Shown: positions 1 through 64,000 of the stretch, piece by piece
Numbering within the stretch: position 1 is the first letter of the stretch
Layout of the letters: each line of letters starts with the position of its first letter
From: Chthonomonadaceae bacterium
GTDB taxonomy: Bacteria > Armatimonadota > Chthonomonadetes > Chthonomonadales > Chthonomonadaceae
Length of the DNA stretch: 64,000 nt
Assembly (NCBI GenBank): GCA_025054835.1
Contig: JANWZQ010000056.1
Location: 1 to 64,000 of the forward strand
Reading direction: 5' to 3'
Position numbers and translations under genes: made by a program
Notes under the pieces: generated by a model
Told to the model about the DNA's origin: nothing
What the model saw: the letters and a program-made list of their open reading frames with translations, nothing else
Database searches by the model: none

Positions 1-1
1 G

Positions 2-1177
2 ATCCGGGTACTCGATGCGAACGGGCACCACGTTTCCGGCGCACGCGTGCAGGTCGAGCAGGTGCGTCATGCGTTCCTGTTCGGGTGCAATCTGTTCAAT
101 CTGGAGCCAGAGAACCCGGAGGCCTGGCAGACGCAATACCAGCGGCAGTTCACCGCTCTGTTCAACTACGCGACGTTGCCGTTCTACTGGGGGGCGTTCG
201 AGCCGGAAGCGGGCAGACCGCAGTACGCGCGGCTGGAACAGATGGCGCGCTGGTGCACAGCGCACGGGATCGTTGCCAAGGGCCACCCGTTGATCTGGCA
301 GGAAGTCTGGCCCGGCTGGGCGCCCGCAGACCCGGATGCAGCCATTCCACTCCTGCAACGACGCGTGGAAACGATCCTGTCCCGTTACCGCGGACTGATC
401 CGCTACTGGGATGTGGTGAATGAGGCAAACAGCGCGGCCGATCACGCGAACGGTCATGGCGCCTGGGTGCGGCGCGATGGTCCGGTGGCGGTTGTGGCGC
501 GCGCGCTGGAATGGGCCCGGAAGGCGAGCCGGGGCACAGACAACGTGCTGATTTACAACGATTTTAACGTTGGTGAGGCCCATCTGGCGTTGCTGGAGGG
601 GTTGCAACGGCGCCGGGCCCTGCCGGATGCCATCGGCCTGCAGTCGCACATGCACCGGGAGCTCTGGAGCCCGGAACGCGTATGGGTGATCATGGAACGG
701 TTCGCACGCTTCAAAAAGCCGATCCACTTCACCGAGATCACCGTGGTCAGTGGTCCGAGCCCGGGGGAATGGAGTATGCAGCGTCCTCCGAGTGTATGGC
801 CCACAACCCCGGAAGGGGAGCGCGAACAGGCCGAATATCTGGAACGGCTCTACACGCTTCTATTCAGTCACCCGGCCGTGCAGGCGATCACCTACTGGGA
901 CTTCAGCGACCGCAATGCCTGGTTGAACGCGCCGGCAGGCCTGCTACGCGCCGATATGACTCCAAAACCGGCTTATGAGCGCCTGTACAACCTGATCCGG
1001 AGGGCGTGGTGGACCTCCGCAGAAGGGCGGACAGGCAGCAATGGGCAGTATACCGTGCATGCGTTCTATGGCGAGCACCGGATCACGGTTACGGATGCTG
1101 CTGGACGTACGATCGCACAGACGGTGACGCTGCGCCCCGGGAGGGGAGAGACCCGGGTCACCATGCAGTTGCGTTGA
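2..1177 (+). CDS. GH10 endo-beta-1,4-xylanase, 5'-truncated by window edge
   Basis: This is the C-terminal part of a glycoside hydrolase family 10 enzyme, which cleaves beta-1,4-xylan with retention of configuration. The frame is already open at base 2 (IRVLDANGHHVSGARV), so the real start lies outside the window and the GTG at 47 is internal. The remaining protein has a transthyretin-like N-terminal edge, then the GH10 barrel. Counted from the codon at 47, the acid/base glutamate is residue 126 in the VVNEAN motif and the nucleophile is residue 230 in HFTEITV. A small beta-rich tail of about 50 residues closes the protein. It lies just ahead of two GspF genes. The family call is firm; the exact substrate is inferred. 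Confidence 0.9.
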   Translation: MRVLDANGHHVSGARVQVEQVRHAFLFGCNLFNLEPENPEAWQTQYQRQFTALFNYATLPFYWGAFEPEAGRPQYARLEQMARWCTAHGIVAKGHPLIWQEVWPGWAPADPDAAIPLLQRRVETILSRYRGLIRYWDVVNEANSAADHANGHGAWVRRDGPVAVVARALEWARKASRGTDNVLIYNDFNVGEAHLALLEGLQRRRALPDAIGLQSHMHRELWSPERVWVIMERFARFKKPIHFTEITVVSGPSPGEWSMQRPPSVWPTTPEGEREQAEYLERLYTLLFSHPAVQAITYWDFSDRNAWLNAPAGLLRADMTPKPAYERLYNLIRRAWWTSAEGRTGSNGQYTVHAFYGEHRITVTDAAGRTIAQTVTLRPGRGETRVTMQLR

Positions 1178-1193
1178 GAGGATGGGGCAGAGC

Positions 1194-2546
1194 ATGCAGT
1201 TTTTCTATGAAGCCGTGGATGCTCAGGGACAGCGGACGGTCGACAAAATGGAAGCGCGCGACGCTATGGAACTCGAGCGGACGCTGGCGCGACGGGGCTA
1301 CCGGGTCGTGAGCGTCGCACCGGTCCCGAACGCGCTGGTTCCTGCAGCAACAGGGCAGACAGGCGCTCTCAAGCCGGAGCCTGCCAGATGGCGCAGGGGC
1401 AACACGTCCTCCCGGGATGTGGCTGTGGTGCTGGCAGGGAACGCAGCCAGCGTAGCACGCGAGGGGCGCTCTCCTGCCGGAGCTGTAGTCCTGGCAGGAC
1501 GTGTGAGCGCACAGGAGCAGATGCTCTTCTTCCAGCAGCTGGCACAACTCGTCCGGAGTGGCATGACCGTCCATGCAGCTCTGGACCATCTGGGGCCACG
1601 TGTCTCCAGCGCGCATCTCTCCCGGGCAGCAGAGCAGATGGCACAGGCCGCACAACGGGGCGAGCGGATTTCCGACGTGATGGCCGCTGCACCGGAAGTC
1701 TTTCCGGAGCATGTGGTCGGTCTGGTGCGCGCCGGTGAGATGGGCGGCTTTCTCGAGATTGCGCTGGACGAGGTGGCGCGCGGGTATGAGCGCAACATTG
1801 CGCTGTACCGGGGGACGTGGTTGCCTCGCATGATGGCCACGCAAGCGTTCTTTCTACTGGCGCTGGCGCTCCCGTTGTTTCCCACGCTCCTGCGCGTATC
1901 AGATACAGGGGTGTGGGATCTGGCGGCCAACCTGCAGGAATACCTGCGCGTGGTCCTCCTGCGAAACCTGCCGGTTGCTGCGGCAGTCTACTATGGCATC
2001 CGGTGGTGTGCTGCCCGGGTGCAGATGCCGTCTCTGAGGCGCGTGCTGGACACATGGGCGTTGCGCGTGCCCCTTTCTGGCGATCTGCAGCGGTACGAGG
2101 CTCTGAGTGGGTTTTTGCAGACGCTGGGCCGGCTGTATCATGCCGGTGTAGCACCGATCCATGCGTGGGAAGGTGCGGCGTGCACTGCAGGCAACACGGT
2201 TCTCCGCGAGCGACTGATCGCTGCAGGCGGACGCGTGCAACAGGGAGCCTCTTTGCCCGAGGCGTTTGCTGCAACCGGCCTGTTCGACCACGCTGTCGAG
2301 CAATTACTGGTTACCGGGCACTACTCCGGACAGGTCGAGAGCGCTCTGGAGAGCGCGGCCGCGCTCTACCGGGCGCAGGCGGAGGAGGCAGCAAAAAGGA
2401 CTCGACTGGCCCTGTTACGCCTCGGGACGCTGGCCCTGCTGCTCTTCGGTGGAGCTGCCGTGCTCTGGATGGCAAAGACCTACTTCAGCGGGATTTTCCA
2501 GATGGTAGAACGGATGTTCCCGGAGGTGTACGGGGGAGAGATGTAA
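1194..2546 (+). CDS. GspF/PilC-like inner-membrane platform protein (first copy)
   Basis: This is a type II secretion/type IV pilus platform protein of the GspF/PilC family, an inner-membrane scaffold for pseudopilus assembly. It opens with the short beta-rich N-terminal module typical of the family (MQFFYEAVDAQG), followed by two T2SSF repeats near residues 105-230 and 300-430, each ending in hydrophobic membrane helices. An ATG at 1182 is in frame, but the conserved N-terminus begins at 1194 and the purine-rich GAGAGG at 1176-1181 abuts 1182 and so cannot serve it. The xylanase stop is only 16 bases upstream. No GspE ATPase, secretin or prepilin peptidase is in the window, so the machine it serves is unknown. 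Confidence 0.85.
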   Translation: MQFFYEAVDAQGQRTVDKMEARDAMELERTLARRGYRVVSVAPVPNALVPAATGQTGALKPEPARWRRGNTSSRDVAVVLAGNAASVAREGRSPAGAVVLAGRVSAQEQMLFFQQLAQLVRSGMTVHAALDHLGPRVSSAHLSRAAEQMAQAAQRGERISDVMAAAPEVFPEHVVGLVRAGEMGGFLEIALDEVARGYERNIALYRGTWLPRMMATQAFFLLALALPLFPTLLRVSDTGVWDLAANLQEYLRVVLLRNLPVAAAVYYGIRWCAARVQMPSLRRVLDTWALRVPLSGDLQRYEALSGFLQTLGRLYHAGVAPIHAWEGAACTAGNTVLRERLIAAGGRVQQGASLPEAFAATGLFDHAVEQLLVTGHYSGQVESALESAAALYRAQAEEAAKRTRLALLRLGTLALLLFGGAAVLWMAKTYFSGIFQMVERMFPEVYGGEM

Positions 2547-2580
2547 GGGGCCCGGATGTGGGACATGGAGGGAGAGACCG

Positions 2581-4107
2581 ATGCCAGAGTACACGTTCAG
2601 CGCAACAGACCGGCTCGGCAATACCGTTACGGGTACGGTCCGTGCTGCGGACCTCCCGGCCGCAGCAGAGCAGGTACGACAGATGGGGTACACGCCCATT
2701 CAGGTACAACCCGCAACGCCGGTTGCTGACAGTGTGCCCGTTGTGTCAGGTGTGGCAGGGAATACCGGTCATACGGTTTCAGGAGCGGCACGTCCTCTGA
2801 TGCCGCTGGCCGGGGAGTGGGTGGAACCGCCTGTATCGAACCGACTGGAGCCGTGGGAGCGTGGCGGTCCGGTACCACAACCCCCTCCACCCCCTGTATC
2901 GCTGAACGCTTCCGGAATGCCCGTTGTGTCGGCGCCCGATGCAGTGCCTTCCATGGCTGCCGTGCAGGCGCCTCCTGTGGCACGCATTCCCTATGGCGCC
3001 GGTCAGGAGGCAGAGAAATCGCTCTGGCAGCGTTTCCTGGAGGCGATGGTCTACCCGATCTATTCAGGGGTTGTGATCAAGGACCTGGCATCTTTCTACC
3101 GGCAGTTTGCCACGTTGATCGATGCCGGGTTGCCCCTGTACCAGGCGCTCGTTGCGCTGGAGGGCAACACGGCCAATCCGAAGTTGAAAGAGGTGGCGCG
3201 CGCAGGACAGCAACAGGTGCAGGCTGGTGGTCAGTTCTCCGATGTGATGTGGGCCTATCGCTGGGCTTTCTCTCCCATGCAGATCGAGCTGGTGCGCGCG
3301 GCAGAGAAAGCGGGCACGCTGGATCAAACGCTCCGACAGATTGCCGATTATATTGAGCACGAGCTGGAGATCCGACAGCTGATCCGTCGGGAGACGTTCT
3401 ACCCGAAGCTGACGTTGTTCATCGCGATCATGATCCTGGGGGCGCCGGGTTTTTCTGGTTCTCTACCCGCCATCGCAGCCCTTGTGCTCGGGAGCATGGG
3501 GCGGACGACGTACTCCGGGGCGAACTATCTGTGGGATACGTTCGGGTTAATGGCCTCGGCGGTGGTGCCCGTTGTGCTGATCGTGGCGGTGTTCCGGATG
3601 TTCCTGTTTCACAAGCAGGGCGTCCGGGAGGCCTACGACGCGATCAAGCTGTCTATCCCGGTGCTGGGGGGGCTGGTGCGCCAATTCGCGCTCGGGCGTT
3701 TTGCCCGTGCGTTTGCGGCGTTGTATCGAGCCGGATTCTCCATGAGTGCGTCACTGGAGATTGCCGGGGACGCCTGTGCCAACGCGGTGGTGCGTGAGGC
3801 CGCATATCGGGCTGCGCGTCGGGCGACGAACGGCGGGTCTGTAGCCGACGCTCTGAGTGCTTCCGGGGTGTTTCCCCCGGTTGCCATCAATCTGTTGCGT
3901 ACAGGCGAGACGTCGGGGAATCTGGACGTGTTGATGGATAAGATGGCTGACTTCTTTGAGGGCGAGGCGAAAACGCGGTCACATCAGGCCGGAATTGCTC
4001 TGGGAGTGCTGGTGTTTCTGATCGTTGCACTGCTGGTCGGGCAGGCAGTCATCGGGCAATATACCGGGTACGCTACAGGAGTGGTGCGCGGCGCGGAGGG
4101 GCCATGA
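2581..4107 (+). CDS. GspF/PilC-like inner-membrane platform protein (second copy, long linker)
   Basis: A second GspF/PilC paralogue follows the first after 34 bases, with a GGAGGGAGAG ribosome site. At 508 aa it is longer than the usual 400. The N-terminal module (MPEYTFSATDRLG) is separated from the membrane core by a proline-rich linker of about 80 residues (roughly 45-125). Two T2SSF domains follow, at about 150-270 and 365-490. The stop codon overlaps the next start as ATGA, so it is translationally coupled to the J-domain protein. Two divergent GspF-like proteins in a row suggest a hetero-oligomeric platform, which is an inference. The family assignment is firm. Confidence 0.88.
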   Translation: MPEYTFSATDRLGNTVTGTVRAADLPAAAEQVRQMGYTPIQVQPATPVADSVPVVSGVAGNTGHTVSGAARPLMPLAGEWVEPPVSNRLEPWERGGPVPQPPPPPVSLNASGMPVVSAPDAVPSMAAVQAPPVARIPYGAGQEAEKSLWQRFLEAMVYPIYSGVVIKDLASFYRQFATLIDAGLPLYQALVALEGNTANPKLKEVARAGQQQVQAGGQFSDVMWAYRWAFSPMQIELVRAAEKAGTLDQTLRQIADYIEHELEIRQLIRRETFYPKLTLFIAIMILGAPGFSGSLPAIAALVLGSMGRTTYSGANYLWDTFGLMASAVVPVVLIVAVFRMFLFHKQGVREAYDAIKLSIPVLGGLVRQFALGRFARAFAALYRAGFSMSASLEIAGDACANAVVREAAYRAARRATNGGSVADALSASGVFPPVAINLLRTGETSGNLDVLMDKMADFFEGEAKTRSHQAGIALGVLVFLIVALLVGQAVIGQYTGYATGVVRGAEGP

Positions 4108-5387
4108 GTGGACAACCGGACTACTACGCGGTGCTCGGGCTGAAGCCCGAGGCCACGGCCGAGGAGATCAAGAAGCGCTATCGGGAACTGGCACGCCGTT
4201 ATCATCCGGATGTCAATCCCAGTCCGGAGGCGGCCCAGAAGATCAAAGCGGTCAATGAGGCCTACCACATTCTGGGCGATCCGGACCGTCGGGCGCTGTA
4301 TGACGCGGAGCGGTTTCTATCGCGCAAGCCCGCGGTCTCGCCGGCAACGTCCTCCAGTGTCTCGCGTACGCCACCACCGCGCAACACGCCTCCGCAACCA
4401 CGCCCCGCACCCGGTAAGATGGAGTTCAACGGGTTCGGGCGGACACCCCCCTCTTCCTCCGCGCGCGCCCGTCGGCCGTCTCCAGCGCAGGAGCGTTCCT
4501 CTGGAACGGCAGCCGGTAAGAGCGCGCAGGCGCGGACAAGAGTGGAGCAGTTGCTCAAGGAGGCACAGCTGGCCTTCGTCAACCGGCAGTATCGGCAGGC
4601 GGAAGAATTGTGCCGTCAGGTTCTGAGTCTCGATGCGCGGTGCGCGCGAGCGCATGAGATCCTCGGGGACGTCTATACGAAACGCGGGCACACGGAGAAA
4701 GCGAACACTGAATACTCCTACGCGGTGCAGCTGGATCCGCACAACGTGAACGTGCAGAACAAGCTGGAACATCTGAATCAGAACAGGAAGAAGCGCAGTC
4801 CCAGAGTGACCTATACCTCAAAGCGCAGTTCATGGACACGACTGACGGAGGGACCGGAGCGTGAGCTCTTTCTGGGGGCACTGGCAACCGTGCTGTTTCT
4901 GGCCTGGTTGGGTGTGTTCGTCCTGCTCAAACAGTACCCGGGAGCTCCGATCGGAATATTGCCCGTTCCGGATCTTTCGTTGAACCTGTTTGTGGCTCTC
5001 GGCATGAATGGTCTGTTCTCCGGGATGTTGCTGGCCCTGTACGGGGGGATGCGGCCATTTTCGGAGGAGCTGATGACGACGGAGACGCAGGAGGGACGCA
5101 CGCCGGTGGCCCTCGGGATGTTGTTGACCGCATTTGCTCTCCTCTGGTTCTACGCCTCGCTGCTGGTTTACTTCGGCATCGCGTTTGCTCGCAATCGCTT
5201 CTCGCCCTCAGTATTGCGTGTCTACGGCGTCACGTTGCTCCAGATCGTTCTGGTTGTCCTGCTGTACCATCCGGCCGGGGCAGATGCTGCGGGCGTGCAG
5301 GTGGCGGCACTGGCAGGCAACGTGCTGTTTCCGGCGATGCTGCTGGGATGGGCTCTGGGCGACGCGGTGCGTCTGGGGGAACGGTAG
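4104..5387 (+). CDS. Membrane-anchored J-domain/TPR protein
   Basis: This protein combines an N-terminal J-domain (residues 1-66, HPD at 34-36), a low-complexity Ser/Pro/Arg linker, about two TPR repeats (near 146-215) and five predicted C-terminal membrane segments. J-domains stimulate the ATPase of DnaK-type chaperones; here the catalytic HPD is intact. There is no Gly/Phe region or zinc-finger domain, so it is not a canonical DnaJ. The start codon overlaps the stop of the second GspF gene as ATGA, which links it to the secretion/pilus platform. It probably recruits Hsp70 to the inner membrane near that machine (inference). It ends 16 bases before the convergent gpsA stop. Confidence 0.85.
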   Translation: MSGQPDYYAVLGLKPEATAEEIKKRYRELARRYHPDVNPSPEAAQKIKAVNEAYHILGDPDRRALYDAERFLSRKPAVSPATSSSVSRTPPPRNTPPQPRPAPGKMEFNGFGRTPPSSSARARRPSPAQERSSGTAAGKSAQARTRVEQLLKEAQLAFVNRQYRQAEELCRQVLSLDARCARAHEILGDVYTKRGHTEKANTEYSYAVQLDPHNVNVQNKLEHLNQNRKKRSPRVTYTSKRSSWTRLTEGPERELFLGALATVLFLAWLGVFVLLKQYPGAPIGILPVPDLSLNLFVALGMNGLFSGMLLALYGGMRPFSEELMTTETQEGRTPVALGMLLTAFALLWFYASLLVYFGIAFARNRFSPSVLRVYGVTLLQIVLVVLLYHPAGADAAGVQVAALAGNVLFPAMLLGWALGDAVRLGER

Positions 5388-5403
5388 GGGCCTGCGGCCG
5401 ATC

Positions 5404-6417
5404 TCAGAGGGGCTCCACTTCCGCTTTGAGGGGGCGCAACATCAGCTCCCGGATGACATCCGGGGCGGAGCGGCCCTCGAACAGGAGGGCGTAGATGGCG
5501 TTGCAGAGCGGCATATCCACGTGGGCACGGCGGGCAATGGTGCACAGGGCGTGTGTGGTCGGGATCCCTTCTGCGGCCTGTCCGATCTGCTGAAGCGCTT
5601 CCTGCAGAGGTTGCCCCTGACCGAGTGCATAGCCGACGCGGTAGTTACGCGAGAGCCGGCTGACGCTGGTCGCAAAGAGGTCTCCGGCACCCGAGAGACC
5701 CAGGAAGGTGCGTGCCTCGGCACCCTGAGAGACTCCAAGCCGGATTGTCTCGGTCAGTCCACGCGTGAGGAACGCAGCCTTGGAGTTATCTCCGAAACCG
5801 AGACCGTCACATACACCAGCGCCAATTGCGATCACGTTTTTGATCGCTCCTCCCAGCTCCACACCGACGATATCGTGGTTGGTATACACCCGGAAAGTGG
5901 GGCAGGGCTGCGTGGAGAACAGTTGCTGGATGCGGCGGGCAGCCTCCAGACAGGTTGAGGCAGCCACGCTGGCGGTTGGGAGCTTCCGCGCCACTTCCAC
6001 TGCGAGGTTGGGGCCTGAAAGCGCTACAACGCGCTGCTCTGCATGCGGGATCACGGTGGCGAGTACCTGGCTCATGCGCAGTCCGGATCCCTCCTCCAGT
6101 CCTTTGGCAGCCGAGAGCAGAAGGGCAGACGCAGGGATGTGTGGGGCCGCCAGTTGAGTGACCTCGCGCAGGCTCCCGCTGGGCACGGCAAACACGACGA
6201 CTTCGACGTCTCTCAGAGCGTCTGCCAGATCCGCCGTGGGGGTGATGCGATCGGGCAGGGGGAAGCCGGGCAGGTAGCGCGGGTTTTCGCGACGCTCCTG
6301 CAGTGCATGCAGGAGGTGCTGATCACGGGCCCAGAGGCGCACGCGGTGCCCGTTGTCAGCCAGAATAAGCGCGAGCGCCGTGCCCCAGCTGCCGGCTCCC
6401 AGGACCGCAATGCTCAT
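5404..6417 (-). CDS. gpsA: NAD(P)-dependent glycerol-3-phosphate dehydrogenase
   Basis: GpsA reduces dihydroxyacetone phosphate to sn-glycerol-3-phosphate, the backbone for phospholipids, in the cytoplasm. The N-terminal Rossmann motif GAGSWGTALA, the SGPNLAVEVA segment, the lysine region ELGGAIKNVIAIGAG and the GFGDNSKAAFLTRG signature are all present. At 337 aa it has normal family length. Its ATG overlaps the trmFO stop as ATGA, so the two genes are cotranscribed and translationally coupled with trmFO first. Confidence 0.96.
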   Translation of the reverse strand: MSIAVLGAGSWGTALALILADNGHRVRLWARDQHLLHALQERRENPRYLPGFPLPDRITPTADLADALRDVEVVVFAVPSGSLREVTQLAAPHIPASALLLSAAKGLEEGSGLRMSQVLATVIPHAEQRVVALSGPNLAVEVARKLPTASVAASTCLEAARRIQQLFSTQPCPTFRVYTNHDIVGVELGGAIKNVIAIGAGVCDGLGFGDNSKAAFLTRGLTETIRLGVSQGAEARTFLGLSGAGDLFATSVSRLSRNYRVGYALGQGQPLQEALQQIGQAAEGIPTTHALCTIARRAHVDMPLCNAIYALLFEGRSAPDVIRELMLRPLKAEVEPL

Positions 6418-7880
6418 GCGTGTTCTCTCGCATCGGTCGCAGCAACGGCGATTTCTGGTGTCCGGTCTGGCAATCGGACGGAGGGTGTGTCCGCTTCCAG
6501 AGAGCGTACAAAGGCGTCGATCGCCGCGAGGGCGCGCTCGCTTTTGAGCCGGGTCTTTTCGCGTCTATCGTGCACGGGCAGGCCTTCAAGCTCCGGGACG
6601 ATGCCCCAGTTCGCGTTCATGGGCGCGAAGTGCTTCGGATCCGTCTCGACCAGATAGTAGCAGAGAGAGCCCAGGACCGTTTCGCGCGGGGGAACGACGG
6701 GGGACAGTCCGCACAGGAGGCGGTGCGCGTTCAGGCCGGCCAGCAGTCCTGTGGCCGCAGATTCCAGGTAGCCTTCCACTCCGGTCATCTGCCCGGCGAG
6801 AAAGATACCAGGATGCTCCCGCAGCTGGCAGGTGGGCTCCAGCAGGCGAGGCGCGTTCACGTAGGTGTTGCGGTGCATGACGCCGTAACGGACGAACTCG
6901 GCGTTCTCCAGACCGGGGATCATACGAAAGATCCGCTTCTGTTCCCCCCACTTCATGCGCGTCTGGAAGCCGACCATTCCCCAGAGGGTACCTGCTTTGT
7001 TCTCCTGTCGCAGCTGTACGACGGCGTAGGGGCGGCGTCCGGTGCGCGGATCGATCAGGCCGATGGGCTTCATCGGGCCGAACGCAAGCGTGCGGGGCCC
7101 GCGTCTGGCGAGCTCTTCGATCGGGACGCACATTTCGAAGAAGACCGTCGGGTGCGGGGAGGCCTCCTGCTCGAAGTCGTGCAACGGGGCGAGCTCTGCC
7201 TGACAGATGGCCTCCCACAGGGCCATGTACTCGTCCTTGTTCAGAGGGCAGTTGAGGTAATCTGCGCTCACACCGGCCGGATGGCCGCAGCGGGGATCGG
7301 GATCGGCGGTACCGGTCTCGGGAGCGCCTTTGCCACGACGGGAAGCGCGGAAAACTCTGGAGAGATCCAGACTGTCGTAGGTAACTGTCGGGGCAACAGC
7401 GTCGTAGAATGACAGCGCGTCGCCTCCGGTGAGCCGGGCGATCTCTGTGGCCAGCGCATCTGAGGTCAACGGACCGGTGGCGATGACAACCGGTCTGGCC
7501 TCCGGGATGCGGGTTACCTCCTGTCGTATGATCGTGACGTTGGGATGCGCGGCGAGCGTTTCAGTGACTTCACGCGAGAACGGTTCTCGGTCGACTGCCA
7601 GTGCCTCTCCGGCAGGAACGCGATGTCGTTCTGCGATGGGCAGGATGAGCGATCCCAATCGCCGCATCTCTTCTTTCAGAACGCCGCTGGCGTTGGTGAG
7701 CAGACAGGACTTGAAGGAGTTGGAGCAGACCAGCTCTGCGAGGTCACCGGTGCGGTGCACCGGAGTACTGCGGTGCGGGCGCATCTCGAACAGAGTTACT
7801 TTGCTGCCACGTTGTGCTGCGGCCCATGCCGCTTCTACACCGGCAAACCCGCCACCAATCACCAGGATTTCCCGGGTCAT
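6414..7880 (-). CDS. trmFO: Methylenetetrahydrofolate-tRNA (uracil-5-)-methyltransferase
   Basis: TrmFO methylates U54 of the tRNA T-loop using methylenetetrahydrofolate and FAD. The FAD-binding motif GGGFAGVEAAWAA begins 7 residues into the protein. The VCSNSFKSC segment contains one of the conserved family cysteines, and the CPLNKDEY and HRNTYVNAP blocks are present. The frame extends to 7988, but the ATG at 7880 has an AGGAGAG site 7 bases upstream and matches the family N-terminus. A candidate promoter lies at 7913-7941. The product is 488 aa, somewhat longer than the usual 440. Confidence 0.95.
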   Translation of the reverse strand: MTREILVIGGGFAGVEAAWAAAQRGSKVTLFEMRPHRSTPVHRTGDLAELVCSNSFKSCLLTNASGVLKEEMRRLGSLILPIAERHRVPAGEALAVDREPFSREVTETLAAHPNVTIIRQEVTRIPEARPVVIATGPLTSDALATEIARLTGGDALSFYDAVAPTVTYDSLDLSRVFRASRRGKGAPETGTADPDPRCGHPAGVSADYLNCPLNKDEYMALWEAICQAELAPLHDFEQEASPHPTVFFEMCVPIEELARRGPRTLAFGPMKPIGLIDPRTGRRPYAVVQLRQENKAGTLWGMVGFQTRMKWGEQKRIFRMIPGLENAEFVRYGVMHRNTYVNAPRLLEPTCQLREHPGIFLAGQMTGVEGYLESAATGLLAGLNAHRLLCGLSPVVPPRETVLGSLCYYLVETDPKHFAPMNANWGIVPELEGLPVHDRREKTRLKSERALAAIDAFVRSLEADTPSVRLPDRTPEIAVAATDAREHA

Positions 7881-7912
7881 TTCGTTCTCTCCTGAGCTTG
7901 CACGCATGTAGT

Positions 7913-7941
7913 ATGATACCCCGTCTGCTACGGACGAACAA
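7913..7941 (-). promoter_or_regulatory. Candidate sigma-70-type promoter for trmFO-gpsA
   Basis: On the minus strand TTGTTC (7941-7936) and TATCAT (7918-7913) are separated by 17 bp. The -10 matches consensus at five of six positions and the -35 at three. The site lies about 35 bp before the trmFO ATG. Confidence 0.4.
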
Positions 7942-8073
7942 TGTGCATGGTCCCGTGTTTCTGCCATGGAAGGGATCGGGTGGCTCACGTCGAATTAACC
8001 GCAGGATCACGGATCTTCCCGTCGCTGGCGCTTGCGGCATGCGGTGCTGCCATGCACGAGAGGAGGTAAACGG

Positions 8074-8118
8074 ATGAGTGTGATCCTCGGGAAAGGAGAG
8101 ACGACTTGCGCGTCGTGA
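8074..8118 (+). CDS. Possible 14-residue leader ORF overlapping the glycosyltransferase start
   Basis: An ATG at 8074 follows an excellent ribosome site, AGAGGAGGTAA. It opens a 14-codon frame (MSVILGKGETTCAS) that ends at 8116-8118, 10 bases inside the downstream glycosyltransferase, which starts at 8106 in another frame. The arrangement would allow translational coupling. The evidence is only the ribosome site and the overlap; the peptide resembles nothing I know. Confidence 0.25.
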   Translation: MSVILGKGETTCAS

Positions 8119-9362
8119 TGCTCTCATGGGAGTATCCTCCCAGAATTGTGGGCGGCATTGCCCGTCATGTGGAAGAGATCTCCTGGGCACTGGCCAGGAT
8201 GCCCGGCGTGGAAGTGCACGTGGTTACGTGCGCTTTTCCCGGCGCGCCGATGGAAGAGGTCTACCAGGGGGTGCACATTCATCGCGTGACACCCTATGAG
8301 GCGCCCGGAGGGTACAACGACTTCGTCCACTGGGTGCATCAGCTCAACGCGGCCATGCGGGATCGGGCCTGGACGTTGTGTCAGGAGTGGCTCACAGAGC
8401 TTCTCTCTGACCGTGCTTGCAAGGACCCGAAGCAGTTGCCGGCGCAGAGCGGGATTGTTCTGCATGTGCACGACTGGTTGGCCTACTTCGCCGGAGTACA
8501 GTTGAAACACGCGTTCAAGCTGCCACTGGTCGCCACCATTCATGCCACGGAGTTCGGGCGCAACAACGGCATTCACTCCGATATTTCGCGCTACATTCAC
8601 TCCATTGAGAAGGATCTGGTGACCGAGGCCTGGCGCGTGATCGTGTGCTCCGGCTTCATGAAAGGGGAGATCGAGTACGCTCTGCAGGCGCCTCAGGATA
8701 AGATCGATATTATCTACAACGGGATCCACACGGAGAAGTTTGAGTTCGATTTCCCGCTGGAAGAGGCCCGGGCTTTCCGATGTCAGTATGCGGCGCCCTA
8801 CGAGAAGATGATCCTGTTTGTGGGGCGCGGTGTGCGGGAGAAGGGCGCGCACATTCTGATTGAGGCGTTCCCGAAAGTGCGGCAGGGCTATCATGATGTG
8901 AAGCTGGTGATGGCGGGGGGCGGTTATCGCAAGCACCTGGAGGACCGCGCACACGCGCTGGGTATCTGGCAGAACGTGTACTTCACTGGCTTTGTGCCCG
9001 ACGACGTGCTGCTGCGCCTGTACAAGGTGGCCGATGTGGCCTGCTTTCCCAGTCTGTACGAGCCGTTCGGGATCGTGGCTCTGGAGGCTATGGCGTCCCA
9101 CACACCGGTGGTGGTTTCCGATGCAGGGGGACTTCCCGAGGTCGTGGAGGCCGATGTGACCGGCACAGTGACCTGGTTGAACAACCCGGACAGTCTGGCC
9201 TGGGGATTATTGCGTGTGTTGCATAACCCACAGTTTGCCCGGGAGATGGCGGAACGGGCGTACCAGAAGTGTAAAACCGTGTTCAACTGGGATCGCATCG
9301 CCGAGCAGACGCACGACGTCTACACGCGCGTCTGGAGTGAGTATCAGGTGAGCGCGTGGTAG
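8106..9362 (+). CDS. GT4-family glycosyltransferase (GlgA-like/archaeal-type)
   Basis: This is a GT-B fold retaining glycosyltransferase of family GT4. It starts with the donor-lobe motif LSWEYPPRIVGGIARHV, and the C-terminal lobe carries the nucleotide-sugar motif EPFGIVALEAM followed by DAGGLPEVV. It resembles the GT4 enzymes often labelled glycogen synthase in archaea and thermophiles, but the acceptor cannot be read from sequence. The TTG start at 8106 has GGAGAG five bases upstream. The gene is monocistronic, divergent from trmFO and convergent with the hlyD-like gene, 10 bases away. A separate GT5 glycogen synthase is at 43219-44751. Confidence 0.85.
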   Translation: MRVVMLSWEYPPRIVGGIARHVEEISWALARMPGVEVHVVTCAFPGAPMEEVYQGVHIHRVTPYEAPGGYNDFVHWVHQLNAAMRDRAWTLCQEWLTELLSDRACKDPKQLPAQSGIVLHVHDWLAYFAGVQLKHAFKLPLVATIHATEFGRNNGIHSDISRYIHSIEKDLVTEAWRVIVCSGFMKGEIEYALQAPQDKIDIIYNGIHTEKFEFDFPLEEARAFRCQYAAPYEKMILFVGRGVREKGAHILIEAFPKVRQGYHDVKLVMAGGGYRKHLEDRAHALGIWQNVYFTGFVPDDVLLRLYKVADVACFPSLYEPFGIVALEAMASHTPVVVSDAGGLPEVVEADVTGTVTWLNNPDSLAWGLLRVLHNPQFAREMAERAYQKCKTVFNWDRIAEQTHDVYTRVWSEYQVSAW

Positions 9363-9372
9363 TTTCGAGTGC

Positions 9373-10689
9373 TTACGGGCGCAGGGTGATGCGGGCGGTC
9401 TGCCCGGGCCGGAGCAGAGGACTCGGGCGGAGGAATTGCAGACGGACGCGGAAGCTACGCCCGTCCGCTTCCGCGGCTTGAGCGATTTCCGTAACACGGA
9501 CCGGAAATGTCTGGCCGGGCCGGGTGTCCACGCTCACCTGTCCGGTCTGCCCGATCCGGATGCGCGGCAGTTGCCGTGCCGCGACCAGCATTTCCACGCG
9601 CAGGTCATTGAGCGAGACGATTGTCGCCAGGGGGACGCCGGGTTGTGCGGTCTCGCCGGCGCGGGCCTGCAGCTGGCTCACAACGCCCTGTATCGGGCTC
9701 ACGAGCCTCGTGGCCGCGATGGCGGCCTGCACGTTCGCCTCTCCGGTTCTGGCCTGCGCCAGTGCAGCTCTGGCCGCCCGGATACCGGCATCGCTGACGG
9801 CGAGTGCGCGCTGGTGGGCTTTCTGTGCGGTACGCAGGGCTTCTCGAGCCTGTGCCACGGCGGCGCGCGCCGTCTCTACATCCTGTCGGGATAGTGCCAC
9901 GCGGTAGCCCGGGCTGCCGGGCTCCGGTCCTGCTTCCAGTCTGTGGGCCTGCGTGCGGGCCGTTTCCAGATCGGACTCTGCGACCTGCACCTGCATGCGC
10001 GCCGCTTCCAGGTCATTGCGTGCGACGCCACCGACCGTCGCCAGAGCTTCCAGGCTGAGCAGGGTGCGTCGCGCCTGCTCGAGTGCCGCTTCCGCCTTGC
10101 GGAGCCCCTCGTGGGCCAGGTGCCGCTCCGCGTCCAGATCGTCGCGGGCGGCCTGTTGTGCGATCTCGGCCTGACGCAACTTGATCTGTGCCTGCTGCAG
10201 GCTACTCTGCGCTTGCTGCATGGTGGCCTCTCCCTCGACCCGGCGCGCTTCACGACCGGCGATGGCCTGACGCACCTGTGCTTGCGCGGCCCGCACCGCT
10301 GCCTGTGCGGAACGGAGTTCTGATTGCAGGTCGGTGTCGTCCAGCCGGAGGATGATCTGTCCCGGGGTAACACGATCTCCCTGACGCACCGCGACCGATG
10401 CGATCCGGGCAGGCATGCGCACCGAAAGGGTAACCTGTGACTCGGCCTGAATGGTGCCGAATAACGCCAGTGTTCGTTCTGTGTCGTCGGGCTCTGCGAC
10501 GATTTGCGGGTTGGTTGGGGCACGCATGTGCGTGGGGGCGGGGTGGGGCATATTGGAGACGGCAGGGCGAGCGCGGGGCGGGCTGTCGGGCGCTTTCTCT
10601 CGGAGACGGAGTGCCTGCGCGGAGAGCAGTGCCAGTACGACAATAGCACCGACGGCAACCCATCGGGTCGTTGTGCGCGGGTCTTTCAT
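9373..10689 (-). CDS. HlyD-family periplasmic adaptor of an efflux system
   Basis: This is a membrane-fusion/adaptor protein with an N-terminal signal-anchor (about residues 10-27), a split biotinyl-lipoyl-like domain (IASVAVRQGDRVTPGQIILRL), a long alanine/glutamine-rich coiled-coil hairpin (about 120-320) and a C-terminal beta-barrel region. Such proteins bridge an inner-membrane transporter and TolC. The start overlaps the tolC-like stop as ATGA. No ABC, RND or MFS pump gene is adjacent: the next gene is a convergent glycosyltransferase. It is the last gene of the hopanoid operon, so hopanoid or lipid export is a plausible but unproven role. Confidence 0.9.
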   Translation of the reverse strand: MKDPRTTTRWVAVGAIVVLALLSAQALRLREKAPDSPPRARPAVSNMPHPAPTHMRAPTNPQIVAEPDDTERTLALFGTIQAESQVTLSVRMPARIASVAVRQGDRVTPGQIILRLDDTDLQSELRSAQAAVRAAQAQVRQAIAGREARRVEGEATMQQAQSSLQQAQIKLRQAEIAQQAARDDLDAERHLAHEGLRKAEAALEQARRTLLSLEALATVGGVARNDLEAARMQVQVAESDLETARTQAHRLEAGPEPGSPGYRVALSRQDVETARAAVAQAREALRTAQKAHQRALAVSDAGIRAARAALAQARTGEANVQAAIAATRLVSPIQGVVSQLQARAGETAQPGVPLATIVSLNDLRVEMLVAARQLPRIRIGQTGQVSVDTRPGQTFPVRVTEIAQAAEADGRSFRVRLQFLRPSPLLRPGQTARITLRP

Positions 10690-12035
10690 GGCCGGCTTCC
10701 TGCGGCAGGGGGGGGCTGTGAGGGAGAGTGGGCCGGCAGTAGCAGACCGAGAGCATAGAGGTAGTCGGTTTCAGCAGCAAGGAGATCGAAGTGGGCCTGT
10801 TGCTCTCGACCTTCTGCGATACGCACTTCCCGGTGCGTTCTCTGCACCTCTATCAGGGTGCCCCTCCCAACTTCGTAGGCCTTTTCTGCCACGATGAGCG
10901 CGGCCTTTGCCGCGTTGACCTGCTCCCGGGCGAGTGCGATCCGGTCCCGGGCCTCGCGCACGCGCTCCCACGCGACCCGTATCTCCAGCGTCACACCCTG
11001 CCGGGCCTCTTCCAGAAGCGCCTCCAGGCGGCTCACCTGCGCCTGTGCCGCGAGCGTGTCGCTGCGGGCCCGGCCTCCATCGTGGAGTGGCCAGCGCACC
11101 TCGAGCGTTGCTGCCGCATAGGTTTGTGGCAGCAGGGCGGTTCGTGTCTGCTCGATGAACTGTCCGCGAGCGTGCAGGGCCGGGTGGCTCTGCGTCCGCG
11201 CCAGTGACACGCCCGCTTTCGCTGCGACCAGAGAGTGTTCCAGCTGACATAGCTCGGGACGTGTGCGCAGGGCGGTTGCGATCGCGTCCTCGGTGGGTTC
11301 GGTCAGGGAGGGCAGTGGATCGATGGGTTGCAACGCTACGGGAGCGGGCAGGGGGGAGCCAATCTCGCGGTTGAAGTTCATGCGTGCGATGTGCAGGCCA
11401 CTCTGTGCCTGCGTCAGGCCTGCACGTGCCTCTGCGACCTGTGCGGCGGCTGCCTGTGCGTCTACCGGGCGGGCGATACCGGCCTCAATCTGACGGTTGA
11501 CCAGAACGCGGTAGCGCTCTGCAAAGTCCAGACCTTCCTGAGCAGTCCGGACAGCTGCCTCCGCGCGCAGCACATCAAGATATGCCTTGCGCACCGTGCG
11601 TGCCAGCTCTGCGCGCGCACGGGCGAGATCAAAAGAGAGGGCCTGCGTTTGCGCTGTGTAACGCTGCCGTGCCGCACGCAACCCGGGCCGGTAGAGGGGT
11701 TGCTCCACAGTCAGATGGAGTTGATAGAACTCTTCGGGAAGGAAGGTTGCCTCCGGTCCGTCCGGCCGGGGAAAGGTCACACGCGATCCCTGGAATGTTC
11801 CGGATGCGACCGCGGTGATGGTCGGGCGAAACACAGGCTTTTCCCGATCGATCTGTGCCTGTGCCGCGTCGCGGGCAAAACGGGCCGCGCGTTGCTGGGG
11901 GTTCTGCTGCAAAGCCAGCGCGATGCTCTGCTCCAACGTCAGGACAGGCGATTCGGCATGGCCTGCAGAGGGGACAGTACACAGGAGCGTGGTCACGCTG
12001 AGCGGGATCATCCATTGCGCGAGACGTGCCATCAT
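10686..12035 (-). CDS. TolC-family outer-membrane efflux protein
   Basis: This is an outer-membrane factor of the TolC family, forming a trimeric barrel and periplasmic tunnel. It has a signal peptide ending near AGHA, then LTLEQSIALALQQNP, the usual OEP opening, and two repeats of long alpha-helical hairpins rich in Ala, Arg and Gln (about residues 45-230 and 250-425). At 449 aa it is of normal size. Its ATG overlaps the hpnG stop as ATGA and its own stop overlaps the hlyD-like start in the same way, so expression is tied to hopanoid synthesis. Confidence 0.9.
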   Translation of the reverse strand: MMARLAQWMIPLSVTTLLCTVPSAGHAESPVLTLEQSIALALQQNPQQRAARFARDAAQAQIDREKPVFRPTITAVASGTFQGSRVTFPRPDGPEATFLPEEFYQLHLTVEQPLYRPGLRAARQRYTAQTQALSFDLARARAELARTVRKAYLDVLRAEAAVRTAQEGLDFAERYRVLVNRQIEAGIARPVDAQAAAAQVAEARAGLTQAQSGLHIARMNFNREIGSPLPAPVALQPIDPLPSLTEPTEDAIATALRTRPELCQLEHSLVAAKAGVSLARTQSHPALHARGQFIEQTRTALLPQTYAAATLEVRWPLHDGGRARSDTLAAQAQVSRLEALLEEARQGVTLEIRVAWERVREARDRIALAREQVNAAKAALIVAEKAYEVGRGTLIEVQRTHREVRIAEGREQQAHFDLLAAETDYLYALGLLLPAHSPSQPPPAAGSRP

Positions 12036-12871
12036 GTTTCAGCCTCCGGCAGGGTGGCGAGGAAGGCTTCCACGAAGTCTGCGAGGTTTCTGGCGGCCAG
12101 TGCGGAGCGCATGCCCAGTCGTATCAGACCCGGTATCTTCCATGGGCGTGTGAGCGCAGCGCCCAGCACCCGGTGGCGAGGGATGTGACCACTGGCATCG
12201 GACAACGCGCTGAAGTCGAAGGGCAGATTGTCCCGTGCTGTGTCACTGATGGCACGCACGGCCAGCCATGGGATATTCCGGGATTGAGCCATCTGCGCCG
12301 CTGTGGCGGTTTCCATATCTACCGCGGTGGCCCCGGTGCGCTGATGATACGCTCGTTTCTGGGCAGAGCGCATCAGAATGTGGGACACGGTAACCAGCGT
12401 GCCCGGATATCGACGAATGCTCCTTCGGACGGAGTGCGCGCGCGCCAGCAGGTCCGGATCCGGAAGGAACTGCAAGGGTGCCTCATCGGGCTGTGCATCC
12501 TGAATGACCCGGTCCGCGAGCACCAGGTCTCCGGGTTGAAGGGAGGGCGCCAGTCCTCCTGCAAACCCGCCGATGAGCAGGCGCCGGATGGGCAATGGCT
12601 CGACGTGATTTTCACGCGCCAGGCGGGGCGATCGATAGGTGCCTTGCGCCATCGCAAACAGGAACTCCAGATGTGGGGCGACCTGCCCGGCCCCCATGCC
12701 GGAGCAAGTCACACTGAGCGTGCGTCCGTTGAGTGTGCCGGCTACGTGTCCGTTCAGGAGGTCCGGCAGTGCGGGGATCGGGTCCGCGAAGCGCATGCGC
12801 GGCAGGAGTGCCGCGGCTTCCTCGGGCAATGCGAGCAACACGCACAGTGCCGGCGGCTGGATAGCAGGCAT
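12032..12871 (-). CDS. hpnG: Hopanoid-associated nucleoside phosphorylase/nucleosidase (HpnG)
   Basis: This is a phosphorylase-superfamily protein with the nucleoside-binding VDMETATAAQMA motif followed by the RAISD signature. In hopanoid operons HpnG removes adenine from adenosylhopane, giving a ribosylhopane intermediate. On sequence alone it could be taken for an MTA/SAH nucleosidase. The assignment to HpnG rests on its position after shc, hpnH, hpnA and ispH. It begins 11 bases after the ispH stop and overlaps the tolC-like gene. The 279-aa length is slightly above that of simple MTA/SAH nucleosidases. Confidence 0.85.
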   Translation of the reverse strand: MPAIQPPALCVLLALPEEAAALLPRMRFADPIPALPDLLNGHVAGTLNGRTLSVTCSGMGAGQVAPHLEFLFAMAQGTYRSPRLARENHVEPLPIRRLLIGGFAGGLAPSLQPGDLVLADRVIQDAQPDEAPLQFLPDPDLLARAHSVRRSIRRYPGTLVTVSHILMRSAQKRAYHQRTGATAVDMETATAAQMAQSRNIPWLAVRAISDTARDNLPFDFSALSDASGHIPRHRVLGAALTRPWKIPGLIRLGMRSALAARNLADFVEAFLATLPEAET

Positions 12872-12882
12872 GCCTGCGGGTC

Positions 12883-13800
12883 CTAGGCTACAGTGAGCGT
12901 TTCAGAGGCCGTTGTAGTCTCCTCGCCATCGATATCGGCGGTGAGTACTTTGACGCGGACAGCTTCTACCAGATCTTCCGGGGTCGACAGGCCGGACGCG
13001 ATGCCGACTGTTTCGCAGTCCGCAAACGCCTCAACAGGCAACTCGTCGGCGTTCTGCACATGGATCGTGTTCGGGTTGTAGTGCTTGCAGAGCGCGGCCA
13101 GCTCCATGGTGTTCGCGCTGGTCCGGGAGCCAACCACGATCATGAGATCCACTCTGGAGGCAAGCTGAACGGCATCTTCCTGCCGGTTCTGCACCGGGCG
13201 GCAGATTGTGTTGATGATGCGGATCTCTTTGCACATCATCATCATCTCGTTGATGATCTGGAAGCAGAGCTCCAGAGCAAGCGTGGTCTGGAAGATGACC
13301 CCGACCTTGCGCAGCAGCTTGTAGTCGGCCTTGGCCGCACGCAGCTCATCGACGCTGTTAATCACCAGAGCAGGGTGCTGGAGCGCGCCGAGGATCCCTT
13401 TGATTTCGGCGTGGTTCCGGTCACCAACAATCACCAAGTTGTAGCCATCTCGCTCCAGGGTCTGTGCGGCCTCCTGCGCACGCAACACGATAGGGCAGGT
13501 GGCATCGACTACTTCGATGCCCCGCGCTTTTGCCTCCTGGATCTTGGCCTTTGGCAGGCCGTGCGCGCGGATGATCATGGTACCGGACTTCTCGTTGGTG
13601 AAGTCGTCGACTTTGCGCAGGCCACGTGCCTCCAGCTCGTCGGTGACACGTTTGTTGTGCACCACATCTCCAAGGATGAACACATCGTTCCGTTCGGCGA
13701 GAGCCTGTTTGGTCAGATTGATGGCGCGCTTCACGCCAAAGCAAAAACCGACTTCTCTGGCCAGGATCACTTTGCGCCTGGGTCGCTTTTTTTCGGACAA
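12883..13800 (-). CDS. ispH: 4-hydroxy-3-methylbut-2-enyl diphosphate reductase
   Basis: IspH is the iron-sulfur enzyme of the last MEP-pathway step, making IPP and DMAPP. The three cluster cysteines are visible at C20 (GFCFGV), C102 (DATCP) and C200 (NTIC). Active-site histidines are present at H48, H80 and H130 and the glutamate at E132 (NHAE). The start is TTG at 13800, with GAGGAG nine bases upstream. Placement inside the hopanoid operon matches precursor supply to squalene and hopene. The protein is 305 aa, normal for the family. Confidence 0.95.
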   Translation of the reverse strand: MSEKKRPRRKVILAREVGFCFGVKRAINLTKQALAERNDVFILGDVVHNKRVTDELEARGLRKVDDFTNEKSGTMIIRAHGLPKAKIQEAKARGIEVVDATCPIVLRAQEAAQTLERDGYNLVIVGDRNHAEIKGILGALQHPALVINSVDELRAAKADYKLLRKVGVIFQTTLALELCFQIINEMMMMCKEIRIINTICRPVQNRQEDAVQLASRVDLMIVVGSRTSANTMELAALCKHYNPNTIHVQNADELPVEAFADCETVGIASGLSTPEDLVEAVRVKVLTADIDGEETTTASETLTVA

Positions 13801-13813
13801 GGTGATGCACTCC

Positions 13814-14815
13814 TCACGATTTCACGTAGCCATGCGCGCGGAACCAGTCTACTGCTCGTGCCAGTGCGTCCGGCACAGGCGACTGAGGCAGTCCGAGTTC
13901 GCGCACGGCTTTACTCGCATCGAAGAACATGCGCTTGCGCGCCATCCTGACTCCTTCAAAGGGGTGGGCCGGCGTGCGACGCAAGAGACGGTCCATGATC
14001 AGGTTCTCGATCCCCACCATAGCATAGGCGATCGGGTAGGGGATCTTCACTTTCGGTGCGGGGAGGCCCGTGATCTCCGCGAGCATCTCCAGCATCTCTT
14101 TCAATGTGGTATTACGATGGCCCAGAATGTAGCGTTCTCCGATCTTGCCCCGCTCTGCGGCACGGAGCGTGCCCTCGGCCACGTCACGCACATCGATCAG
14201 GTTCAGGCCCGTGTCCACGTACGCGGGCATACGGCGATTGAGAAAGTCCACGATGATCTTCCCGGTAGGGGTCGGCTTGATGTCGCGCTCGCCAACGGGC
14301 GTGCTGGGGTTGGTGATGACAACCGGCAGGCCGGCCTCTGCGAACCTGCGGACTTCCCGTTCCGCAAGGAATTTGGAGCGCTTGTAGTGACCGATCATGT
14401 CCGCTTCACTGACGGGTGTGTCTTCGGTGCCGGGAGATCCATCTTTTGGAATGCCGAGCGCACCGACCGAACTGGTGTAGACGACGCGAGAGACCCCGGC
14501 GTCCATGGCGGCCTGCAGGAGATCACGCGTACCCTGCACATTGACCCGGTAGAGCTGCTGCGGGTCCCGGGTCCAGAGCCGGTAGTCGGCGGCCACGTGG
14601 TACACGACATCACACCCGCGTACGGCTTCGCGCAGGGAAGTCGGGTCGGTCAGGTCGCCGCAGAAGAGCTCGAGGCGGCGCGGATCCAGATCTTCCAGGT
14701 TGTCGCAACGGCTGCCGGGGCGTACCAGAGCGCGTACGTTGACACCACGCTCTATCAGGAGCCGCGCCACATGACTGCCAACAAAACCGGTTCCCCCCGT
14801 GACCAGTGCTTTCAT
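13814..14815 (-). CDS. hpnA: Hopanoid-associated NAD-dependent sugar epimerase (HpnA)
   Basis: This is an extended short-chain dehydrogenase of the NAD-dependent epimerase family. It shows the Rossmann motif TGGTGFVGSHVA at the N-terminus, the catalytic serine in YTSSVGALG, and the HYKRSK motif with catalytic Tyr and Lys. The conserved NPSTPVGERDIKPTPTG block is characteristic of the hopanoid-associated HpnA subgroup. Its exact reaction in bacteriohopanepolyol decoration is not established. It lies 3 bases after hpnH and 13 before ispH, so it is in the same operon. Confidence 0.92.
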   Translation of the reverse strand: MKALVTGGTGFVGSHVARLLIERGVNVRALVRPGSRCDNLEDLDPRRLELFCGDLTDPTSLREAVRGCDVVYHVAADYRLWTRDPQQLYRVNVQGTRDLLQAAMDAGVSRVVYTSSVGALGIPKDGSPGTEDTPVSEADMIGHYKRSKFLAEREVRRFAEAGLPVVITNPSTPVGERDIKPTPTGKIIVDFLNRRMPAYVDTGLNLIDVRDVAEGTLRAAERGKIGERYILGHRNTTLKEMLEMLAEITGLPAPKVKIPYPIAYAMVGIENLIMDRLLRRTPAHPFEGVRMARKRMFFDASKAVRELGLPQSPVPDALARAVDWFRAHGYVKS

Positions 14816-14818
14816 CGC

Positions 14819-15823
14819 CTATTTGCGGAGCGACCAGACGGCCAGCTGAATGGTACCTTTCAAGGTTTTCATGGCCGCAGTGACCGCGCTGTGCTCGAAG
14901 CCACTGTGCATCTTACAGTTCTGGCACCGGGGATCGATGCGGGACTCCCAGTACTCCCAGTTGGTGTGGTTCCAGAAGTCCTCCCAATTGTCGAAGTAAC
15001 CTTCCCCTTCGATCAGGTAGCAGGGGGCTTTCCACCCTTTCGGGGTGTAGTTGACTGTGGACCAGGGCGAGCAGGGGAGTTCGCGCAGCCCGGCTGCAAA
15101 TTCCAGGAACAGTGGCGTGGCATTGATCCTGTATCTGTGCGAAAAGGCGCGGATCTGTCGGAACTTTTCATGGATCTGCTCACGCGTCAGAAACACGTCG
15201 GCGGTGACGCTTTCATACTCGTAGCCGGGGGAGATTAGAATGCCATCTGCCCGCAGCTCATCGACCATCTGGCAGAGCGCCTCCACTTCTTCAACCCGGG
15301 TCTCCTTGTACACCGTGGTGTTCAGGTAGACATAGTACCCGAGCTCCTTGCCCTTGCGGATCATTTCTACTGCTTTATCGAAGACGCCTTTGCGGTTACA
15401 CACATAATCGTGGGTCTCCCGGAGACCGTCGAGGTGGACCATCAGGAAGAGGCGCTCACTGGGAGGGATCACCCCGTAGACTTTGGTGTCCAGCTTCAGG
15501 GCATTGGTGCAGAGAATAATGTATTTGTCGCGCGCGATGAGCCCTTCGATGAGCTCTTTAAGCTCAGGATACAGGGTCGGCTCGCCGCCACAGATGTTGA
15601 CGATGGGCGCGCCGCAGTCATCAACCGCTTTGAACACTGTCTCCAGCGGCATCCGGTCGGCTAGCTTGCCGGTGTGTCGCTCTACCGAGCAACCAATGCA
15701 GGCGAGATTGCAGGTGTAGAGGGGTTCCAGCATCAACACGGTAGGGTAACGCGTGTGGCCCGCTTGCTCCATACGAGCACGATGTCGGGCCTGTGCCATG
15801 GTGAAGCCGATGGGATATCGCAT
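14819..15823 (-). CDS. hpnH: Adenosylhopane synthase, radical SAM protein HpnH
   Basis: HpnH joins the 5'-deoxyadenosyl radical of SAM to diploptene (hopene), making adenosylhopane, the first committed step to C35 hopanoids. The radical SAM cluster motif CNLACIGC is present, preceded by YPTVLMLEPLYT, a family hallmark, and followed by the SAM-binding GGEPT motif. A cysteine-containing C-terminal region (DPRCQNCKMHSGFE) also matches the family. At 334 aa the length is typical. An AGGAAA site precedes the ATG. A 172-bp structured gap separates it from shc. Confidence 0.95.
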   Translation of the reverse strand: MRYPIGFTMAQARHRARMEQAGHTRYPTVLMLEPLYTCNLACIGCSVERHTGKLADRMPLETVFKAVDDCGAPIVNICGGEPTLYPELKELIEGLIARDKYIILCTNALKLDTKVYGVIPPSERLFLMVHLDGLRETHDYVCNRKGVFDKAVEMIRKGKELGYYVYLNTTVYKETRVEEVEALCQMVDELRADGILISPGYEYESVTADVFLTREQIHEKFRQIRAFSHRYRINATPLFLEFAAGLRELPCSPWSTVNYTPKGWKAPCYLIEGEGYFDNWEDFWNHTNWEYWESRIDPRCQNCKMHSGFEHSAVTAAMKTLKGTIQLAVWSLRK

Positions 15824-15848
15824 AGAATTATTTCCTCATGGGAAGGCC

Positions 15849-15960
15849 GGTGCGGGAGGCACCATGGAGCACGGAGAGCCGCATGGCTCCCGTTGTTGAG
15901 GCCGCCGCAGCACGACCATGAATTATTTAGCCTCGCTAATCGAGTATACCCGAAGCGAGG
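15849..15960 (-). promoter_or_regulatory. Structured shc-hpnH intergenic leader with three hairpins
   Basis: The gap between shc and hpnH (15824-15995) contains three consecutive inverted repeats. They are CCTCGCT/AGCGAGG at 15931-15960, a stem with one bulge at 15872-15892, and GGTGC/GCACC at 15849-15863. A TATACT hexamer on the minus strand lies within the loop of the first at 15943-15948, without a convincing -35. It could be an internal promoter, an attenuator or a processing site. Confidence 0.35.
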
Positions 15961-15995
15961 CGCGAAAGACTGCCATTGCGCGGGCACCCCGCGGC

Positions 15996-18119
15996 TCAGA
16001 CTTCCAGATTCGCAAACCGTCCGGCAGCGGCGCGGGCCTCCTGCCTGGCGTCCGGCGGTTCCCCTGTAGTGAAAGCGTGATACTGCGCCAGTGCCCAGAG
16101 AGGGAAGTAGTGTCGGTAGTAGTGGTAGCGCAGGTAGAAGACCCGCGGGAAACCGGTTCCAGTGAACCATTCCTCTTCCCATGTGCCTTCGTTACTCTGT
16201 CCGTTGAGCAGGAAGTTGATCCCTTTGCGGACGGAGAGGCTATCGTAGTCGCCAGCGTTCATCAGGCCCATGAGCGCCCATGCGGTTTGTGAGGGAGTGC
16301 TGGGGCCTGTGGCTTTCGGATGCTCAGGGTCGTACGACTGGCAGGACTCGCCCCATCCTCCGTCCTCGTTCTGCACGGACCGGAGCCATCGTACGGCGCG
16401 CTGGATGCGCTCTTTGCTCATGTCCTCGCCGATACGGGCAAGACCACGCAGGACCTGCCAGGTGCCGTACAGGTAGTTCACACCCCATCGACCGAACCAG
16501 GAGCCATCCGGTTCCTGTTCGCGGTACAGGTATTCAACAGCGCGTTGCACGCGGGGATCGTTCAGTCCGATGCTGTAGTAGGAGCACATTTCCAGCGTGC
16601 GTGCGGTGATGTCTGCCGAGGAGGGATCGAGCATCGCATTATGATCCGCATAGGGGACGTACTGGAACAGGACGTTGTTGTTGTCTTTGTCAAAGCTGGC
16701 CCATCCCCCGTCCCGATTTTGCATGGCGAACACCCAGTCGAGTCCCTTGCGCATGGCCTCGCGCACGTGGGGGGGCGCTTCCGTCCAGTGTTCTCCGTTC
16801 GGGCAGTAGGTCTTGTACAGAGCCATCAGCACCATGATGGTGTCGTCGACATCGGGGTAGTACTCGTTTTCCATTTCAAAGTACCATCCACCGGGCTCTA
16901 CGTTCGGGCATTTCACGGCCCAGTCGCCCTTGAGCCGGGTTTGCTTGGTGAGCAGCCACTCGGCGGCACGGCGGATGGACTCGCTGTCCGGAGGATAGCC
17001 GCTGTCGATCATCGCGTTGATGCTGATGGCGGTGTCCCAGACCGGGGAGATGCAGGGTTGCAGGCGGATCGTATCGCCTTCCTCAATCTCGAATGCCGCC
17101 AGTTCGCGCAGTTCACGGCAGATGGCCGGATGATTGTCGGGCAGTCCCATGCACTTGTAGGCCATGATGGCGTGTGTCATGGCAGGGAAAATCGCTCCCA
17201 GCCCGCCGCTATGCTCCTCGCGTTCCAGCAACCAAGCGAGCGAACGTTCGAGGGCAAGTCTGCGGAACGGCTTGACAGGACTGGCGTCGTAGATCTTGAG
17301 CAACCTGTCCACGACCAGAAAGACGTTACGCCAGGTAAGTGGCTTCTTATCCCATGGCAGCCCCATCTTGCGCCGATCGCGTCCACCCACGAAGAGCTCG
17401 TCGATATGTGCGCTCTCCGGGATAGGGCGGTGCGGCTTGATGGCGTTCATTACTGCCAGAGGCACGAGGATCGCGCGCGACCACGAGGACATGGCGTAGA
17501 TGTTGAAGTAGAACCACTTGGGCAGCAGGATGGTCTCCGGGGGGATTGTGGGCACGCCACACCAGTCGTACTGCCCGAACATGGACAGGTAGAACTTGGT
17601 GAAGGTATTGCACCGTGTCACACCACCCTGCGCGAGGATCGCCCTGCGCGCGCGCCGCATGAAAGGCTCCTGTCCGGAGTAGCCGGCCAGTTTGCAAGCG
17701 AAATAGGCCTTCACAGAAGCGCTCACGTCCGGGGGGCCACCCGGGTAGATGGGCCAGTAGCCATCCGGATGTTGCCACTTCCGAATGTAATTGGTTAATT
17801 TCCGGAACTTCTCTGGATCGCGACGGCCGAGGAATTGCAGGAGGAGGATGTACTCGCTTTCCAGGATGGTATCGCCCTCGAGTTCTCCCATCCAGTAGCC
17901 GTCTGGCTCCTGTCGATCCAGCAGGAAACGTTGCGCTTCCCGAATCGCATGCCGCACCGCTTCCAGGGACACAGTGTGGGTGACCGAAGTATGCTGGGTA
18001 ACAGGAGGAGTGGCAACAACTGCCTGTGTCAACGTAGAAGGGTCGTGTTGTTCGAGTCGCGTGTTCAAGATAACACCGTCCGGAAGGAGAGTTTGCGTTC
18101 TGGCCGCTCCAATTGACAC
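15996..18119 (-). CDS. shc: Squalene-hopene cyclase
   Basis: Squalene-hopene cyclase folds squalene into hopene and hopanol at the membrane surface. The catalytic acid motif is DVDD at residues 423-426. Several QW repeats are visible, for example DPDG/EPDGSWFGRWG and NEDGGWGES near the C-terminus, and the EEWFTGTGFPRVFYL block is conserved. The 707-aa length includes about 50 poorly conserved N-terminal residues. The start is a GTG at 18119, forced by an in-frame stop just upstream; its own ribosome site is weak. It heads an operon of hpnH, hpnA, ispH, hpnG, tolC-like and hlyD-like genes. Confidence 0.97.
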   Translation of the reverse strand: MSIGAARTQTLLPDGVILNTRLEQHDPSTLTQAVVATPPVTQHTSVTHTVSLEAVRHAIREAQRFLLDRQEPDGYWMGELEGDTILESEYILLLQFLGRRDPEKFRKLTNYIRKWQHPDGYWPIYPGGPPDVSASVKAYFACKLAGYSGQEPFMRRARRAILAQGGVTRCNTFTKFYLSMFGQYDWCGVPTIPPETILLPKWFYFNIYAMSSWSRAILVPLAVMNAIKPHRPIPESAHIDELFVGGRDRRKMGLPWDKKPLTWRNVFLVVDRLLKIYDASPVKPFRRLALERSLAWLLEREEHSGGLGAIFPAMTHAIMAYKCMGLPDNHPAICRELRELAAFEIEEGDTIRLQPCISPVWDTAISINAMIDSGYPPDSESIRRAAEWLLTKQTRLKGDWAVKCPNVEPGGWYFEMENEYYPDVDDTIMVLMALYKTYCPNGEHWTEAPPHVREAMRKGLDWVFAMQNRDGGWASFDKDNNNVLFQYVPYADHNAMLDPSSADITARTLEMCSYYSIGLNDPRVQRAVEYLYREQEPDGSWFGRWGVNYLYGTWQVLRGLARIGEDMSKERIQRAVRWLRSVQNEDGGWGESCQSYDPEHPKATGPSTPSQTAWALMGLMNAGDYDSLSVRKGINFLLNGQSNEGTWEEEWFTGTGFPRVFYLRYHYYRHYFPLWALAQYHAFTTGEPPDARQEARAAAGRFANLEV

Positions 18120-18248
18120 GCAAGAAGCCAGCGTTTCCTTCGATCAGGAAACGGTTGCCGGGCGCGACAGTTACAGGCATTTACCGGGAAAGGCCTTTTT
18201 CCGAAGCTCTGTCACAGCCTTGATGGCTGACTTTTTGCGGTCAGGCTC

Positions 18249-18308
18249 TTATTGAGGCGGATAGTACCGGATGCACACAGAGGCCTGCGCTGGCACCGGG
18301 AATGCCAT
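18249..18308 (-). CDS. Possible 19-residue leader ORF upstream of shc
   Basis: In the shc leader an ATG at 18308 is preceded by AGGAGGG with 8-base spacing. It opens a 19-codon frame (MAFPVPAQASVCIRYYPPQ) closed by TAA at 18249-18251. Its ribosome site is much stronger than that of shc itself. It may be a regulatory upstream ORF; there is no homology evidence. Confidence 0.25.
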   Translation of the reverse strand: MAFPVPAQASVCIRYYPPQ

Positions 18309-18350
18309 TAGATGTTCCCTCCTGCTTTACTCTGCAGCATGAGGGGTGCT

Positions 18351-21300
18351 TTACAACATCAGGTCGTACCGACGTTGTCCTGCAGACAGGAACTGGCGTG
18401 CACCGGGCTTTAGCCCTGTATTGTAGCCGTGCGTCTTGCGGTTTGTCAAGTTTTTTGCTGTGAAATCAGATCTGTGCCGCGCCACACCCGGAATTTCTGC
18501 AGGGCCTGTGTGTTCGTCTTGGAGAGTGCTTGATATTCTGTACGTGATGCGGGGCGTGATCCTCACCCGGCTATGGTCGTTGGCAGATCGGGCATACTGC
18601 TGGAGTGCCTTCCAGCAGAGCACTGCAGCAACCCGCCGCCCGTACCCTCCGTTCTCTACCACGCATGCGAAGGCGGTTCGAGTGGCTTTTATCTCGTAAC
18701 CAACGAACCAGGAGTGTGGCTCTCGATCGGCGCGTTCGTTCTGGGCCGTACCGGTCTTTCCCGCGACGGCGTCAACCATACTGGCAAACACACCCCGGGC
18801 GGTACCGGCGGTAACGACGTCCCGCATCATACGGTGCAGAGCTGCGGCCGTTTCCGGTCGCATCATGCGGTACGGAGGAGTGCTGGCAGGCACAATGCGC
18901 TGTTGCCTGGCGCGGTCATGCAGATAGGCAACCAGACGCGGTGTGCGGCGCCATCCCCCATCGACGACGGTTGCTGCCAGTTGTGCCATCTCTAGAGGCG
19001 AGACCAGCATCCGTCCCTGACCGTAGCCGATATCCGGCAGGTCGGCATGAAACGCTTCTGGCGCGGGAACGCGTTGAAACCCGCATCGCTCTATCAGGTA
19101 GGCGCGATAACGTTCTGCGCCAATGTGCACAGCCAGGTACGCGAAGTAGATGTTGGAGGAGACACGGAATGCAGGGGCCAGCGTAAGACGACCGAAGCCA
19201 GGGTCACCGGGGTCATCGCGTGTATTGCGTCGGACGTAAGTGCGTCCGCCGGCCTGCCAGCGAATCGGTGGAGCGACCCGGTTGCAGACCACAGCAAATC
19301 GCTCGGCGTCGGGCAGCAGGTCCAGCGCACAGGCCGCAGTAGCGATCTTAAAGGTGGAACCCGGGGGATACCACCCCTGCACGACGCGATTGAGCAGGAG
19401 CGCACGATCCTGAGAGTCAGGCGCGGCGAGAACCTGACGCAGGTAGCCGGGGGTCAGCGCGTTGGGATCGAAGGAAGGGAGCGACACCGCGACGCGGATC
19501 TCCCCGGTTCCCGGGGTGAGCATCACCAGCGCCGCACGCTCTTTGCGACGTGTCGGATCGCGGCGGTCTTTCAACTGGCCGACTTCCCGCACAAGCAGAC
19601 GATAGATGGCCTGTTGCCTGGCGGCGTCGAGGGTAAGATACAGGTCATGAGCCTTTCTGGGCCGGTAGAACAGGGAATGCCTCCTGCGGTAGTCTGACAG
19701 CAATTGCCCGTACGTCTCAAATCCACGTAACTGCGTATTGTAGGTACGCTCCAGTCCGGTAGGTCCGCCGACCAGGGGGTCTACGTAGCCAATCAGATGC
19801 GCGCAGGCAGGCCCGAGAGGGTAGAGCCGTCGCTGTCCGGCAATCCACTGCCGTGCCTGCCCGGGGGGCAGGAGTTGCCGGATCTCTTCCGGCCGTGAGG
19901 TGGCAAGTACGCGCCCCTGCCGGTCGTAAATGCTGCCACGGACGATGGAGCGAGCGATAACCATCAGGCGCGGATTCACGTGCGGGCGCGTGATACCGTC
20001 CTGATCCGGCGTGTGGAGTGTGCGCGTGGCGATGCCTTCCGAGCGCCACCACTGTACGGCAGTAACGCGGGCTACCCCGATACCGAATAACAGCAGCAGA
20101 GCAAAGCCGATCGTGAAGCGCTGCGCCGCCTGTACACGTTCCGGACGCACGGGCAGAGCGGTCTGGTTGTCCGGTGTGGCGGAGATACCGCGCAACAGGC
20201 CGATGATGAGAAAACTGGCGATCAGGGCGCTGTTGCCGTAGGACATGAAAGGCAACGAGAGCCCGGTGAGGGGGATGGCTCCCGTGACGCCTCCGAGGAT
20301 CATCAGGGCCTGCAGGCCCAGCAGACAGGTCAGACCGGAAGCGAGCATCCGGTCAAATTCCGTGTGTGCCTGCAGGGCGATCCGCATGCCACGCCAGACC
20401 AGCACGACAAACAGGATCATGACGAGCCATGCGCCTGCCAGTCCCGTCTCCTCAGCCCAGCTGATGAAAACCATATCCGACCCTGCGCGCGGGATTGCGC
20501 CCGGCATTCCCAGACCGAGCCCGCTACCCGGGACACCTCCGGTAGCGAGGGCCCACAACGCCTGACCCAGCTGTGCGCCGTTCGGGTGCGGGTTATCAAA
20601 CGGGTGCAACCACATGTCCACGCGTGTCGGCAGGACACCTGCTCCTGTATAGTAGGCCAGGATGCCTGCCGTGATCAGCAGTGCAATGCCTGCTATCAAG
20701 AACATGCCACGTCCGGTGGCCATGTAGAGCATGACGGCAAAAACAGCAAGGAGCAATGCCCCCGGTCCCAGGTCGCGGATAACTATTAGCAGGATCAGGG
20801 CGATCATCCACATGACCAGCAGGGGACCGAGGTCCGTGGCACGTGGCACCGTCAGTGAGAGAGCTGGACGGCCGTCACGACGCCAGATACCGGCCAGAAT
20901 GGGGACATGCCACCGTGTGCTGGCATCGTTCAGGGTGGCAGCGCGGTCGCTCAGATACCCGGCCAGAAACAGGATCAGAAGTAGTTTGATAAACTCGATG
21001 GGCTGGAAAGCGCGAAACAGACTCAATCGCACTCCTTCGGGGCCGGTGCCGAACAACGCCAGGCCAGCTACCAGACCCAGTGCGCCCAGTGCCCAGAGGT
21101 ACGCGTAGCGGCGAAGTTGTTGCCGTGCCCCGGGACGGAGCAGCGCACAGAAAACCATGCCGGGAAGCGACAGTGCGATGCCGATGAGATGATGCAGGTA
21201 GGCCGGCGCATCGCGCAGGGGATCCTTGATACTGAACAGGGTTGCGACGCCGAGTCCGGAGAGCAGCAAGGCAATGGGCATCAGAAAGGGATCCCCGCCG

Positions 21301-21521
21301 AGACGCCTGCGCAGCAACGGGGGAGCGAGCAGAAGCAGGATCAGAAAAAGGCCGCAGCCCGTGTGAAAATGCCAGAAGACTTCCGCCGCGCTGCGCCGCG
21401 TGGCCTCCCCGGCCGACGTCGTTACCATTCTGCCCTGATAGACCAGGAGAAAGATGGGGAGCAGGATCGCGGCCACGCTCAGTGTGAGCGTCATCTCGAT
21501 TTTGCGCTGCAGTCGCTTCAT
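18351..21521 (-). CDS. SEDS glycosyltransferase (FtsW/RodA) fused to class B PBP transpeptidase
   Basis: One uninterrupted 1056-aa frame contains both peptidoglycan polymerase and crosslinker. Residues 1 to about 450 form a multi-pass SEDS domain with the large extracellular loop and the GSDMVFISWAEE segment holding the likely catalytic aspartate, D349. After a further membrane helix (about 470-490) comes a penicillin-binding transpeptidase with the SxxK motif STFK (S722, K725), SSN at 788-790 and KTGT from K922. A class B dimerisation region (RSIVRGSIYDRQGR) precedes it. SEDS and PBP2/PBP3 are normally separate partner proteins. About 90 unconserved residues trail the transpeptidase. It follows queE by 66 bases. 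Confidence 0.93.
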   Translation of the reverse strand: MKRLQRKIEMTLTLSVAAILLPIFLLVYQGRMVTTSAGEATRRSAAEVFWHFHTGCGLFLILLLLAPPLLRRRLGGDPFLMPIALLLSGLGVATLFSIKDPLRDAPAYLHHLIGIALSLPGMVFCALLRPGARQQLRRYAYLWALGALGLVAGLALFGTGPEGVRLSLFRAFQPIEFIKLLLILFLAGYLSDRAATLNDASTRWHVPILAGIWRRDGRPALSLTVPRATDLGPLLVMWMIALILLIVIRDLGPGALLLAVFAVMLYMATGRGMFLIAGIALLITAGILAYYTGAGVLPTRVDMWLHPFDNPHPNGAQLGQALWALATGGVPGSGLGLGMPGAIPRAGSDMVFISWAEETGLAGAWLVMILFVVLVWRGMRIALQAHTEFDRMLASGLTCLLGLQALMILGGVTGAIPLTGLSLPFMSYGNSALIASFLIIGLLRGISATPDNQTALPVRPERVQAAQRFTIGFALLLLFGIGVARVTAVQWWRSEGIATRTLHTPDQDGITRPHVNPRLMVIARSIVRGSIYDRQGRVLATSRPEEIRQLLPPGQARQWIAGQRRLYPLGPACAHLIGYVDPLVGGPTGLERTYNTQLRGFETYGQLLSDYRRRHSLFYRPRKAHDLYLTLDAARQQAIYRLLVREVGQLKDRRDPTRRKERAALVMLTPGTGEIRVAVSLPSFDPNALTPGYLRQVLAAPDSQDRALLLNRVVQGWYPPGSTFKIATAACALDLLPDAERFAVVCNRVAPPIRWQAGGRTYVRRNTRDDPGDPGFGRLTLAPAFRVSSNIYFAYLAVHIGAERYRAYLIERCGFQRVPAPEAFHADLPDIGYGQGRMLVSPLEMAQLAATVVDGGWRRTPRLVAYLHDRARQQRIVPASTPPYRMMRPETAAALHRMMRDVVTAGTARGVFASMVDAVAGKTGTAQNERADREPHSWFVGYEIKATRTAFACVVENGGYGRRVAAVLCWKALQQYARSANDHSRVRITPRITYRISSTLQDEHTGPAEIPGVARHRSDFTAKNLTNRKTHGYNTGLKPGARQFLSAGQRRYDLML

Positions 21522-21587
21522 CTTCGCAGGTGATACGGAGGGGGCAGGATCCGGGTTTCGGGGAGTACCGGGGGCACGATCGTCGTG

Positions 21588-22379
21588 TCACAGCAGGTGC
21601 ATCACTTTGTGTGTCTGTGGAATGACACGTACTTCCTTCAATTGCCTGTTCGCGCGGGCCTGCAGGGCGATCAGGCGTGCCGGAGGCACGGGGATGCGCT
21701 CGTGTCCAAACGGAGTCACGGGTTGTAGAATCAGGGGGATCGCGGCATCCACGGAGGCAATCAGGTCGATTGCTGCATCCACCTCCATGTCCGTTGTGCC
21801 AGGCGTTACGACCATTTTGACGTACACGGAGGTGGTTCGGGCGATTTCCAGAAACCTCCGGTGCCTCTCGCGAACGGACTCCAGATCCATTCCGATCGCG
21901 GAGGGCGCTTTGAAGTCCATGGATACGACGTCAATCCAATCGATCACACGTTGCAAGTGTTCGGGCAACAACCCGTTTGTCTCCAGGAACGTTCGGAGGC
22001 CCATCGCGCGTACAGCAGGGAGCCATGCAGCCAGGAACCGCGCCTGCAGAAGGGGCTCCCCTCCGGTGACGGAAACAGAGTGGTGGGGTTCACTCAGGTA
22101 CTGTTGCAGGAGCCCGGTCAGCGTGTCTGCGTCCACGGGATTGGGCACCGGCAAGAACTGGCCGGTACCGGGCACCTGTTCCACCCGGCAGAAGCGGGGA
22201 GCCCCCGACTCTTTGAGCGTCTCCGGGCTATCGCAATACGTGCACCGCAGGTTGCACCCGTAGGTGCGTACGAAGATCTGCCGATGGCCAACCAGAACCC
22301 CCTCGCCCTGGATCGAGGAGAACACTTCCACCAGTCGAGCCCGGACCTGCGGCAACGAGGCTTGGAACAAAAACGTCAT
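21588..22379 (-). CDS. queE: 7-carboxy-7-deazaguanine synthase
   Basis: QueE is a radical SAM enzyme that ring-contracts 6-carboxytetrahydropterin to 7-carboxy-7-deazaguanine on the way to queuosine. The N-terminal FSSIQGEGVLVG block, the cluster motif CNLRCTYCD and the TGGEP SAM site are all present. The frame runs to a GTG at 22385, but the ATG at 22379 overlaps the folP stop as ATGA and is preferred. An insertion after the cluster motif (about residues 55-85) is longer than in minimal QueE. No queC, queD or queF is nearby. Confidence 0.92.
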   Translation of the reverse strand: MTFLFQASLPQVRARLVEVFSSIQGEGVLVGHRQIFVRTYGCNLRCTYCDSPETLKESGAPRFCRVEQVPGTGQFLPVPNPVDADTLTGLLQQYLSEPHHSVSVTGGEPLLQARFLAAWLPAVRAMGLRTFLETNGLLPEHLQRVIDWIDVVSMDFKAPSAIGMDLESVRERHRRFLEIARTTSVYVKMVVTPGTTDMEVDAAIDLIASVDAAIPLILQPVTPFGHERIPVPPARLIALQARANRQLKEVRVIPQTHKVMHLL

Positions 22380-23263
22380 GGCCACCCTCGCACGATCGCA
22401 TCTGTCATTCGGGCCACGCGGGCCATCGCGCGCACATCGTGAACGCGCACCATTGTAGCGCCGTACGCAATGGACAGGGCTACAGTCGCTGCGGTACCTT
22501 CCAACCGGTCTTCTGGAGGCAGATCCCCGAGGACCTTACCGATCATGGACTTGCGCGAGGTGCCAATCAACACCGGGTAGCCGAGCGCAGCGATCTCTGG
22601 CAGGCGGCGCAGGAGGGCCAGATTGTCGGAGACAGATTTACCGAAACCAATGCCCGGGTCCACAAGGATGTCCTGCGGGGCAATGCCAGCTGCCTGTGCT
22701 GCCTCTGCACGTTCTTTCAGATGGGCGACAACCTCCGCAACAACGTCGGTATATCCCGGGTCTGCCGGGATTGCCTTGGGCAGGCCAGGCATATGCATCA
22801 GGCAGACCGGTACCTGTAGCGCCGCGACAGTCGTTGCCATTTCCGGGTCCGCGCGCAGCGCGCTGATGTCGTTGACCAGCACGGCTCCTGCTGCCACGGC
22901 GTCACGGGCTACTGCCGCTTTGTATGTGTCCACAGATACCGGTACTTCTGGCAGGCGCTCGCGGATACGGGCAATGACCGGTAAGATTCTGCGCCGCTCC
23001 TCATCCGGATCCAGCGGCTGGAGGGATGTGAAGGTTGCAGGGCGGGTGGACTCGCCGCCGACGTCGATGATGTGTGCGCCCTCCGCGACCATGCGCTCGG
23101 CGTGCGCAACGGCCGCGTCTACCTGGAAGAAGAGCCCGCCGTCAGAGAAGGAGTCCGGGGTGACATTGAGAACGCCCATGATCAGGGTGCACTGGCGGTC
23201 ACGAGCCATCTGCAGGTACTGTCGAATGCGGGTTAGAGCGGGGCAGGTAGCAGGCGATTGCAT
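22376..23263 (-). CDS. folP: Dihydropteroate synthase
   Basis: FolP condenses p-aminobenzoate with dihydropterin pyrophosphate in folate synthesis. The signature MGVLNVTPDSFSDGG, the GGESTRP motif, the IDVGG strand, the DILVDPGIGFGKS block and the C-terminal RVHDV motif are all present, giving a complete TIM barrel of normal length (295 aa). It begins 15 bases after the TPR gene stop and overlaps queE, so these three genes form one transcription unit leading into the SEDS-PBP gene. Confidence 0.97.
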   Translation of the reverse strand: MQSPATCPALTRIRQYLQMARDRQCTLIMGVLNVTPDSFSDGGLFFQVDAAVAHAERMVAEGAHIIDVGGESTRPATFTSLQPLDPDEERRRILPVIARIRERLPEVPVSVDTYKAAVARDAVAAGAVLVNDISALRADPEMATTVAALQVPVCLMHMPGLPKAIPADPGYTDVVAEVVAHLKERAEAAQAAGIAPQDILVDPGIGFGKSVSDNLALLRRLPEIAALGYPVLIGTSRKSMIGKVLGDLPPEDRLEGTAATVALSIAYGATMVRVHDVRAMARVARMTDAIVRGWP

Positions 23264-23278
23264 GGCAGATACGGAGCG

Positions 23279-24151
23279 TCAGTTGTACATCAGAGGCATC
23301 GGAGGTGTCGGTAGCTCCGGCAAGAGCTGAATCGCGATCTCCCGCAACATCCGGTATCCTCTCTCGCTCAGGGCGTATCCCCGGTGGAGCACCGCCTCGA
23401 TGGGAGAGCGTTCCAGATGCATGCGGAAAACGCGGTCCGCAGTGGCCAGAGCCACGATCTGATCCAGCTGGAAGAGGTCCAGCGCTTCCAATGCCTCGCT
23501 AGCTGCTCTGGCATACGTGCCCCCGGTATCGAGGCGGATTGTCTCATGGAACTCGTGTACAGCCAGGGCGATTTCCCCTTTGTGCTGACAGATGAGAGCT
23601 TTCTTGAAGTGATGCGCGGGCGAGTCCGGGTCCAGGCGGATCAACGCGTCAGTAGCGCGGATAGCAGCATCGGTGTTGTCCATCTGGATGTAAGCTGTGC
23701 CCAGAATATCATGCGCTAGCAGGTGATACGGGGCCAGTGCGAGTAACTCCCGACACACTGTGACGGCGCGCCGATAGTCTCTGGCTTCCATGGCGATCAT
23801 CATCAGGGCCTCATAGGCTTCTGTTCGGCAGGGCTCCTGTTCCCGGGCTATCTCGGCCATGCGGATCGCAGGCTGCCAGTCTCTGGCTTGCCGCAGCAGG
23901 TGCGCGATGCGCAGCAAAGTAGCATAAGCGTCCGCCCCGGGCCCCATGGCTTGTTGCAGACTGGCAACTACGTTCTGACACTCTTCCCGGGTCGTTGCTG
24001 CCACAGCCATATGCATCCATTGCGTCCACTCGATTGGCAGGCAATACAGAGCGTTCGAGAGGGCGCGCAGAGACTGTTCGCGCAACGTGTACCGGTGCTG
24101 TAGCGGATCTGTTCCCGGTTGCGTGGTGTTCGGCATGTCCTCAACGCGCAT
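23279..24151 (-). CDS. TPR-repeat protein of unknown function
   Basis: This 290-aa protein has no signal peptide and contains about three tetratricopeptide-like helical pairs, for instance ACRTEAYEALMMIAMEARDY-type and DILGTAYIQMDNTDAAIRA segments between residues 90 and 200. TPR proteins scaffold protein complexes. It is the first gene of a unit with folP, queE and the SEDS-PBP fusion. I do not recognise a specific family, and nothing catalytic is visible. Confidence 0.75.
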   Translation of the reverse strand: MRVEDMPNTTQPGTDPLQHRYTLREQSLRALSNALYCLPIEWTQWMHMAVAATTREECQNVVASLQQAMGPGADAYATLLRIAHLLRQARDWQPAIRMAEIAREQEPCRTEAYEALMMIAMEARDYRRAVTVCRELLALAPYHLLAHDILGTAYIQMDNTDAAIRATDALIRLDPDSPAHHFKKALICQHKGEIALAVHEFHETIRLDTGGTYARAASEALEALDLFQLDQIVALATADRVFRMHLERSPIEAVLHRGYALSERGYRMLREIAIQLLPELPTPPMPLMYN

Positions 24152-24286
24152 GATATCGCTTCCCTTCTCGCTGATCTATTGTTCTGTGCGCATCGAGTAC
24201 TTTCCTTCGCTGGATCCAGTGCCTGCGATGACCAGATGCCCTCTCAAGCGCGCCTTACCGGTCTATGCCGGGACCGGCTATGCGCG

Positions 24287-24760
24287 TTATCGAATGATGC
24301 GAACCTGGTCCGGGCGCACCAGTTCGATCTCCGGACGGTCCTCATAGGTGACGACCTTCCCAGTCACCAGTACGTTCTGATCTTTCAGCGTCTCCATACT
24401 GGGAAATCGGGCGTAGTGCTCTGGCTTGAGCACAGCGACAGCAGCTTCCTTGTAGTTCCGGGCGAAGTTCAGGATCACGATGCTGTTACTGCGCGAGGTG
24501 TACACTTTGACGACCTTTCCCTTGAATGCGGCCCTTTTGCCGATTTTCTTCCGGAGAGCAGCCAGATCCGTCGCTTCAATAGCACTGGCGACCTCTGGAG
24601 AGGCGGGAGAAATGGTCCCGAAGGCCTGTTTGGTGGCGACGGATGCCTGCGCGGGGTACTCTTTCTTCGGCCGTTCGCTTTGATCACGCTGGGCAACCGC
24701 GAAAGATGTGGCCAGGACCAGAACGATGGAAAGTGTAAGGGCGTTGCGGCAGGTGCGCAT
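24287..24760 (-). CDS. Secreted OB-fold protein
   Basis: A 157-aa protein with a clear signal peptide ending at AVAQ, followed by a charged linker and a C-terminal OB-like beta-barrel domain. The barrel shows the pattern of a strand with GKVVKVYTSRS, a central FARNY element, then a closing strand VLVTGKVVTYEDRPEIELV. This resembles the nucleic-acid-binding-like domain found in many exported bacterial proteins and in the OB part of thermonuclease relatives. No nuclease residues are apparent. A TATAAT box is 38 bases upstream of the start. Confidence 0.7.
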   Translation of the reverse strand: MRTCRNALTLSIVLVLATSFAVAQRDQSERPKKEYPAQASVATKQAFGTISPASPEVASAIEATDLAALRKKIGKRAAFKGKVVKVYTSRSNSIVILNFARNYKEAAVAVLKPEHYARFPSMETLKDQNVLVTGKVVTYEDRPEIELVRPDQVRIIR

Positions 24761-24798
24761 GCTAGCTCTCCCTTGAAGGATATTGCTGAGGGTGGCCT

Positions 24799-24804
24799 AT
24801 TATA
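24799..24804 (-). promoter_or_regulatory. Candidate -10 box for the OB-fold gene
   Basis: A perfect TATAAT on the minus strand lies 38 bases before the ATG at 24760. No convincing -35 is found at 16-18 bp. AT-rich hexamers are rare in this GC-rich sequence, which is the main support. Confidence 0.35.
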
Positions 24805-24920
24805 CCTTGGCGTCGGCGGTTACTGTATTCCAGTACGGGCGTTGCGTGCGCTACAATGGCTGCATAGAACAGGTTTTACGTCGCCGGATCCGGCTGATTT
24901 CTATGGAAGGAGGGTGTGCG

Positions 24921-25730
24921 TTGTTGAAGCGTTTTTCCCGACTGCTGGTGTGTCTCGCGCTACCTGTCGTGGGGCTCCGGTTGCCCGCACTTGCGCAGGA
25001 GGAGGAACCTGTCACCGTGCCGGTTTACTCCCTGCTCAATCTGGAAACTGCAGAGATACCCCCGTTGCGGCAGGGAGTGTACCATTTCGATATCCGGGCC
25101 TCTGCTGGCAAGGAGGGCACAACATACTACGGACCCGGCGCTCTGATTGGCATCGGTCGAGATCTGGCGTTTCTGGCCCGGGCAACCTTCGCCGACAGAC
25201 GGCTCTTCACGGCCAGCGCGGTGCCCATTCGTCGCGGGGGGCATGAGGCAGAGCTTGCTGTCAAATGGCGTCCGGTACTCCGGGAAGACTGGCAGTTTGC
25301 TCTGCTCGGGGGCGTGTTGTTTCCGCATACTGCATTGCGCCGTGCGGTTGCAGGAACGCTCCAGCCAATTCTGACCTACCAGCTAGGTGGACGTACGTTG
25401 CTGGTTTTCAACCCGAAAGCGGTTCTGGGGGAGCGGGTCATGGTGACACTCGGAGGCGGGGTTCACTACCGGTTCAACCCGGACTGGGAGATGTTCGGCG
25501 AACTGCAGGGAGCCATCGCTGGCGAAAACGGGTTTCGCACGGACACGGGGCTGCGCCGTCGGCAGGAAGTCTGGGGATTTGGCATCCGGTACACTCCATT
25601 CCCTTACAGGGGGCAGGTCAGTCTGGACCTGGGTGTAACGAACGGCCTGGGGCGCACAACGGGCTACTCGGCGCAAGCCGGATTGGCAGGCAGTACCTCT
25701 TTCTTCGTGCAGCTTATCTATCGCAAGTAA
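24921..25730 (+). CDS. Secreted, beta-rich (probably outer-membrane) protein of unknown function
   Basis: The protein has a signal peptide (LLKRFSRLLVCLALPVVG to ALAQ) and then alternating amphipathic strands ending in FFVQLIYRK. An aromatic C-terminal strand is compatible with an outer-membrane beta-barrel. A longer frame opens at 24783, but the TTG at 24921 has GGAAGGAGGG six bases upstream and is followed at once by the signal peptide, so it is preferred (269 aa). I do not recognise the family; the barrel fold is inferred from strand periodicity by eye. Confidence 0.65.
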   Translation: MLKRFSRLLVCLALPVVGLRLPALAQEEEPVTVPVYSLLNLETAEIPPLRQGVYHFDIRASAGKEGTTYYGPGALIGIGRDLAFLARATFADRRLFTASAVPIRRGGHEAELAVKWRPVLREDWQFALLGGVLFPHTALRRAVAGTLQPILTYQLGGRTLLVFNPKAVLGERVMVTLGGGVHYRFNPDWEMFGELQGAIAGENGFRTDTGLRRRQEVWGFGIRYTPFPYRGQVSLDLGVTNGLGRTTGYSAQAGLAGSTSFFVQLIYRK

Positions 25731-25775
25731 GGTAGGTTACCGGAATATTATGCCGGCATGCTGTGGTGCGGAGGA

Positions 25776-25847
25776 AGCCTCCGGTCGGATTCGAACCGAC
25801 GACCTACTGTTTACAAGACAGTTGCGCTACCGCTGCGCCACAGAGGC
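25776..25847 (-). tRNA. tRNA-Thr (anticodon UGU)
   Basis: The minus strand folds into a full cloverleaf. The acceptor GCCTCTG pairs with CGGAGGC (one G-U), the D-arm contains AGCGGTAGC, the anticodon loop CTTGTAA gives UGU, and the T-arm carries GGTTCGAATCC. The anticodon lies at 25813-25815. The CCA end is not encoded. No other tRNA is near. Confidence 0.95.
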
Positions 25848-26266
25848 AGTATGCTTGTAGCAAAGTTTACCACAGCTGCGTGGAAAAATCAACTTCTGGT
25901 TGTGTGGAGTTGAGAAGGCAGAAGCTGCCATCAGGATACTGTCCGGTACTGTCAGTGCCTGCGCTCTGTTAGCCCGGATCTGAAAAGTACGTCAGGATCC
26001 AGGCGACGTCTGCCGGGCTTCTTCTCCTGATTACAGCCTGCACGCACTTCATATCTCTCGCGCAGGGATCCCCGGCCTGCTCCTGTGAAGTCCATGCGAT
26101 CGGAAACACTACAACTTCTATTAATGTAGAACGTGTAATAAATATGCTAAAGTAATAAACGTGTGTCGCGATCCATAGGGCGTATGGTGTCGGGACACGC
26201 GTTGCGCTTACCTGATCATCACAGGAAATCGACCGGCTTCGATCTGGCTTCGAGAAAGGAACTGCG
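25848..26266. other. 419-bp intergenic stretch without a supported gene
   Basis: Between tRNA-Thr and the next gene no frame has a ribosome site or family resemblance. An AT-rich island at 26108-26165 holds a small inverted repeat (TTCTA/TAGAA) and could carry the promoter of the downstream secreted protein. Antisense frames here are shadows of the gene at 26267. Confidence 0.5.
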
Positions 26267-26830
26267 ATGCAAAGAAAGCATGCTACGATCGGCAGTGCTC
26301 TGTGTGTTCTCGCTCTTGGTATGCTGCTGGCTACGCGACTGGCTGCACAGGATGCTGACAGAGTTGAGAAAGGCGCGGGCATTCTTGCGATCCTCAAGGA
26401 GGGACAGAAGGAGGCGTTCGGTCTCAAGAAGCTCAGTGCCGAGGAGTACGAGCGGCTGGATATCTGGGTAACCGATCTGCTAGTCCGGGCGTTGCAACAG
26501 GTTCTCGATCCCGAGGATGTGAGGGACGCGACAATCATTGCTGACGATGGGGAGATACTGGGCAAAATCAGTACCAACCGGTTTGATCGCGAGTCAATTG
26601 CCAATGAGTTTGGTACTTATGGCAGTCGGTTCAGCGACAAAAGCATACTCAACCGATTTGGCAAGTACGGAAGCAGTGTCTCGAGTACCAGTGCGTTCAA
26701 TCCGGTAGCATCAAGACCGCCACGCCTTCTGCTACGCGGCAGATTCATTGGCTACCTGACGACGAACAGGAGCAAGACCCCCCGCGTTGACCCCTACGCG
26801 GTTCTGGGGTACCTGCAGTATCATTCGTGA
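26267..26830 (+). CDS. Secreted protein with tandem NRFGxYGS-type repeats
   Basis: A 187-aa protein with a signal peptide ending near LAAQ. The central part contains the tandem motif NEFGTYGSRFSDKSI and NRFGKYGSSVSSTSAF (about residues 110-145), preceded by LGKISTNRFDRESI and followed by GRFIGYLTTNRSKTPRVDPYAVLGY. This periodic Asn-Gly-Tyr-Gly-Ser pattern occurs in exported proteins of unknown function in other bacteria, as far as I recall. GAAAGGA stands just ahead of the ATG. The function is unknown. Confidence 0.7.
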   Translation: MQRKHATIGSALCVLALGMLLATRLAAQDADRVEKGAGILAILKEGQKEAFGLKKLSAEEYERLDIWVTDLLVRALQQVLDPEDVRDATIIADDGEILGKISTNRFDRESIANEFGTYGSRFSDKSILNRFGKYGSSVSSTSAFNPVASRPPRLLLRGRFIGYLTTNRSKTPRVDPYAVLGYLQYHS

Positions 26831-26942
26831 CCTCTGTTGCACACCGGAGATCACAGGAGCATGCCTGCTCTTCCTGCAGACGGGGGACGATCGGGTATAC
26901 TGCCGGGGCGGTAACCATGTACAGGGGGAGTGGGACACAACA

Positions 26943-27518
26943 GTGGCCTGGAAACATTCTGCAACTTTTGTCACGGTGGTGCTGGCGTTGAACGGAGTCT
27001 GTGGTTGCACCGGAGGTGCGGACAACCGCTCAGTGCAGGGGGAGCAACTGGAAGCGCGCACTTCGGACACAGGGACCCTGTCTCCGGGAAAATCACCTGT
27101 AGAGACGAGCCCATCTTCCGATGGGCAAAAGAGTGATGATCAGGAGAAGAAGCGTTCGGTACAGGGCACGGCAGGCAACCCGCGCGTTAGAACCCCGACA
27201 GGGTTGCAGTACGAAGACATTGTGATCGGTAAGGGAGATATGCCCCGGAAGGGCCAGACAGTGACAGTGCACTACGTCGGTACCTTTGCGGACGGCACCA
27301 AATTCGACAGCTCGCTGGACCGGGGGAAGCCCTTCCGGTTCCGGATCGGTGAGGGACAGGTGATACCCGGATGGGACGAGGGAGTGGCAACCATGCGCGT
27401 GGGAGGCAAGCGTCGGCTCATCGTGCCTCCGGATCTCGGGTATGGCCCGAATGACTACGGACCGATACCGGGCAACTCAACCCTCTACTTTGAAGTGGAG
27501 CTGCTCGGGGTTGAATAG
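26943..27518 (+). CDS. FKBP-type peptidyl-prolyl isomerase lipoprotein
   Basis: This is an exported FKBP isomerase that speeds X-Pro isomerisation during folding outside the cytoplasm. The C-terminal about 105 residues are a complete FKBP domain (VTVHYVGTFADGTKFDSS, QVIPGWDEGV, VPPDLGYG, FEVELLGVE). A Ser/Glu-rich linker joins it to a hydrophobic N-terminus with candidate lipobox cysteines (NGVCGC). A longer frame opens at 26787, but the GTG at 26943 gives a signal peptide and has AGGGGGAG upstream. A TATACT at 26896-26901 also lies between the two starts. It ends 8 bases from the convergent VWA gene. Confidence 0.9.
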   Translation: MAWKHSATFVTVVLALNGVCGCTGGADNRSVQGEQLEARTSDTGTLSPGKSPVETSPSSDGQKSDDQEKKRSVQGTAGNPRVRTPTGLQYEDIVIGKGDMPRKGQTVTVHYVGTFADGTKFDSSLDRGKPFRFRIGEGQVIPGWDEGVATMRVGGKRRLIVPPDLGYGPNDYGPIPGNSTLYFEVELLGVE

Positions 27519-27526
27519 CGGATTGC

Positions 27527-28870
27527 TCAGATAGAAGCGTGGCGGGACTGCTCTGGCACACTCACTCCGGTTGGTGTTGAGAGGGAGCTGCCCGTCTGGA
27601 AATCCATGATGGTGAAACTGCTGGAGATCCCGGCCAGTTCTGGATTGGCCTCTGGAGTGACCATGACCGTGTGCATGGTCACCTGTGCTGCTTGCAAGCG
27701 GCGTTGAGTACCTTCCATGATCGCCGCCTTGCCGTCGGTGACAAGCAACAACATCGCGTCCAGATGTTCTTCCCGGCGCAGGTTTTCGATATCCTGAATG
27801 GCGACCTGCAGGGCATCGTTCACATGGGTGGCACCCCCGTTGAAATTGGTGGCGAAGATGGTGTCCAGCAGGGCGTCCTTCTCAGCCAGTGTGCAGGCCT
27901 GAACCGGTGGCTCCACAATACGTGGCCAGATCTCTTCCCAGCTTGCGTAGCGCCGGAAGAGATAGCGGGTCTGTGCCTGTCCCATGTTGGCCCGCAGGAC
28001 TGCTGCGATCACTGCCAGAGCCAGCGTTGCGCTTTTTCCCTGCATGGAGGCACTGTAGTCCAGCAGAATGTACAGCAACTGCCCTCCCTTACCGCTGCCC
28101 CCCTCAATGTCGATAGGAACGGGTACGGAGCGGCGCACCAGCACTTCCACCCGGCGCTTCTCGGCCTTGAATTCCAACCGCTGGCGCGTCGTCTGGCGGT
28201 TCGGGATCATCACCTCATGTCGACTGACCCGATCCACCAGCACCTGCGGGGGAAGCACCTGCTCGAGCAACCGCGCCTGCCAGACTTCAGAGAGGCGTAC
28301 CGCCGGGCGTAACGTGCGTGATGCTAGCGGTTGATCCCGCCACGTGTCATCTGGAATGAAGAGCGTCACTTCCTGCATCTCACGCACTTCCTGCTCACGC
28401 CAGAGGAACTCCTGACTGTGCGCCTCGTTGCCCTGCTCACCACCGGACAGGACGCGAGACAGGTAGAGCCACGGAGGGTTCTCTTCCAGGATCCGTCGGA
28501 TCAATCGTTCTACCTGTTGAGGATCTGCAAAAAAGTCGCTCTCGGGCATCCGGAACGCGCCCGCAATGGCGGCGATCTTCTCGATATCTTTCAGGTCTCG
28601 GTGGCGCTGCAGCAGGCGGTCTACTTCCGCAGGAGGGAGAGGCGCAGACCTTCGGCCGATGCGCAGGTGCCATGGGCGGAGCCTCCCGGACCGTCGGGAG
28701 AACGGCATTGCGCTGTTGAGAAGGGCCAACCACGCGCACAGGAGGTCCAGCAAGCTCTGCAGGACGCGGATCCACTGTGGCAACGGCTTCGGTGCGCCGT
28801 CCGTGATGCGCAGTTGTGACGTGCTGGCTTCTTCGCCTGCGGGGCCCGAAGGAACGCGTTCGGCGCTCAT
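27527..28870 (-). CDS. VWA-domain protein, ViaA-like partner of MoxR ATPase
   Basis: This 447-aa protein has a helical N-terminal half and a C-terminal von Willebrand A domain. The metal-ion-dependent adhesion site is intact: D271-x-S273-x-S275 in DYSASMQG, a threonine in GGATHVND and the aspartate of TDGKA. It overlaps the stop of the upstream MoxR-type ATPase as ATGA. A MoxR ATPase paired with a VWA protein is the RavA/ViaA arrangement, usually a chaperone pair acting on metal-cofactor or respiratory complexes. No client gene is next to the pair. Confidence 0.85.
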   Translation of the reverse strand: MSAERVPSGPAGEEASTSQLRITDGAPKPLPQWIRVLQSLLDLLCAWLALLNSAMPFSRRSGRLRPWHLRIGRRSAPLPPAEVDRLLQRHRDLKDIEKIAAIAGAFRMPESDFFADPQQVERLIRRILEENPPWLYLSRVLSGGEQGNEAHSQEFLWREQEVREMQEVTLFIPDDTWRDQPLASRTLRPAVRLSEVWQARLLEQVLPPQVLVDRVSRHEVMIPNRQTTRQRLEFKAEKRRVEVLVRRSVPVPIDIEGGSGKGGQLLYILLDYSASMQGKSATLALAVIAAVLRANMGQAQTRYLFRRYASWEEIWPRIVEPPVQACTLAEKDALLDTIFATNFNGGATHVNDALQVAIQDIENLRREEHLDAMLLLVTDGKAAIMEGTQRRLQAAQVTMHTVMVTPEANPELAGISSSFTIMDFQTGSSLSTPTGVSVPEQSRHASI

Positions 28871-30057
28871 TCGTCGTCTCCGTTCAGGGAGGCTACGGCC
28901 TGTCGCAGGACATCCACCAGATACGCAGTGCCTGCGATGCCCCGTACACGCCCCAGATGTCCCAGCAGTTCACGTCGTGCTGCAAAGATCGTCGGGGTGC
29001 CCGGCAGGCGCAGGCGAAACTCTCCGTCACGGCTTCTTCCTCGTCGCTGGTACTCCAGGATCTGCTGAGCCAGATCCCCGAGCGCGTCATAAACGGCCAG
29101 TTCCTCCCGGGTGATCCGTCGCGGTAGCACGGTATCCAGCACATCGTTCAGGATGGCATGGGCCGCGATCCCGTCCGGGTCATCTCCCAGAGGGAGCGCA
29201 AAACGCAGGTAGCGACGCACATGTGTGTAGTCCGCACGTTGCCGGCCCTCCAGGGTGGCACCGGCCCGGATCACGTCCAGAAAGAGGTTCTCCCGACGTA
29301 GATCCGAGGAGAATAAACCGGAACGGCCCAGATGCGGATCCTCCTGACACCGACGGTGGAACTCGCCCGAAATCCAGGACTCCACCAGCAGAACTCCCGG
29401 TGGGACTTCCATGCGTGCGCGGATCTGGGAGAGCTCACGCACCTGATCCATATCGACCAGGGCCATGCGTGGAGGGTGTCCTTGCGTATGCAGATAGACG
29501 CGAGCGGTCTGGAAGCGGCCCCAGGGGGATGTTACTTCCGGCGGGGTGAAACGGAAGGCGATACGGCTCCATACCGCTTTCCACTCTTCTCCCTGTGGCG
29601 CTTGATTGGCCGTCAGGATGGCGGTGTGCAGGTCGGCAGGAAGCGGGTCCTGGTCTTTTACCTCGAACAAGCGCTCGTACAGGATAGTGTTCAGACTGCG
29701 GGCCAGCGCGACTGGCCCATCGGAAAACTCCTCCAGCAGTGCCAGATCACACTGCAGGATCCCATGTTCCGTGTTGTAGATCTGACGCCCTTCCTGCAAG
29801 TACGTGCTGGGGATCGGGGCACCGACCAGATGGTCTGGCATGGTGTAAGCGGTGATCTGCGTGCGAAAGACGCGTGCGTTGCGGATCGCACCAACGAACA
29901 ACCGGGCGGGGTAAGACTTGCCCCGACCCGGTTTGCCAACCAGCAGCATGTGCTGGCCAGTAAGCAGGGCCAGCTTGAACTGGTCGATACAGTCATCGTA
30001 ACCAACCAGATGTTCCTTCAGAGTGTCCAGCGCCGTCGAGAAAGAGATATCGCTCAT
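28867..30057 (-). CDS. MoxR-family AAA+ ATPase, RavA-like
   Basis: A AAA+ ATPase of the MoxR group with Walker A GKPGRGKS at residues 41-48. The Walker B stretch reads LALLEEF, so the first acidic residue is Glu rather than the usual Asp. The region between them (YTMPDHLVGAPIPSTYLQEGR) fits the MoxR/RavA type. Its partner VWA gene overlaps by ATGA downstream. GAGGAG stands about 10 bases before the ATG. RavA-type ATPases remodel protein complexes with ViaA; the substrate here is unknown. Confidence 0.87.
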   Translation of the reverse strand: MSDISFSTALDTLKEHLVGYDDCIDQFKLALLTGQHMLLVGKPGRGKSYPARLFVGAIRNARVFRTQITAYTMPDHLVGAPIPSTYLQEGRQIYNTEHGILQCDLALLEEFSDGPVALARSLNTILYERLFEVKDQDPLPADLHTAILTANQAPQGEEWKAVWSRIAFRFTPPEVTSPWGRFQTARVYLHTQGHPPRMALVDMDQVRELSQIRARMEVPPGVLLVESWISGEFHRRCQEDPHLGRSGLFSSDLRRENLFLDVIRAGATLEGRQRADYTHVRRYLRFALPLGDDPDGIAAHAILNDVLDTVLPRRITREELAVYDALGDLAQQILEYQRRGRSRDGEFRLRLPGTPTIFAARRELLGHLGRVRGIAGTAYLVDVLRQAVASLNGDDE

Positions 30058-30413
30058 GCCCGGGTTGCTCCTCTGCTGCAGTGCCCTGTCATGCTGTTGC
30101 TACGCCTGCTTTCACCGCAGATGCGACACGTATCTGGTTGTGGGCGCGCCGTTACGCCCACAAATTGGGTTACGGTATAGAGCGAAGAAATGGTTCGATC
30201 CGTGTGTCGCCAGGGGAGCCCGGTTCCGCCCCGAACCGGCAACAGAACGGGTGGATCCCATACCGTTGAAGGCTTTTTCGTTAGCTTATTTTTATTCTGT
30301 CAAACGAAAAATCCTTCCTTCTGCAGAAGGAAGGAAGTGAGATGCAAAACCGAACATAGATGGCCCGGTGAAAGGGACGTAAGCTCCGCACGTCTGTGCG
30401 CGTTGCCGTCAGG
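30058..30413. other. 356-bp intergenic region with two hairpins and a terminator
   Basis: No coding frame is supported. There is a perfect 9-bp hairpin at 30138-30163 (TTGTGGGCG/CGCCCACAA) and a 7-bp one at 30220-30239 (CCGGTTC/GAACCGG), then the terminator of the NHL-dockerin gene at 30307-30335. The first part is the leader of the MoxR/VWA unit. A structured RNA is possible but unproven. Confidence 0.4.
30307..30335 (-). terminator. Rho-independent terminator of the NHL-dockerin gene
   Basis: A perfect 24-bp palindrome (30312-30335) gives a 10-bp stem with a TGCA loop. On the minus strand it is followed at once by A and five T residues. It lies 79 bases after the stop at 30414. Confidence 0.75.
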
Positions 30414-31691
30414 CTAGGGATCGCCTGCCATGTCAAAATTGCGGATCAACAGATCCAGATCCAGCACATCGACAGCACCGTCGCAGTTGAAATCCGCGAG
30501 AGGGTCCCAGTGAGGCGCACCGGGCCCGGAGTCGAAAGCACGCAGCAGCATGTAGAAGTCCTGCATGTCGATGCGATTGTTGCCATCAGCATCGCCCGCA
30601 TGCAGGTAGAACAGGCGGTCATGCACATTCTGCATCAGATCGATCGGCAGGGTATGGCGCAACCACTTCACACCCTTGGCCGCGACATCGTAACGCCCGA
30701 AGGGAATATGCGCTATGTAAAAACGGCCGTCCGGGGCCGGTGTCACGACACGGGTGAACACAGAGCAGCCGAACAGAGGGCGAAACACAAAAGTGATCGG
30801 TACGTCGGCAGAAGACTGGCTCTCCTGCAGAACGATCCGGCCGGACAGCGAGAAGTGCAACCCTGCACCGGGCCGAAAAGCCAGATCCACCGGAGCATGC
30901 AACCCCCTTGCAAAGTCCCCGAGATCCGTGCCACCGGGTGAAAACCGGCGTACTGTCGAACCCCTCCCGTAACCGTAGTTGGCCACATACAGGCATCCAT
31001 CAGGGCCAATGGCGATGCCACGTGGGTCCTGAATGCCAGTGGAGGCAAACACACCCAGATCCGTGCCATCCGGCGCGATGCGGCGAATCTGATTTCTGGC
31101 GGCACTGGCCACATACAGGTAACCGTCCGGGTCCAGAGCGAGCCCGGCAGGCGTGTGCACGTGAGCGAAAATTCTGTGCTCCCGTCCATCTGCTGAAATG
31201 CGGTATACCGAGTGTGTACCGTAGCTGGATACATAGAGATTGCCCGCGCGATCGAAAGCCAGCGAGTCCGGTGTGGGAACAACGGCGAATACGCCCAGAT
31301 AGTCTCCCTGAGGGGAGTAGCGCTGGATCGTATTGTCCCCTGCACAGCTGACGTACACATTGCCCTGAGCGTCCAGTGCGACGTCCAGTGGAATGTTCAG
31401 CCCGGTCAGGAAGTTGCCCTGATCACGACCGTTGGCGCAGAAAAGCCGGATGTTCTGTGTCTGCACGCCTGCAACGTAGAGATTGCCCGCGTGATCGAAG
31501 GCCATGCCGCAGAAACGGCTCACACCGGAGGTAGTGGCGAACGGCCCGACGCTCCTGCCGTCCGGAGTGAACTCCTGTGCGGTTCGGAAGAAATACTCTC
31601 CCACAACCAGGTTCTGTGCCCCGGACGCGGCAGTGATCAGCACCCAGATCAGGCTCCAGATCCCTTTGAGTACAGCAGGACGTACACGCAT
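30414..31691 (-). CDS. Secreted NHL beta-propeller with C-terminal dockerin-like domain
   Basis: The 425-aa protein has a signal peptide (ending AASGAQ), at least five NHL-type blades (repeats such as ALDAQGNVYVS, AFDRAGNLYVS, ALDPDGYLYVA, AIGPDGCLYVA) between about residues 45 and 260, a beta-sandwich linker and a C-terminal dockerin-like calcium-binding pair. The two loops read GDADGNNRIDMQDF and DFNCDGAVDVLDLDLL, ending in NFDMAGD. No cohesin is in the window. The C-terminus closely resembles that of the LamG protein at 46778-48013, suggesting a shared attachment or sorting signal (inference). Confidence 0.85.
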   Translation of the reverse strand: MRVRPAVLKGIWSLIWVLITAASGAQNLVVGEYFFRTAQEFTPDGRSVGPFATTSGVSRFCGMAFDHAGNLYVAGVQTQNIRLFCANGRDQGNFLTGLNIPLDVALDAQGNVYVSCAGDNTIQRYSPQGDYLGVFAVVPTPDSLAFDRAGNLYVSSYGTHSVYRISADGREHRIFAHVHTPAGLALDPDGYLYVASAARNQIRRIAPDGTDLGVFASTGIQDPRGIAIGPDGCLYVANYGYGRGSTVRRFSPGGTDLGDFARGLHAPVDLAFRPGAGLHFSLSGRIVLQESQSSADVPITFVFRPLFGCSVFTRVVTPAPDGRFYIAHIPFGRYDVAAKGVKWLRHTLPIDLMQNVHDRLFYLHAGDADGNNRIDMQDFYMLLRAFDSGPGAPHWDPLADFNCDGAVDVLDLDLLIRNFDMAGDP

Positions 31692-31979
31692 GTGTTGCTA
31701 TCTGACCTCCGTTTCCCTTCAACAGGTGTGTTCTCCAGTACACCTGTGCGACGCGCAGCAGGTGCCGCAGGCAGGCACCGCACAATGCAAGTATTCCGCG
31801 ACCGCTTGCAGGACTCTGCCCGTGTTGTCCTCAGGAAAGGAAGCAAAGCAACAGATCCCGATGTTCTACCAGATAGAGCAGGAATGGCCGTGAGAATCTA
31901 GGAAGAGGTCGAACGTGACAGATTGTTGTGTTGCGCCGGGTCGAAGATAGCACCATGAGCCGCATTGTTTTCGCAGACT
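31692..31979. other. 288-bp divergent intergenic region
   Basis: This region lies between the minus-strand NHL-dockerin gene and the plus-strand amidase. It contains GGAGG ahead of the former. I see no convincing promoter, RNA or coding frame; apparent frames are antisense extensions of neighbours. Confidence 0.4.
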
Positions 31980-32615
31980 ATGTCCGTTGAATTTCCAGCG
32001 TCTCCTGGCGATATCCAGCGCACGCGCAGGCGCTCCCGATGGCGTCGCTTCCTGAGATGGGTCATCGTACCGGGCATTGCTGGCGTGCTGCTGACCCTGC
32101 GCCCCGGAGTCGGGCCCCGGGAGGATCCTCTCCCCATGCCCTACCCCTACATCCCTTCGCCCAACTACGACGACCGGCCGGAAGGCGTTACGGTCAACTG
32201 TGTGGTGTTGCACGCGACAGTGGAGCCAACAGTGCAGGGAACCATCAACATCTTTCTGGACCCGGCAAAGCGGGTCTCGGCCCACTTCATTGTGGGCAAA
32301 GAGGGGCAGGTGATCCAGATGGTCCCTGTGGAGAAGCGCGCGTGGCATGCTGGACCGTCAGAGCTGGATGGGAAACCGGCCGTCAATGACTACAGTGTCG
32401 GGATCGAGATGGTCAATCGTAACGACGGAGTGGACCCTTACCCGGAGGTGCAGATGCAGGCGGTAGCCGGGATCATCCGGTTTGTACGTTCCCGGTACGT
32501 CATTCCCGATGAGCGCATTGTCTCTCACGCTACAGTAGCCCGGCCTGCAGGGCGTAAGACCGACCCGCGCAACTTCGATTTGGATCGATTGCGCCGGCTG
32601 GCTCGCATTCCCTGA
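31980..32615 (+). CDS. Membrane-anchored N-acetylmuramoyl-L-alanine amidase (Amidase_2)
   Basis: This is a zinc amidase that cuts the bond between MurNAc and L-Ala in peptidoglycan. An Arg-rich N-terminus is followed by one hydrophobic segment (WVIVPGIAGVLLTL), then the Amidase_2 domain. Zinc-ligand candidates are the histidine in VVLHAT, the second histidine in SHATVARPAGRKTDP and the aspartate of that last motif; HAGPS carries another conserved His. The catalytic core is compact, about 150 residues. An in-frame TTG lies at 31965; neither start has a good ribosome site. Lysine and aspartate in KTDP fit the AmiD/AmpD type. Confidence 0.87.
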   Translation: MSVEFPASPGDIQRTRRRSRWRRFLRWVIVPGIAGVLLTLRPGVGPREDPLPMPYPYIPSPNYDDRPEGVTVNCVVLHATVEPTVQGTINIFLDPAKRVSAHFIVGKEGQVIQMVPVEKRAWHAGPSELDGKPAVNDYSVGIEMVNRNDGVDPYPEVQMQAVAGIIRFVRSRYVIPDERIVSHATVARPAGRKTDPRNFDLDRLRRLARIP

Positions 32616-32924
32616 TCACCGGTGATGTCGTGACATGGGACCCGTGCAGGGAGCTGAGTTCAGCACGCAATGTGCGAGAGCCACAGGCCTGGAACTGGAT
32701 CTGGCTCCCTGCTATTGAGCGGCTGACCGGTCGGTGCGCGAGCAAGCTGCTGGCTCTGTCAACTGCACCCTCCCGTTATTTCTGACCGGTAAGTATTTGG
32801 AAACCGGCCGATGCCTGCTACATGTTGCCACCCGGCAGGGGCGAATGTCTGTACAGGTGATCTCGCTTACCGGAGCGTTGCGGGAGCGGTTAAGAGAAGC
32901 ATAGTTGCAGGAGGTGATAACGCA
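32616..32924. other. 309-bp intergenic stretch
   Basis: Between the amidase and the dioxygenase there is no frame with a ribosome site until the GGAGGTGA that serves the gene at 32925. No terminator hairpin with a T-tract or convincing promoter was seen. Confidence 0.4.
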
Positions 32925-33599
32925 ATGCAGGCACTACGTCACGAGGGGCATTCTCGCCGCCGTTTTCTGACACAGATGGCTTCCGGAGTCCTGATGTGCG
33001 TGACGGCACAGGCTTTTGCCGATGAGCTGGTACGCACACCCGCGCAGACCGAGGGACCGTTCTACCCGGACCGGTTGCCACTGGACACAGACAATGACCT
33101 GCTGATCATCAACGACAACCTGACTCCGGCCGTCGGGGTGGTTACCTATCTGAGTGGACGTGTGCTGGATGCGAAGGGCGACCCGATCCGTGGGGCAGTC
33201 GTTGAGATCTGGCAGGTAGACAATGAAGGATCCTACATCCACTCCAGCGGGGCCAACCGTCAGAACCAGGGCCGCCGTGATCGCAATTTCCAGGGGTTCG
33301 GCCGGTTCACTACCGGTGCATCCGGTGAGTACCTGTTCCGGACCATCAAGCCAGTGCCCTATCCCGGGCGCACGCCGCATATCCATGTGGCGGTCAAAAT
33401 CAAGGGCCATGAGAAGTTCACCACGCAGTGCTACGTCCGGGGGGAACCACGCAATGAACGAGACGGCATTCTGCGTAGTATCCGGGATCCGAAACAACGG
33501 GAGTCAGTCATTGTATCGTTCACACCATTGCCCGGATCCCGTATAGGAGAACTGACAGCACGCTTCGATATCGTCATGGGGTTTACCCCGTCCATGTAG
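32925..33599 (+). CDS. Tat-exported intradiol ring-cleavage dioxygenase-like protein
   Basis: This is a non-heme Fe(III) dioxygenase of the intradiol family, related to protocatechuate 3,4-dioxygenase beta. The N-terminus SRRRFLTQMASGV is a twin-arginine signal, so the folded enzyme is exported. The conserved start TPAQTEGPFYPD, the GAVVEIWQVD strand and a ligand set consistent with Tyr/Tyr/His/His (Tyr in SGEYLFRTIKP or VPYPGRTP, then PHIHVAV) are visible. The start at 32925 has GGAGGTGA and gives 224 aa; the upstream frame to 32811 lacks this. The substrate is unknown, and catechol degradation genes are absent here. Confidence 0.88.
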   Translation: MQALRHEGHSRRRFLTQMASGVLMCVTAQAFADELVRTPAQTEGPFYPDRLPLDTDNDLLIINDNLTPAVGVVTYLSGRVLDAKGDPIRGAVVEIWQVDNEGSYIHSSGANRQNQGRRDRNFQGFGRFTTGASGEYLFRTIKPVPYPGRTPHIHVAVKIKGHEKFTTQCYVRGEPRNERDGILRSIRDPKQRESVIVSFTPLPGSRIGELTARFDIVMGFTPSM

Positions 33600-33619
33600 G
33601 CGGCCCTGCGTGAGATCGG

Positions 33620-34003
33620 TCAGCGCCCCGGTTCTGGAGGAGCAGAGTACATCTCAATCAGGTAGCCGTCCGGGTCTGTGAAGAAGAGTTGCATCGCGCC
33701 ATCCGGTCGGGGAGCCGGACCCCGGAAACCGGTAACTCCACGAGCTTCCAGTTCGGCTCTGGCAGCAAAAGGGTCGTCAATGCGGAGCGCGAAGTGATGG
33801 TGGCGACGTTCGGCCTGCTGCAGAGACGGGTCGTGAATCAAATGCAACTCCTGATCCCCCAGTGCATACCATGCGCCGGGAAAATCGAAGGCAGGACGGG
33901 GAATGCGAGGTAACCCCAGAACGTGCTCGTAAAAGTGCATGGACGCGTCCAGGTCACGGACATGGATTGCGACATGATTGAGTTCGTGAATGCGAATGGG
34001 CAT
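33620..34003 (-). CDS. VOC-superfamily (glyoxalase/dioxygenase-like) protein
   Basis: A 127-aa single-domain vicinal-oxygen-chelate protein with two beta-alpha-beta-beta-beta modules. Metal-ligand candidates are the histidine in LNHVAIHVRD, the histidine in RHHHFALRI and the glutamate in DPDGYLIEMYS. The family includes glyoxalase I, fosfomycin-resistance proteins and ring-cleaving dioxygenases; the reaction cannot be told. CAGGAGA precedes the ATG. It converges with the intradiol dioxygenase, 20 bases away. Confidence 0.88.
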   Translation of the reverse strand: MPIRIHELNHVAIHVRDLDASMHFYEHVLGLPRIPRPAFDFPGAWYALGDQELHLIHDPSLQQAERRHHHFALRIDDPFAARAELEARGVTGFRGPAPRPDGAMQLFFTDPDGYLIEMYSAPPEPGR

Positions 34004-34204
34004 GCCGGGATGTCTCCTGAGAGGACTGCCTCAGGTTTCACGCTCGAGAGTGGAATTTCCTCTGCCGTCATGCGTGAAGGCCGTCTTCCTCCCGGGAACT
34101 CTGCAGCACGTGGCCTGCGTCCAGAAACAGGTGGCGCGTGCACTGAGGGCTACCGGGGAACAGGCGTGCGCCGTGTGAGCCCAACACACAGGGGAGGTTG
34201 ACCG

Positions 34205-35305
34205 ATGCAGAATATCTTTTCCGTTGCAATGGCCCGATGGATGCTCGCACCCGTGCTGTGCGGGGCATTGACTGGGGTGGTAGCGAGGGCAGACGCTGCG
34301 CAGCAAGATCGCCCGCGTCAGGTCGTTCTGGAGGAGGGGACCGTGCTGCCGGTTCTGCTGGAAACCCCGTTATCCTCCAACAAGTCCCGCAAGGGAGACC
34401 GTTTCACAGCTGTGGTTCGGACTTCCGAACGGACTACCTATCTGGGCCTGCCACAGGGGACCCGACTGGAGGGCGTGGTGGTGGAAGCGACTCCGAAACG
34501 CGACAACAAGACGCCCGGCATTCTGGACATCGAATTTCAGCGCCTGCGCATGCCCAACGGCGATTCTTATGAGGTTGTAACCTCGCTGATCCCGTTGGAC
34601 GAGAAAAGCGTGGAAACGCAGGAAGACGGTCGGATCGTAGCTAGGCCCGGGCGCAAACGCGAGCACTGGAAGTACGTAGGCTATGGTGCAGCTGCGGGCG
34701 CGTTGTTCTCGATCCTCGGCAACCGCGGGCGGATCACCATCGAGAACCTGCTGCTGGGGGGGCTGGCCGGGCTGGGGGCTGGCCAGATCCTCCGGGGCCC
34801 TCAGGAGGCGCGGGACGTTCAGCTGAAGCCCGGTACCGAAATCGGTCTGCGTCTGGAAAAGCCGTTGCGCTTCCGGCCATTGAACGAGGATGAGATCCCG
34901 GACGAGGATCGCGCACCTCTGACTCCCACCAGAGAAGACTCTGACGTGGAGTTCGGTGTGATGGTCCGAGAGCGGAATGTGATCTTCGGCTCCCGAAATA
35001 AGCCCTTCCGTGCAGGGGACACATGGATGTTGCCCGTACGTCCGATGCTGGATGCCATGGGCTACCAGAGCCGGTACACAGAGAGCACACGCACCCTGCA
35101 GGTCATCGACGGGGATCGCCGGGTGCGTGCAACGGTAGGCAGCCGCATCGTGGTACTTGGCGATGGTTCCCGGCGACAGATAGGTCGTCCCCTGCAAATG
35201 ATCAATGGAGAGCTGATGGCACCGGCACAGTTCTATGAGGTCGTTTCCCGCATGAAAGCTCGCTATGATGAGGCCACCAATACCCTGGTGTTCGACACAG
35301 ATTAG
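34205..35305 (+). CDS. Secreted TrbI/VirB10-like protein with copper-amine-oxidase-N-like C-domain
   Basis: A 366-aa exported protein in three parts. After the signal peptide (to about residue 33) comes a beta-barrel-like domain (EEGTVLPVLLETPLSSNKSRKGDRF) resembling the TrbI/VirB10 fold. A glycine-rich hydrophobic patch follows (YGAAAGALFSIL, LLLGGLAGLGAGQIL, about 160-200). The C-terminal about 90 residues match the copper-amine-oxidase N-terminal-like repeat (MLPVRPMLDAMGYQSRY, LQMINGELMAPAQF), common in cell-wall proteins. No amine-oxidase catalytic domain is present. GGGAGG precedes the ATG. The role is unknown, likely envelope-associated. Confidence 0.75.
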   Translation: MQNIFSVAMARWMLAPVLCGALTGVVARADAAQQDRPRQVVLEEGTVLPVLLETPLSSNKSRKGDRFTAVVRTSERTTYLGLPQGTRLEGVVVEATPKRDNKTPGILDIEFQRLRMPNGDSYEVVTSLIPLDEKSVETQEDGRIVARPGRKREHWKYVGYGAAAGALFSILGNRGRITIENLLLGGLAGLGAGQILRGPQEARDVQLKPGTEIGLRLEKPLRFRPLNEDEIPDEDRAPLTPTREDSDVEFGVMVRERNVIFGSRNKPFRAGDTWMLPVRPMLDAMGYQSRYTESTRTLQVIDGDRRVRATVGSRIVVLGDGSRRQIGRPLQMINGELMAPAQFYEVVSRMKARYDEATNTLVFDTD

Positions 35306-35333
35306 ACAGCAGCAGAATCGACGGAGACCGCAC

Positions 35334-35366
35334 ACGGGGTGCAGAGATCATAGGCCTGCACCCCGT
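35334..35366 (+). terminator. Strong hairpin after the TrbI-like gene (no U-tract)
   Basis: Perfect 11-bp inverted repeat ACGGGGTGCAG/CTGCACCCCGT with an 11-base loop, 29 bases after the stop at 35305. The tail lacks a T-run, so it may protect the mRNA end or act with other factors. Confidence 0.5.
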
Positions 35367-35454
35367 TCGCCTGTCATATAGAAATTGGTGCATCACGTTC
35401 CACGGTATGTCACGTTACAGAATGGCAGAATGTGCTGGAGGAGTGAAGAATAGC

Positions 35455-36471
35455 ATGCGATACCGTTGTGATCGATGCACAACCGGATGGTGCTCCCGGG
35501 CGTGGTTCCTGATGATACTGATGCTTGCCGTGGGAATGCCGGCCTGTGCGAAAAGTCTGCTCCCGGCCTTTCAGGATCGGCCACCGGTGTGGGCCGTGGG
35601 CACCTTTCGTGGTGTGAACCGCAAATACCGGAACCATGTGGAGGTAACCATCACGGATCGCGGGGAGGTGCGTGTGCGCACCACAGATGAGCGGGGAAAT
35701 ACGTCACGCGCCGAAGGGGGCTTCCGGGGAGAACGTATTACGGTGGACAACAATACGTACCGCGTGGAGCAGATCTTCCGGGGGATCCGGATCGTGCAGG
35801 AGAACGACCCTGCCAACTGGATGAACCTGAGTCGGATCTCCGGAGAAGGCGGTTACGGGGAACTGCCAGCTCGTGGCGATCACGGCGACGAACTCTACTA
35901 TCGGCGGCCACCCGTCTGGGCGTTGGGGACTTTCCGGGGTTACAACCGGAAGTATCAGAATGACGTCGAGCTGACCCTCAGCAGCAATGGCCGGGTCACC
36001 GCCCGGTTGACGGAGATCAGCGGGCGCGTCACCCGGCAGAGCGGGCAGTGGCGCAACGGCCGGATTGAGCTGGGCAGTCGCGTCTTCGATGTCGAGCGGT
36101 CCGGAGACGGTATGGTGCTGACCGAAGTCGGGGATCGCTCCCATCGGATCCTGCTGACGCGTGGGAACGCGCTCCCATGGGGAGAGGAGGAAGGGGATTT
36201 TGGACGCCCGCCGGCCTGGCTGGTCGGTACGTTCGAGGCATACAACGAGGAGCAGAACTGCCGGGTTGAAATGACAGTGGACCGTAATGGCCGGGTAACG
36301 ACCCGGGTAATCCAGACCAGTGGGCGCGTATCGACCCTGCGCGGTATTTACCGGCATGACCGTATTGAGCAGGACGGCAAGCGCTATGAAGTAAGCCGGG
36401 TGCCTCGCGGGGTCATCCTGACCGAGGTAGGCAATCGGTGGAGGCGTTACACCTACCGCCGGGTTGACTGA
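35455..36471 (+). CDS. Secreted protein with three ~90-residue repeats (PPVWAxGTFRGYNxK)
   Basis: The protein has a hydrophobic signal segment and then three homologous beta-rich repeats, each opening with a near-identical motif: RPPVWAVGTFRGVNRKY, RPPVWALGTFRGYNRKY and RPPAWLVGTFEAYNEEQ. Each continues with a VE(V/L/M)T strand, a GRVTxR strand, a GRI element and a hydrophobic strand ending in EVG or equivalent. The start at ATG 35455 follows GGAGGAG; an earlier in-frame ATG at 35407 lacks it. The function is unknown. A canonical terminator lies 29 bases downstream. Confidence 0.75.
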   Translation: MRYRCDRCTTGWCSRAWFLMILMLAVGMPACAKSLLPAFQDRPPVWAVGTFRGVNRKYRNHVEVTITDRGEVRVRTTDERGNTSRAEGGFRGERITVDNNTYRVEQIFRGIRIVQENDPANWMNLSRISGEGGYGELPARGDHGDELYYRRPPVWALGTFRGYNRKYQNDVELTLSSNGRVTARLTEISGRVTRQSGQWRNGRIELGSRVFDVERSGDGMVLTEVGDRSHRILLTRGNALPWGEEEGDFGRPPAWLVGTFEAYNEEQNCRVEMTVDRNGRVTTRVIQTSGRVSTLRGIYRHDRIEQDGKRYEVSRVPRGVILTEVGNRWRRYTYRRVD

Positions 36472-36500
36472 TCTGACGCGTCACGAATGTTCGGTCAAGG

Positions 36501-36531
36501 GGCCTTCCCCGTATTACGGGGAAGGCCTTTT
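36501..36531 (+). terminator. Rho-independent terminator
   Basis: A 12-bp perfect stem GGCCTTCCCCGT/ACGGGGAAGGCC with an ATT loop is followed by TTTT. It stands 29 bases after the stop of the three-repeat protein gene. Confidence 0.9.
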
Positions 36532-36693
36532 CTGGTGTTTAGATCATCTGCGCTGACAGGTGACACAGAGGAAAACGGGGCGGAGATACGCAACATCATC
36601 CTGCCTGTGTGCTGCACGGAGCATGCGTGCGTGCTGCGTTTCAGAGACATGCCTGTGCGCGACACATGACTTTGTGGTGGTGAAGGAGGAAAG

Positions 36694-37107
36694 ATGAAAC
36701 TCTGGTTTCGTGTTCTGGCAGTAGTGCTCTGCCTTGGAGGCATTGGAACTGTGGGGGCACAGGAGGAGGCTCCCGGCATTGTGGCTGTGGGGGGCGAGTT
36801 CCTGATGCGCATCCGTACCAGAGGCTCCGATCCCAGCATCGAGGCACGTGTGGATCGGATTAATGAACGCCTGGTGCCCATACTCTCCATACAGGACCTG
36901 AAGGAGGAGGACGTGCGCATCGAGCCTTTCGGCAAAACACGCTACCGGATTATGGTACGCAAACGGTTTCTCGTGGACGTTTTCCCCGAGGATGGACGCG
37001 CCAACGGCGTTTCAACCAGACAGCAGGCAGAGATCTGGGCGAAGCGCCTGCGCTACGTTCTCCCCCGCGTGAACTACCAGTTCAACCCGAACATCCAGAA
37101 CGGGTGA
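36694..37107 (+). CDS. Small secreted protein of unknown function
   Basis: A 137-aa exported protein with a signal peptide (to VGAQ). The mature part reads VDRINERLVPILS, then EEDVRIEPFGKTRYRIMVRKRFLVDVFPEDGRANG and a QQAEIWAKRLRYVLPRVNY tail, a pattern of helix, strands and helix. I recall related exported proteins in several environmental phyla but no assigned function. GAAGGAGGAAAG precedes the ATG, an excellent ribosome site. It is probably its own transcription unit after the terminator at 36501. Confidence 0.75.
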   Translation: MKLWFRVLAVVLCLGGIGTVGAQEEAPGIVAVGGEFLMRIRTRGSDPSIEARVDRINERLVPILSIQDLKEEDVRIEPFGKTRYRIMVRKRFLVDVFPEDGRANGVSTRQQAEIWAKRLRYVLPRVNYQFNPNIQNG

Positions 37108-37386
37108 TCGCCGCCCTCGATCTCCGGCAGGGAAGGGCGTGGTCAGCGCTCTTCCTCTGTCCCGGGTATTGCGCAGGTGCAGATCAGGGGAAGGGGCACG
37201 ATTCGATGACGGTATCTGCCGCATACGGCCCGGCCCCGGGTGCTTCTGCTGTTGCTGCCCGATATATCGCAAGAAGCCATGTCCGCATAGGAACGAAAGG
37301 AACCCGATAGCGGGAACAGAGGCACTGCCCTCTGGTAGTATCTAACGGAAACGGCATGCAGTTGTGCAACGAGGAGTGGGAACACT

Positions 37387-38190
37387 ATGGAGAAGATACT
37401 GAAGGGGGTTGTCCGTTTTCATGAGACGGTGACCGAGGAAGTGCGCCCGATGTTCGCTCGACTGGTCAAGGAAGGACAGTCGCCACGGGCGTTGTTCATC
37501 ACCTGTGCGGACTCCCGGATCGTCCCGAATCAGATTACGACGACCGACCCCGGAGACCTGTTTCTGCTGCGCAACATCGGGAATCTGGTGCCGCCATATT
37601 CCGTTGTGAGTGCCGGTCAGGCGGGTAGCTCTGTGGCTGCCGCGGTGGAGTATGCACTGGAATACTTGAAAATCCCCAACATCATTGTGTGCGGTCACTC
37701 CGATTGCGGGGCGATGAACGCGGTACGCAACTTCAAGAAGTTGCCTGAAGGATCGCACCTGCGCACGTGGCTCAGCTATGCTGAGCAGGCGCTCTCCCGT
37801 CTGCTGGAAGGGAAGGTGCTCGACGACACGCTCTCCACGCAGAATCAACTGGCGCAACTGAACGTGCTTCAGCAGATCGCGCATCTCAGGGAGTACCCGA
37901 TCGTCCAGCAGAAGCTGCAGGAAGGAAAAGTAGATCTCTACGCAATGTTTCTGGACATCCTGAACGCGGAAGTACAGATCTACCACCCGGGACGTAATCG
38001 TTTCGTTCGAGTCGATCCCCCGGTGGTGGAGGAGCTGGCCTACCTGAGACGCGTGTTCGCCAGCGTGCCGGGCGTCCGCATGAACCTGCCTGACACCGAG
38101 GCGTTCCAGCTTCAAATCGGGCATAGCAACGGCGTTCAGGCTGTGGTGGAAGAAAACAGGAAGGCGGCGGTGTCCGGCAATAAGAAGTAA
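37387..38190 (+). CDS. Beta-class carbonic anhydrase
   Basis: This enzyme interconverts CO2 and bicarbonate in the cytoplasm. The zinc ligands are C40 and D42 (TCADSR, with R44 forming the dyad) and H104 and C107 (CGHSDCGAM). It is complete at 267 aa and of the plant/bacterial beta-CA type, with a C-terminal extension of about 45 residues compared with minimal forms. GAGGAG lies upstream. It converges with mazG. Confidence 0.95.
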   Translation: MEKILKGVVRFHETVTEEVRPMFARLVKEGQSPRALFITCADSRIVPNQITTTDPGDLFLLRNIGNLVPPYSVVSAGQAGSSVAAAVEYALEYLKIPNIIVCGHSDCGAMNAVRNFKKLPEGSHLRTWLSYAEQALSRLLEGKVLDDTLSTQNQLAQLNVLQQIAHLREYPIVQQKLQEGKVDLYAMFLDILNAEVQIYHPGRNRFVRVDPPVVEELAYLRRVFASVPGVRMNLPDTEAFQLQIGHSNGVQAVVEENRKAAVSGNKK

Positions 38191-38205
38191 CAAGTTCCCA
38201 GCGAC

Positions 38206-39744
38206 TTAACGGGCTTTTGCCTCATTCCAGAGGGTATCCATCTCTTCCGGGGAGAGCTCGGTCAGATTGCGCCCCATTGCGCGTGCGCGGTCCTCCATGT
38301 GCAGGAAACGTGTGGTGAACCGTGTCAGCATGTCGCGCAGGGCCTCTTCCGGGTCGATGTGTTGCCAGCGGGCGATCTGCACCAGCGTGAAGAGCAGGTC
38401 GCCCAGCTCCGCAGCAACCCGGTCTCGATCCGGAACGTTCCGGCCAAGCTCGGCTTTCAACTCGCCCAGTTCCTCTTCTACCTTCGCCATTACGTCGGCG
38501 AACTGTGCCCATTCGAATCCGACTTTCGCCACACGTTTGCTGATCTCCATGGCTCGCATCAGAGCGGGGAGTCCCTTCGGCACGCCGTCCAGCACGGAAG
38601 CGCGGATCTGCGCGCCCTGTTCCGCACGTTTGATCCGCTCCCAGTTCTGCAATACCTCCGCGCTATTCGCCACACGGGTATCACCGAACACATGTGGGTG
38701 ACGACGGACCAGTTTGGTCACGATGCCGGATGTGACGTCGTCGATGGTGAAGAGCCCGGACTCACGGGCCAGTTGCGCATGGAACACTACCTGAAGCAGC
38801 ACGTCCCCCAGTTCCTCACAGAGCCTGTCCGGGTCCTCCGCCTCGATCGCCTCGATGGCCTCGTAGGTCTCCTCGATCAGGTATCGGCGCAGGGTTCTGT
38901 GATCCTGCTCGCGATCCCAGGGGCACCCTGTATCGGAGCGCAGGCGTGCCATAACACCGACAAGCGTTTCAAACACCGGCCGGCGTAGAGAGGGAGGTAG
39001 CGGGGGGACATACACGCTGGTCAGGTGATCCACAGGATGGCGATCCAGCTGGAACAACGGCACGCGCCACACACTTTCCCGGCCCGGAACTCCGGCGTGC
39101 TGGATCAGGACGATCTCCCACTCATCCGGGTAATCACGCATCAGGGCGAGCTTGACCTGTGAGGCTACGGCGCGGTCGTAGACCTGAAAGATCAGCAAGC
39201 CACGTGTGACGTCCACACGCCCGCCGATGCGCTCGCCGCTCTGGCTGACAGTGTCGAACGCCTGCAACGTCAACGCATCGCGGACATCACATCCCACTTC
39301 CAGAGAAGCGTTTGCGGCCGTGAGTACTGCCTCCACGAAACTGCCCGATGCGACGACCCGGGTCGGTACACCGGCCTGTTCGGCCGCGATGCAGATCCGT
39401 CGCACGCTTTCTTCGCCGAACAACGGGTGTCCTGGCACTGCGTAAGCGACCGAATACTCCTGAAGACCTGGCGCCGTAGCCGGGGAGCATGCCGCGTCGA
39501 GGACCCGGTGGGCAATACGGGAGTAGAGCGTGTCGAAGTCAGGGGCTGTGTCGTAGAGCGTATCGAAGGACTCGAATGCCATTCCCTCGGCGCGCATCCA
39601 CTCGACTACCGGATGCTGTACCGTGCGGAGGAACAGGCGCCCGGTCCCCTGCTGATGATGCCGGGACGCATCGCGCAGGGCACGTTCGGCGCCCCGCGAG
39701 AGTGTGTCAGCATCCCCCGGACCCAGACCGATGAGCGTGATCAC
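38206..39744 (-). CDS. mazG: MazG nucleotide pyrophosphohydrolase with N-terminal YabN-like methylase domain
   Basis: The N-terminal about 200 residues form a tetrapyrrole (corrin/porphyrin) methylase-like domain starting ITLIGLGPGD. Two MazG domains follow: one with the EETYEAIEAIEAED...CEELGD pattern of the EExxE/ExxD metal site, and a second with EEELGELKAEL...AAELGDLL. Two MazG modules give the full-length type that hydrolyses NTPs to NMP and PPi and cleanses noncanonical nucleotides. The frame runs back to 39885, but GTG 39744 fits the domain edge and sits 8 bases after the upstream stop. This domain order is that of Bacillus YabN. Confidence 0.92.
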   Translation of the reverse strand: MITLIGLGPGDADTLSRGAERALRDASRHHQQGTGRLFLRTVQHPVVEWMRAEGMAFESFDTLYDTAPDFDTLYSRIAHRVLDAACSPATAPGLQEYSVAYAVPGHPLFGEESVRRICIAAEQAGVPTRVVASGSFVEAVLTAANASLEVGCDVRDALTLQAFDTVSQSGERIGGRVDVTRGLLIFQVYDRAVASQVKLALMRDYPDEWEIVLIQHAGVPGRESVWRVPLFQLDRHPVDHLTSVYVPPLPPSLRRPVFETLVGVMARLRSDTGCPWDREQDHRTLRRYLIEETYEAIEAIEAEDPDRLCEELGDVLLQVVFHAQLARESGLFTIDDVTSGIVTKLVRRHPHVFGDTRVANSAEVLQNWERIKRAEQGAQIRASVLDGVPKGLPALMRAMEISKRVAKVGFEWAQFADVMAKVEEELGELKAELGRNVPDRDRVAAELGDLLFTLVQIARWQHIDPEEALRDMLTRFTTRFLHMEDRARAMGRNLTELSPEEMDTLWNEAKAR

Positions 39745-39751
39745 GGACGTG

Positions 39752-40831
39752 TTAGCGAGAGCCCGGTGAGGGCGCAGGAGTGGTGGCAGCACGATCACCG
39801 GGCGCGGGAGTTGACGCTCCGGGAGGGGGCATCGCACCGGGGACCATCCCGCGCGCGTTCTCCGCGGCCTGTGCGCGAATGACATCCAGCAGGTAGGCGT
39901 AGCGCTTGATGTTAATCTGGATGTCCGCCTTGGAGGTAGCCTCTGCCAGCTGCTGGTTCCGGAAGCTCTGCCACTGGGGCTGTGTCTGGCTGATGAGCTC
40001 CTGTGTGAGCAGGAACTTCACGTCCTCCAGAGAGGGCACATATTCCTTTTCCTTGCCAATCATTTTCAGGACGACGGTTGCGCTCTGAGAGGGATTGGTC
40101 AGGGTTAGCTTGATGGGCTTATCCGTGAATTTCCCGGGGGCGAGACGATCCAGTTCGGTTTTCGTTGCCGCATCCACGTTCTTGACCGGGATCGGGGTCT
40201 CCTGTCCTGCATTGATGGCGAGTTGGGGAGGGATGCCTGCCAGACGTGCGGCGGCCTTGAAATCGCCGGTGCGCTTGAGTTCTTCCAGCACCTTCTGCCC
40301 TGAGGCTGGATCATTGACCGGGAGGATCTGTACAATCCAGGACTCGGGTACGGTCAGGTTCGGGACACGCTGCTTGTAGAGGTCCTGCAATTTCTTCTCA
40401 TCGGCTTTCGCGCCATTGGTACCGATGGCAAAATCGATCATGGTATCGCGCACACGCCGTTCGACGTCGCGATCGCTGAAGCGCCCGGTCTGGATCGCGG
40501 AACGCAGCAACGGATTGGAGCGTTTCAGGTACGCAACGGTCCGGGACACTTCTTCCCGCGGGGGGAGCCAGCCCTTTTCTGCCGCGTACTGCGCTTTGAT
40601 CTTTTCGGTAATCATGCTCAGCAGGGCGATGCCACCCGCGTCGAAGCTGGTACCCGGCGGGAACTCCCCGGCTGTGACGTAGGTTGTGCGCTCATGAAAC
40701 TCTTCTTCGAGGATCGGCTCTGTGTTCACCCGGGCAACAATTTTCTGACCTTCACAGCCCGTCAGGAGCGCGCCGGCGAACAGAATCAGGAGGGACAGAG
40801 GTCGAAGGTCGCGACGTATCGGGGTGTTCAA
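39752..40831 (-). CDS. PrsA/SurA-like peptidyl-prolyl isomerase lipoprotein
   Basis: This is an exported foldase-like protein with a SurA-N-type helical domain (VNTEPILEEEFHERTTYV, residues near 35-150), a central parvulin-like region (LTVPESWIVQILP...KVLEELKRTGDF) and a proline-rich tail. The lipobox LLTGC near the N-terminus predicts lipid anchoring. The upstream frame reaches 40888, but TTG 40831 has AAGGAGAG nine bases upstream and gives a clean signal peptide. Parvulin active-site residues are weakly conserved, so it may act mainly as a chaperone. A TATAAT lies at 40907-40912. Confidence 0.82.
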   Translation of the reverse strand: MNTPIRRDLRPLSLLILFAGALLTGCEGQKIVARVNTEPILEEEFHERTTYVTAGEFPPGTSFDAGGIALLSMITEKIKAQYAAEKGWLPPREEVSRTVAYLKRSNPLLRSAIQTGRFSDRDVERRVRDTMIDFAIGTNGAKADEKKLQDLYKQRVPNLTVPESWIVQILPVNDPASGQKVLEELKRTGDFKAAARLAGIPPQLAINAGQETPIPVKNVDAATKTELDRLAPGKFTDKPIKLTLTNPSQSATVVLKMIGKEKEYVPSLEDVKFLLTQELISQTQPQWQSFRNQQLAEATSKADIQINIKRYAYLLDVIRAQAAENARGMVPGAMPPPGASTPAPGDRAATTPAPSPGSR

Positions 40832-40906
40832 TGCAGGTTTCTCTCCTTCAACGCACAGATGGGGTCTGGCCGCATGGACAGGGGCCATCGGATCGTTGTC
40901 TTAGGC

Positions 40907-40912
40907 ATTATA
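40907..40912 (-). promoter_or_regulatory. Candidate -10 box for the PrsA/SurA-like gene
   Basis: Perfect TATAAT on the minus strand about 76 bases before the proposed TTG start at 40831. No good -35 is seen at standard spacing. Confidence 0.35.
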
Positions 40913-40983
40913 GCACGCGGGAGCCGGAAATCCGGCATATGCAAGCAGGGGGGCTGATAACGCAGGCGCACATCTGGCAGAGG

Positions 40984-41568
40984 TCAGCAACGCTGGGGCC
41001 GGAGGCCCAGGAGGGTCTCTACTTCGCCCTCGGAAAGGCCTGTCTGACGGGCAATTTCTGCAGCAGGTTGTCCCTGATCAGCCAGCGCGTAGACCGACTG
41101 GCGGCGCGCCACTGTGGATGACAGGACATGAGTAGCGGATGCATGCGCAATGGCCCGATCCGGCATCGGTGATGCGACCACAGCGCACGGGGCATCGTGC
41201 GAGGAAGCGATTTCTGCTTGCTCCGGGGACGGCACGGTCTTCGCGTGAGCCGGAGACGGACGCCGTGGAGAACGCCGGGCCGACGGCGTTCCGGAGACCT
41301 GCTGGGCCTCTTCCAGAAGACGCTGCAGGGTAAGCGTCAGATCGCGTGCAGTCGCGCACTGCGCCTCCAGACGAGCAGATGCGGTCTCTCCAGCCTCCGT
41401 GATCTCGGCGAGCAGAGCTTTCACCTGCTTTTGCAATGCGCGCACTTCGCTCAGAACAGGCGATTCCGCTGCTTTCGCCGACAACTCTGCACGGGCCTTC
41501 TGGAACAGAACCCAGCTGATCGCCAGCATCAGGATCTGTATCGCCATCACGATCGCTTGCCATTCCAT
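40984..41568 (-). CDS. Membrane-anchored coiled-coil protein with C-terminal helix-turn-helix-like motif
   Basis: A 194-aa protein with one N-terminal membrane helix (IVMAIQILMLAISWVLF), a coiled coil of about 70 residues, a Ser/Pro/Ala-rich linker and a C-terminal HTH-like motif SVYALADQGQPAAEIARQTGLSEGEVETLLGL. Similar proteins (DUF6115/DUF2802-like) sit in flagellar operons near fliA. Here it follows fliA and a small protein on the same strand, consistent with that. The function is unknown. Confidence 0.75.
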   Translation of the reverse strand: MEWQAIVMAIQILMLAISWVLFQKARAELSAKAAESPVLSEVRALQKQVKALLAEITEAGETASARLEAQCATARDLTLTLQRLLEEAQQVSGTPSARRSPRRPSPAHAKTVPSPEQAEIASSHDAPCAVVASPMPDRAIAHASATHVLSSTVARRQSVYALADQGQPAAEIARQTGLSEGEVETLLGLRPQRC

Positions 41569-41631
41569 ACCAGTGGCTCCTGAGAAAGTGCCCTTTACCC
41601 CGGCAGGCGAGGCGCCCGGAACGGTGGGCAG

Positions 41632-41913
41632 TTACCCGGTGATGTCGACGTGTCGTTGAGAGGATGTGACGACCGCCTCTGACAGTAGCCGGGCCGGCGG
41701 TGCAGTCGCGAGGGCCTCCGCAGTGCTATCCCTCTGTCGCACTTCGACGATGTCCTGCGGGGTATCGTTTGCTTGCTGACGGGAGTCCTGCGAAGAATGG
41801 TGCTGGCGGCGCGCAGGGTTTTCCGAGCTCTGGTCCCGTTCCACACGCCGCACGCCCGACTGCGGCACAACCCGTTCCACCACAGGAGGTTGTATTCCAT
41901 GCAAAGTTGACAT
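41632..41913 (-). CDS. Small polar protein downstream of fliA
   Basis: A 93-aa polar protein rich in Gln, Arg, Ser and Val (MSTLHGIQPPVVERVVPQSGV start), lacking signal or membrane segments. GAGGG stands 8 bases before the ATG at 41913; an earlier in-frame start at 41958 lacks a site. It lies between fliA and the coiled-coil protein on the same strand, so it is likely cotranscribed. I do not recognise a family. Confidence 0.5.
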   Translation of the reverse strand: MSTLHGIQPPVVERVVPQSGVRRVERDQSSENPARRQHHSSQDSRQQANDTPQDIVEVRQRDSTAEALATAPPARLLSEAVVTSSQRHVDITG

Positions 41914-42017
41914 TTCTGCGCCCTCTGGCGTGAGAGCCGGCGCCCGGCTCACGCCCATCCCCGTACCGGCGCGGTGCGTTCCCGTCTGCGTATCCCACGC
42001 AGCAGGAGCGTTACGCG

Positions 42018-42788
42018 CTACTGGAACAGTTCCGTGTCCCGTTGCAGGTAGCCGCGCAGACGCAATACCGCCTGCGTGTGGAGCTGATAGACGCGTGACT
42101 CGGAGATCGAAAGGATCTTTCCGATCTCTTTGAAAGTCAGGCCCTCGTAGTAGTAGAGTGCGATCACCAGACGTTCACGTTCCGGCAAACGGTCGATGGA
42201 TCTGCCGAGAATACGCTGGCGCTCGTGCATCTCTGCCTCCAGCGAGGGCAGGTTGGTCTCATCCTGTATAACGTCGGCCAGATGCAGTTTCTCATTCCCG
42301 TCGCTCCCTACCAGAATATCTTCCAGAGAGAGCAGGGAAGTGCGCCCCGTTTCCAGCAGGAGTTTTTGAAAATCCTCCGGCTCCATTTCAAGCGCGGCAG
42401 CGACCTCCGCCTCGGTGGCAGGGCGTCCCAGCTGGACTTCCAGATGCATGTAGGTGCGTTCCAGTTGCTTGACGCGCTCCCGGATAGAGCGAGGCACCCA
42501 GTCATCCTCCCGCAGCATCTCCAGAATGGCGCCGCGGATCAACGCAATGGCGTAGGTCTCAAATTTCACCTGTCGGGTCAGGTCAAACTGATCTACCGCC
42601 TTGATCAACCCGAGGATGCCTGCGCTTACCAGGTCGTCCCGCTCCAGACTGGGGGGCAGGTTGCTGATGACGCGCCCGGCAGTGATTTTGACCAGGTAGG
42701 CAAAGTGCTGGATCAGCCGATCGCGTGCACGTGCATCCGCGTGTTGTTTATAGAGACGCCAGGACTCCTGGATCTCAGATGAGGTCAT
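42018..42788 (-). CDS. fliA: Flagellar-type sigma factor (sigma-28, FliA/WhiG family)
   Basis: This RNA polymerase sigma factor has regions 2, 3 and 4: LVSAGILGLIKAVDQFDLTRQVKFETYA (region 2), the DDWVPRSIRERVKQLERTY block (region 3) typical of sigma-28, and ERERLVIALYYYEGLTFKEIGKILSISESRVYQLHTQAV (region 4). At 256 aa it has normal FliA length. The ATG at 42788 fits GGGAG better than the GTG at 42797. It sits two genes downstream of flhG and directs class 3 flagellar promoters in flagellates. No structural flagellar gene is in the window, so a flagellar role is inferred. Confidence 0.9.
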   Translation of the reverse strand: MTSSEIQESWRLYKQHADARARDRLIQHFAYLVKITAGRVISNLPPSLERDDLVSAGILGLIKAVDQFDLTRQVKFETYAIALIRGAILEMLREDDWVPRSIRERVKQLERTYMHLEVQLGRPATEAEVAAALEMEPEDFQKLLLETGRTSLLSLEDILVGSDGNEKLHLADVIQDETNLPSLEAEMHERQRILGRSIDRLPERERLVIALYYYEGLTFKEIGKILSISESRVYQLHTQAVLRLRGYLQRDTELFQ

Positions 42789-42855
42789 CGATCTCACACT
42801 CCCTTACCTGAAGCCATGTCAGCTTCTGACGTGCATCGTGTTGCGCATCATGGCG

Positions 42856-43194
42856 TCAGGCTGCCGTCTTGCTCTCAACCGGAGAGGATGTCTCCCCGGA
42901 GCGCGCCTCTGGCCCCAGCAGATCCGCGACCGATGTTCCGGGCACGATAACGTCCAGATTGCCGCTGTGGCCGGGCGCAACGTTGGAGTGCTCGCCTGCG
43001 CCCCGCGCCTCTGATGTTTCCTCCGTCAACGCGTAGCGCAGGATCAACCCGAAGCCGGCGAACACCAGGAATGCGGCAGTAGCGCGCAACAGGCAGGTTC
43101 CCGGTGAGGTGCCGTTGATCAGGCTGATGAAAGCAATCAACATGGCCGAGAACGACCCGAGGATCGTGGGCAGTTGTGCGATCAACGCGTTCAC
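42856..43194 (-). CDS. Small two-TM membrane protein
   Basis: A 112-aa protein with two hydrophobic helices (about residues 10-32 and 37-60) and a polar C-terminal tail ending in SVADLLGPEARSG. It starts with GTG at 43194 after GGGGGAG. It lies between glgA and fliA with 24- and 67-base gaps. Small two-TM proteins of this type occur in flagellar operons, but I know no function. Confidence 0.6.
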   Translation of the reverse strand: MNALIAQLPTILGSFSAMLIAFISLINGTSPGTCLLRATAAFLVFAGFGLILRYALTEETSEARGAGEHSNVAPGHSGNLDVIVPGTSVADLLGPEARSGETSSPVESKTAA

Positions 43195-43218
43195 AGCACG
43201 TCTCCCCCGTTCGGGCCA

Positions 43219-44751
43219 CTATCTGGCTGTCTCCCGCCGTACCTGAAGAGCCTCCTCGTACAGGGCAACGTAGCTCCGGGCCGATCGGTCCCAGGAGAAG
43301 TCCTCACGCATGGCGCGTCGAACTAGGGATTGCCATACCGGTTTCTGCTGGTACACCGTAACGGCACGGCGCAGGGTCGCAAGAAGCGCTTCCGGACGGT
43401 ATGCATCGAAAACAAACCCGTTGCCGGTCTGTGGGTTCACAGGATCGATGTCCGTGACCGTATCGGCCAGCCCCCCGGTAGCACGGACGATGGGCAACGT
43501 GCCGTAGCGCAACGCGATCATCTGTCCCAGACCACAGGGCTCGAAGCGTGAGGGCATCAGGAACAGGTCACTGCCAGAGTAGATCCGCTGGGCCAGCTCC
43601 GCATCAAAGGCGATACGGGCGTGCACCTGTTCGGGATAGCGCGCCTGCAACGCGGTGAAGTATTCCTCGTAGGCCTGATCGCCCGTGCCCAGCAGGACGA
43701 ACTGGACCGGTAACTCCTGCAACGCGGTCTCGATGATCGCTTGAATGATGTCGAGCCCCTTCTGATCTGCCAGTCGCGAGACCATGCCGATCAGTGCGGT
43801 CTCTTCCGATAGCGTCAGTCCCAGTTCTGCCTGTAAGCGGGCTTTGCACTGCGCCTTGCCCTGAGGGTTGTCCGCATCGTAGTGCGCTGCGATCCGCGGG
43901 TCTGTGGCTGGATTGAACTCCTCGGTGTCAATTCCGTTCAGAATACCGACCAGACGGCCCTGAGAAGAGAGGGTCCGTAACAGTCCGTGCAGGCCACACC
44001 CATATTCCTCTGTCTGGATCTCGCGAGCATAGTTCGGGCTCACAGTGTTGACGCGCTCCGCGAACAGCAGGCCACCCTTCATAAAGGTCCACTGCCCGTA
44101 GAACTCCAGCCCATCGATATGGAACAGTTCAAAAGGCAGGCCATTGGTGGGCCACTGGCTCACTTCGAAGTTGCCCTGGTAGGCCAGATTGTGCACCGTA
44201 AAGACGCTGGCTGCATCTGCGAGGTCGGGCACTTCGGAATAGAACAGTCGCTTGTAGACAGGGATCAGCCCGGTCTGCCAGTCATTGCAGTGAATGATGT
44301 CGGGTTTCCATTCGGAAGCCATGTGGCGCAACGCTTCCAGTACCGCCCGGCAGAAGAAGACGTAGGGTTCTGGCTCCAGAGCGTAGATCTTGCGGCTCTC
44401 CGTGGCGCGATGGAAGTATCCCGATCGCTCACCGTTCGGGCCATGATGCCCGATGAGATAGACCGGGACTTCCGCATGGATCGCATGCACCAGAATGTGC
44501 GTGCGCTTGAGATATCCCTGTTCGGTGAGACCGGGACGCACGGGCACGGGAAAGCAGGAGAGGAGATCCGATACCGCGTAGGCCGGGTGCGACTCTACCA
44601 TCGCATAGGACGGCATGGCAACGCGCACATCATGACCGAGGGCGCGGAGCGCTTTGGGCAGACTGCCCGCTACGTCCGCAAGGCCGCCTACTTTGGCGAA
44701 AGGCGCGACTTCTGAAGAGAGCAGCAGTATATTGAGCTTCCGGGTTGTCAT
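43219..44751 (-). CDS. glgA: Glycogen (starch) synthase, GT5
   Basis: GlgA extends alpha-1,4-glucan chains from ADP-glucose. The N-terminal ADP-glucose motif KVGGLADVAGSLP follows LLLSSEVAPFA, and the C-terminal lobe has PSRFEPCGLGQMIALRYGTLPIVRATGGLADTV, the catalytic E-X7-E region. At 510 aa it is complete. It occupies an unusual place between flhG and the fliA group, all on one strand. Other glg genes are not in the window, but a GT4 enzyme is at 8106. Confidence 0.96.
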   Translation of the reverse strand: MTTRKLNILLLSSEVAPFAKVGGLADVAGSLPKALRALGHDVRVAMPSYAMVESHPAYAVSDLLSCFPVPVRPGLTEQGYLKRTHILVHAIHAEVPVYLIGHHGPNGERSGYFHRATESRKIYALEPEPYVFFCRAVLEALRHMASEWKPDIIHCNDWQTGLIPVYKRLFYSEVPDLADAASVFTVHNLAYQGNFEVSQWPTNGLPFELFHIDGLEFYGQWTFMKGGLLFAERVNTVSPNYAREIQTEEYGCGLHGLLRTLSSQGRLVGILNGIDTEEFNPATDPRIAAHYDADNPQGKAQCKARLQAELGLTLSEETALIGMVSRLADQKGLDIIQAIIETALQELPVQFVLLGTGDQAYEEYFTALQARYPEQVHARIAFDAELAQRIYSGSDLFLMPSRFEPCGLGQMIALRYGTLPIVRATGGLADTVTDIDPVNPQTGNGFVFDAYRPEALLATLRRAVTVYQQKPVWQSLVRRAMREDFSWDRSARSYVALYEEALQVRRETAR

Positions 44752-44862
44752 AGGGTTCAGACAGGTCTTTCTAACAGGTTTATCCTGAATGATGAGTGAT
44801 CAGGCACGCCTTCTCACACAGGCACTGCAAACTGCCAGGATCCACAGAAGGGGCTATGCGCG

Positions 44863-45900
44863 TCAGGCCGCAAAGAAACGTTGCATTCGCGTGAGAAACC
44901 CGCGAATACCTCCCGGAGGCACCGCGTTGCGCGGGCGATACCCCAGTTGCAAAGCGATCCGGATGATGCCGCGCGATGCCGCGGAGTCCGGCTGGTTCAG
45001 GGCAAACGGTTGTTGCTTGCGGACCGCCCGGCCAACGACAGGATCATAGGGGATGTGCCCGAGGAACTCTACCTGGATCCCCAGAAATTGCGATGCGATC
45101 CGCACCAATCGTGAGGCGACAGCCTCGGCCTCGGCCTCCGACTGGGCCATGTTGACAACCAGCATAAGCCGGGCTGTCGGGTTCTCATGGGTAACCACTT
45201 TGATCGTGGCGTAGGCGTCTGTGATTGCTGTTGGTTCCGGGGTAGTGACCACGATGATCTCGTCCACGGCGCAGAGGAAGGCCAGCACGTTACGTGACAG
45301 GCCGGCCCCGGTATCCAGCAGGATCACATCCGCAAGCGTGTCCAGCTCGGAAAGGCTGGCAATAAAGGCGTCCCGGCGCTGTTCGTCCAGGTTGGCCAGC
45401 TCGGTGATGCCCGATCCGCCTGCGATGATCTGCAGACCACACGGCGCCTGATGCAGCGTCTCGCGTAACGTGCGCTCCCCGTGCAGCACGTGCTCCAGAT
45501 GATAACGCGGAGTCACGCCCAGAACAACATGCAGATTGGCCAGACCCAGATCCGCGTCCACCGCGATGACACGTTGCCCGGAGCCTGCCATCACCAGCGA
45601 CAGATTGCTGGTAAAGTTGGTTTTCCCAACCCCTCCTTTGCCACTGGTGACGGCGATGACGCGCGCGCGCGGCGCCGGGGCCGGCCGGGTAGCTGCATGC
45701 AGGCGGCCATCTACCAGAGCCATGCTGGACGTAGCCTGCGAACTGGAAGAACCTGCATCCGGTGGAGCGATGTTGCCAGAAAGGGATGGCAGGGCACTTG
45801 CAGCAATGCCCGCGCTTCGTTCGGGGCAAGGGGAAATACCGGTCTGGTCGCGTCGTGTCTGGTCGGCTAGGGCGCGAAGCCCCTGTGCCTGGTCGGACAT
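44863..45900 (-). CDS. flhG: MinD-like ATPase FlhG (YlxH)
   Basis: This is a P-loop ATPase that governs flagellar number with FlhF. After the N-terminal MSDQAQGLRALA, which matches the DQAxxLR FlhF-activating motif, there is a polar linker. The deviant Walker A is SGKGGVGKTNF, switch I carries DADLGLANLHVVLG, and the DTGAGLSRNVL segment is Walker B. The start at 45900 has GGGGAG 10 bases upstream; the frame continues to 45981. FlhF is not adjacent: upstream is a divergent DinB-type gene. An extended -10 promoter is at 46037-46045. Confidence 0.9.
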   Translation of the reverse strand: MSDQAQGLRALADQTRRDQTGISPCPERSAGIAASALPSLSGNIAPPDAGSSSSQATSSMALVDGRLHAATRPAPAPRARVIAVTSGKGGVGKTNFTSNLSLVMAGSGQRVIAVDADLGLANLHVVLGVTPRYHLEHVLHGERTLRETLHQAPCGLQIIAGGSGITELANLDEQRRDAFIASLSELDTLADVILLDTGAGLSRNVLAFLCAVDEIIVVTTPEPTAITDAYATIKVVTHENPTARLMLVVNMAQSEAEAEAVASRLVRIASQFLGIQVEFLGHIPYDPVVGRAVRKQQPFALNQPDSAASRGIIRIALQLGYRPRNAVPPGGIRGFLTRMQRFFAA

Positions 45901-46036
45901 GGTTGTTCGTCTCCCCGCTACCGATGTGGAACCGGCAGTACAACACACTCTGGGTGGACGGGGCGTAGCGGCAGGGCGCAATTTCGTCCCCCATACCGGG
46001 TCCGAGGATTGCTGTCCCTTCCATTATCGGCATGTC

Positions 46037-46045
46037 AGTATAGCA
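46037..46045 (-). promoter_or_regulatory. Candidate extended -10 promoter for flhG
   Basis: The minus strand reads TGCTATACT (46045-46037), an extended -10 element, within an AT-rich patch 137 bases before the flhG ATG at 45900. Confidence 0.4.
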
Positions 46046-46187
46046 TAATTACCCATATTTCTGCCGGGAGCGCCTCGAATCGGGGCCCGGCAGGAGACTC
46101 CCGTGCCGGGCGCGAACTCTCCGGATGGCAGGATGGTCCGCCTGACGTGCATCCTGCACAACCCGCTACCAACGGAGGCTTGCCACA

Positions 46188-46664
46188 ATGTCCGGGATCC
46201 AGCTGCCTGTACTGCTTGCACAACGGTTGCGCGAGGCTGCCAGGCAGATGCGTGCTGCTTTCGAGAAGATGCCTGCAGAGCGCCAGACGTGGAGCCCTGA
46301 AGTCGAGGGAAATCGGGGGAGGGATGCTCTGGATCAGGTGCTGGAATGCGCCTATGTCAATGCCATGGGGGCCCGGGCGTTCCAGACGGGTCATATCCCG
46401 GAATGGGATAGCACCGACTACAGAGCGCAGACCGACGCACGCCGCAGTCCCGATGCGGCGTTGCAGTGGCTACAGGAGAGCACCGATGCGCTGGCTGCTG
46501 CGGTAGAAAGCAGATCCGAAGAGCAACTGGCTACGAAGGTGCGCCACCCGTTCGCCCCGCAGGACGTTACGCTGGCAGAGCTCACGGACCTGTTCTACTG
46601 GAACACGGTTTATCACATCGGTCAGATCAATTACATTCAGACGCTCTACGGCGATCGGTCGTAG
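46188..46664 (+). CDS. DinB/YfiT-type four-helix protein
   Basis: A 158-aa DinB-superfamily four-helix-bundle protein. The C-terminal NTVYHIGQINYIQTLYGD motif and the earlier NAMGARAF region are typical; the third metal histidine is not obvious (the first helix has ECAYVN in place of the usual H), so metal binding is uncertain. Such proteins are often metal-dependent thiol transferases or have unknown roles. GGAGG stands nine bases before the ATG. It ends 66 bases before a strong shared hairpin. Confidence 0.8.
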   Translation: MSGIQLPVLLAQRLREAARQMRAAFEKMPAERQTWSPEVEGNRGRDALDQVLECAYVNAMGARAFQTGHIPEWDSTDYRAQTDARRSPDAALQWLQESTDALAAAVESRSEEQLATKVRHPFAPQDVTLAELTDLFYWNTVYHIGQINYIQTLYGDRS

Positions 46665-46727
46665 ATGCGATGTACGGGTGCCACGCATCCATTGCGCTCT
46701 GCATCTCCTGTTCGGTGTGCAGAACAA

Positions 46728-46762
46728 CAGAGGGGCGCGGAACATCGGTCCGCGCCCCTCTG
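46728..46762. terminator. Perfect 14-bp hairpin between convergent DinB and LamG genes
   Basis: Inverted repeat CAGAGGGGCGCGGA/TCCGCGCCCCTCTG with a 7-base loop. On the minus strand the tail is TTGTTCTG, mildly T-rich; on the plus strand it is not. It lies 16 bases after the LamG-dockerin stop and probably serves that gene. Confidence 0.6.
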
Positions 46763-46777
46763 CACAGGCTTACGGCC

Positions 46778-48013
46778 TCAATCGTCGCCACTCAGATCGA
46801 AGTTGGAAATCAGAATATCCAGATCGAGCACGTCGATGGCCCCGTCGGCGTTAAAGTCTGCCCCGAAGTTCGCCAGATATTCGTTGGTGCCGATGGAGAC
46901 GTCGAAGCCCCGGATGAGACGGTCGAGATCCAGCACATCCACGATGTTGGAATAATCGGCGTCGCCGGCCTTGAGCAGAGCAGTCAACCCGTGCACATCG
47001 CCGGACGAGGCGTCGATGCCGGTGAGGTTGGTCCCCAGGTAGCGCAGCCCCCGGATGTTCAGGTCGTAGACGCTGGCAGGCACGTTGATGCGGAACGCGC
47101 CATCGGGGCCTACCATGGCGGCTACAGGGTTCATACCAGACGCATCGGTGGGGCGCAGGTTGAAGTTGATGGCCTGCAGGGGCGCGGTGGGGGCGACGTT
47201 CTCCAGCGTCAGCGTGCCGGAGAGGAACACGCCCGGGATCGGGATCGGCCCGGCAGTGGGGCCTCCCAGCGCGGCGATCTCGGCGTCCGACATTGCGTAG
47301 TTCCGCACCTGCAGGTTATTGATGTAACCCTGTGAGGTGTAGAGGCCTGTGGGCTCGGTGAAGAGCAGGAACCAGGGCCACGGGTCCAGCGTGCTGTAGA
47401 GCGCGAAGCGCCCGTCCCGGGCCGCACCGATGCTCTGCACCCAGTTCTGCAGCTGACCATCGATGTAACTGCGGAAGCTGTACGCCTGCGTCAGGTCGAC
47501 GACCAGCGCGATGCGTTGCCATCGGTCGCGCGCGAGGCGCAACGGATTGCCCGCGTCCGAGTAGTCTCCGTTGATCCCGAGACCGCCGCTGCGATTGATA
47601 TACCAGTCTGCGTCGTTGTAGGTGTCGTAGTTGGTGCTGTAGAGCGCGACCCATCCGTTGGGCGTGTTGTTCGGGTTGCCGGTGTCCGAAGGGAACAGCA
47701 CGTCCATGATGATTGTGAACTGGTTGGGGTAGTAGCCTCCTCCGTTACCGGGGATACCGTGGCGTACGATCAGCTTATCGTTGCCGGTCATGGCGGCAAA
47801 GTGAGCGACACGCGCCGGCTGTCCGTTGATGAGCGCGTCCTCGAAGCGCCATGTGCCGTTGACGACCTCCAGCGGCGCACCGATGGTGCCCTCAAAGGTG
47901 TCGTCGAAAGTCCAGTTGCCGGTGACGCTCTGTGCCCGGGCTCCACTGGTCAGTGCAGCAGTCATCGCCGCCAGAGCGCCCAGAAGCGCCATCCATCGTG
48001 TGTTGCCTTGCAT
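46778..48013 (-). CDS. Secreted LamG-like protein with C-terminal dockerin-like domain
   Basis: This 411-aa exported protein has a signal peptide (to ARAQ). A concanavalin/LamG-like beta-sandwich spans about residues 30-250 (NQFTIIMDVLFPS, SFRSYIDGQLQNWVQS, YINNLQVRNYAMSDAEIAALGG). A transthyretin-like region follows, then a dockerin-like pair with GDADYSNIVDVLDLDRLI and DFNADGAIDVLDLDILI, ending NFDLSGDD. The pair resembles the tail of the NHL protein at 30414. It may bind carbohydrate outside the cell. It lies 129 bases downstream of the phosphoesterase gene and could be the last gene of that unit. Confidence 0.85.
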   Translation of the reverse strand: MQGNTRWMALLGALAAMTAALTSGARAQSVTGNWTFDDTFEGTIGAPLEVVNGTWRFEDALINGQPARVAHFAAMTGNDKLIVRHGIPGNGGGYYPNQFTIIMDVLFPSDTGNPNNTPNGWVALYSTNYDTYNDADWYINRSGGLGINGDYSDAGNPLRLARDRWQRIALVVDLTQAYSFRSYIDGQLQNWVQSIGAARDGRFALYSTLDPWPWFLLFTEPTGLYTSQGYINNLQVRNYAMSDAEIAALGGPTAGPIPIPGVFLSGTLTLENVAPTAPLQAINFNLRPTDASGMNPVAAMVGPDGAFRINVPASVYDLNIRGLRYLGTNLTGIDASSGDVHGLTALLKAGDADYSNIVDVLDLDRLIRGFDVSIGTNEYLANFGADFNADGAIDVLDLDILISNFDLSGDD

Positions 48014-48142
48014 GATTTGTTGCCTCTATCGCGATCGCGCTGGTAGTAAGGAGGCACACGACAGCGCGCGGAACTGCCGTGTGCCGGGCCCGATGCGGTC
48101 ATCGCCGCAGGGATATGGAGCCTGCGCCTGCCTCACCGGCGA

Positions 48143-50737
48143 TCACTCGGGACGCCGGTTCTGTGTGCCTGTTTCGAAGGCGTGCTTGAGGCGCAGGGCC
48201 TTCAGGCCGCGTCCATGCGCGCCTGCGAGATGAGCCGGGTACGGTGCGTTCGGACCCCTGACCGCGTGCCAGAGGATACGGTTCAGGGTATCCTCATCGG
48301 CGGCGTCCACGCGGTTCAGAGGAAGTCTCTGGCTCTGCAGGGCGAGCGCTCGCATCTTCCCTCGCAACGAACGGAGCGGCCGGTTCAACTCATCCAGTGG
48401 AACGCGGCTGGGCAGGGCGCGGTATGGACGAAAATCGGGAGTCATCGTGAAGCAGGCATGCATCAGCGGAGCCAGCGCATCCATCTGATTCATGGGAGGA
48501 AGCCCGAGGATCCGCTGGATGGTGTGCAGGACCGATGTCTGATTATAAAACTGGCTGATGACTGTCCTGCGCCGGGTGTAGGGGCTGATCACCAGACAGA
48601 TCGAGCGATGTCCATCCACGTGATCGAACCCGTCCTGCGGGTCATCTTCCACGACAAAAATGCACGTCCGGGGCCAGAACCGGCTGCGCGAGATGCCTTC
48701 CACGATGCGCCCCAGCGCCAGATCATTGTCTGCCATCTGTGCGCGTGGTGTGGGCGCACCGGGAGTCAGACCGGATGTGTGATCGCTCGGCAGGTAGACG
48801 ATGATCAGATTGGGCCAGTAGCCCCTGCGTCCGTACGCTTTCAGTTCGCGCAGAAAGACGTCGGCCCGTAACACGTCCGGGATGTTCATGTTCCACCCCG
48901 GATACTCGCGACAGGAGTAGCGGCGCAGGTTCTCGATGCCGATCTTCTGCGTGAACTTGATTTTGCCGGTTCTGTTCACAAAATCGCGGTAGATGGTCAG
49001 GAAGTTCGCTCTGGGGACCGGCTCCGCATAATCCATCTCACCGTAATTGCGGAATGACAGGCCGTGCAACAGCACGTTGTCCCAGAGGAACCCGGAGGAG
49101 GAGTAGGTCAGCGGGTCATCTCCGAAGGTGTAGCTGCGTGTGAAGCCCCCGAACGTTTTTTCCAGATGGTCGGTGACGTTCCCCTCGGTTGCCCAGGAGT
49201 GCCCGTCGGCAGAGAGCACGCCGTTGCAGTAGAAGTTGTCCAGCAGAACGAACTGCTCAGCCAGCGCGTGGTGATTGGGGGTCACATCGCGCCCGAAGAT
49301 GCAGAGCCCGGGGTCACCGTTGCCCTGTGGCAGGTCCCCGAAGACCTGATCATACGTGCGATTCTCCTTAATGATGTAGACCACATGTTCGAAGACCGAG
49401 GGCTCGCCGGGACGCGCAGGCACCGGAACTGGCTTCCGGTTGCTCTGCGCGCGTTCCCGGGCCTTCAGGATCTGCGGCACGCGCGCGTCTTCCCGGACCT
49501 GCGCTGTCCAGCGTGCCAGAGTAGGCGCGTCCGGCACGAGCACCCGGTCTACCGTGCCCAGATAGTCGTAAACGTTGCGTTTGCCAGCCTCCTTCGGAGC
49601 ATTGCGCGAGCCAAGTCCCTTCACGTTGCAGACAAAAAGGGTCTGCCCATCCGACGTAACAGCGACACCGGAAGGAAACCATCCAGTACCGAAAAATCCT
49701 GCGATCCGGCTCTTGCCCCGCGCCGGCAGGCGCAGGACAGCCACCGCGTTGTTGCCCCCGTTGGCCACATAGAGCGTCGTGCCGTCCGGTGAAAAAGCGA
49801 GCGCATTGGGCATGCTGCCGAAGGGCAACGCGGGATCGGGACGCACGGATATAGTCTCACGTACCCGCCGTGCGCGCGTTTCGATCAGGGTGACTGTGTC
49901 CGAATTGGCGTTAGCCGCTGCAAGCAACGTCCCATCTGGCGAGAGGGCCAGATCGGAGGGGTGCAGTCCGGTTGGGATCTGCGCTACCTCACGTGCGGAT
50001 TGCAGGTCGACAACCGATACAGTGCCACTGCTGGCAACCCCCCGGTGGTCTACCAGCGTGTCGGTGCCTGCGGACTTCGCGGTGCGCTCCCCGCGCTTCG
50101 GACGCCTGCCGCCCCAGTTGGATACCCAGGCCGTTGTGCCGTCCGGCGAGAGCACCACATCCCATGGAGCCACACCCACGGGGATCTGCCGGATGAGCCG
50201 GCCGCTTTCCAGATCCACCTGGCCCAGTGTGTTGTTGATGGAGAGGCAAACGTAAAGCGTTTTCCCGTCAGGAGAAAGTGTCAGGCCGCAGGGGTGGGCG
50301 TTCCCTTTGCCTCCGGGACCGGGCAACGTGATCCGGCGTTCCCAGCGGAGCGCTCCTTCCGGTGTCACCTGAGCCTCGTATAGCAGGTTCTGGGCCGTGG
50401 TTGCATAGACGCGTGAACCATCCGGTGCGACCAGGATCCCGTGCATGGACCCGCCTCCGGCCGGAAAGCGCAGCTCCTGCCGGATCTTCCATCCGGGCAC
50501 GTCTACCATCACCAGGCCACGATCGTCCTTGAGATACAGTGTCTGCTGGTCCGGCGAGAGCATCAGATCGGTAGGTCTGCCCCCCCAGCCGAGCGACTGT
50601 CCGACGGGACGTAGCAGCTGGTAGCTCGGCGTCAGAGTAGCGCCCTGACCGGTCTCACCGACCGGGGTAGTGTCCTGTGCTGGCGCGGGCGTTGTCAGCA
50701 GCAAAACGGGAAAGAGAAGCCCGAAGATCCTTGTCAC
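48143..50737 (-). CDS. Secreted YVTN beta-propeller fused to phosphoesterase (alkaline phosphatase/phospholipase C family)
   Basis: The 864-aa exported protein (signal peptide to APAQ) has an N-terminal YVTN/YncE-type beta-propeller of about 400 residues, with repeats such as LSPDGKTLYVCLSI and FSPDGTTLYVANGG. A phosphoesterase domain begins near residue 450. Its metal-site motifs include KENRTYDQVFG, LSADGHSWA and VVEDDPQDGFDHVDGHRS. The family includes acid phosphatases and phospholipase C; a phosphomonoester or phospholipid substrate is likely. The GTG start has AGGA upstream. It follows two DUF1559 prepilin genes and the Pho-box-like promoter, which fits a phosphate-scavenging role. Confidence 0.9.
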   Translation of the reverse strand: MTRIFGLLFPVLLLTTPAPAQDTTPVGETGQGATLTPSYQLLRPVGQSLGWGGRPTDLMLSPDQQTLYLKDDRGLVMVDVPGWKIRQELRFPAGGGSMHGILVAPDGSRVYATTAQNLLYEAQVTPEGALRWERRITLPGPGGKGNAHPCGLTLSPDGKTLYVCLSINNTLGQVDLESGRLIRQIPVGVAPWDVVLSPDGTTAWVSNWGGRRPKRGERTAKSAGTDTLVDHRGVASSGTVSVVDLQSAREVAQIPTGLHPSDLALSPDGTLLAAANANSDTVTLIETRARRVRETISVRPDPALPFGSMPNALAFSPDGTTLYVANGGNNAVAVLRLPARGKSRIAGFFGTGWFPSGVAVTSDGQTLFVCNVKGLGSRNAPKEAGKRNVYDYLGTVDRVLVPDAPTLARWTAQVREDARVPQILKARERAQSNRKPVPVPARPGEPSVFEHVVYIIKENRTYDQVFGDLPQGNGDPGLCIFGRDVTPNHHALAEQFVLLDNFYCNGVLSADGHSWATEGNVTDHLEKTFGGFTRSYTFGDDPLTYSSSGFLWDNVLLHGLSFRNYGEMDYAEPVPRANFLTIYRDFVNRTGKIKFTQKIGIENLRRYSCREYPGWNMNIPDVLRADVFLRELKAYGRRGYWPNLIIVYLPSDHTSGLTPGAPTPRAQMADNDLALGRIVEGISRSRFWPRTCIFVVEDDPQDGFDHVDGHRSICLVISPYTRRRTVISQFYNQTSVLHTIQRILGLPPMNQMDALAPLMHACFTMTPDFRPYRALPSRVPLDELNRPLRSLRGKMRALALQSQRLPLNRVDAADEDTLNRILWHAVRGPNAPYPAHLAGAHGRGLKALRLKHAFETGTQNRRPE

Positions 50738-50760
50738 AATGCGTTATCCTGTCAGGGCAT

Positions 50761-50797
50761 GAGACAGCACGCCCGCTCAGAGGTGGCGTGCTGTCTC
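50761..50797 (-). terminator. Perfect 13-bp hairpin after the second prepilin gene (no U-tract)
   Basis: GAGACAGCACGCC/GGCGTGCTGTCTC with an 11-base loop, 38 bases after the stop at 50836 and just ahead of the phosphoesterase start. The downstream tail has no T-run, so it may be a processing or stabilising hairpin. Confidence 0.45.
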
Positions 50798-50835
50798 CCA
50801 CGGCATTGCGTGCATGCACAACAGGAAGTGCCGAG

Positions 50836-51693
50836 CTAGAATACTCGCAACCCGCCAGTGCCGTTGGGATAGTAGGGATACATCCACATGCCCCGGCTGG
50901 CCCAGATCTGAATGTTTCGTCGCTGCCCGGCAGAGTCCTGCTCTCGCATTTCGAACCACTTGGCATGTCCGTCGGCGAAGGCCAGGTTGTCGCCATTCTT
51001 GTGGCGCAGTCGCGGGCGGATCTTGTTGTAGAAGTCGGGCAGCTCGATGGTCACATACACGCATCCCCAGGTTGCGCCGTAGGGGGGCACAGATCCGGAG
51101 TGGAAGTGCGTGATGACATTAGCCGGTTGCGCAAGCGCAGCCTGGGTGAGCGGCGCCCCGAAGGTGGTGCCATCGGGTACACGATAGTAGTCCCCGAAGG
51201 GATACGAGTCATCGGCGCCGAGCCAGTAGTTGTAGGCGTAGTGATTGGTCATGCGCTGCCCGTTGAAGGGAGTACACTCCCCGCCACCATTGAACGTGCG
51301 GTCCATGGAGGGGCACTGGAAGAGGTCACGGTTCCTGATGTAGGGCAGGAGGTTAAGCGACCAGCCGTTGACCGGCTTCTCGGCGGTGACCCGGGTGACC
51401 GGATCGGTCGTGGTGCGGGTCATCTGGTCCGGGCGCAGGCCGGGCACCCACGGCTTCTCTGCAGTTCCCCCAACCGGGACAAAGGTCTCGTCGTAGTCCT
51501 GCAGATACATCATGGTGGCGGTACCGATCTGCTTGAGGTTAGAGAGGCAGGTCGTCTGCCGTGCGGACTCGCGGGCCTGCGCGAACACGGGGAAGAGAAT
51601 TGCGGCCAGGATCGCGATAATGGCGATCACAACGAGCAGTTCGATAAGTGTGAACGCGGCACGTGCCCGGAGAGGCGTGTGATTCGTTTGCAT
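50836..51693 (-). CDS. DUF1559 prepilin-like secreted protein (copy 2)
   Basis: This type IV pilin/pseudopilin-like protein has a short leader ending in R-A-A, then [33 protein letters not shown], of which FTLIELL is the prepilin peptidase site and methylated Phe. The C-terminal domain is DUF1559, closing with [17 protein letters not shown], the H-x-DG signature of the family. The start at 51693 follows AGGAGGAATTC; the frame reaches 51726. It is a tandem paralogue of the gene at 51786. Such proteins abound in Planctomycetes, Armatimonadota and relatives, with unknown roles. Confidence 0.9.
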
Positions 51694-51735
51694 GAATTCC
51701 TCCTGAGAAATGTACAGCAGTGACATGGTGATGGG

Positions 51736-51770
51736 CGCTCACAGCAACGCAGGGCGCGTTGCTGTGAGCG
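51736..51770 (-). terminator. Perfect 15-bp hairpin between the two prepilin genes (no U-tract)
   Basis: CGCTCACAGCAACGC/GCGTTGCTGTGAGCG with a 5-base loop, 15 bases after the stop at 51786. The tail CCATCACC on the minus strand has no T-run. Confidence 0.45.
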
Positions 51771-51785
51771 GGGAGCGTGAAGCGA

Positions 51786-52661
51786 TCAGTCCTCTTCGAT
51801 TGTGAAGCGGAACATGATGTTGTTGAACCCGGCAACAGTGCGCGTGGCACCCAGTTGCTCCAGCCGGGTCGCCTTGGCATGTCCATCGCACCAGACCACG
51901 TTGGTCAGCTTCATGTGCCGTCCCAGAATGGCGCCGTTGTTGCGACGATTTAGCAGGGCCGGGAACGGGAAGGTCTCATTCGGCGTGGTTGGCTGCGGGT
52001 CCATCGGGTCGCGGCGATAGAAGTCGGCACTCTGCCCGTATCCCTGTGTTTCACAGATCAGTGCGGTATCCGCCGGCTGCGCTACTGCGGCAAGGGGGAC
52101 GTTGTTCGGGGGCGTGAACGGATCGCCCTCAGCATAGTACATGTTGTTGATCGCGTAGCTCCCGAAACGTCGGCCCACATTGGTCGAACCATCGGGCGCG
52201 CCGCAGTCCGCCTCACGGAACACCTGCGACCCGTCCGGCGAGTAGGGCTGGTACACGTAGCGTTTGTTGCCAGCAAGAGTGTGTGCCTCACCGGTCACGA
52301 GGCGCCCGGAGATAGCCGAGAAGGGGTCGCTCGGGCAGTTAAACAGCTGCACGTTCTTGACATAGGGCTGGATGACATCCATCCACCGCGGGGTGGAACA
52401 GTTGACGAAGTGCGGCCCTTCCAGCACACGTGGCGGGTCGGCGTAGGCATTGCGGGGCAGCATCTCGTCGTAATCCTGCGTGTACATGTATACGGCGGTG
52501 CCGATCTGCTTGACGTTAGAGAGGCAGGACGCCTGTCGCGCTTTCTCCCGCGCCTGCGCGAATACGGGGAACAGGATGGCGGCCAGGATCGCAATAATCG
52601 CAATGACGACCAGAAGCTCAATCAATGTGAACGCGCGTCGGAGATGTGGAACTCTGTGCAT
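51786..52661 (-). CDS. DUF1559 prepilin-like secreted protein (copy 1)
   Basis: This is the first of two tandem DUF1559 proteins. The class III-type leader ends RRA, then [36 protein letters not shown], followed by a C-terminal DUF1559 domain with [25 protein letters not shown] in place of the usual H-x-DG end. AAGGAGG precedes the ATG. A Pho-box-like array and TATAAT lie 118-172 bases upstream, so it is the promoter-proximal gene of a putative phosphate-starvation unit with copy 2 and the phosphoesterase. Confidence 0.9.
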
Positions 52662-52778
52662 GTGAGGTCCTCCTTTTCTTCACACGTTGCCTCTGCTGCG
52701 GTAGGGGCAACTCTCATCCAGACAAGCGCATGCCTGTATATGCGGGATCTGCCAGATGCAACGGCAGAATCTTCTGCG

Positions 52779-52833
52779 ATTATACTGCGGCTCTGTTTAA
52801 GAGATTATTAAAGACCTGTTAAATTAAGGTTAA
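52779..52833 (-). promoter_or_regulatory. Pho-box-like promoter: four 11-bp-spaced TTAA hexamers plus TATAAT
   Basis: On the minus strand TTAACC (52833-52828), TTAACA (52822-52817), TTAATA (52811-52806) and TTAAAC (52800-52795) recur exactly every 11 bp. Ten bases after the last is a perfect TATAAT (52784-52779) without any -35. This matches the Pho-box layout of PhoB/PhoP/SphR activators: direct repeats of 11-bp period replacing the -35 and ending about 10 bp before the -10. The repeats also resemble the cyanobacterial PyTTAAPyPyT/A box. It drives the prepilin/phosphoesterase genes; the regulator is not in the window. Confidence 0.65.
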
Positions 52834-52870
52834 TTTGCAGTGCGTGGGATACGGGCGCGATCCTGCAGGG

Positions 52871-53968
52871 TCAAAACTCTGACAGGCGCGCGGTACCGAC
52901 CTCAGTACCGTCCGGGCGGACACGCAGGGAGCCAAAACGCAGGATACATGCCGCTGCCGGAGCGCGCACCGGGGTGACGATACCCAGAGTGCGCCGCCGG
53001 AAGTCAAGAGCCTCCAGACAGCCGATCCCGAGCAACTTGCCACTGGAGCTCTCCAGCCCGATCAGCAGATGGTGCAGTTGCGGAGCTGTGGTGATGCAGA
53101 AGGACTGCGCGTGCAACTCCTTCTGAACGATGCTCAACGCGGGCAGTTGCGGGGACACCGGAGAGCCGACCATCAAACCGAGTTGCTGGCCACAGAGTTC
53201 GGCGTAATACACCCGGATCTGTGGGGCGAGAACCTGTCGTACGAAAGCGAGTTGATGCGCTGCCAGTGGGGTTCCACTGCCAAGCCACAGGCCACAGCAG
53301 GCAACCGCATCGAAAGAGTAGGTGTGCATGCGGGCATTCTGGAGGTAGGCTGCAAAGCGCATGACCCGCCGTTGCGCACGATATGCAGGGGGCTTTCTAC
53401 TCAGGACATCCGGGATGGGAGGAGCGAAGATGTGGTAACCGGTGTAGTGCCGGAATGGCGCGAGAACGGGTTCCAGCTCGCTATTGCGTTGCAGTGCCAC
53501 GATCGTACAGGGGCCGAGCAGCTCCAGACAGGCCTGATGTAGCCGGAGCGCGCCCCGGCCATGTATGTAGCCCGGAGTGTCCACTATCAGCGGAGATCCC
53601 GGTTGTTCGCGCACCGCCTGCCGGTACAGGCGATGCAGGGCGCACACGTACTCCAGCGTATGCCCTCTGGGGCTGGCACTGCCGACGAATGCGAGTGCGT
53701 GCGGCGAGAGATCCGACAGGGCCAGAACGGGCGTCTGCGTGTATGCCAGCCCGATGCAGGTTGGAGGTCCGATCTCCGACTGCCCGATGTCGGCGTCCAG
53801 AACGCCGACGCGGTATCCGGCCTCTGTCCAGTAACGGATCAACAGACGCGTGAAAGTCGTCTTGCCGGTATCTGTGTCGCCGAGCAGCACGACGGTGCCG
53901 GGCGCTCTGGCCAGTTCCTCCAGAGCTTCCCGCCAGAGAGCGTAGTCGTTTTCCAGAGGGGTGGTCAT
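52871..53968 (-). CDS. Clp1/Grc3-type P-loop polynucleotide kinase-like protein
   Basis: A 365-aa P-loop protein related to the eukaryotic and archaeal Clp1/Grc3 RNA 5'-kinases. Walker A reads GDTDTGKTTF (about residues 30-39). The family blocks YRVGVLDADIGQSEIGPPT and IVDTPGYIHGRGALRLHQ follow, and a C-terminal beta-rich region completes it. The upstream DUF2993 stop overlaps its ATG by one base, so the two are coupled. Bacterial members are poorly studied; RNA or DNA 5'-phosphorylation is the family activity, but this protein may have another nucleotide-dependent role. Confidence 0.85.
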   Translation of the reverse strand: MTTPLENDYALWREALEELARAPGTVVLLGDTDTGKTTFTRLLIRYWTEAGYRVGVLDADIGQSEIGPPTCIGLAYTQTPVLALSDLSPHALAFVGSASPRGHTLEYVCALHRLYRQAVREQPGSPLIVDTPGYIHGRGALRLHQACLELLGPCTIVALQRNSELEPVLAPFRHYTGYHIFAPPIPDVLSRKPPAYRAQRRVMRFAAYLQNARMHTYSFDAVACCGLWLGSGTPLAAHQLAFVRQVLAPQIRVYYAELCGQQLGLMVGSPVSPQLPALSIVQKELHAQSFCITTAPQLHHLLIGLESSSGKLLGIGCLEALDFRRRTLGIVTPVRAPAAACILRFGSLRVRPDGTEVGTARLSEF

Positions 53969-54720
53969 CAGAGCGCGTCCGCGGTTCGCCGGTAGGTTAC
54001 ATCGGCCCGCTGGATCACTGCGCTCACATCCGCCTCGCCCGAAAGCGTGATCCTGTCGGGTTCCGTCCGGATCGCGCGTAGCGTGACCGGGAAAGGCAGG
54101 TTGTTCAGGTCGAGGCCGGTTTCAAAGCGGGACTTCAAAAAGTCCAGGGGGGGCCCCCAGATCGGGATACCGATAAAGGTCATGCGTTGCGGGTCGATGG
54201 CAATGCGCCGTGGACCGGCAATCACCAGGGGCCCGGTGAGCGAGAAGGGCACACCGACACCGAGAGCGACCCGTTCGGCAGCGAGGGTTACGCTGTTCCC
54301 GGTATGAATGGTGACGCGGGGACGACGCAGGTTCTCGGCCAGAGCGGTCTCACCGGCCAGGTACTCGTCAATGTTGGGTTTGCTGACCGTGGCCACAAAG
54401 CGCGCCGCACGGATCTCCCGAACTTTCTGGCTGCGTGTGTCGACGCGAACGTCCTGCAGGTCCAGTTGCAGGCGGTCCAGCACGAGCCCGTTCGTGATCT
54501 GCACCTGATGTCCGTCAATCTCCACTCGCGACAGGCGCCCGCCGAGCGTGCGGCTCCACGCGTTGTGGACGCGCACGTCGTACTGCCTGGCCGGGCCAAT
54601 CAGGTCTGGCAGGACGCGGCGGATCTGTCGTTCCGCAGCGCGGTTCACGGGCCGGTCGCATCCGGTCAGGGCCAGCAGGAACATCAGCGTACCTGCCACC
54701 CGGCAGGCGTCTTGCATCAT
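53968..54720 (-). CDS. DUF2993 (LmeA-like) lipoprotein
   Basis: A lipoprotein (LALTGC lipobox) with a DUF2993 beta-rich domain: SRVEIDGHQVQITNGLVLDRLQLDLQDV, ATVSKPNIDEYLAG and LDLNNLPFPVTLRAIRTEPDRITLSGEAD are hallmark segments. The actinobacterial relative LmeA binds phospholipids and supports mannan elongation; lipid transport or binding in the envelope is therefore likely. The ATG at 54720 fits GGAG with seven-base spacing; the frame reaches 54735. The stop overlaps the Clp1-like start. Confidence 0.85.
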   Translation of the reverse strand: MMQDACRVAGTLMFLLALTGCDRPVNRAAERQIRRVLPDLIGPARQYDVRVHNAWSRTLGGRLSRVEIDGHQVQITNGLVLDRLQLDLQDVRVDTRSQKVREIRAARFVATVSKPNIDEYLAGETALAENLRRPRVTIHTGNSVTLAAERVALGVGVPFSLTGPLVIAGPRRIAIDPQRMTFIGIPIWGPPLDFLKSRFETGLDLNNLPFPVTLRAIRTEPDRITLSGEADVSAVIQRADVTYRRTADAL

Positions 54721-54747
54721 CCACACACTCCACACGGTAGGTCAGTG

Positions 54748-56484
54748 TCAGAACGAATGGATCTCTTTGACCGGCCCCGAAGCGACGCGGGGCGGAGCAG
54801 GGATAACTTCCAGAGGGTGCGTGTAGAGGGGCATCAACTTGCCATGCGGATTCATGCGCAACAGGGTGTCCCCACGCCAGTAGCCGGTGTAGCGTCGGTC
54901 GTTCCAGTCGTAGAGGATTGCTCTCTCCTGGAGTGGCCACCGTACAGACACCACGTCGCCGTTCTGCAATGCCTCCAGCCACGCGTAGCCATTGCGCAGG
55001 ATCTCCTGTCGGGGGCGCTGGTGGTTGACGGTCACCTGAATGTCCGCCTCGGTCAGGCCGGGGGGCACGCGCACCGCCAGTACGCCATGGATCTTCATCA
55101 GCACGTCCACACCGCCCTCACGCGGGATCAGTGAGGTGACTGTCGCCCTGCGCGTGTCCCGGGAGAAATGCAGATTGATCCGGAGCGCTTCATCCTCACG
55201 GTGTGCGATATGATGCCAGAGCGCGTAGAGTGCGCGCACACCCGCGCCGGTGGAACGCAGGAACAGGCGCGGGCAGACCGGATCGAACCCATCGTTGATC
55301 TGGCTCCAGGTGGAGAATGCGCCAATGGTCCGCTGGCACACGTTATCGGTCGTGATGCCTTCCGGTGGATGGTTGGCGCACCAGAGCTCCCGACTGAACG
55401 GGGCGTCCACGCGATTTTCTACCCACTGGTAATCGAGGATCTGACACTCTATCAGATGATTGCGCCCGTAACGCTCCGCGTCGGCGAAGTAAGCGCTATC
55501 CCGGTGCAGGCCCAGCAGGAGCGCAATCTCGATCATATCCTTCAATGCGCAGATGTCGCCCTGCCAGCGTTCGCGCCCTCCCGTACTGTGCGGGAAGAAC
55601 CCGAACTCGGTTCCCCACTGACAGGCATATTCGTAGGCCGCGCGCGCCCAATCGATCCATCCTTCCTGCCCGGTCATCACACCCAGCTTCAGGATGCCCT
55701 TGATGGTGCCGGTCAGGCTGTGGAAGTAGCGGTGCGTTGTGGTGTTGAAACGCCCGTCCGTCTGGAAAGCCTCGGAGCGCTCTCGTATGAAGCGCGCCAG
55801 TCCCAGAGCAAGCTCCAGCGCACGCTCGTATCCGGTCGCCTCGGCGAAGCGTGCCAGTGGGAAGATGATCTGTGCGCCGGTCAGCACGGCCGTCTGTCGT
55901 GCGATAGGGGGTTGCCGATCGGTCCATCCGGACTCGGGCAGGTAGGAAGTAGGGTACCATGCGTAGGGACCTTCCCACACGGCCCGGCGATGCAGTTCGT
56001 TGATCAGACGCATGGCACGTTCGCGGGCGTCCAGATCGTCCAGAGCGAGATAGCGCGTTGTCCACGCCATCAGTGCGCTGCGGGCCGTCCACTCCAGCTC
56101 AATGACCGGTGCGGTATGCGACCACGGGTCCGGGGGGATTGCCAGCAGGCCGTCCTCACGCTGGATGCGCCGCAACACCCGGGCAAGCGCCTCATCGCGC
56201 TCGTCCGGCGCGGTTCCTGTCATGATGCGTGCCAGAGTCAGAGCCTCCAACAGGCGCCCGGCAACGTCGCCATAATCCCATGGAGCATGGAACGCGATGG
56301 GGGGATCCGTGTGAAACTCGGCGTAGGAGTAGGGTTGTCCATCCCGGTCAGGATCAGTGAGGCGTGTGCAGGCCCCGATCGCAAACGCGGCGCGCGCGAC
56401 CAGGTCAAAAGGCGACTCACGTAACAGTGTCACGGTAGACGCTGCCATGTTGCGAGAGGTCGGAGCGTGTGCTTCCAGAGACAT
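54748..56484 (-). CDS. Alpha/alpha-toroid glycoside-hydrolase-like protein
   Basis: A 578-aa cytoplasmic protein with regularly spaced helices (WDYGDVAGRLLEAL, LARFAEATGYERALELALGLARF, GTIKGILKLGVMTGQEGWIDWARAAYEYA, CALKDMIEIALLLG) consistent with an alpha/alpha-barrel, then a C-terminal beta-sandwich. This layout resembles GH127-type and other alpha/alpha-toroid hydrolases, but I find no family-specific catalytic signature. The start is ATG 56484 with GGAGGAAG upstream; the longer frame to 56553 would begin inside the promoter's -10. It leads the DUF2993/Clp1-like unit. Confidence 0.75.
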   Translation of the reverse strand: MSLEAHAPTSRNMAASTVTLLRESPFDLVARAAFAIGACTRLTDPDRDGQPYSYAEFHTDPPIAFHAPWDYGDVAGRLLEALTLARIMTGTAPDERDEALARVLRRIQREDGLLAIPPDPWSHTAPVIELEWTARSALMAWTTRYLALDDLDARERAMRLINELHRRAVWEGPYAWYPTSYLPESGWTDRQPPIARQTAVLTGAQIIFPLARFAEATGYERALELALGLARFIRERSEAFQTDGRFNTTTHRYFHSLTGTIKGILKLGVMTGQEGWIDWARAAYEYACQWGTEFGFFPHSTGGRERWQGDICALKDMIEIALLLGLHRDSAYFADAERYGRNHLIECQILDYQWVENRVDAPFSRELWCANHPPEGITTDNVCQRTIGAFSTWSQINDGFDPVCPRLFLRSTGAGVRALYALWHHIAHREDEALRINLHFSRDTRRATVTSLIPREGGVDVLMKIHGVLAVRVPPGLTEADIQVTVNHQRPRQEILRNGYAWLEALQNGDVVSVRWPLQERAILYDWNDRRYTGYWRGDTLLRMNPHGKLMPLYTHPLEVIPAPPRVASGPVKEIHSF

Positions 56485-56551
56485 GACTTCCTCCGAAGCG
56501 GGATACCAGACTGCGGGCGTCGACAATGCCTGCGGAACCGGGAATGCAGAC

Positions 56552-56581
56552 ATTATAAGACCTCTGATGTCTTCCGGTCAA
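56552..56581 (-). promoter_or_regulatory. Sigma-70-type promoter for the toroid protein/DUF2993/Clp1 unit
   Basis: TTGACC (56581-56576) and a perfect TATAAT (56557-56552) on the minus strand are separated by 18 bp. Transcription would begin near 56545, between the two candidate starts, which favours the ATG at 56484. Confidence 0.7.
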
Positions 56582-56690
56582 GAGGTTCCTGACATCCCCC
56601 GGGCATGGCAAGGAGCGAGCAGGAGTTCCTGCAGGGCAGGGCGAACGTAGGGCCGGTACCTGCCCTTTGCAACGATCTCAGGAGGGAAAT

Positions 56691-57737
56691 GTGACGGTAT
56701 CGCTACGGTGCATGCTGGGAGCAGTCTTCGCACTGCTGCTGTCCGGGTGTCGACTTCCGGTTGCGATGACATTCGCCGGAGAACCACAGGATCCTGTGCC
56801 GGACGCATCCCGACAACACGCTGACGCCCCACCGGCAGCGAAGTCCCGGTTCATGGTTGCACGGCAACGGGTCCGCCCCAATGAGGTGGGAGTTATTCCG
56901 ATCCTGGAATATCATGATATCCGTGACGGACGCAACAGCATGTGCCGCAGTGCCATGGCCTTCCGGCGAGATCTGGAACGCCTCTACCGTGAGAACTACC
57001 GACCGATATCGCTGAAGTCCTACCTGCAGAACCGGATCGACACACCGCCGGGCACCACCCCGGTGATCCTCACCTTTGATGACGCTCGAGAGAGCCAGTT
57101 CCGGTACCGACCGGATGGATCGATCGACCCCCACTGTGCGGTCGGGATCCTGCAGGCGTTTGCAGCGAAGCATCCGGACTTCCCGGTGCGGGCCACTTTC
57201 TTTGTGCTGCCAGACGTGGCCTTCGGCCCGGCCGCGCAACGGGCAAGGAAAATGCAGGCGCTGCTCGACATGGGGTGCGAGATCGGCAATCACACGGTCA
57301 GTCACCGTTCGCTCCGAAACCTGACGGACGCCGAAGTGCAGAAGGAGCTGGCGGGCTGCGTCGCACGTGTGAAACGTCTTGCGCCCGCCGCGGAGGTAGA
57401 CACACTGGCTCTTCCCCTGGGGATAGCGCCTCGCAATCGTGCCTTGCTGGCTTCCGGGGAACATGCCGGACAGCAGTACACCAATCGCGCTGTGCTTCTG
57501 GTGGGCGCTCACCCGGCTCCCTCGCCTGTCGCAACAGACTTCGATCCGATGCGCCTGCCGCGCATCCAGGCCTGCGAGGGCGTTGCAGGGATTACCTACT
57601 GGCTGGACGAATTGAAACGTCACCCGGAGCGCCGCTACGTCAGCGACGGGGATCCCATGACTGTCACCGTGCCGAACAGCGCGGTGCGCCGGGTGAATCC
57701 CGGCAAGCTCAAGGGAGCTCACCTGCGCACCTACTGA
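56691..57737 (+). CDS. Polysaccharide deacetylase lipoprotein (CE4/NodB)
   Basis: A NodB-family metal-dependent deacetylase acting on N-acetylated glycans outside the cell. The lipobox LLLSGC gives a lipid-anchored protein. Motif 1 is LTFDDA, with the metal aspartate, and motif 2 is HTVSHRS, with the two histidines; a later ALPLG segment matches motif 3. EYHDIRDGRNSM near the N-terminal side is typical of this subgroup. The GTG at 56691 follows GGAGGG. It leads a plus-strand unit with the DUF4015 lipoprotein and the isomerase. Confidence 0.88.
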   Translation: MTVSLRCMLGAVFALLLSGCRLPVAMTFAGEPQDPVPDASRQHADAPPAAKSRFMVARQRVRPNEVGVIPILEYHDIRDGRNSMCRSAMAFRRDLERLYRENYRPISLKSYLQNRIDTPPGTTPVILTFDDARESQFRYRPDGSIDPHCAVGILQAFAAKHPDFPVRATFFVLPDVAFGPAAQRARKMQALLDMGCEIGNHTVSHRSLRNLTDAEVQKELAGCVARVKRLAPAAEVDTLALPLGIAPRNRALLASGEHAGQQYTNRAVLLVGAHPAPSPVATDFDPMRLPRIQACEGVAGITYWLDELKRHPERRYVSDGDPMTVTVPNSAVRRVNPGKLKGAHLRTY

Positions 57738-57775
57738 GCGCGTTCCGTGCGCGGAAGCTCGTGGAGTAGACTGCC

Positions 57776-58969
57776 TTGCTGCGCACATACACTGTTGGAA
57801 TACTCCTCCTGACCTCTGCACTGGCAGGATGTCGCCCATCACCTTCTGCGGAGAAGGGCGCGCTACCCGGGAAGCCCCCCCCACCGGTAACCCGGCAGGC
57901 CGGAGCGGAAACCCCCGACAGGCCTCCAGAAAAGCCGCCTCTGCCGCCGGGAGGCGTGCGAGGCCTGTACCTGACCGGATGGTCAGCTGGTAGCTCCCGG
58001 AAGATGGCGCAGGTCATCGACCTGATCCAGCGCACGGAACTGAACGCAGTGGTCATCGATGTGCGCGACGATGGTGAGATCAGTTATGAAGTCGACGTGC
58101 CGCTCGCCCGGCAGGCCGGCGCAATCCGGAAGATGATTCCGGACATCGACAAACTGATGGCGACGCTCAAGAAGCATGACATCTTTCCCATTGCGCGCAT
58201 CACCTGCTTCCGGGATAAAATCCTGCCCAGAAAGCGGCCAGATCTGGCCGTGCAAACTCCGGATGGACGCGTGTGGAAGGACCCGGCAGGACATACGTGG
58301 CTCAATCCCTACAAAAAGGAAAACTGGGACTATGCGGTCGATGTGGCCCGCGATGCAATCAAGCGGGGCTTCAAGGAAATCCAGTTTGACTACATCCGCT
58401 TCCCCAGTGAGGGGGCAGTGACCCGGATCCGCTATCCCGGCAAGCCTGCAGGATCCCGGCGTAAGGATCAGATTGAAGCCTTTATTCGCTACGCCAGTGA
58501 AAAGCTGCGTGCCGAGGGCGTCTGGATCTCCGCCGATGTGTTCGGTCTGGTCTGTATCACGAAAGATGACATGGGCATCGGGCAGACGGCAACCAACGTT
58601 GCTCGCCACGTGGACTACCTCTGTCCGATGGTCTATCCATCCCACTACGCCTACGGCGAGTACGGCATGCCGGATCCGAACAAGCAACCCTACCGCACCG
58701 TTCTGCTCTCGTTGCGCGATGAGCTGAAGAAGCTCCGCGCAGAAAAACTGAAAACGAAACTGCGACCCTGGCTTCAAGATTTCTCCCTGCGCGGCGTGCG
58801 CTATGGCGTTGCCGAAGTGCGTGCGCAGCACAGAGCATTGCGCGAGCTGGGTATCACAGAGTACTTGCTCTGGAATGCTGCCAACCGCTATACCGAGGCG
58901 GCAATCCCGAAGGCCAGGCCGGCATTGCCGACGAAGATGGCGGCGAACGCGTCCAGAGCAACACCCTGA
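57776..58969 (+). CDS. DUF4015 glycoside-hydrolase-like lipoprotein
   Basis: A 397-aa lipoprotein (lipobox ALAGC) with a proline-rich spacer (about residues 25-58), then a TIM-barrel domain of the DUF4015 family, classed as putative glycoside hydrolases. Conserved segments are GLYLTGWSAGS, LNAVVIDVRDDGEISYEVDV, HDIFPIARITCFRD, LNPYKKENWDYAV, GFKEIQFDYIRFPSEG and WISADVFGLV. Acidic residues in FDYIRFP and SADVFG are likely catalytic. It starts at TTG 57776 with no strong ribosome site, 38 bases after the deacetylase stop. Confidence 0.87.
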   Translation: MLRTYTVGILLLTSALAGCRPSPSAEKGALPGKPPPPVTRQAGAETPDRPPEKPPLPPGGVRGLYLTGWSAGSSRKMAQVIDLIQRTELNAVVIDVRDDGEISYEVDVPLARQAGAIRKMIPDIDKLMATLKKHDIFPIARITCFRDKILPRKRPDLAVQTPDGRVWKDPAGHTWLNPYKKENWDYAVDVARDAIKRGFKEIQFDYIRFPSEGAVTRIRYPGKPAGSRRKDQIEAFIRYASEKLRAEGVWISADVFGLVCITKDDMGIGQTATNVARHVDYLCPMVYPSHYAYGEYGMPDPNKQPYRTVLLSLRDELKKLRAEKLKTKLRPWLQDFSLRGVRYGVAEVRAQHRALRELGITEYLLWNAANRYTEAAIPKARPALPTKMAANASRATP

Positions 58970-58999
58970 TGGCATCTTCCAAAGGAGGGATACAGCAAC

Positions 59000-60004
59000 A
59001 TGGGCAGACCTGTCACCCTGTTCACGGGACAATGGGCCGACCTGCCGTTCGAGACCGCGGCCGAGAAAGCCCGGTCCTTCGGGTACGACGGCATAGAGCT
59101 TCCCTGCTGGGGCGATCATTTCAACGTTGCACTGGCGACCGGACCTGAGGCCGCAGACTACTGCCGGTCCCGACATGAAATTCTGGCCCGATATGGCCTG
59201 AAGACCTGGGCCATCAGTAACCATCTGGTGGGGCAGGCCGTTCTGGATAACATCGACGAACGGCACCGACAGATCCTGCCTCCGGAGGTCTGGGGCGATG
59301 GCGATCCGGCCGGAGTGAACGCGCGTGCCGCCGAAGAAATGAAGCGGACAGCTGTGGCAGCGAAAAACCTGGGCGTCACCGTGGTGAACGGGTTCACCGG
59401 GTCGTCGATCTGGCACCTGCTCTACTCGTTCCCACCCGTACTGCCCGGACAGATCGAACGCGGATACGCGCTGCTGGCGGAGCGATGGAAACCGATCCTG
59501 GATGTATTTCAGGAGAACGGTGTGAAGTTCGCGCTGGAGGTGCACCCGACGGAGATCGCTTTCGACATTGCTTCGGCTCGACGCACGCTCGAGGCACTGG
59601 ACTATCACCCTGCCTTCGGGTTCAACTACGACCCATCGCACCTGGGATATCAGGGGGTGGACTATATCCGGTTCATTTATGAGTTCGGAGACCGCATCTT
59701 CCACGTCCATGTGAAGGATGTCTACTGGTCCCCGACTCCCAAACCGGTCGGGGTTTTCGGAGGCCACGTCAATTTCGGTCACCCGGACCGCTACTGGGAT
59801 TTCCGCTCACCGGGCCACGGTCGGATCGACTTCGAGGAGATCATCCGGGCGCTCAATCATATCAACTATCAGGGGCCCCTCTCCGTGGAGTGGGAGGACA
59901 GCGGCATGGACCGCGAGCATGGCGCGGCAGAGGCAGCCGCGTTCGTGAAGCGCGCGGACTTCAAGCCCTCGGAGTTTGCCTTCGATTCCAACTTCGATAA
60001 GTAA
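59000..60004 (+). CDS. Sugar phosphate isomerase/epimerase-like TIM-barrel protein
   Basis: A 334-aa TIM barrel of the xylose isomerase-like/AP endonuclease 2 superfamily. Metal-ligand candidates are in [15 protein letters not shown] (Glu), [11 protein letters not shown] (Asp/His), FHVHVKDV and [15 protein letters not shown] (Glu). [31 protein letters not shown] at the N-terminus matches this subgroup, which is usually annotated as sugar phosphate isomerase/epimerase. AAGGAGGG lies ahead of the ATG. It closes the plus-strand unit, with a strong hairpin downstream. Confidence 0.88.
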
Positions 60005-60018
60005 CCCGCAGTTCCGTC

Positions 60019-60057
60019 ACGCCGACCGCTGTTCCCGGGCCCGGCGGCGGTCGGCGT
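60019..60057 (+). terminator. Strong hairpin after the isomerase gene (no U-tract)
   Basis: 11-bp perfect stem ACGCCGACCGC/GCGGTCGGCGT with a 17-base GC-rich loop, 14 bases after the stop at 60004. No T-run follows. Confidence 0.45.
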
Positions 60058-60084
60058 CGGGGTGCATCAGCCAGCTCAGGCGGG

Positions 60085-60351
60085 CTACCCTCCCTGGGGT
60101 GGTCCTGCGGGCCGGAGCAACGTGCGGCCCTGTGACTCGGGGCGCGGGCGATCCAGAACTTTAATCAGGCGGATGTGGTAAACGGAGAAGACCATCAACC
60201 GGTTACCCTGCGACAGGCGGACCCATGGAAGCTCCACAGACTCCAGCACGCCACTGTCGCTGTGGTCGTCATCACCCCCGACAGTCCAGATTTCCACACG
60301 TGCTCCGATCAGATCGGCCAGCGACTGGTTCTCCGGAGACGGAGTACTCAT
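60085..60351 (-). CDS. Small protein with Sm-like beta-barrel pattern
   Basis: An 88-aa cytoplasmic protein. Its strand pattern ARVEIWTVGG, SGVLESVELPWVRLSQ, RLMVFSVYHIRLIKVL resembles an LSm-like beta-barrel (GxLxxV..., with a closing I+LI strand). GGGAGAG stands just ahead of the ATG. It begins 24 bases after the DegT gene stop, in the same unit. The fold is an inference by eye; function is unknown. Confidence 0.6.
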   Translation of the reverse strand: MSTPSPENQSLADLIGARVEIWTVGGDDDHSDSGVLESVELPWVRLSQGNRLMVFSVYHIRLIKVLDRPRPESQGRTLLRPAGPPQGG

Positions 60352-60375
60352 CTTGCTCTCTCCCGGTAATAGGCG

Positions 60376-61605
60376 TTATCGGCCCCACGCGCCCTGAATA
60401 CGCGCAATGGCCGTGGCGATATCTTCCATGTCGGCCGTGTCACCCAGCAGCAGATACTGCTGGAGCCAGACTGTGTCCGAGCAGACCTGTTCGCACACCG
60501 GCAGGTGCAGGTTCGGGTAGTCCTGTGGCCGCCCTGCCTGACACCAGGTGCCTGTGCGCCTCGCGTACCGGACGAAGACTGCCTCCCTGTACAGGGGCAC
60601 GTAGCCGGACGAACAGGGAACACCCTCTGCATTCAGGGCCCGCAGGAAGTCGCTCAGAGGGCGCCCACCGAAAGCTTCTGGCGTGTACCGGAAAGTGAAG
60701 AGATGGTAGGCATGCCGGGTGATCCGGGGGTCCTCCGAAGGCAGACAGATCCCATGGATCTCTGCCAGCATCTGGCGGAGGTGGCGGGCGCTGGCCTCGC
60801 GCCGGGCTGTCTGCTCCGGCAGACGTTTCAGCTGAGCGCGCAGGATGGCGGCCTGAAACTCGGTCAGACGGAAGTTGCTGCCCAGCACATGGTGCTCGTA
60901 CCATTTGCCGCTACGCACGCGCCCTACATTCATCACCGACCATGCGGCGTCGGCCATCTGCTCGTTGTTGGTGATCACCATGCCACCCTCGCCCGCATTC
61001 AGGTTCTTGCTCGCCTGAAAGCTGAATGTGCCCATGTCCCCGAGTGCCCCGACCTTGCGGCCCCGCCACTCAGCGGCGTGCGCCTGTGCAGCGTCTTCAA
61101 TCACATGCAACCCGTGCCGCCGGGCGACCTCCAGCACGGCATCTATGTTCGCAGGACGTCCAGCGATGTGCACCGGGATGACTGCCCGCGTACGGGGTGT
61201 GATGGCCGCTTCGATGAGATCCGGATCGATGTTGAGGGTATCCTCTTCAATGTCCACAAAGACCGGGGTCGCGCCGACTGCGAGCACGGAAGAGGCCGTT
61301 GCCACAAACGTGTAAGGCGGCACGATCACCTCGTCACCGCAACCAATACCCAGCGCGCGCAGGGCAATCTCCAGCGCCGCGCTGCCGTTGGTGCAGGCAA
61401 CGCCGTGCTGCGCGTCGTGGAAGCGCGCAAACTCCTGCTCGAACGTTTTCCCCTGTTCCCCTTCCACGTACCACCATTTGCCGCTATGGAGCACCTGCAG
61501 CAGGGCCTGCGCTTCCGTCTCATCATAAATGGGCCAACGGGGCCAGGGTCTGTGTGCCACGTCCCGAACGGGGACACCGCCATCAATTGCCAGTTGTTCT
61601 CTCAT
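60376..61605 (-). CDS. DegT/DnrJ/EryC1/StrS-family PLP aminotransferase
   Basis: This PLP-dependent sugar aminotransferase is of the type that aminates keto-sugars in nucleotide-sugar pathways. The PLP lysine lies in FSFQASKNLNAGEGG; HVIEDAAQAHAA holds the PLP-binding Asp region and YTFVATASSVLAVGATPVFVDIE is a family hallmark. The start at ATG 61605 gives 409 aa and fits the family N-terminus; the frame continues to 61662. It follows the M61 peptidase gene by 56 bases. A substrate is not evident. Confidence 0.93.
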   Translation of the reverse strand: MREQLAIDGGVPVRDVAHRPWPRWPIYDETEAQALLQVLHSGKWWYVEGEQGKTFEQEFARFHDAQHGVACTNGSAALEIALRALGIGCGDEVIVPPYTFVATASSVLAVGATPVFVDIEEDTLNIDPDLIEAAITPRTRAVIPVHIAGRPANIDAVLEVARRHGLHVIEDAAQAHAAEWRGRKVGALGDMGTFSFQASKNLNAGEGGMVITNNEQMADAAWSVMNVGRVRSGKWYEHHVLGSNFRLTEFQAAILRAQLKRLPEQTARREASARHLRQMLAEIHGICLPSEDPRITRHAYHLFTFRYTPEAFGGRPLSDFLRALNAEGVPCSSGYVPLYREAVFVRYARRTGTWCQAGRPQDYPNLHLPVCEQVCSDTVWLQQYLLLGDTADMEDIATAIARIQGAWGR

Positions 61606-61661
61606 GGTATGTGGTTCCTGTGTACATGCGTTGCCCGACGCAGTCGTATCGCGCCGGGGCA

Positions 61662-63257
61662 TCAGATATCACGGCGTGCCCAGTGCTTGCGCAGAGCGAT
61701 CTGTTCTGGCGTTGCATCGGGACGCACTCGCCCCTGAATGTCCAGGCCGGCGTACCCCAGACATTCGGCAAATGGCATCTCCTGCGTGGAGCGCGCCAGC
61801 ATATTGTAGAAGGCCGATAGATCCTGCCCGGCTATCTGGTTCACAACCTCCCGGATCTCGTCTTCCTCATAGCCCGGCCCGGGGGGATGCGTGCGGCGAA
61901 AGAGCTCGCGCATCACATCATCCAGCGAACGGCGATTGCGCGTCACATGCCGGATTTTCAGGTCGAGACACAGGCCAATGAGTTCTCCCTTCTGGTAGTA
62001 GCTCAGACCGCCATAGCCTGTACTGTTGTTGGCTTCCCAGACGCGCAGACTGCTCTCATCTGCGGTCACCTTCAGCCGGGCGGGGTTCTGCTGATACCAG
62101 TGGATGGCCGTTGCCCAGTGCTGCAGGAATTTCGGCTCGTCGATCAGACCGGCTCGACGCAGAGAGATATGGGCGTAGTATTCTGTGACGCCTTCGACAA
62201 ACCAGAGGTTGCGCGTTCTGGGGGGGTGGATGTAATCGAACGGCCCCAGTACTTTCGGGCGGATGCGCTTCCCGTTCCATAAATGAAAGAACTCATGCGC
62301 TACGAGCCCCGTGCTGCGCTCAGGGCGCGCTCCGACGGACATGCGTGCACTGCTGGCGTGCTCCAATCCTCCACCTCTCCCGTTGACGTCGAAGAAATAG
62401 TAGTAGAAGGGGTAGGGTAGTCCGCCCATGATCCGGCTCTGCGCCTGCGCGATGCGCTCGAGCATCGGAAGCCACGCATCCGGGTTCAGCTCAGGCGACA
62501 GACTGCCAAAGAATACGGCCCGATGCTTCTTGCCCTCCAGTGAGAAGTCCCGGGTGATCAAAGCGTCTCTGCGGGCAATTACGAAAGGGGAGTCGATTAA
62601 CTCATCGTAGTTGCTGGCAAGGAAGGTCGGTTCGGTGCTCTTCATGTCGGTTTGTGCCGGCAGCGGGATTTCCACCTGCCACCCGGGCATCAACAGGAAG
62701 CGGATGGCGGCCGGGCGTTCCTTGCGCCCGACCACGTACATCAACGCGGCCGGCCCGTTGACAAACGCGTAGCCCCTCTCCGGAACGATCCGCACGTTCT
62801 CGCTGAAGAACCCCGGCGGAGTGTTCGGTACCCGGTACAGGATGCGGATCGCTCTCTGGCCGCGGCACGTGATCCGATAGGTGCTGGCATCTTCCTGCGT
62901 GACTGTTAACGCACTGTTCGGACCATCGCCTGCGTACGCACGCAGGTTGCGCACGTAGAGCCCATGGTTCTGGATGTGATAATCGCCCGGCGACCAGACT
63001 GGCATCTGAACGCGTACGCTCTCCTCTGCAGGCGACAGGTTCATCTGCATCTCCACTGCAAGCGAAGGAGATGCTCCGTCGAGTTGCAGGCGCACAGTAT
63101 ACGTGATGTCTGGAGGCGCGGTGGTCGGGGGGGCCTGCTGAAGCAACGCGCTCGCGGATGCCGGTGGGAGTGAGGCAGGCACTGCGCGCCACAGGGCGTA
63201 CAGGATCCCTGCGAGAAGGACGATGTACGGGAGCAGTATGCGGCGGATGATCACCAT
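61662..63257 (-). CDS. M61-family (glycyl aminopeptidase-like) metalloprotease lacking a PDZ domain
   Basis: A zinc metallopeptidase of family M61. An N-terminal hydrophobic anchor or signal (IVLLAGILYALW) is followed by the M61 N-domain (WSPGDYHIQNHGLYVRNLRA) and the catalytic domain with HEFFH at 321-325 and the third zinc ligand E355 in LWFVEGVTEYY. At 531 aa it ends after the helical domain and lacks the C-terminal PDZ module usual in the family. It overlaps the upstream beta-propeller gene by 7 bases. GGLEH and GYGGLSYYQKGEL motifs are conserved. Confidence 0.9.
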   Translation of the reverse strand: MVIIRRILLPYIVLLAGILYALWRAVPASLPPASASALLQQAPPTTAPPDITYTVRLQLDGASPSLAVEMQMNLSPAEESVRVQMPVWSPGDYHIQNHGLYVRNLRAYAGDGPNSALTVTQEDASTYRITCRGQRAIRILYRVPNTPPGFFSENVRIVPERGYAFVNGPAALMYVVGRKERPAAIRFLLMPGWQVEIPLPAQTDMKSTEPTFLASNYDELIDSPFVIARRDALITRDFSLEGKKHRAVFFGSLSPELNPDAWLPMLERIAQAQSRIMGGLPYPFYYYFFDVNGRGGGLEHASSARMSVGARPERSTGLVAHEFFHLWNGKRIRPKVLGPFDYIHPPRTRNLWFVEGVTEYYAHISLRRAGLIDEPKFLQHWATAIHWYQQNPARLKVTADESSLRVWEANNSTGYGGLSYYQKGELIGLCLDLKIRHVTRNRRSLDDVMRELFRRTHPPGPGYEEDEIREVVNQIAGQDLSAFYNMLARSTQEMPFAECLGYAGLDIQGRVRPDATPEQIALRKHWARRDI

Positions 63258-64000
63258 GCGCTGACTCCTGTCTCCAGCAGACGCAGTGTGGTGCTGCGAG
63301 AGCTACCCTGCGCGCCTCCCTCGCGGTCCGGGGCGTAGACGATCCAGCGGCGATCGGGCGACCAGTCACAATCGGCACTGTCGAGCGCGCCAAGCGTGCG
63401 CATCTGCCCTGTATCCCGTACGACTGCTACCACAGTAAAGCGTGTGCCATCGCCGAGGAGTGCCCCGATCCGGTTGTTATCGATCCAGACCGGCGCCAGG
63501 TAGCCCCGACTCTCCGCAGGCCGTACGCAACGTGCCTGACCGGTTGTCAGATCCAGTGTCCAGAGATCGTATCGGCGGTAGTTCATGGCATCGGGCGTCA
63601 GGGTGAACGCCAGGTACCGCCCATCCGGGGACAGAGCCAGATGCCCGGTGCGCGGGGCAACAGGGTGCATGGGCGACGATCCGGGACCCGGAGACTGCGT
63701 CAGGACGACCGGCCCGGTGTCCGGGTCCCGTGGCCGATCGCCGCGCCGCTCCAGAAGACGTGCGTGGTCGAACGCGCGTATGCGCCAGAGGGTTCCGGTG
63801 TCCTCGCCTGAGGGGTGACCCGGGTAGATCCGGCGGAGGGTCTCGGTGCGGGGCGAGACCGGTGTGCGCTGGATGGCACGGCGGTAAACCAGCATGGGCG
63901 CGCTGGTGCGGCGCCGGTTCCAGTGCCAGACGGGCCAATCGCTGTCCTCATAGGTATCGAATCGCGGAGAGACTTCCTCGGCTCGCTGGGCGTGGAGCGC
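63251..64000 (-). CDS. Beta-propeller (TolB/WD40-like) protein, 5'-truncated by window edge
   Basis: The minus-strand frame is open to the last base of the window, so the ATG at 63895 is probably internal and the N-terminal part is missing. The visible 249 residues contain propeller-like blades: LALSPDGRYLAFTLTPDAM, DLWTLDLTTGQARCVR and DCDWSPDRRWIVYAPDREGG. No catalytic domain is visible. The gene overlaps the M61 peptidase, indicating coupling. Confidence 0.75.
   Translation of the reverse strand, partial: ALHAQRAEEVSPRFDTYEDSDWPVWHWNRRRTSAPMLVYRRAIQRTPVSPRTETLRRIYPGHPSGEDTGTLWRIRAFDHARLLERRGDRPRDPDTGPVVLTQSPGPGSSPMHPVAPRTGHLALSPDGRYLAFTLTPDAMNYRRYDLWTLDLTTGQARCVRPAESRGYLAPVWIDNNRIGALLGDGTRFTVVAVVRDTGQMRTLGALDSADCDWSPDRRWIVYAPDREGGAQGSSRSTTLRLLETGVSAW

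Follow-up and report, generated by a model that had tools for sequence, protein, structure and literature searches.

The question raised by this locus is whether a promoter element upstream of two tandem DUF1559 prepilin genes is a Pho box, and whether it ties these prepilins to the phosphoesterase encoded behind them. In the 64,000-nucleotide stretch of DNA analysed here (the window), the initial annotation had described four hexamers repeated with an exact 11-bp period on the minus strand, followed ten bases on by a perfect TATAAT without a -35 element. The sequence coordinates bear this out, and a promoter scan found no -35 paired with this TATAAT (Table 1). The annotated gene order (DUF1559, DUF1559, YVTN/phosphoesterase, LamG-dockerin) likewise holds, with all genes on the minus strand and a weak dockerin match.

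Table 1. Coordinates of the promoter element and the operon downstream of it in the window
Feature	Position	Strand	Evidence or remark
Putative Pho box, four TTAA hexamers with 11-bp spacing	52795..52833	(-)	sequence, shuffles, pstS-promoter matrix
Hexamer TTAACC	52833-52828	(-)	
Hexamer TTAACA	52822-52817	(-)	
Hexamer TTAATA	52811-52806	(-)	
Hexamer TTAAAC	52800-52795	(-)	
10-base gap between TTAAAC and TATAAT	52794-52785	(-)	
-10 element TATAAT	52779..52784	(-)	10 nt beyond last hexamer, no -35
DUF1559a prepilin, 291 aa	51786..52661	(-)	PF07596 and PF07963 over cut-off
Spacer with hairpin	51727-51785		
DUF1559b prepilin, 296 aa, the phosphoesterase's conserved partner	50836..51726	(-)	PF07596 and PF07963 over cut-off
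Spacer with hairpin	50738-50835		
Exported beta-propeller/PF04185 phosphoesterase, 864 aa	48143..50737	(-)	PF04185 54.7 bits, lactonase-type propeller
Spacer with hairpin	48014-48142		
LamG protein, weak dockerin match	46778..48013	(-)	sub-threshold PF13385 and PF00404

A three-unit version of the pattern, allowing up to two mismatches, is found at a single place in the window, as two overlapping registers, and none of 100 dinucleotide shuffles yields it. The assembly from which the window comes (G000; 3.7 Mb, 202 contigs, estimated 97% complete) contains the exact three-unit pattern at 17 places, compared to none for a reversed-pattern control, and all 16 family relatives have matches. TTAA is short and palindromic, as might be expected of a chance AT-rich repeat without any regulatory role, but the shuffle, control and relatives' counts make this explanation untenable, with a practically negligible probability. 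When the pattern was made directional and required two units with a -10 element, 13 distinct sites were identified in the genome (15 rows, two pairs overlapping) versus none for the control, in a genome-wide target list that covers the patterns searched and the stretches around the matches. The box-to--10 spacing of the window recurs at boxes throughout this genome and in its relatives.

Pho boxes comprise at least two direct repeats with an 11-nt period, replace the -35 element about 10 nt upstream of the -10, and precede pst and other phosphorus genes. The window element has four exact units, the starts of which are exactly 11 bp apart, and lies 10 nt from its TATAAT. After locating the PstS profile PF12849 in 80 relatives, we found that pstS is preceded by a box and a -10 element in 13 of 15 family relatives examined, including G008, whose genome has no exact three-unit box other than the one at pstS; in the family members G006 and G010, no box is present within 600 bp of pstS. 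Outside the family, a box is located just upstream of pstS in G027 and G034 and approximately 2 kb upstream in G022, G023, G025, and G026, while G017, G020, and G068 have none directly upstream of this gene. The Pho-box identity proposed in the initial annotation is thus upheld, as family relatives carry the same repeat and -10 before pstS. The search of related genomes that it had suggested recovered the repeat upstream of both pstS and the orthologous DUF1559/phosphoesterase genes.

When scored with a matrix trained on 13 family pstS promoters, none of them from the genome under study, the window site reaches 26.6 bits. The training sites themselves obtain 27 to 41 when each is left out in turn. 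No unrelated position in the window exceeds -1.9, and unrelated contigs totalling 0.99 Mb (both strands counted) yield at most 11.7. TTAA repeats with an 11-bp period also come in a second class, which keeps the spacing to the -10 element but is built of TTTAAG units that look like the first class read backwards (G000 C163:68248, C163:81856, and C38:13391; L250, L270, L275, L277, L280, L284, and L247). These boxes may serve another regulator; the genes behind them include one for a conserved TPR protein (IANRASGPP). Such a class with the same period before non-phosphorus genes in relatives would fit the window repeat being the site of a different OmpR-family regulator, either CopR-like, as encoded in this genome on contig C177, or an ArcA-like redox regulator, with a merely coincidental link to phosphorus; ArcA is likewise reported to use direct repeats (PMC3798270). 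However, the window box scores only 9.2 with the second-class matrix, far from its value with the pstS matrix, and boxes of its type sit before pstS, phytase, and glycerophosphodiester phosphodiesterase (GDPD) genes, rendering this alternative very unlikely.

In the genome under study, boxes precede a GDPD gene (C150), an operon on C74 that encodes a GlpT/PgtP-like transporter, an HpnW-type oxidoreductase, a PF04185 phosphoesterase and a PhnX-like hydrolase, and, on C84, a DUF1559 gene with a phytase gene behind it. Phytases and GlpQ-type diesterases both count among the common phosphate-starvation enzymes (PMC4415409). With the three-unit pstS matrix, the C74 and C150 boxes, which have two perfect units each, reach modest scores of 10.3 and 7.8, respectively, and are therefore assigned on the basis of their pattern, -10 element and gene functions. 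Boxes are also found in other contexts. A GntR-type regulator lies behind the box on C73 (L018), and after it come a DUF1559 gene and a sulfatase; a second GntR-type regulator lies behind a box at L289 (G005). At C138:38378-38420 (G000), a box with a perfect TATAAT is aimed into the gap between convergent genes, where it might drive a small RNA.

The genome encodes two OmpR/PhoB-type regulators, and one large protein has a weak match. The first regulator, on C47, is PhoB/YycF-like, has RegX3 as its best solved relative and adjoins a PnpS/PhoR-like kinase, forming the single such pair in the genome. As its scores fall below the equivalog cut-offs, its assignment to the PhoB type is probable, but not proven. 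The second, on C177, is the CopR-like protein. The PstS, PhoU, and PiT profiles had no match in the assembly, and no ATPase reached the cut-off for PstB. Because pst and phoU tend to lie together in genomes, one gap in the assembly could account for the missing pst and phoU matches. A Pho regulon is evident in this genome although PstS, PhoU, and PiT are unmatched.

Turning to the operon itself, both DUF1559 proteins combine the family domain with the N-terminal methylation motif of prepilins. The PF04185 score of the phosphoesterase is well above the cut-off of 23, and its N-terminus is signal-peptide-like by inspection. Orthologs of DUF1559a in G016 and G027 (79%-86% identity) are boxed. At seven other loci (L107, L096, L161, L098, L090, L091, and L095), the gene immediately before the same phosphoesterase is a DUF1559b ortholog (51%-82% identity), with a clear box at six of these and a weak one in L090. 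The pstS matrix, trained on the family, gives low scores to three of the boxes (L096, 3.3; L098, 3.4; L095, 7.9) despite 11 of 12 core matches, and the box evidence at these loci therefore consists of core and spacing alone. Across phyla, 7 of the 48 loci that could be tested showed the prepilin-phosphoesterase pairing, and none of the seven is recognisable as Verrucomicrobia or Planctomycetota; many of the named phosphoesterase relatives, as well as the named prepilin-pair loci, belong to the Armatimonadota. Just upstream of the operon, the same strand encodes a bacterial protein with a CLP1-type P-loop (52871-53968; PF16575, 119.5 bits).

The LamG gene is possibly the last gene of the operon. 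At eight Verrucomicrobia loci (L111, L115, L116, L117, L120, L121, L128, and L110), a region homologous to the LamG protein is fused to the phosphoesterase in one polypeptide, which supports a functional link between the two, although the LamG gene can be placed in the operon only tentatively. Dockerin type I matches, some weak and some clear, are likewise found in several other secreted proteins near boxes (L017:4709-6358, L020:3792-5102, L021:8002-9234, and L028:4262-6124).

Strong GC-rich hairpins of 13-15 bp without a U-tract fill all three spacers of the window operon, and hairpins, mostly lacking a U-tract as well, are found 3' of DUF1559b in L107, L161, L096, L098, L091, and L095. They could set the relative expression of the genes, or might uncouple them. 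In the latter case, a real Pho box could drive the prepilins alone, with the phosphoesterase and LamG genes cut off by the hairpins and expressed otherwise, and there would be no phosphate-acquisition unit. We consider this unlikely, although every operon spacer does contain such a hairpin: on the minus strand, neither a terminator nor a further promoter ahead of the phosphoesterase was called, and the order of DUF1559b and phosphoesterase is conserved. The predicted co-regulation of the prepilins and the phosphoesterase is well supported.

How far this extends to the DUF1559 family can be judged from its other members. The genome has 43 PF07596 matches. Among the 33 DUF1559 genes examined, seven have a three-unit box with at least 11 of 12 matches (a control tetramer reached no more than 9), and the number of boxed genes rises to 10 once two-unit boxes with a -10 element are included. 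DUF1559 is the first gene at 5 of the 13 two-unit sites with a -10 (hypergeometric probability ~4e-7, assuming 3200 genes). In the family relatives, a prepilin lies behind 18 of the 48 boxes with a nearby gene and PstS behind six; as genes were called by a simple codon-usage script, the first-gene assignment is approximate at some of these sites. DUF1559 prepilins are the commonest recognisable box target. As some of the prepilin sites in relatives are second-class boxes, not all of them are necessarily under Pho control. The boxed paralogs are scattered over the DUF1559 tree, and a single Pho-specific subfamily was not supported, with eight label changes compared to a shuffled mean of 8.7 in a poorly resolved tree. 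Of the proposal that DUF1559 prepilins belong to an extracellular phosphate-acquisition system, what stands is the co-regulation of a subset (about 10 of 33 boxed), and not its extension to the family as a whole.

Taken together, the box, its likeness to the relatives' pstS promoters, the wider set of phosphorus genes and the conserved order of box, DUF1559b and phosphoesterase indicate that the element is very likely a genuine Pho box that switches on the operon at phosphate limitation. At low phosphate, the PhoB-like C47 regulator would bind the 11-bp repeats, and the bound PhoB/PhoP-type response regulator would substitute for the -35 element, so that transcription begins at the TATAAT. This would switch on DUF1559a, DUF1559b and the exported phosphoesterase, possibly together with the LamG protein, and the enzyme is predicted to free phosphate outside the cytoplasm. 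The two prepilins may be processed and assembled by one of the type IV-filament/type II-like machines of the genome, whose T2SSF/PilC platform genes lie outside the operon, two of them consecutively at 1527-4056 (+) of the window. By analogy with Hxc/LapA, the assembled prepilins might, as dedicated (pseudo)pilins, aid the export or display of the phosphoesterase, a role to which we give slightly less than an even chance. More speculative, and rather doubtful, is the view that DUF1559 prepilins act as interchangeable pseudopilins with one cargo each: every paralog would be paired with a single exported enzyme (phosphoesterase, phytase, or sulfatase) under the regulator of the matching nutrient, and would load that enzyme onto a filament or secretion machine used in common. 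If true, it would account for the tens of DUF1559 paralogs per genome.

Compared to known systems, the element shares the 11-nt direct-repeat period, core letters and target-gene classes with SphR, PhoB, and PhoP boxes. The cyanobacterial SphR Pho box consists of three CTTAACCT units with 3-bp linkers (PMC1906773), and in E. coli, 10 bp separate the PhoB box from the -10 element downstream of it (PMC4415409). It differs from these in its Armatimonadota host, its consensus (~cTTAA(C/T)annnnc), the prominence of DUF1559 prepilins among the targets, and its candidate regulator. No paper came up in a literature search that combined "Pho box" with Armatimonadota, and our analysis supplies a Pho-box model for part of this phylum.

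In Pseudomonas aeruginosa, phosphate limitation induces secretion parts and an exported phosphatase, the Hxc type II secretion system and LapA (PMC9769906). The window operon similarly places putative secretion parts alongside a predicted exported phosphatase-type enzyme. In contrast to Hxc/LapA, however, it comprises prepilins and an enzyme and has no dedicated assembly machine genes at the locus, the platform genes being located elsewhere; its prepilins are of the DUF1559 type and its enzyme is a beta-propeller/PF04185 protein. Finally, the Planctomycetota DUF1559 proteins share the PF07596 domain, the many paralogs per genome, and, as far as the DUF1559 passages of PMC10632474 and PMC2754498 go, the lack of a known role. 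They form one of the largest paralog families of that phylum, with 68 copies in Planctopirus limnophila, as stated in the passages on this family in PMC10632474. The DUF1559 passages of both papers treat paralog number, essentiality and stress transcription and do not refer to phosphate. Tying a defined DUF1559 subset to the phosphate-starvation response, together with the conserved prepilin-phosphoesterase pair, would thus provide a first testable role for these proteins.
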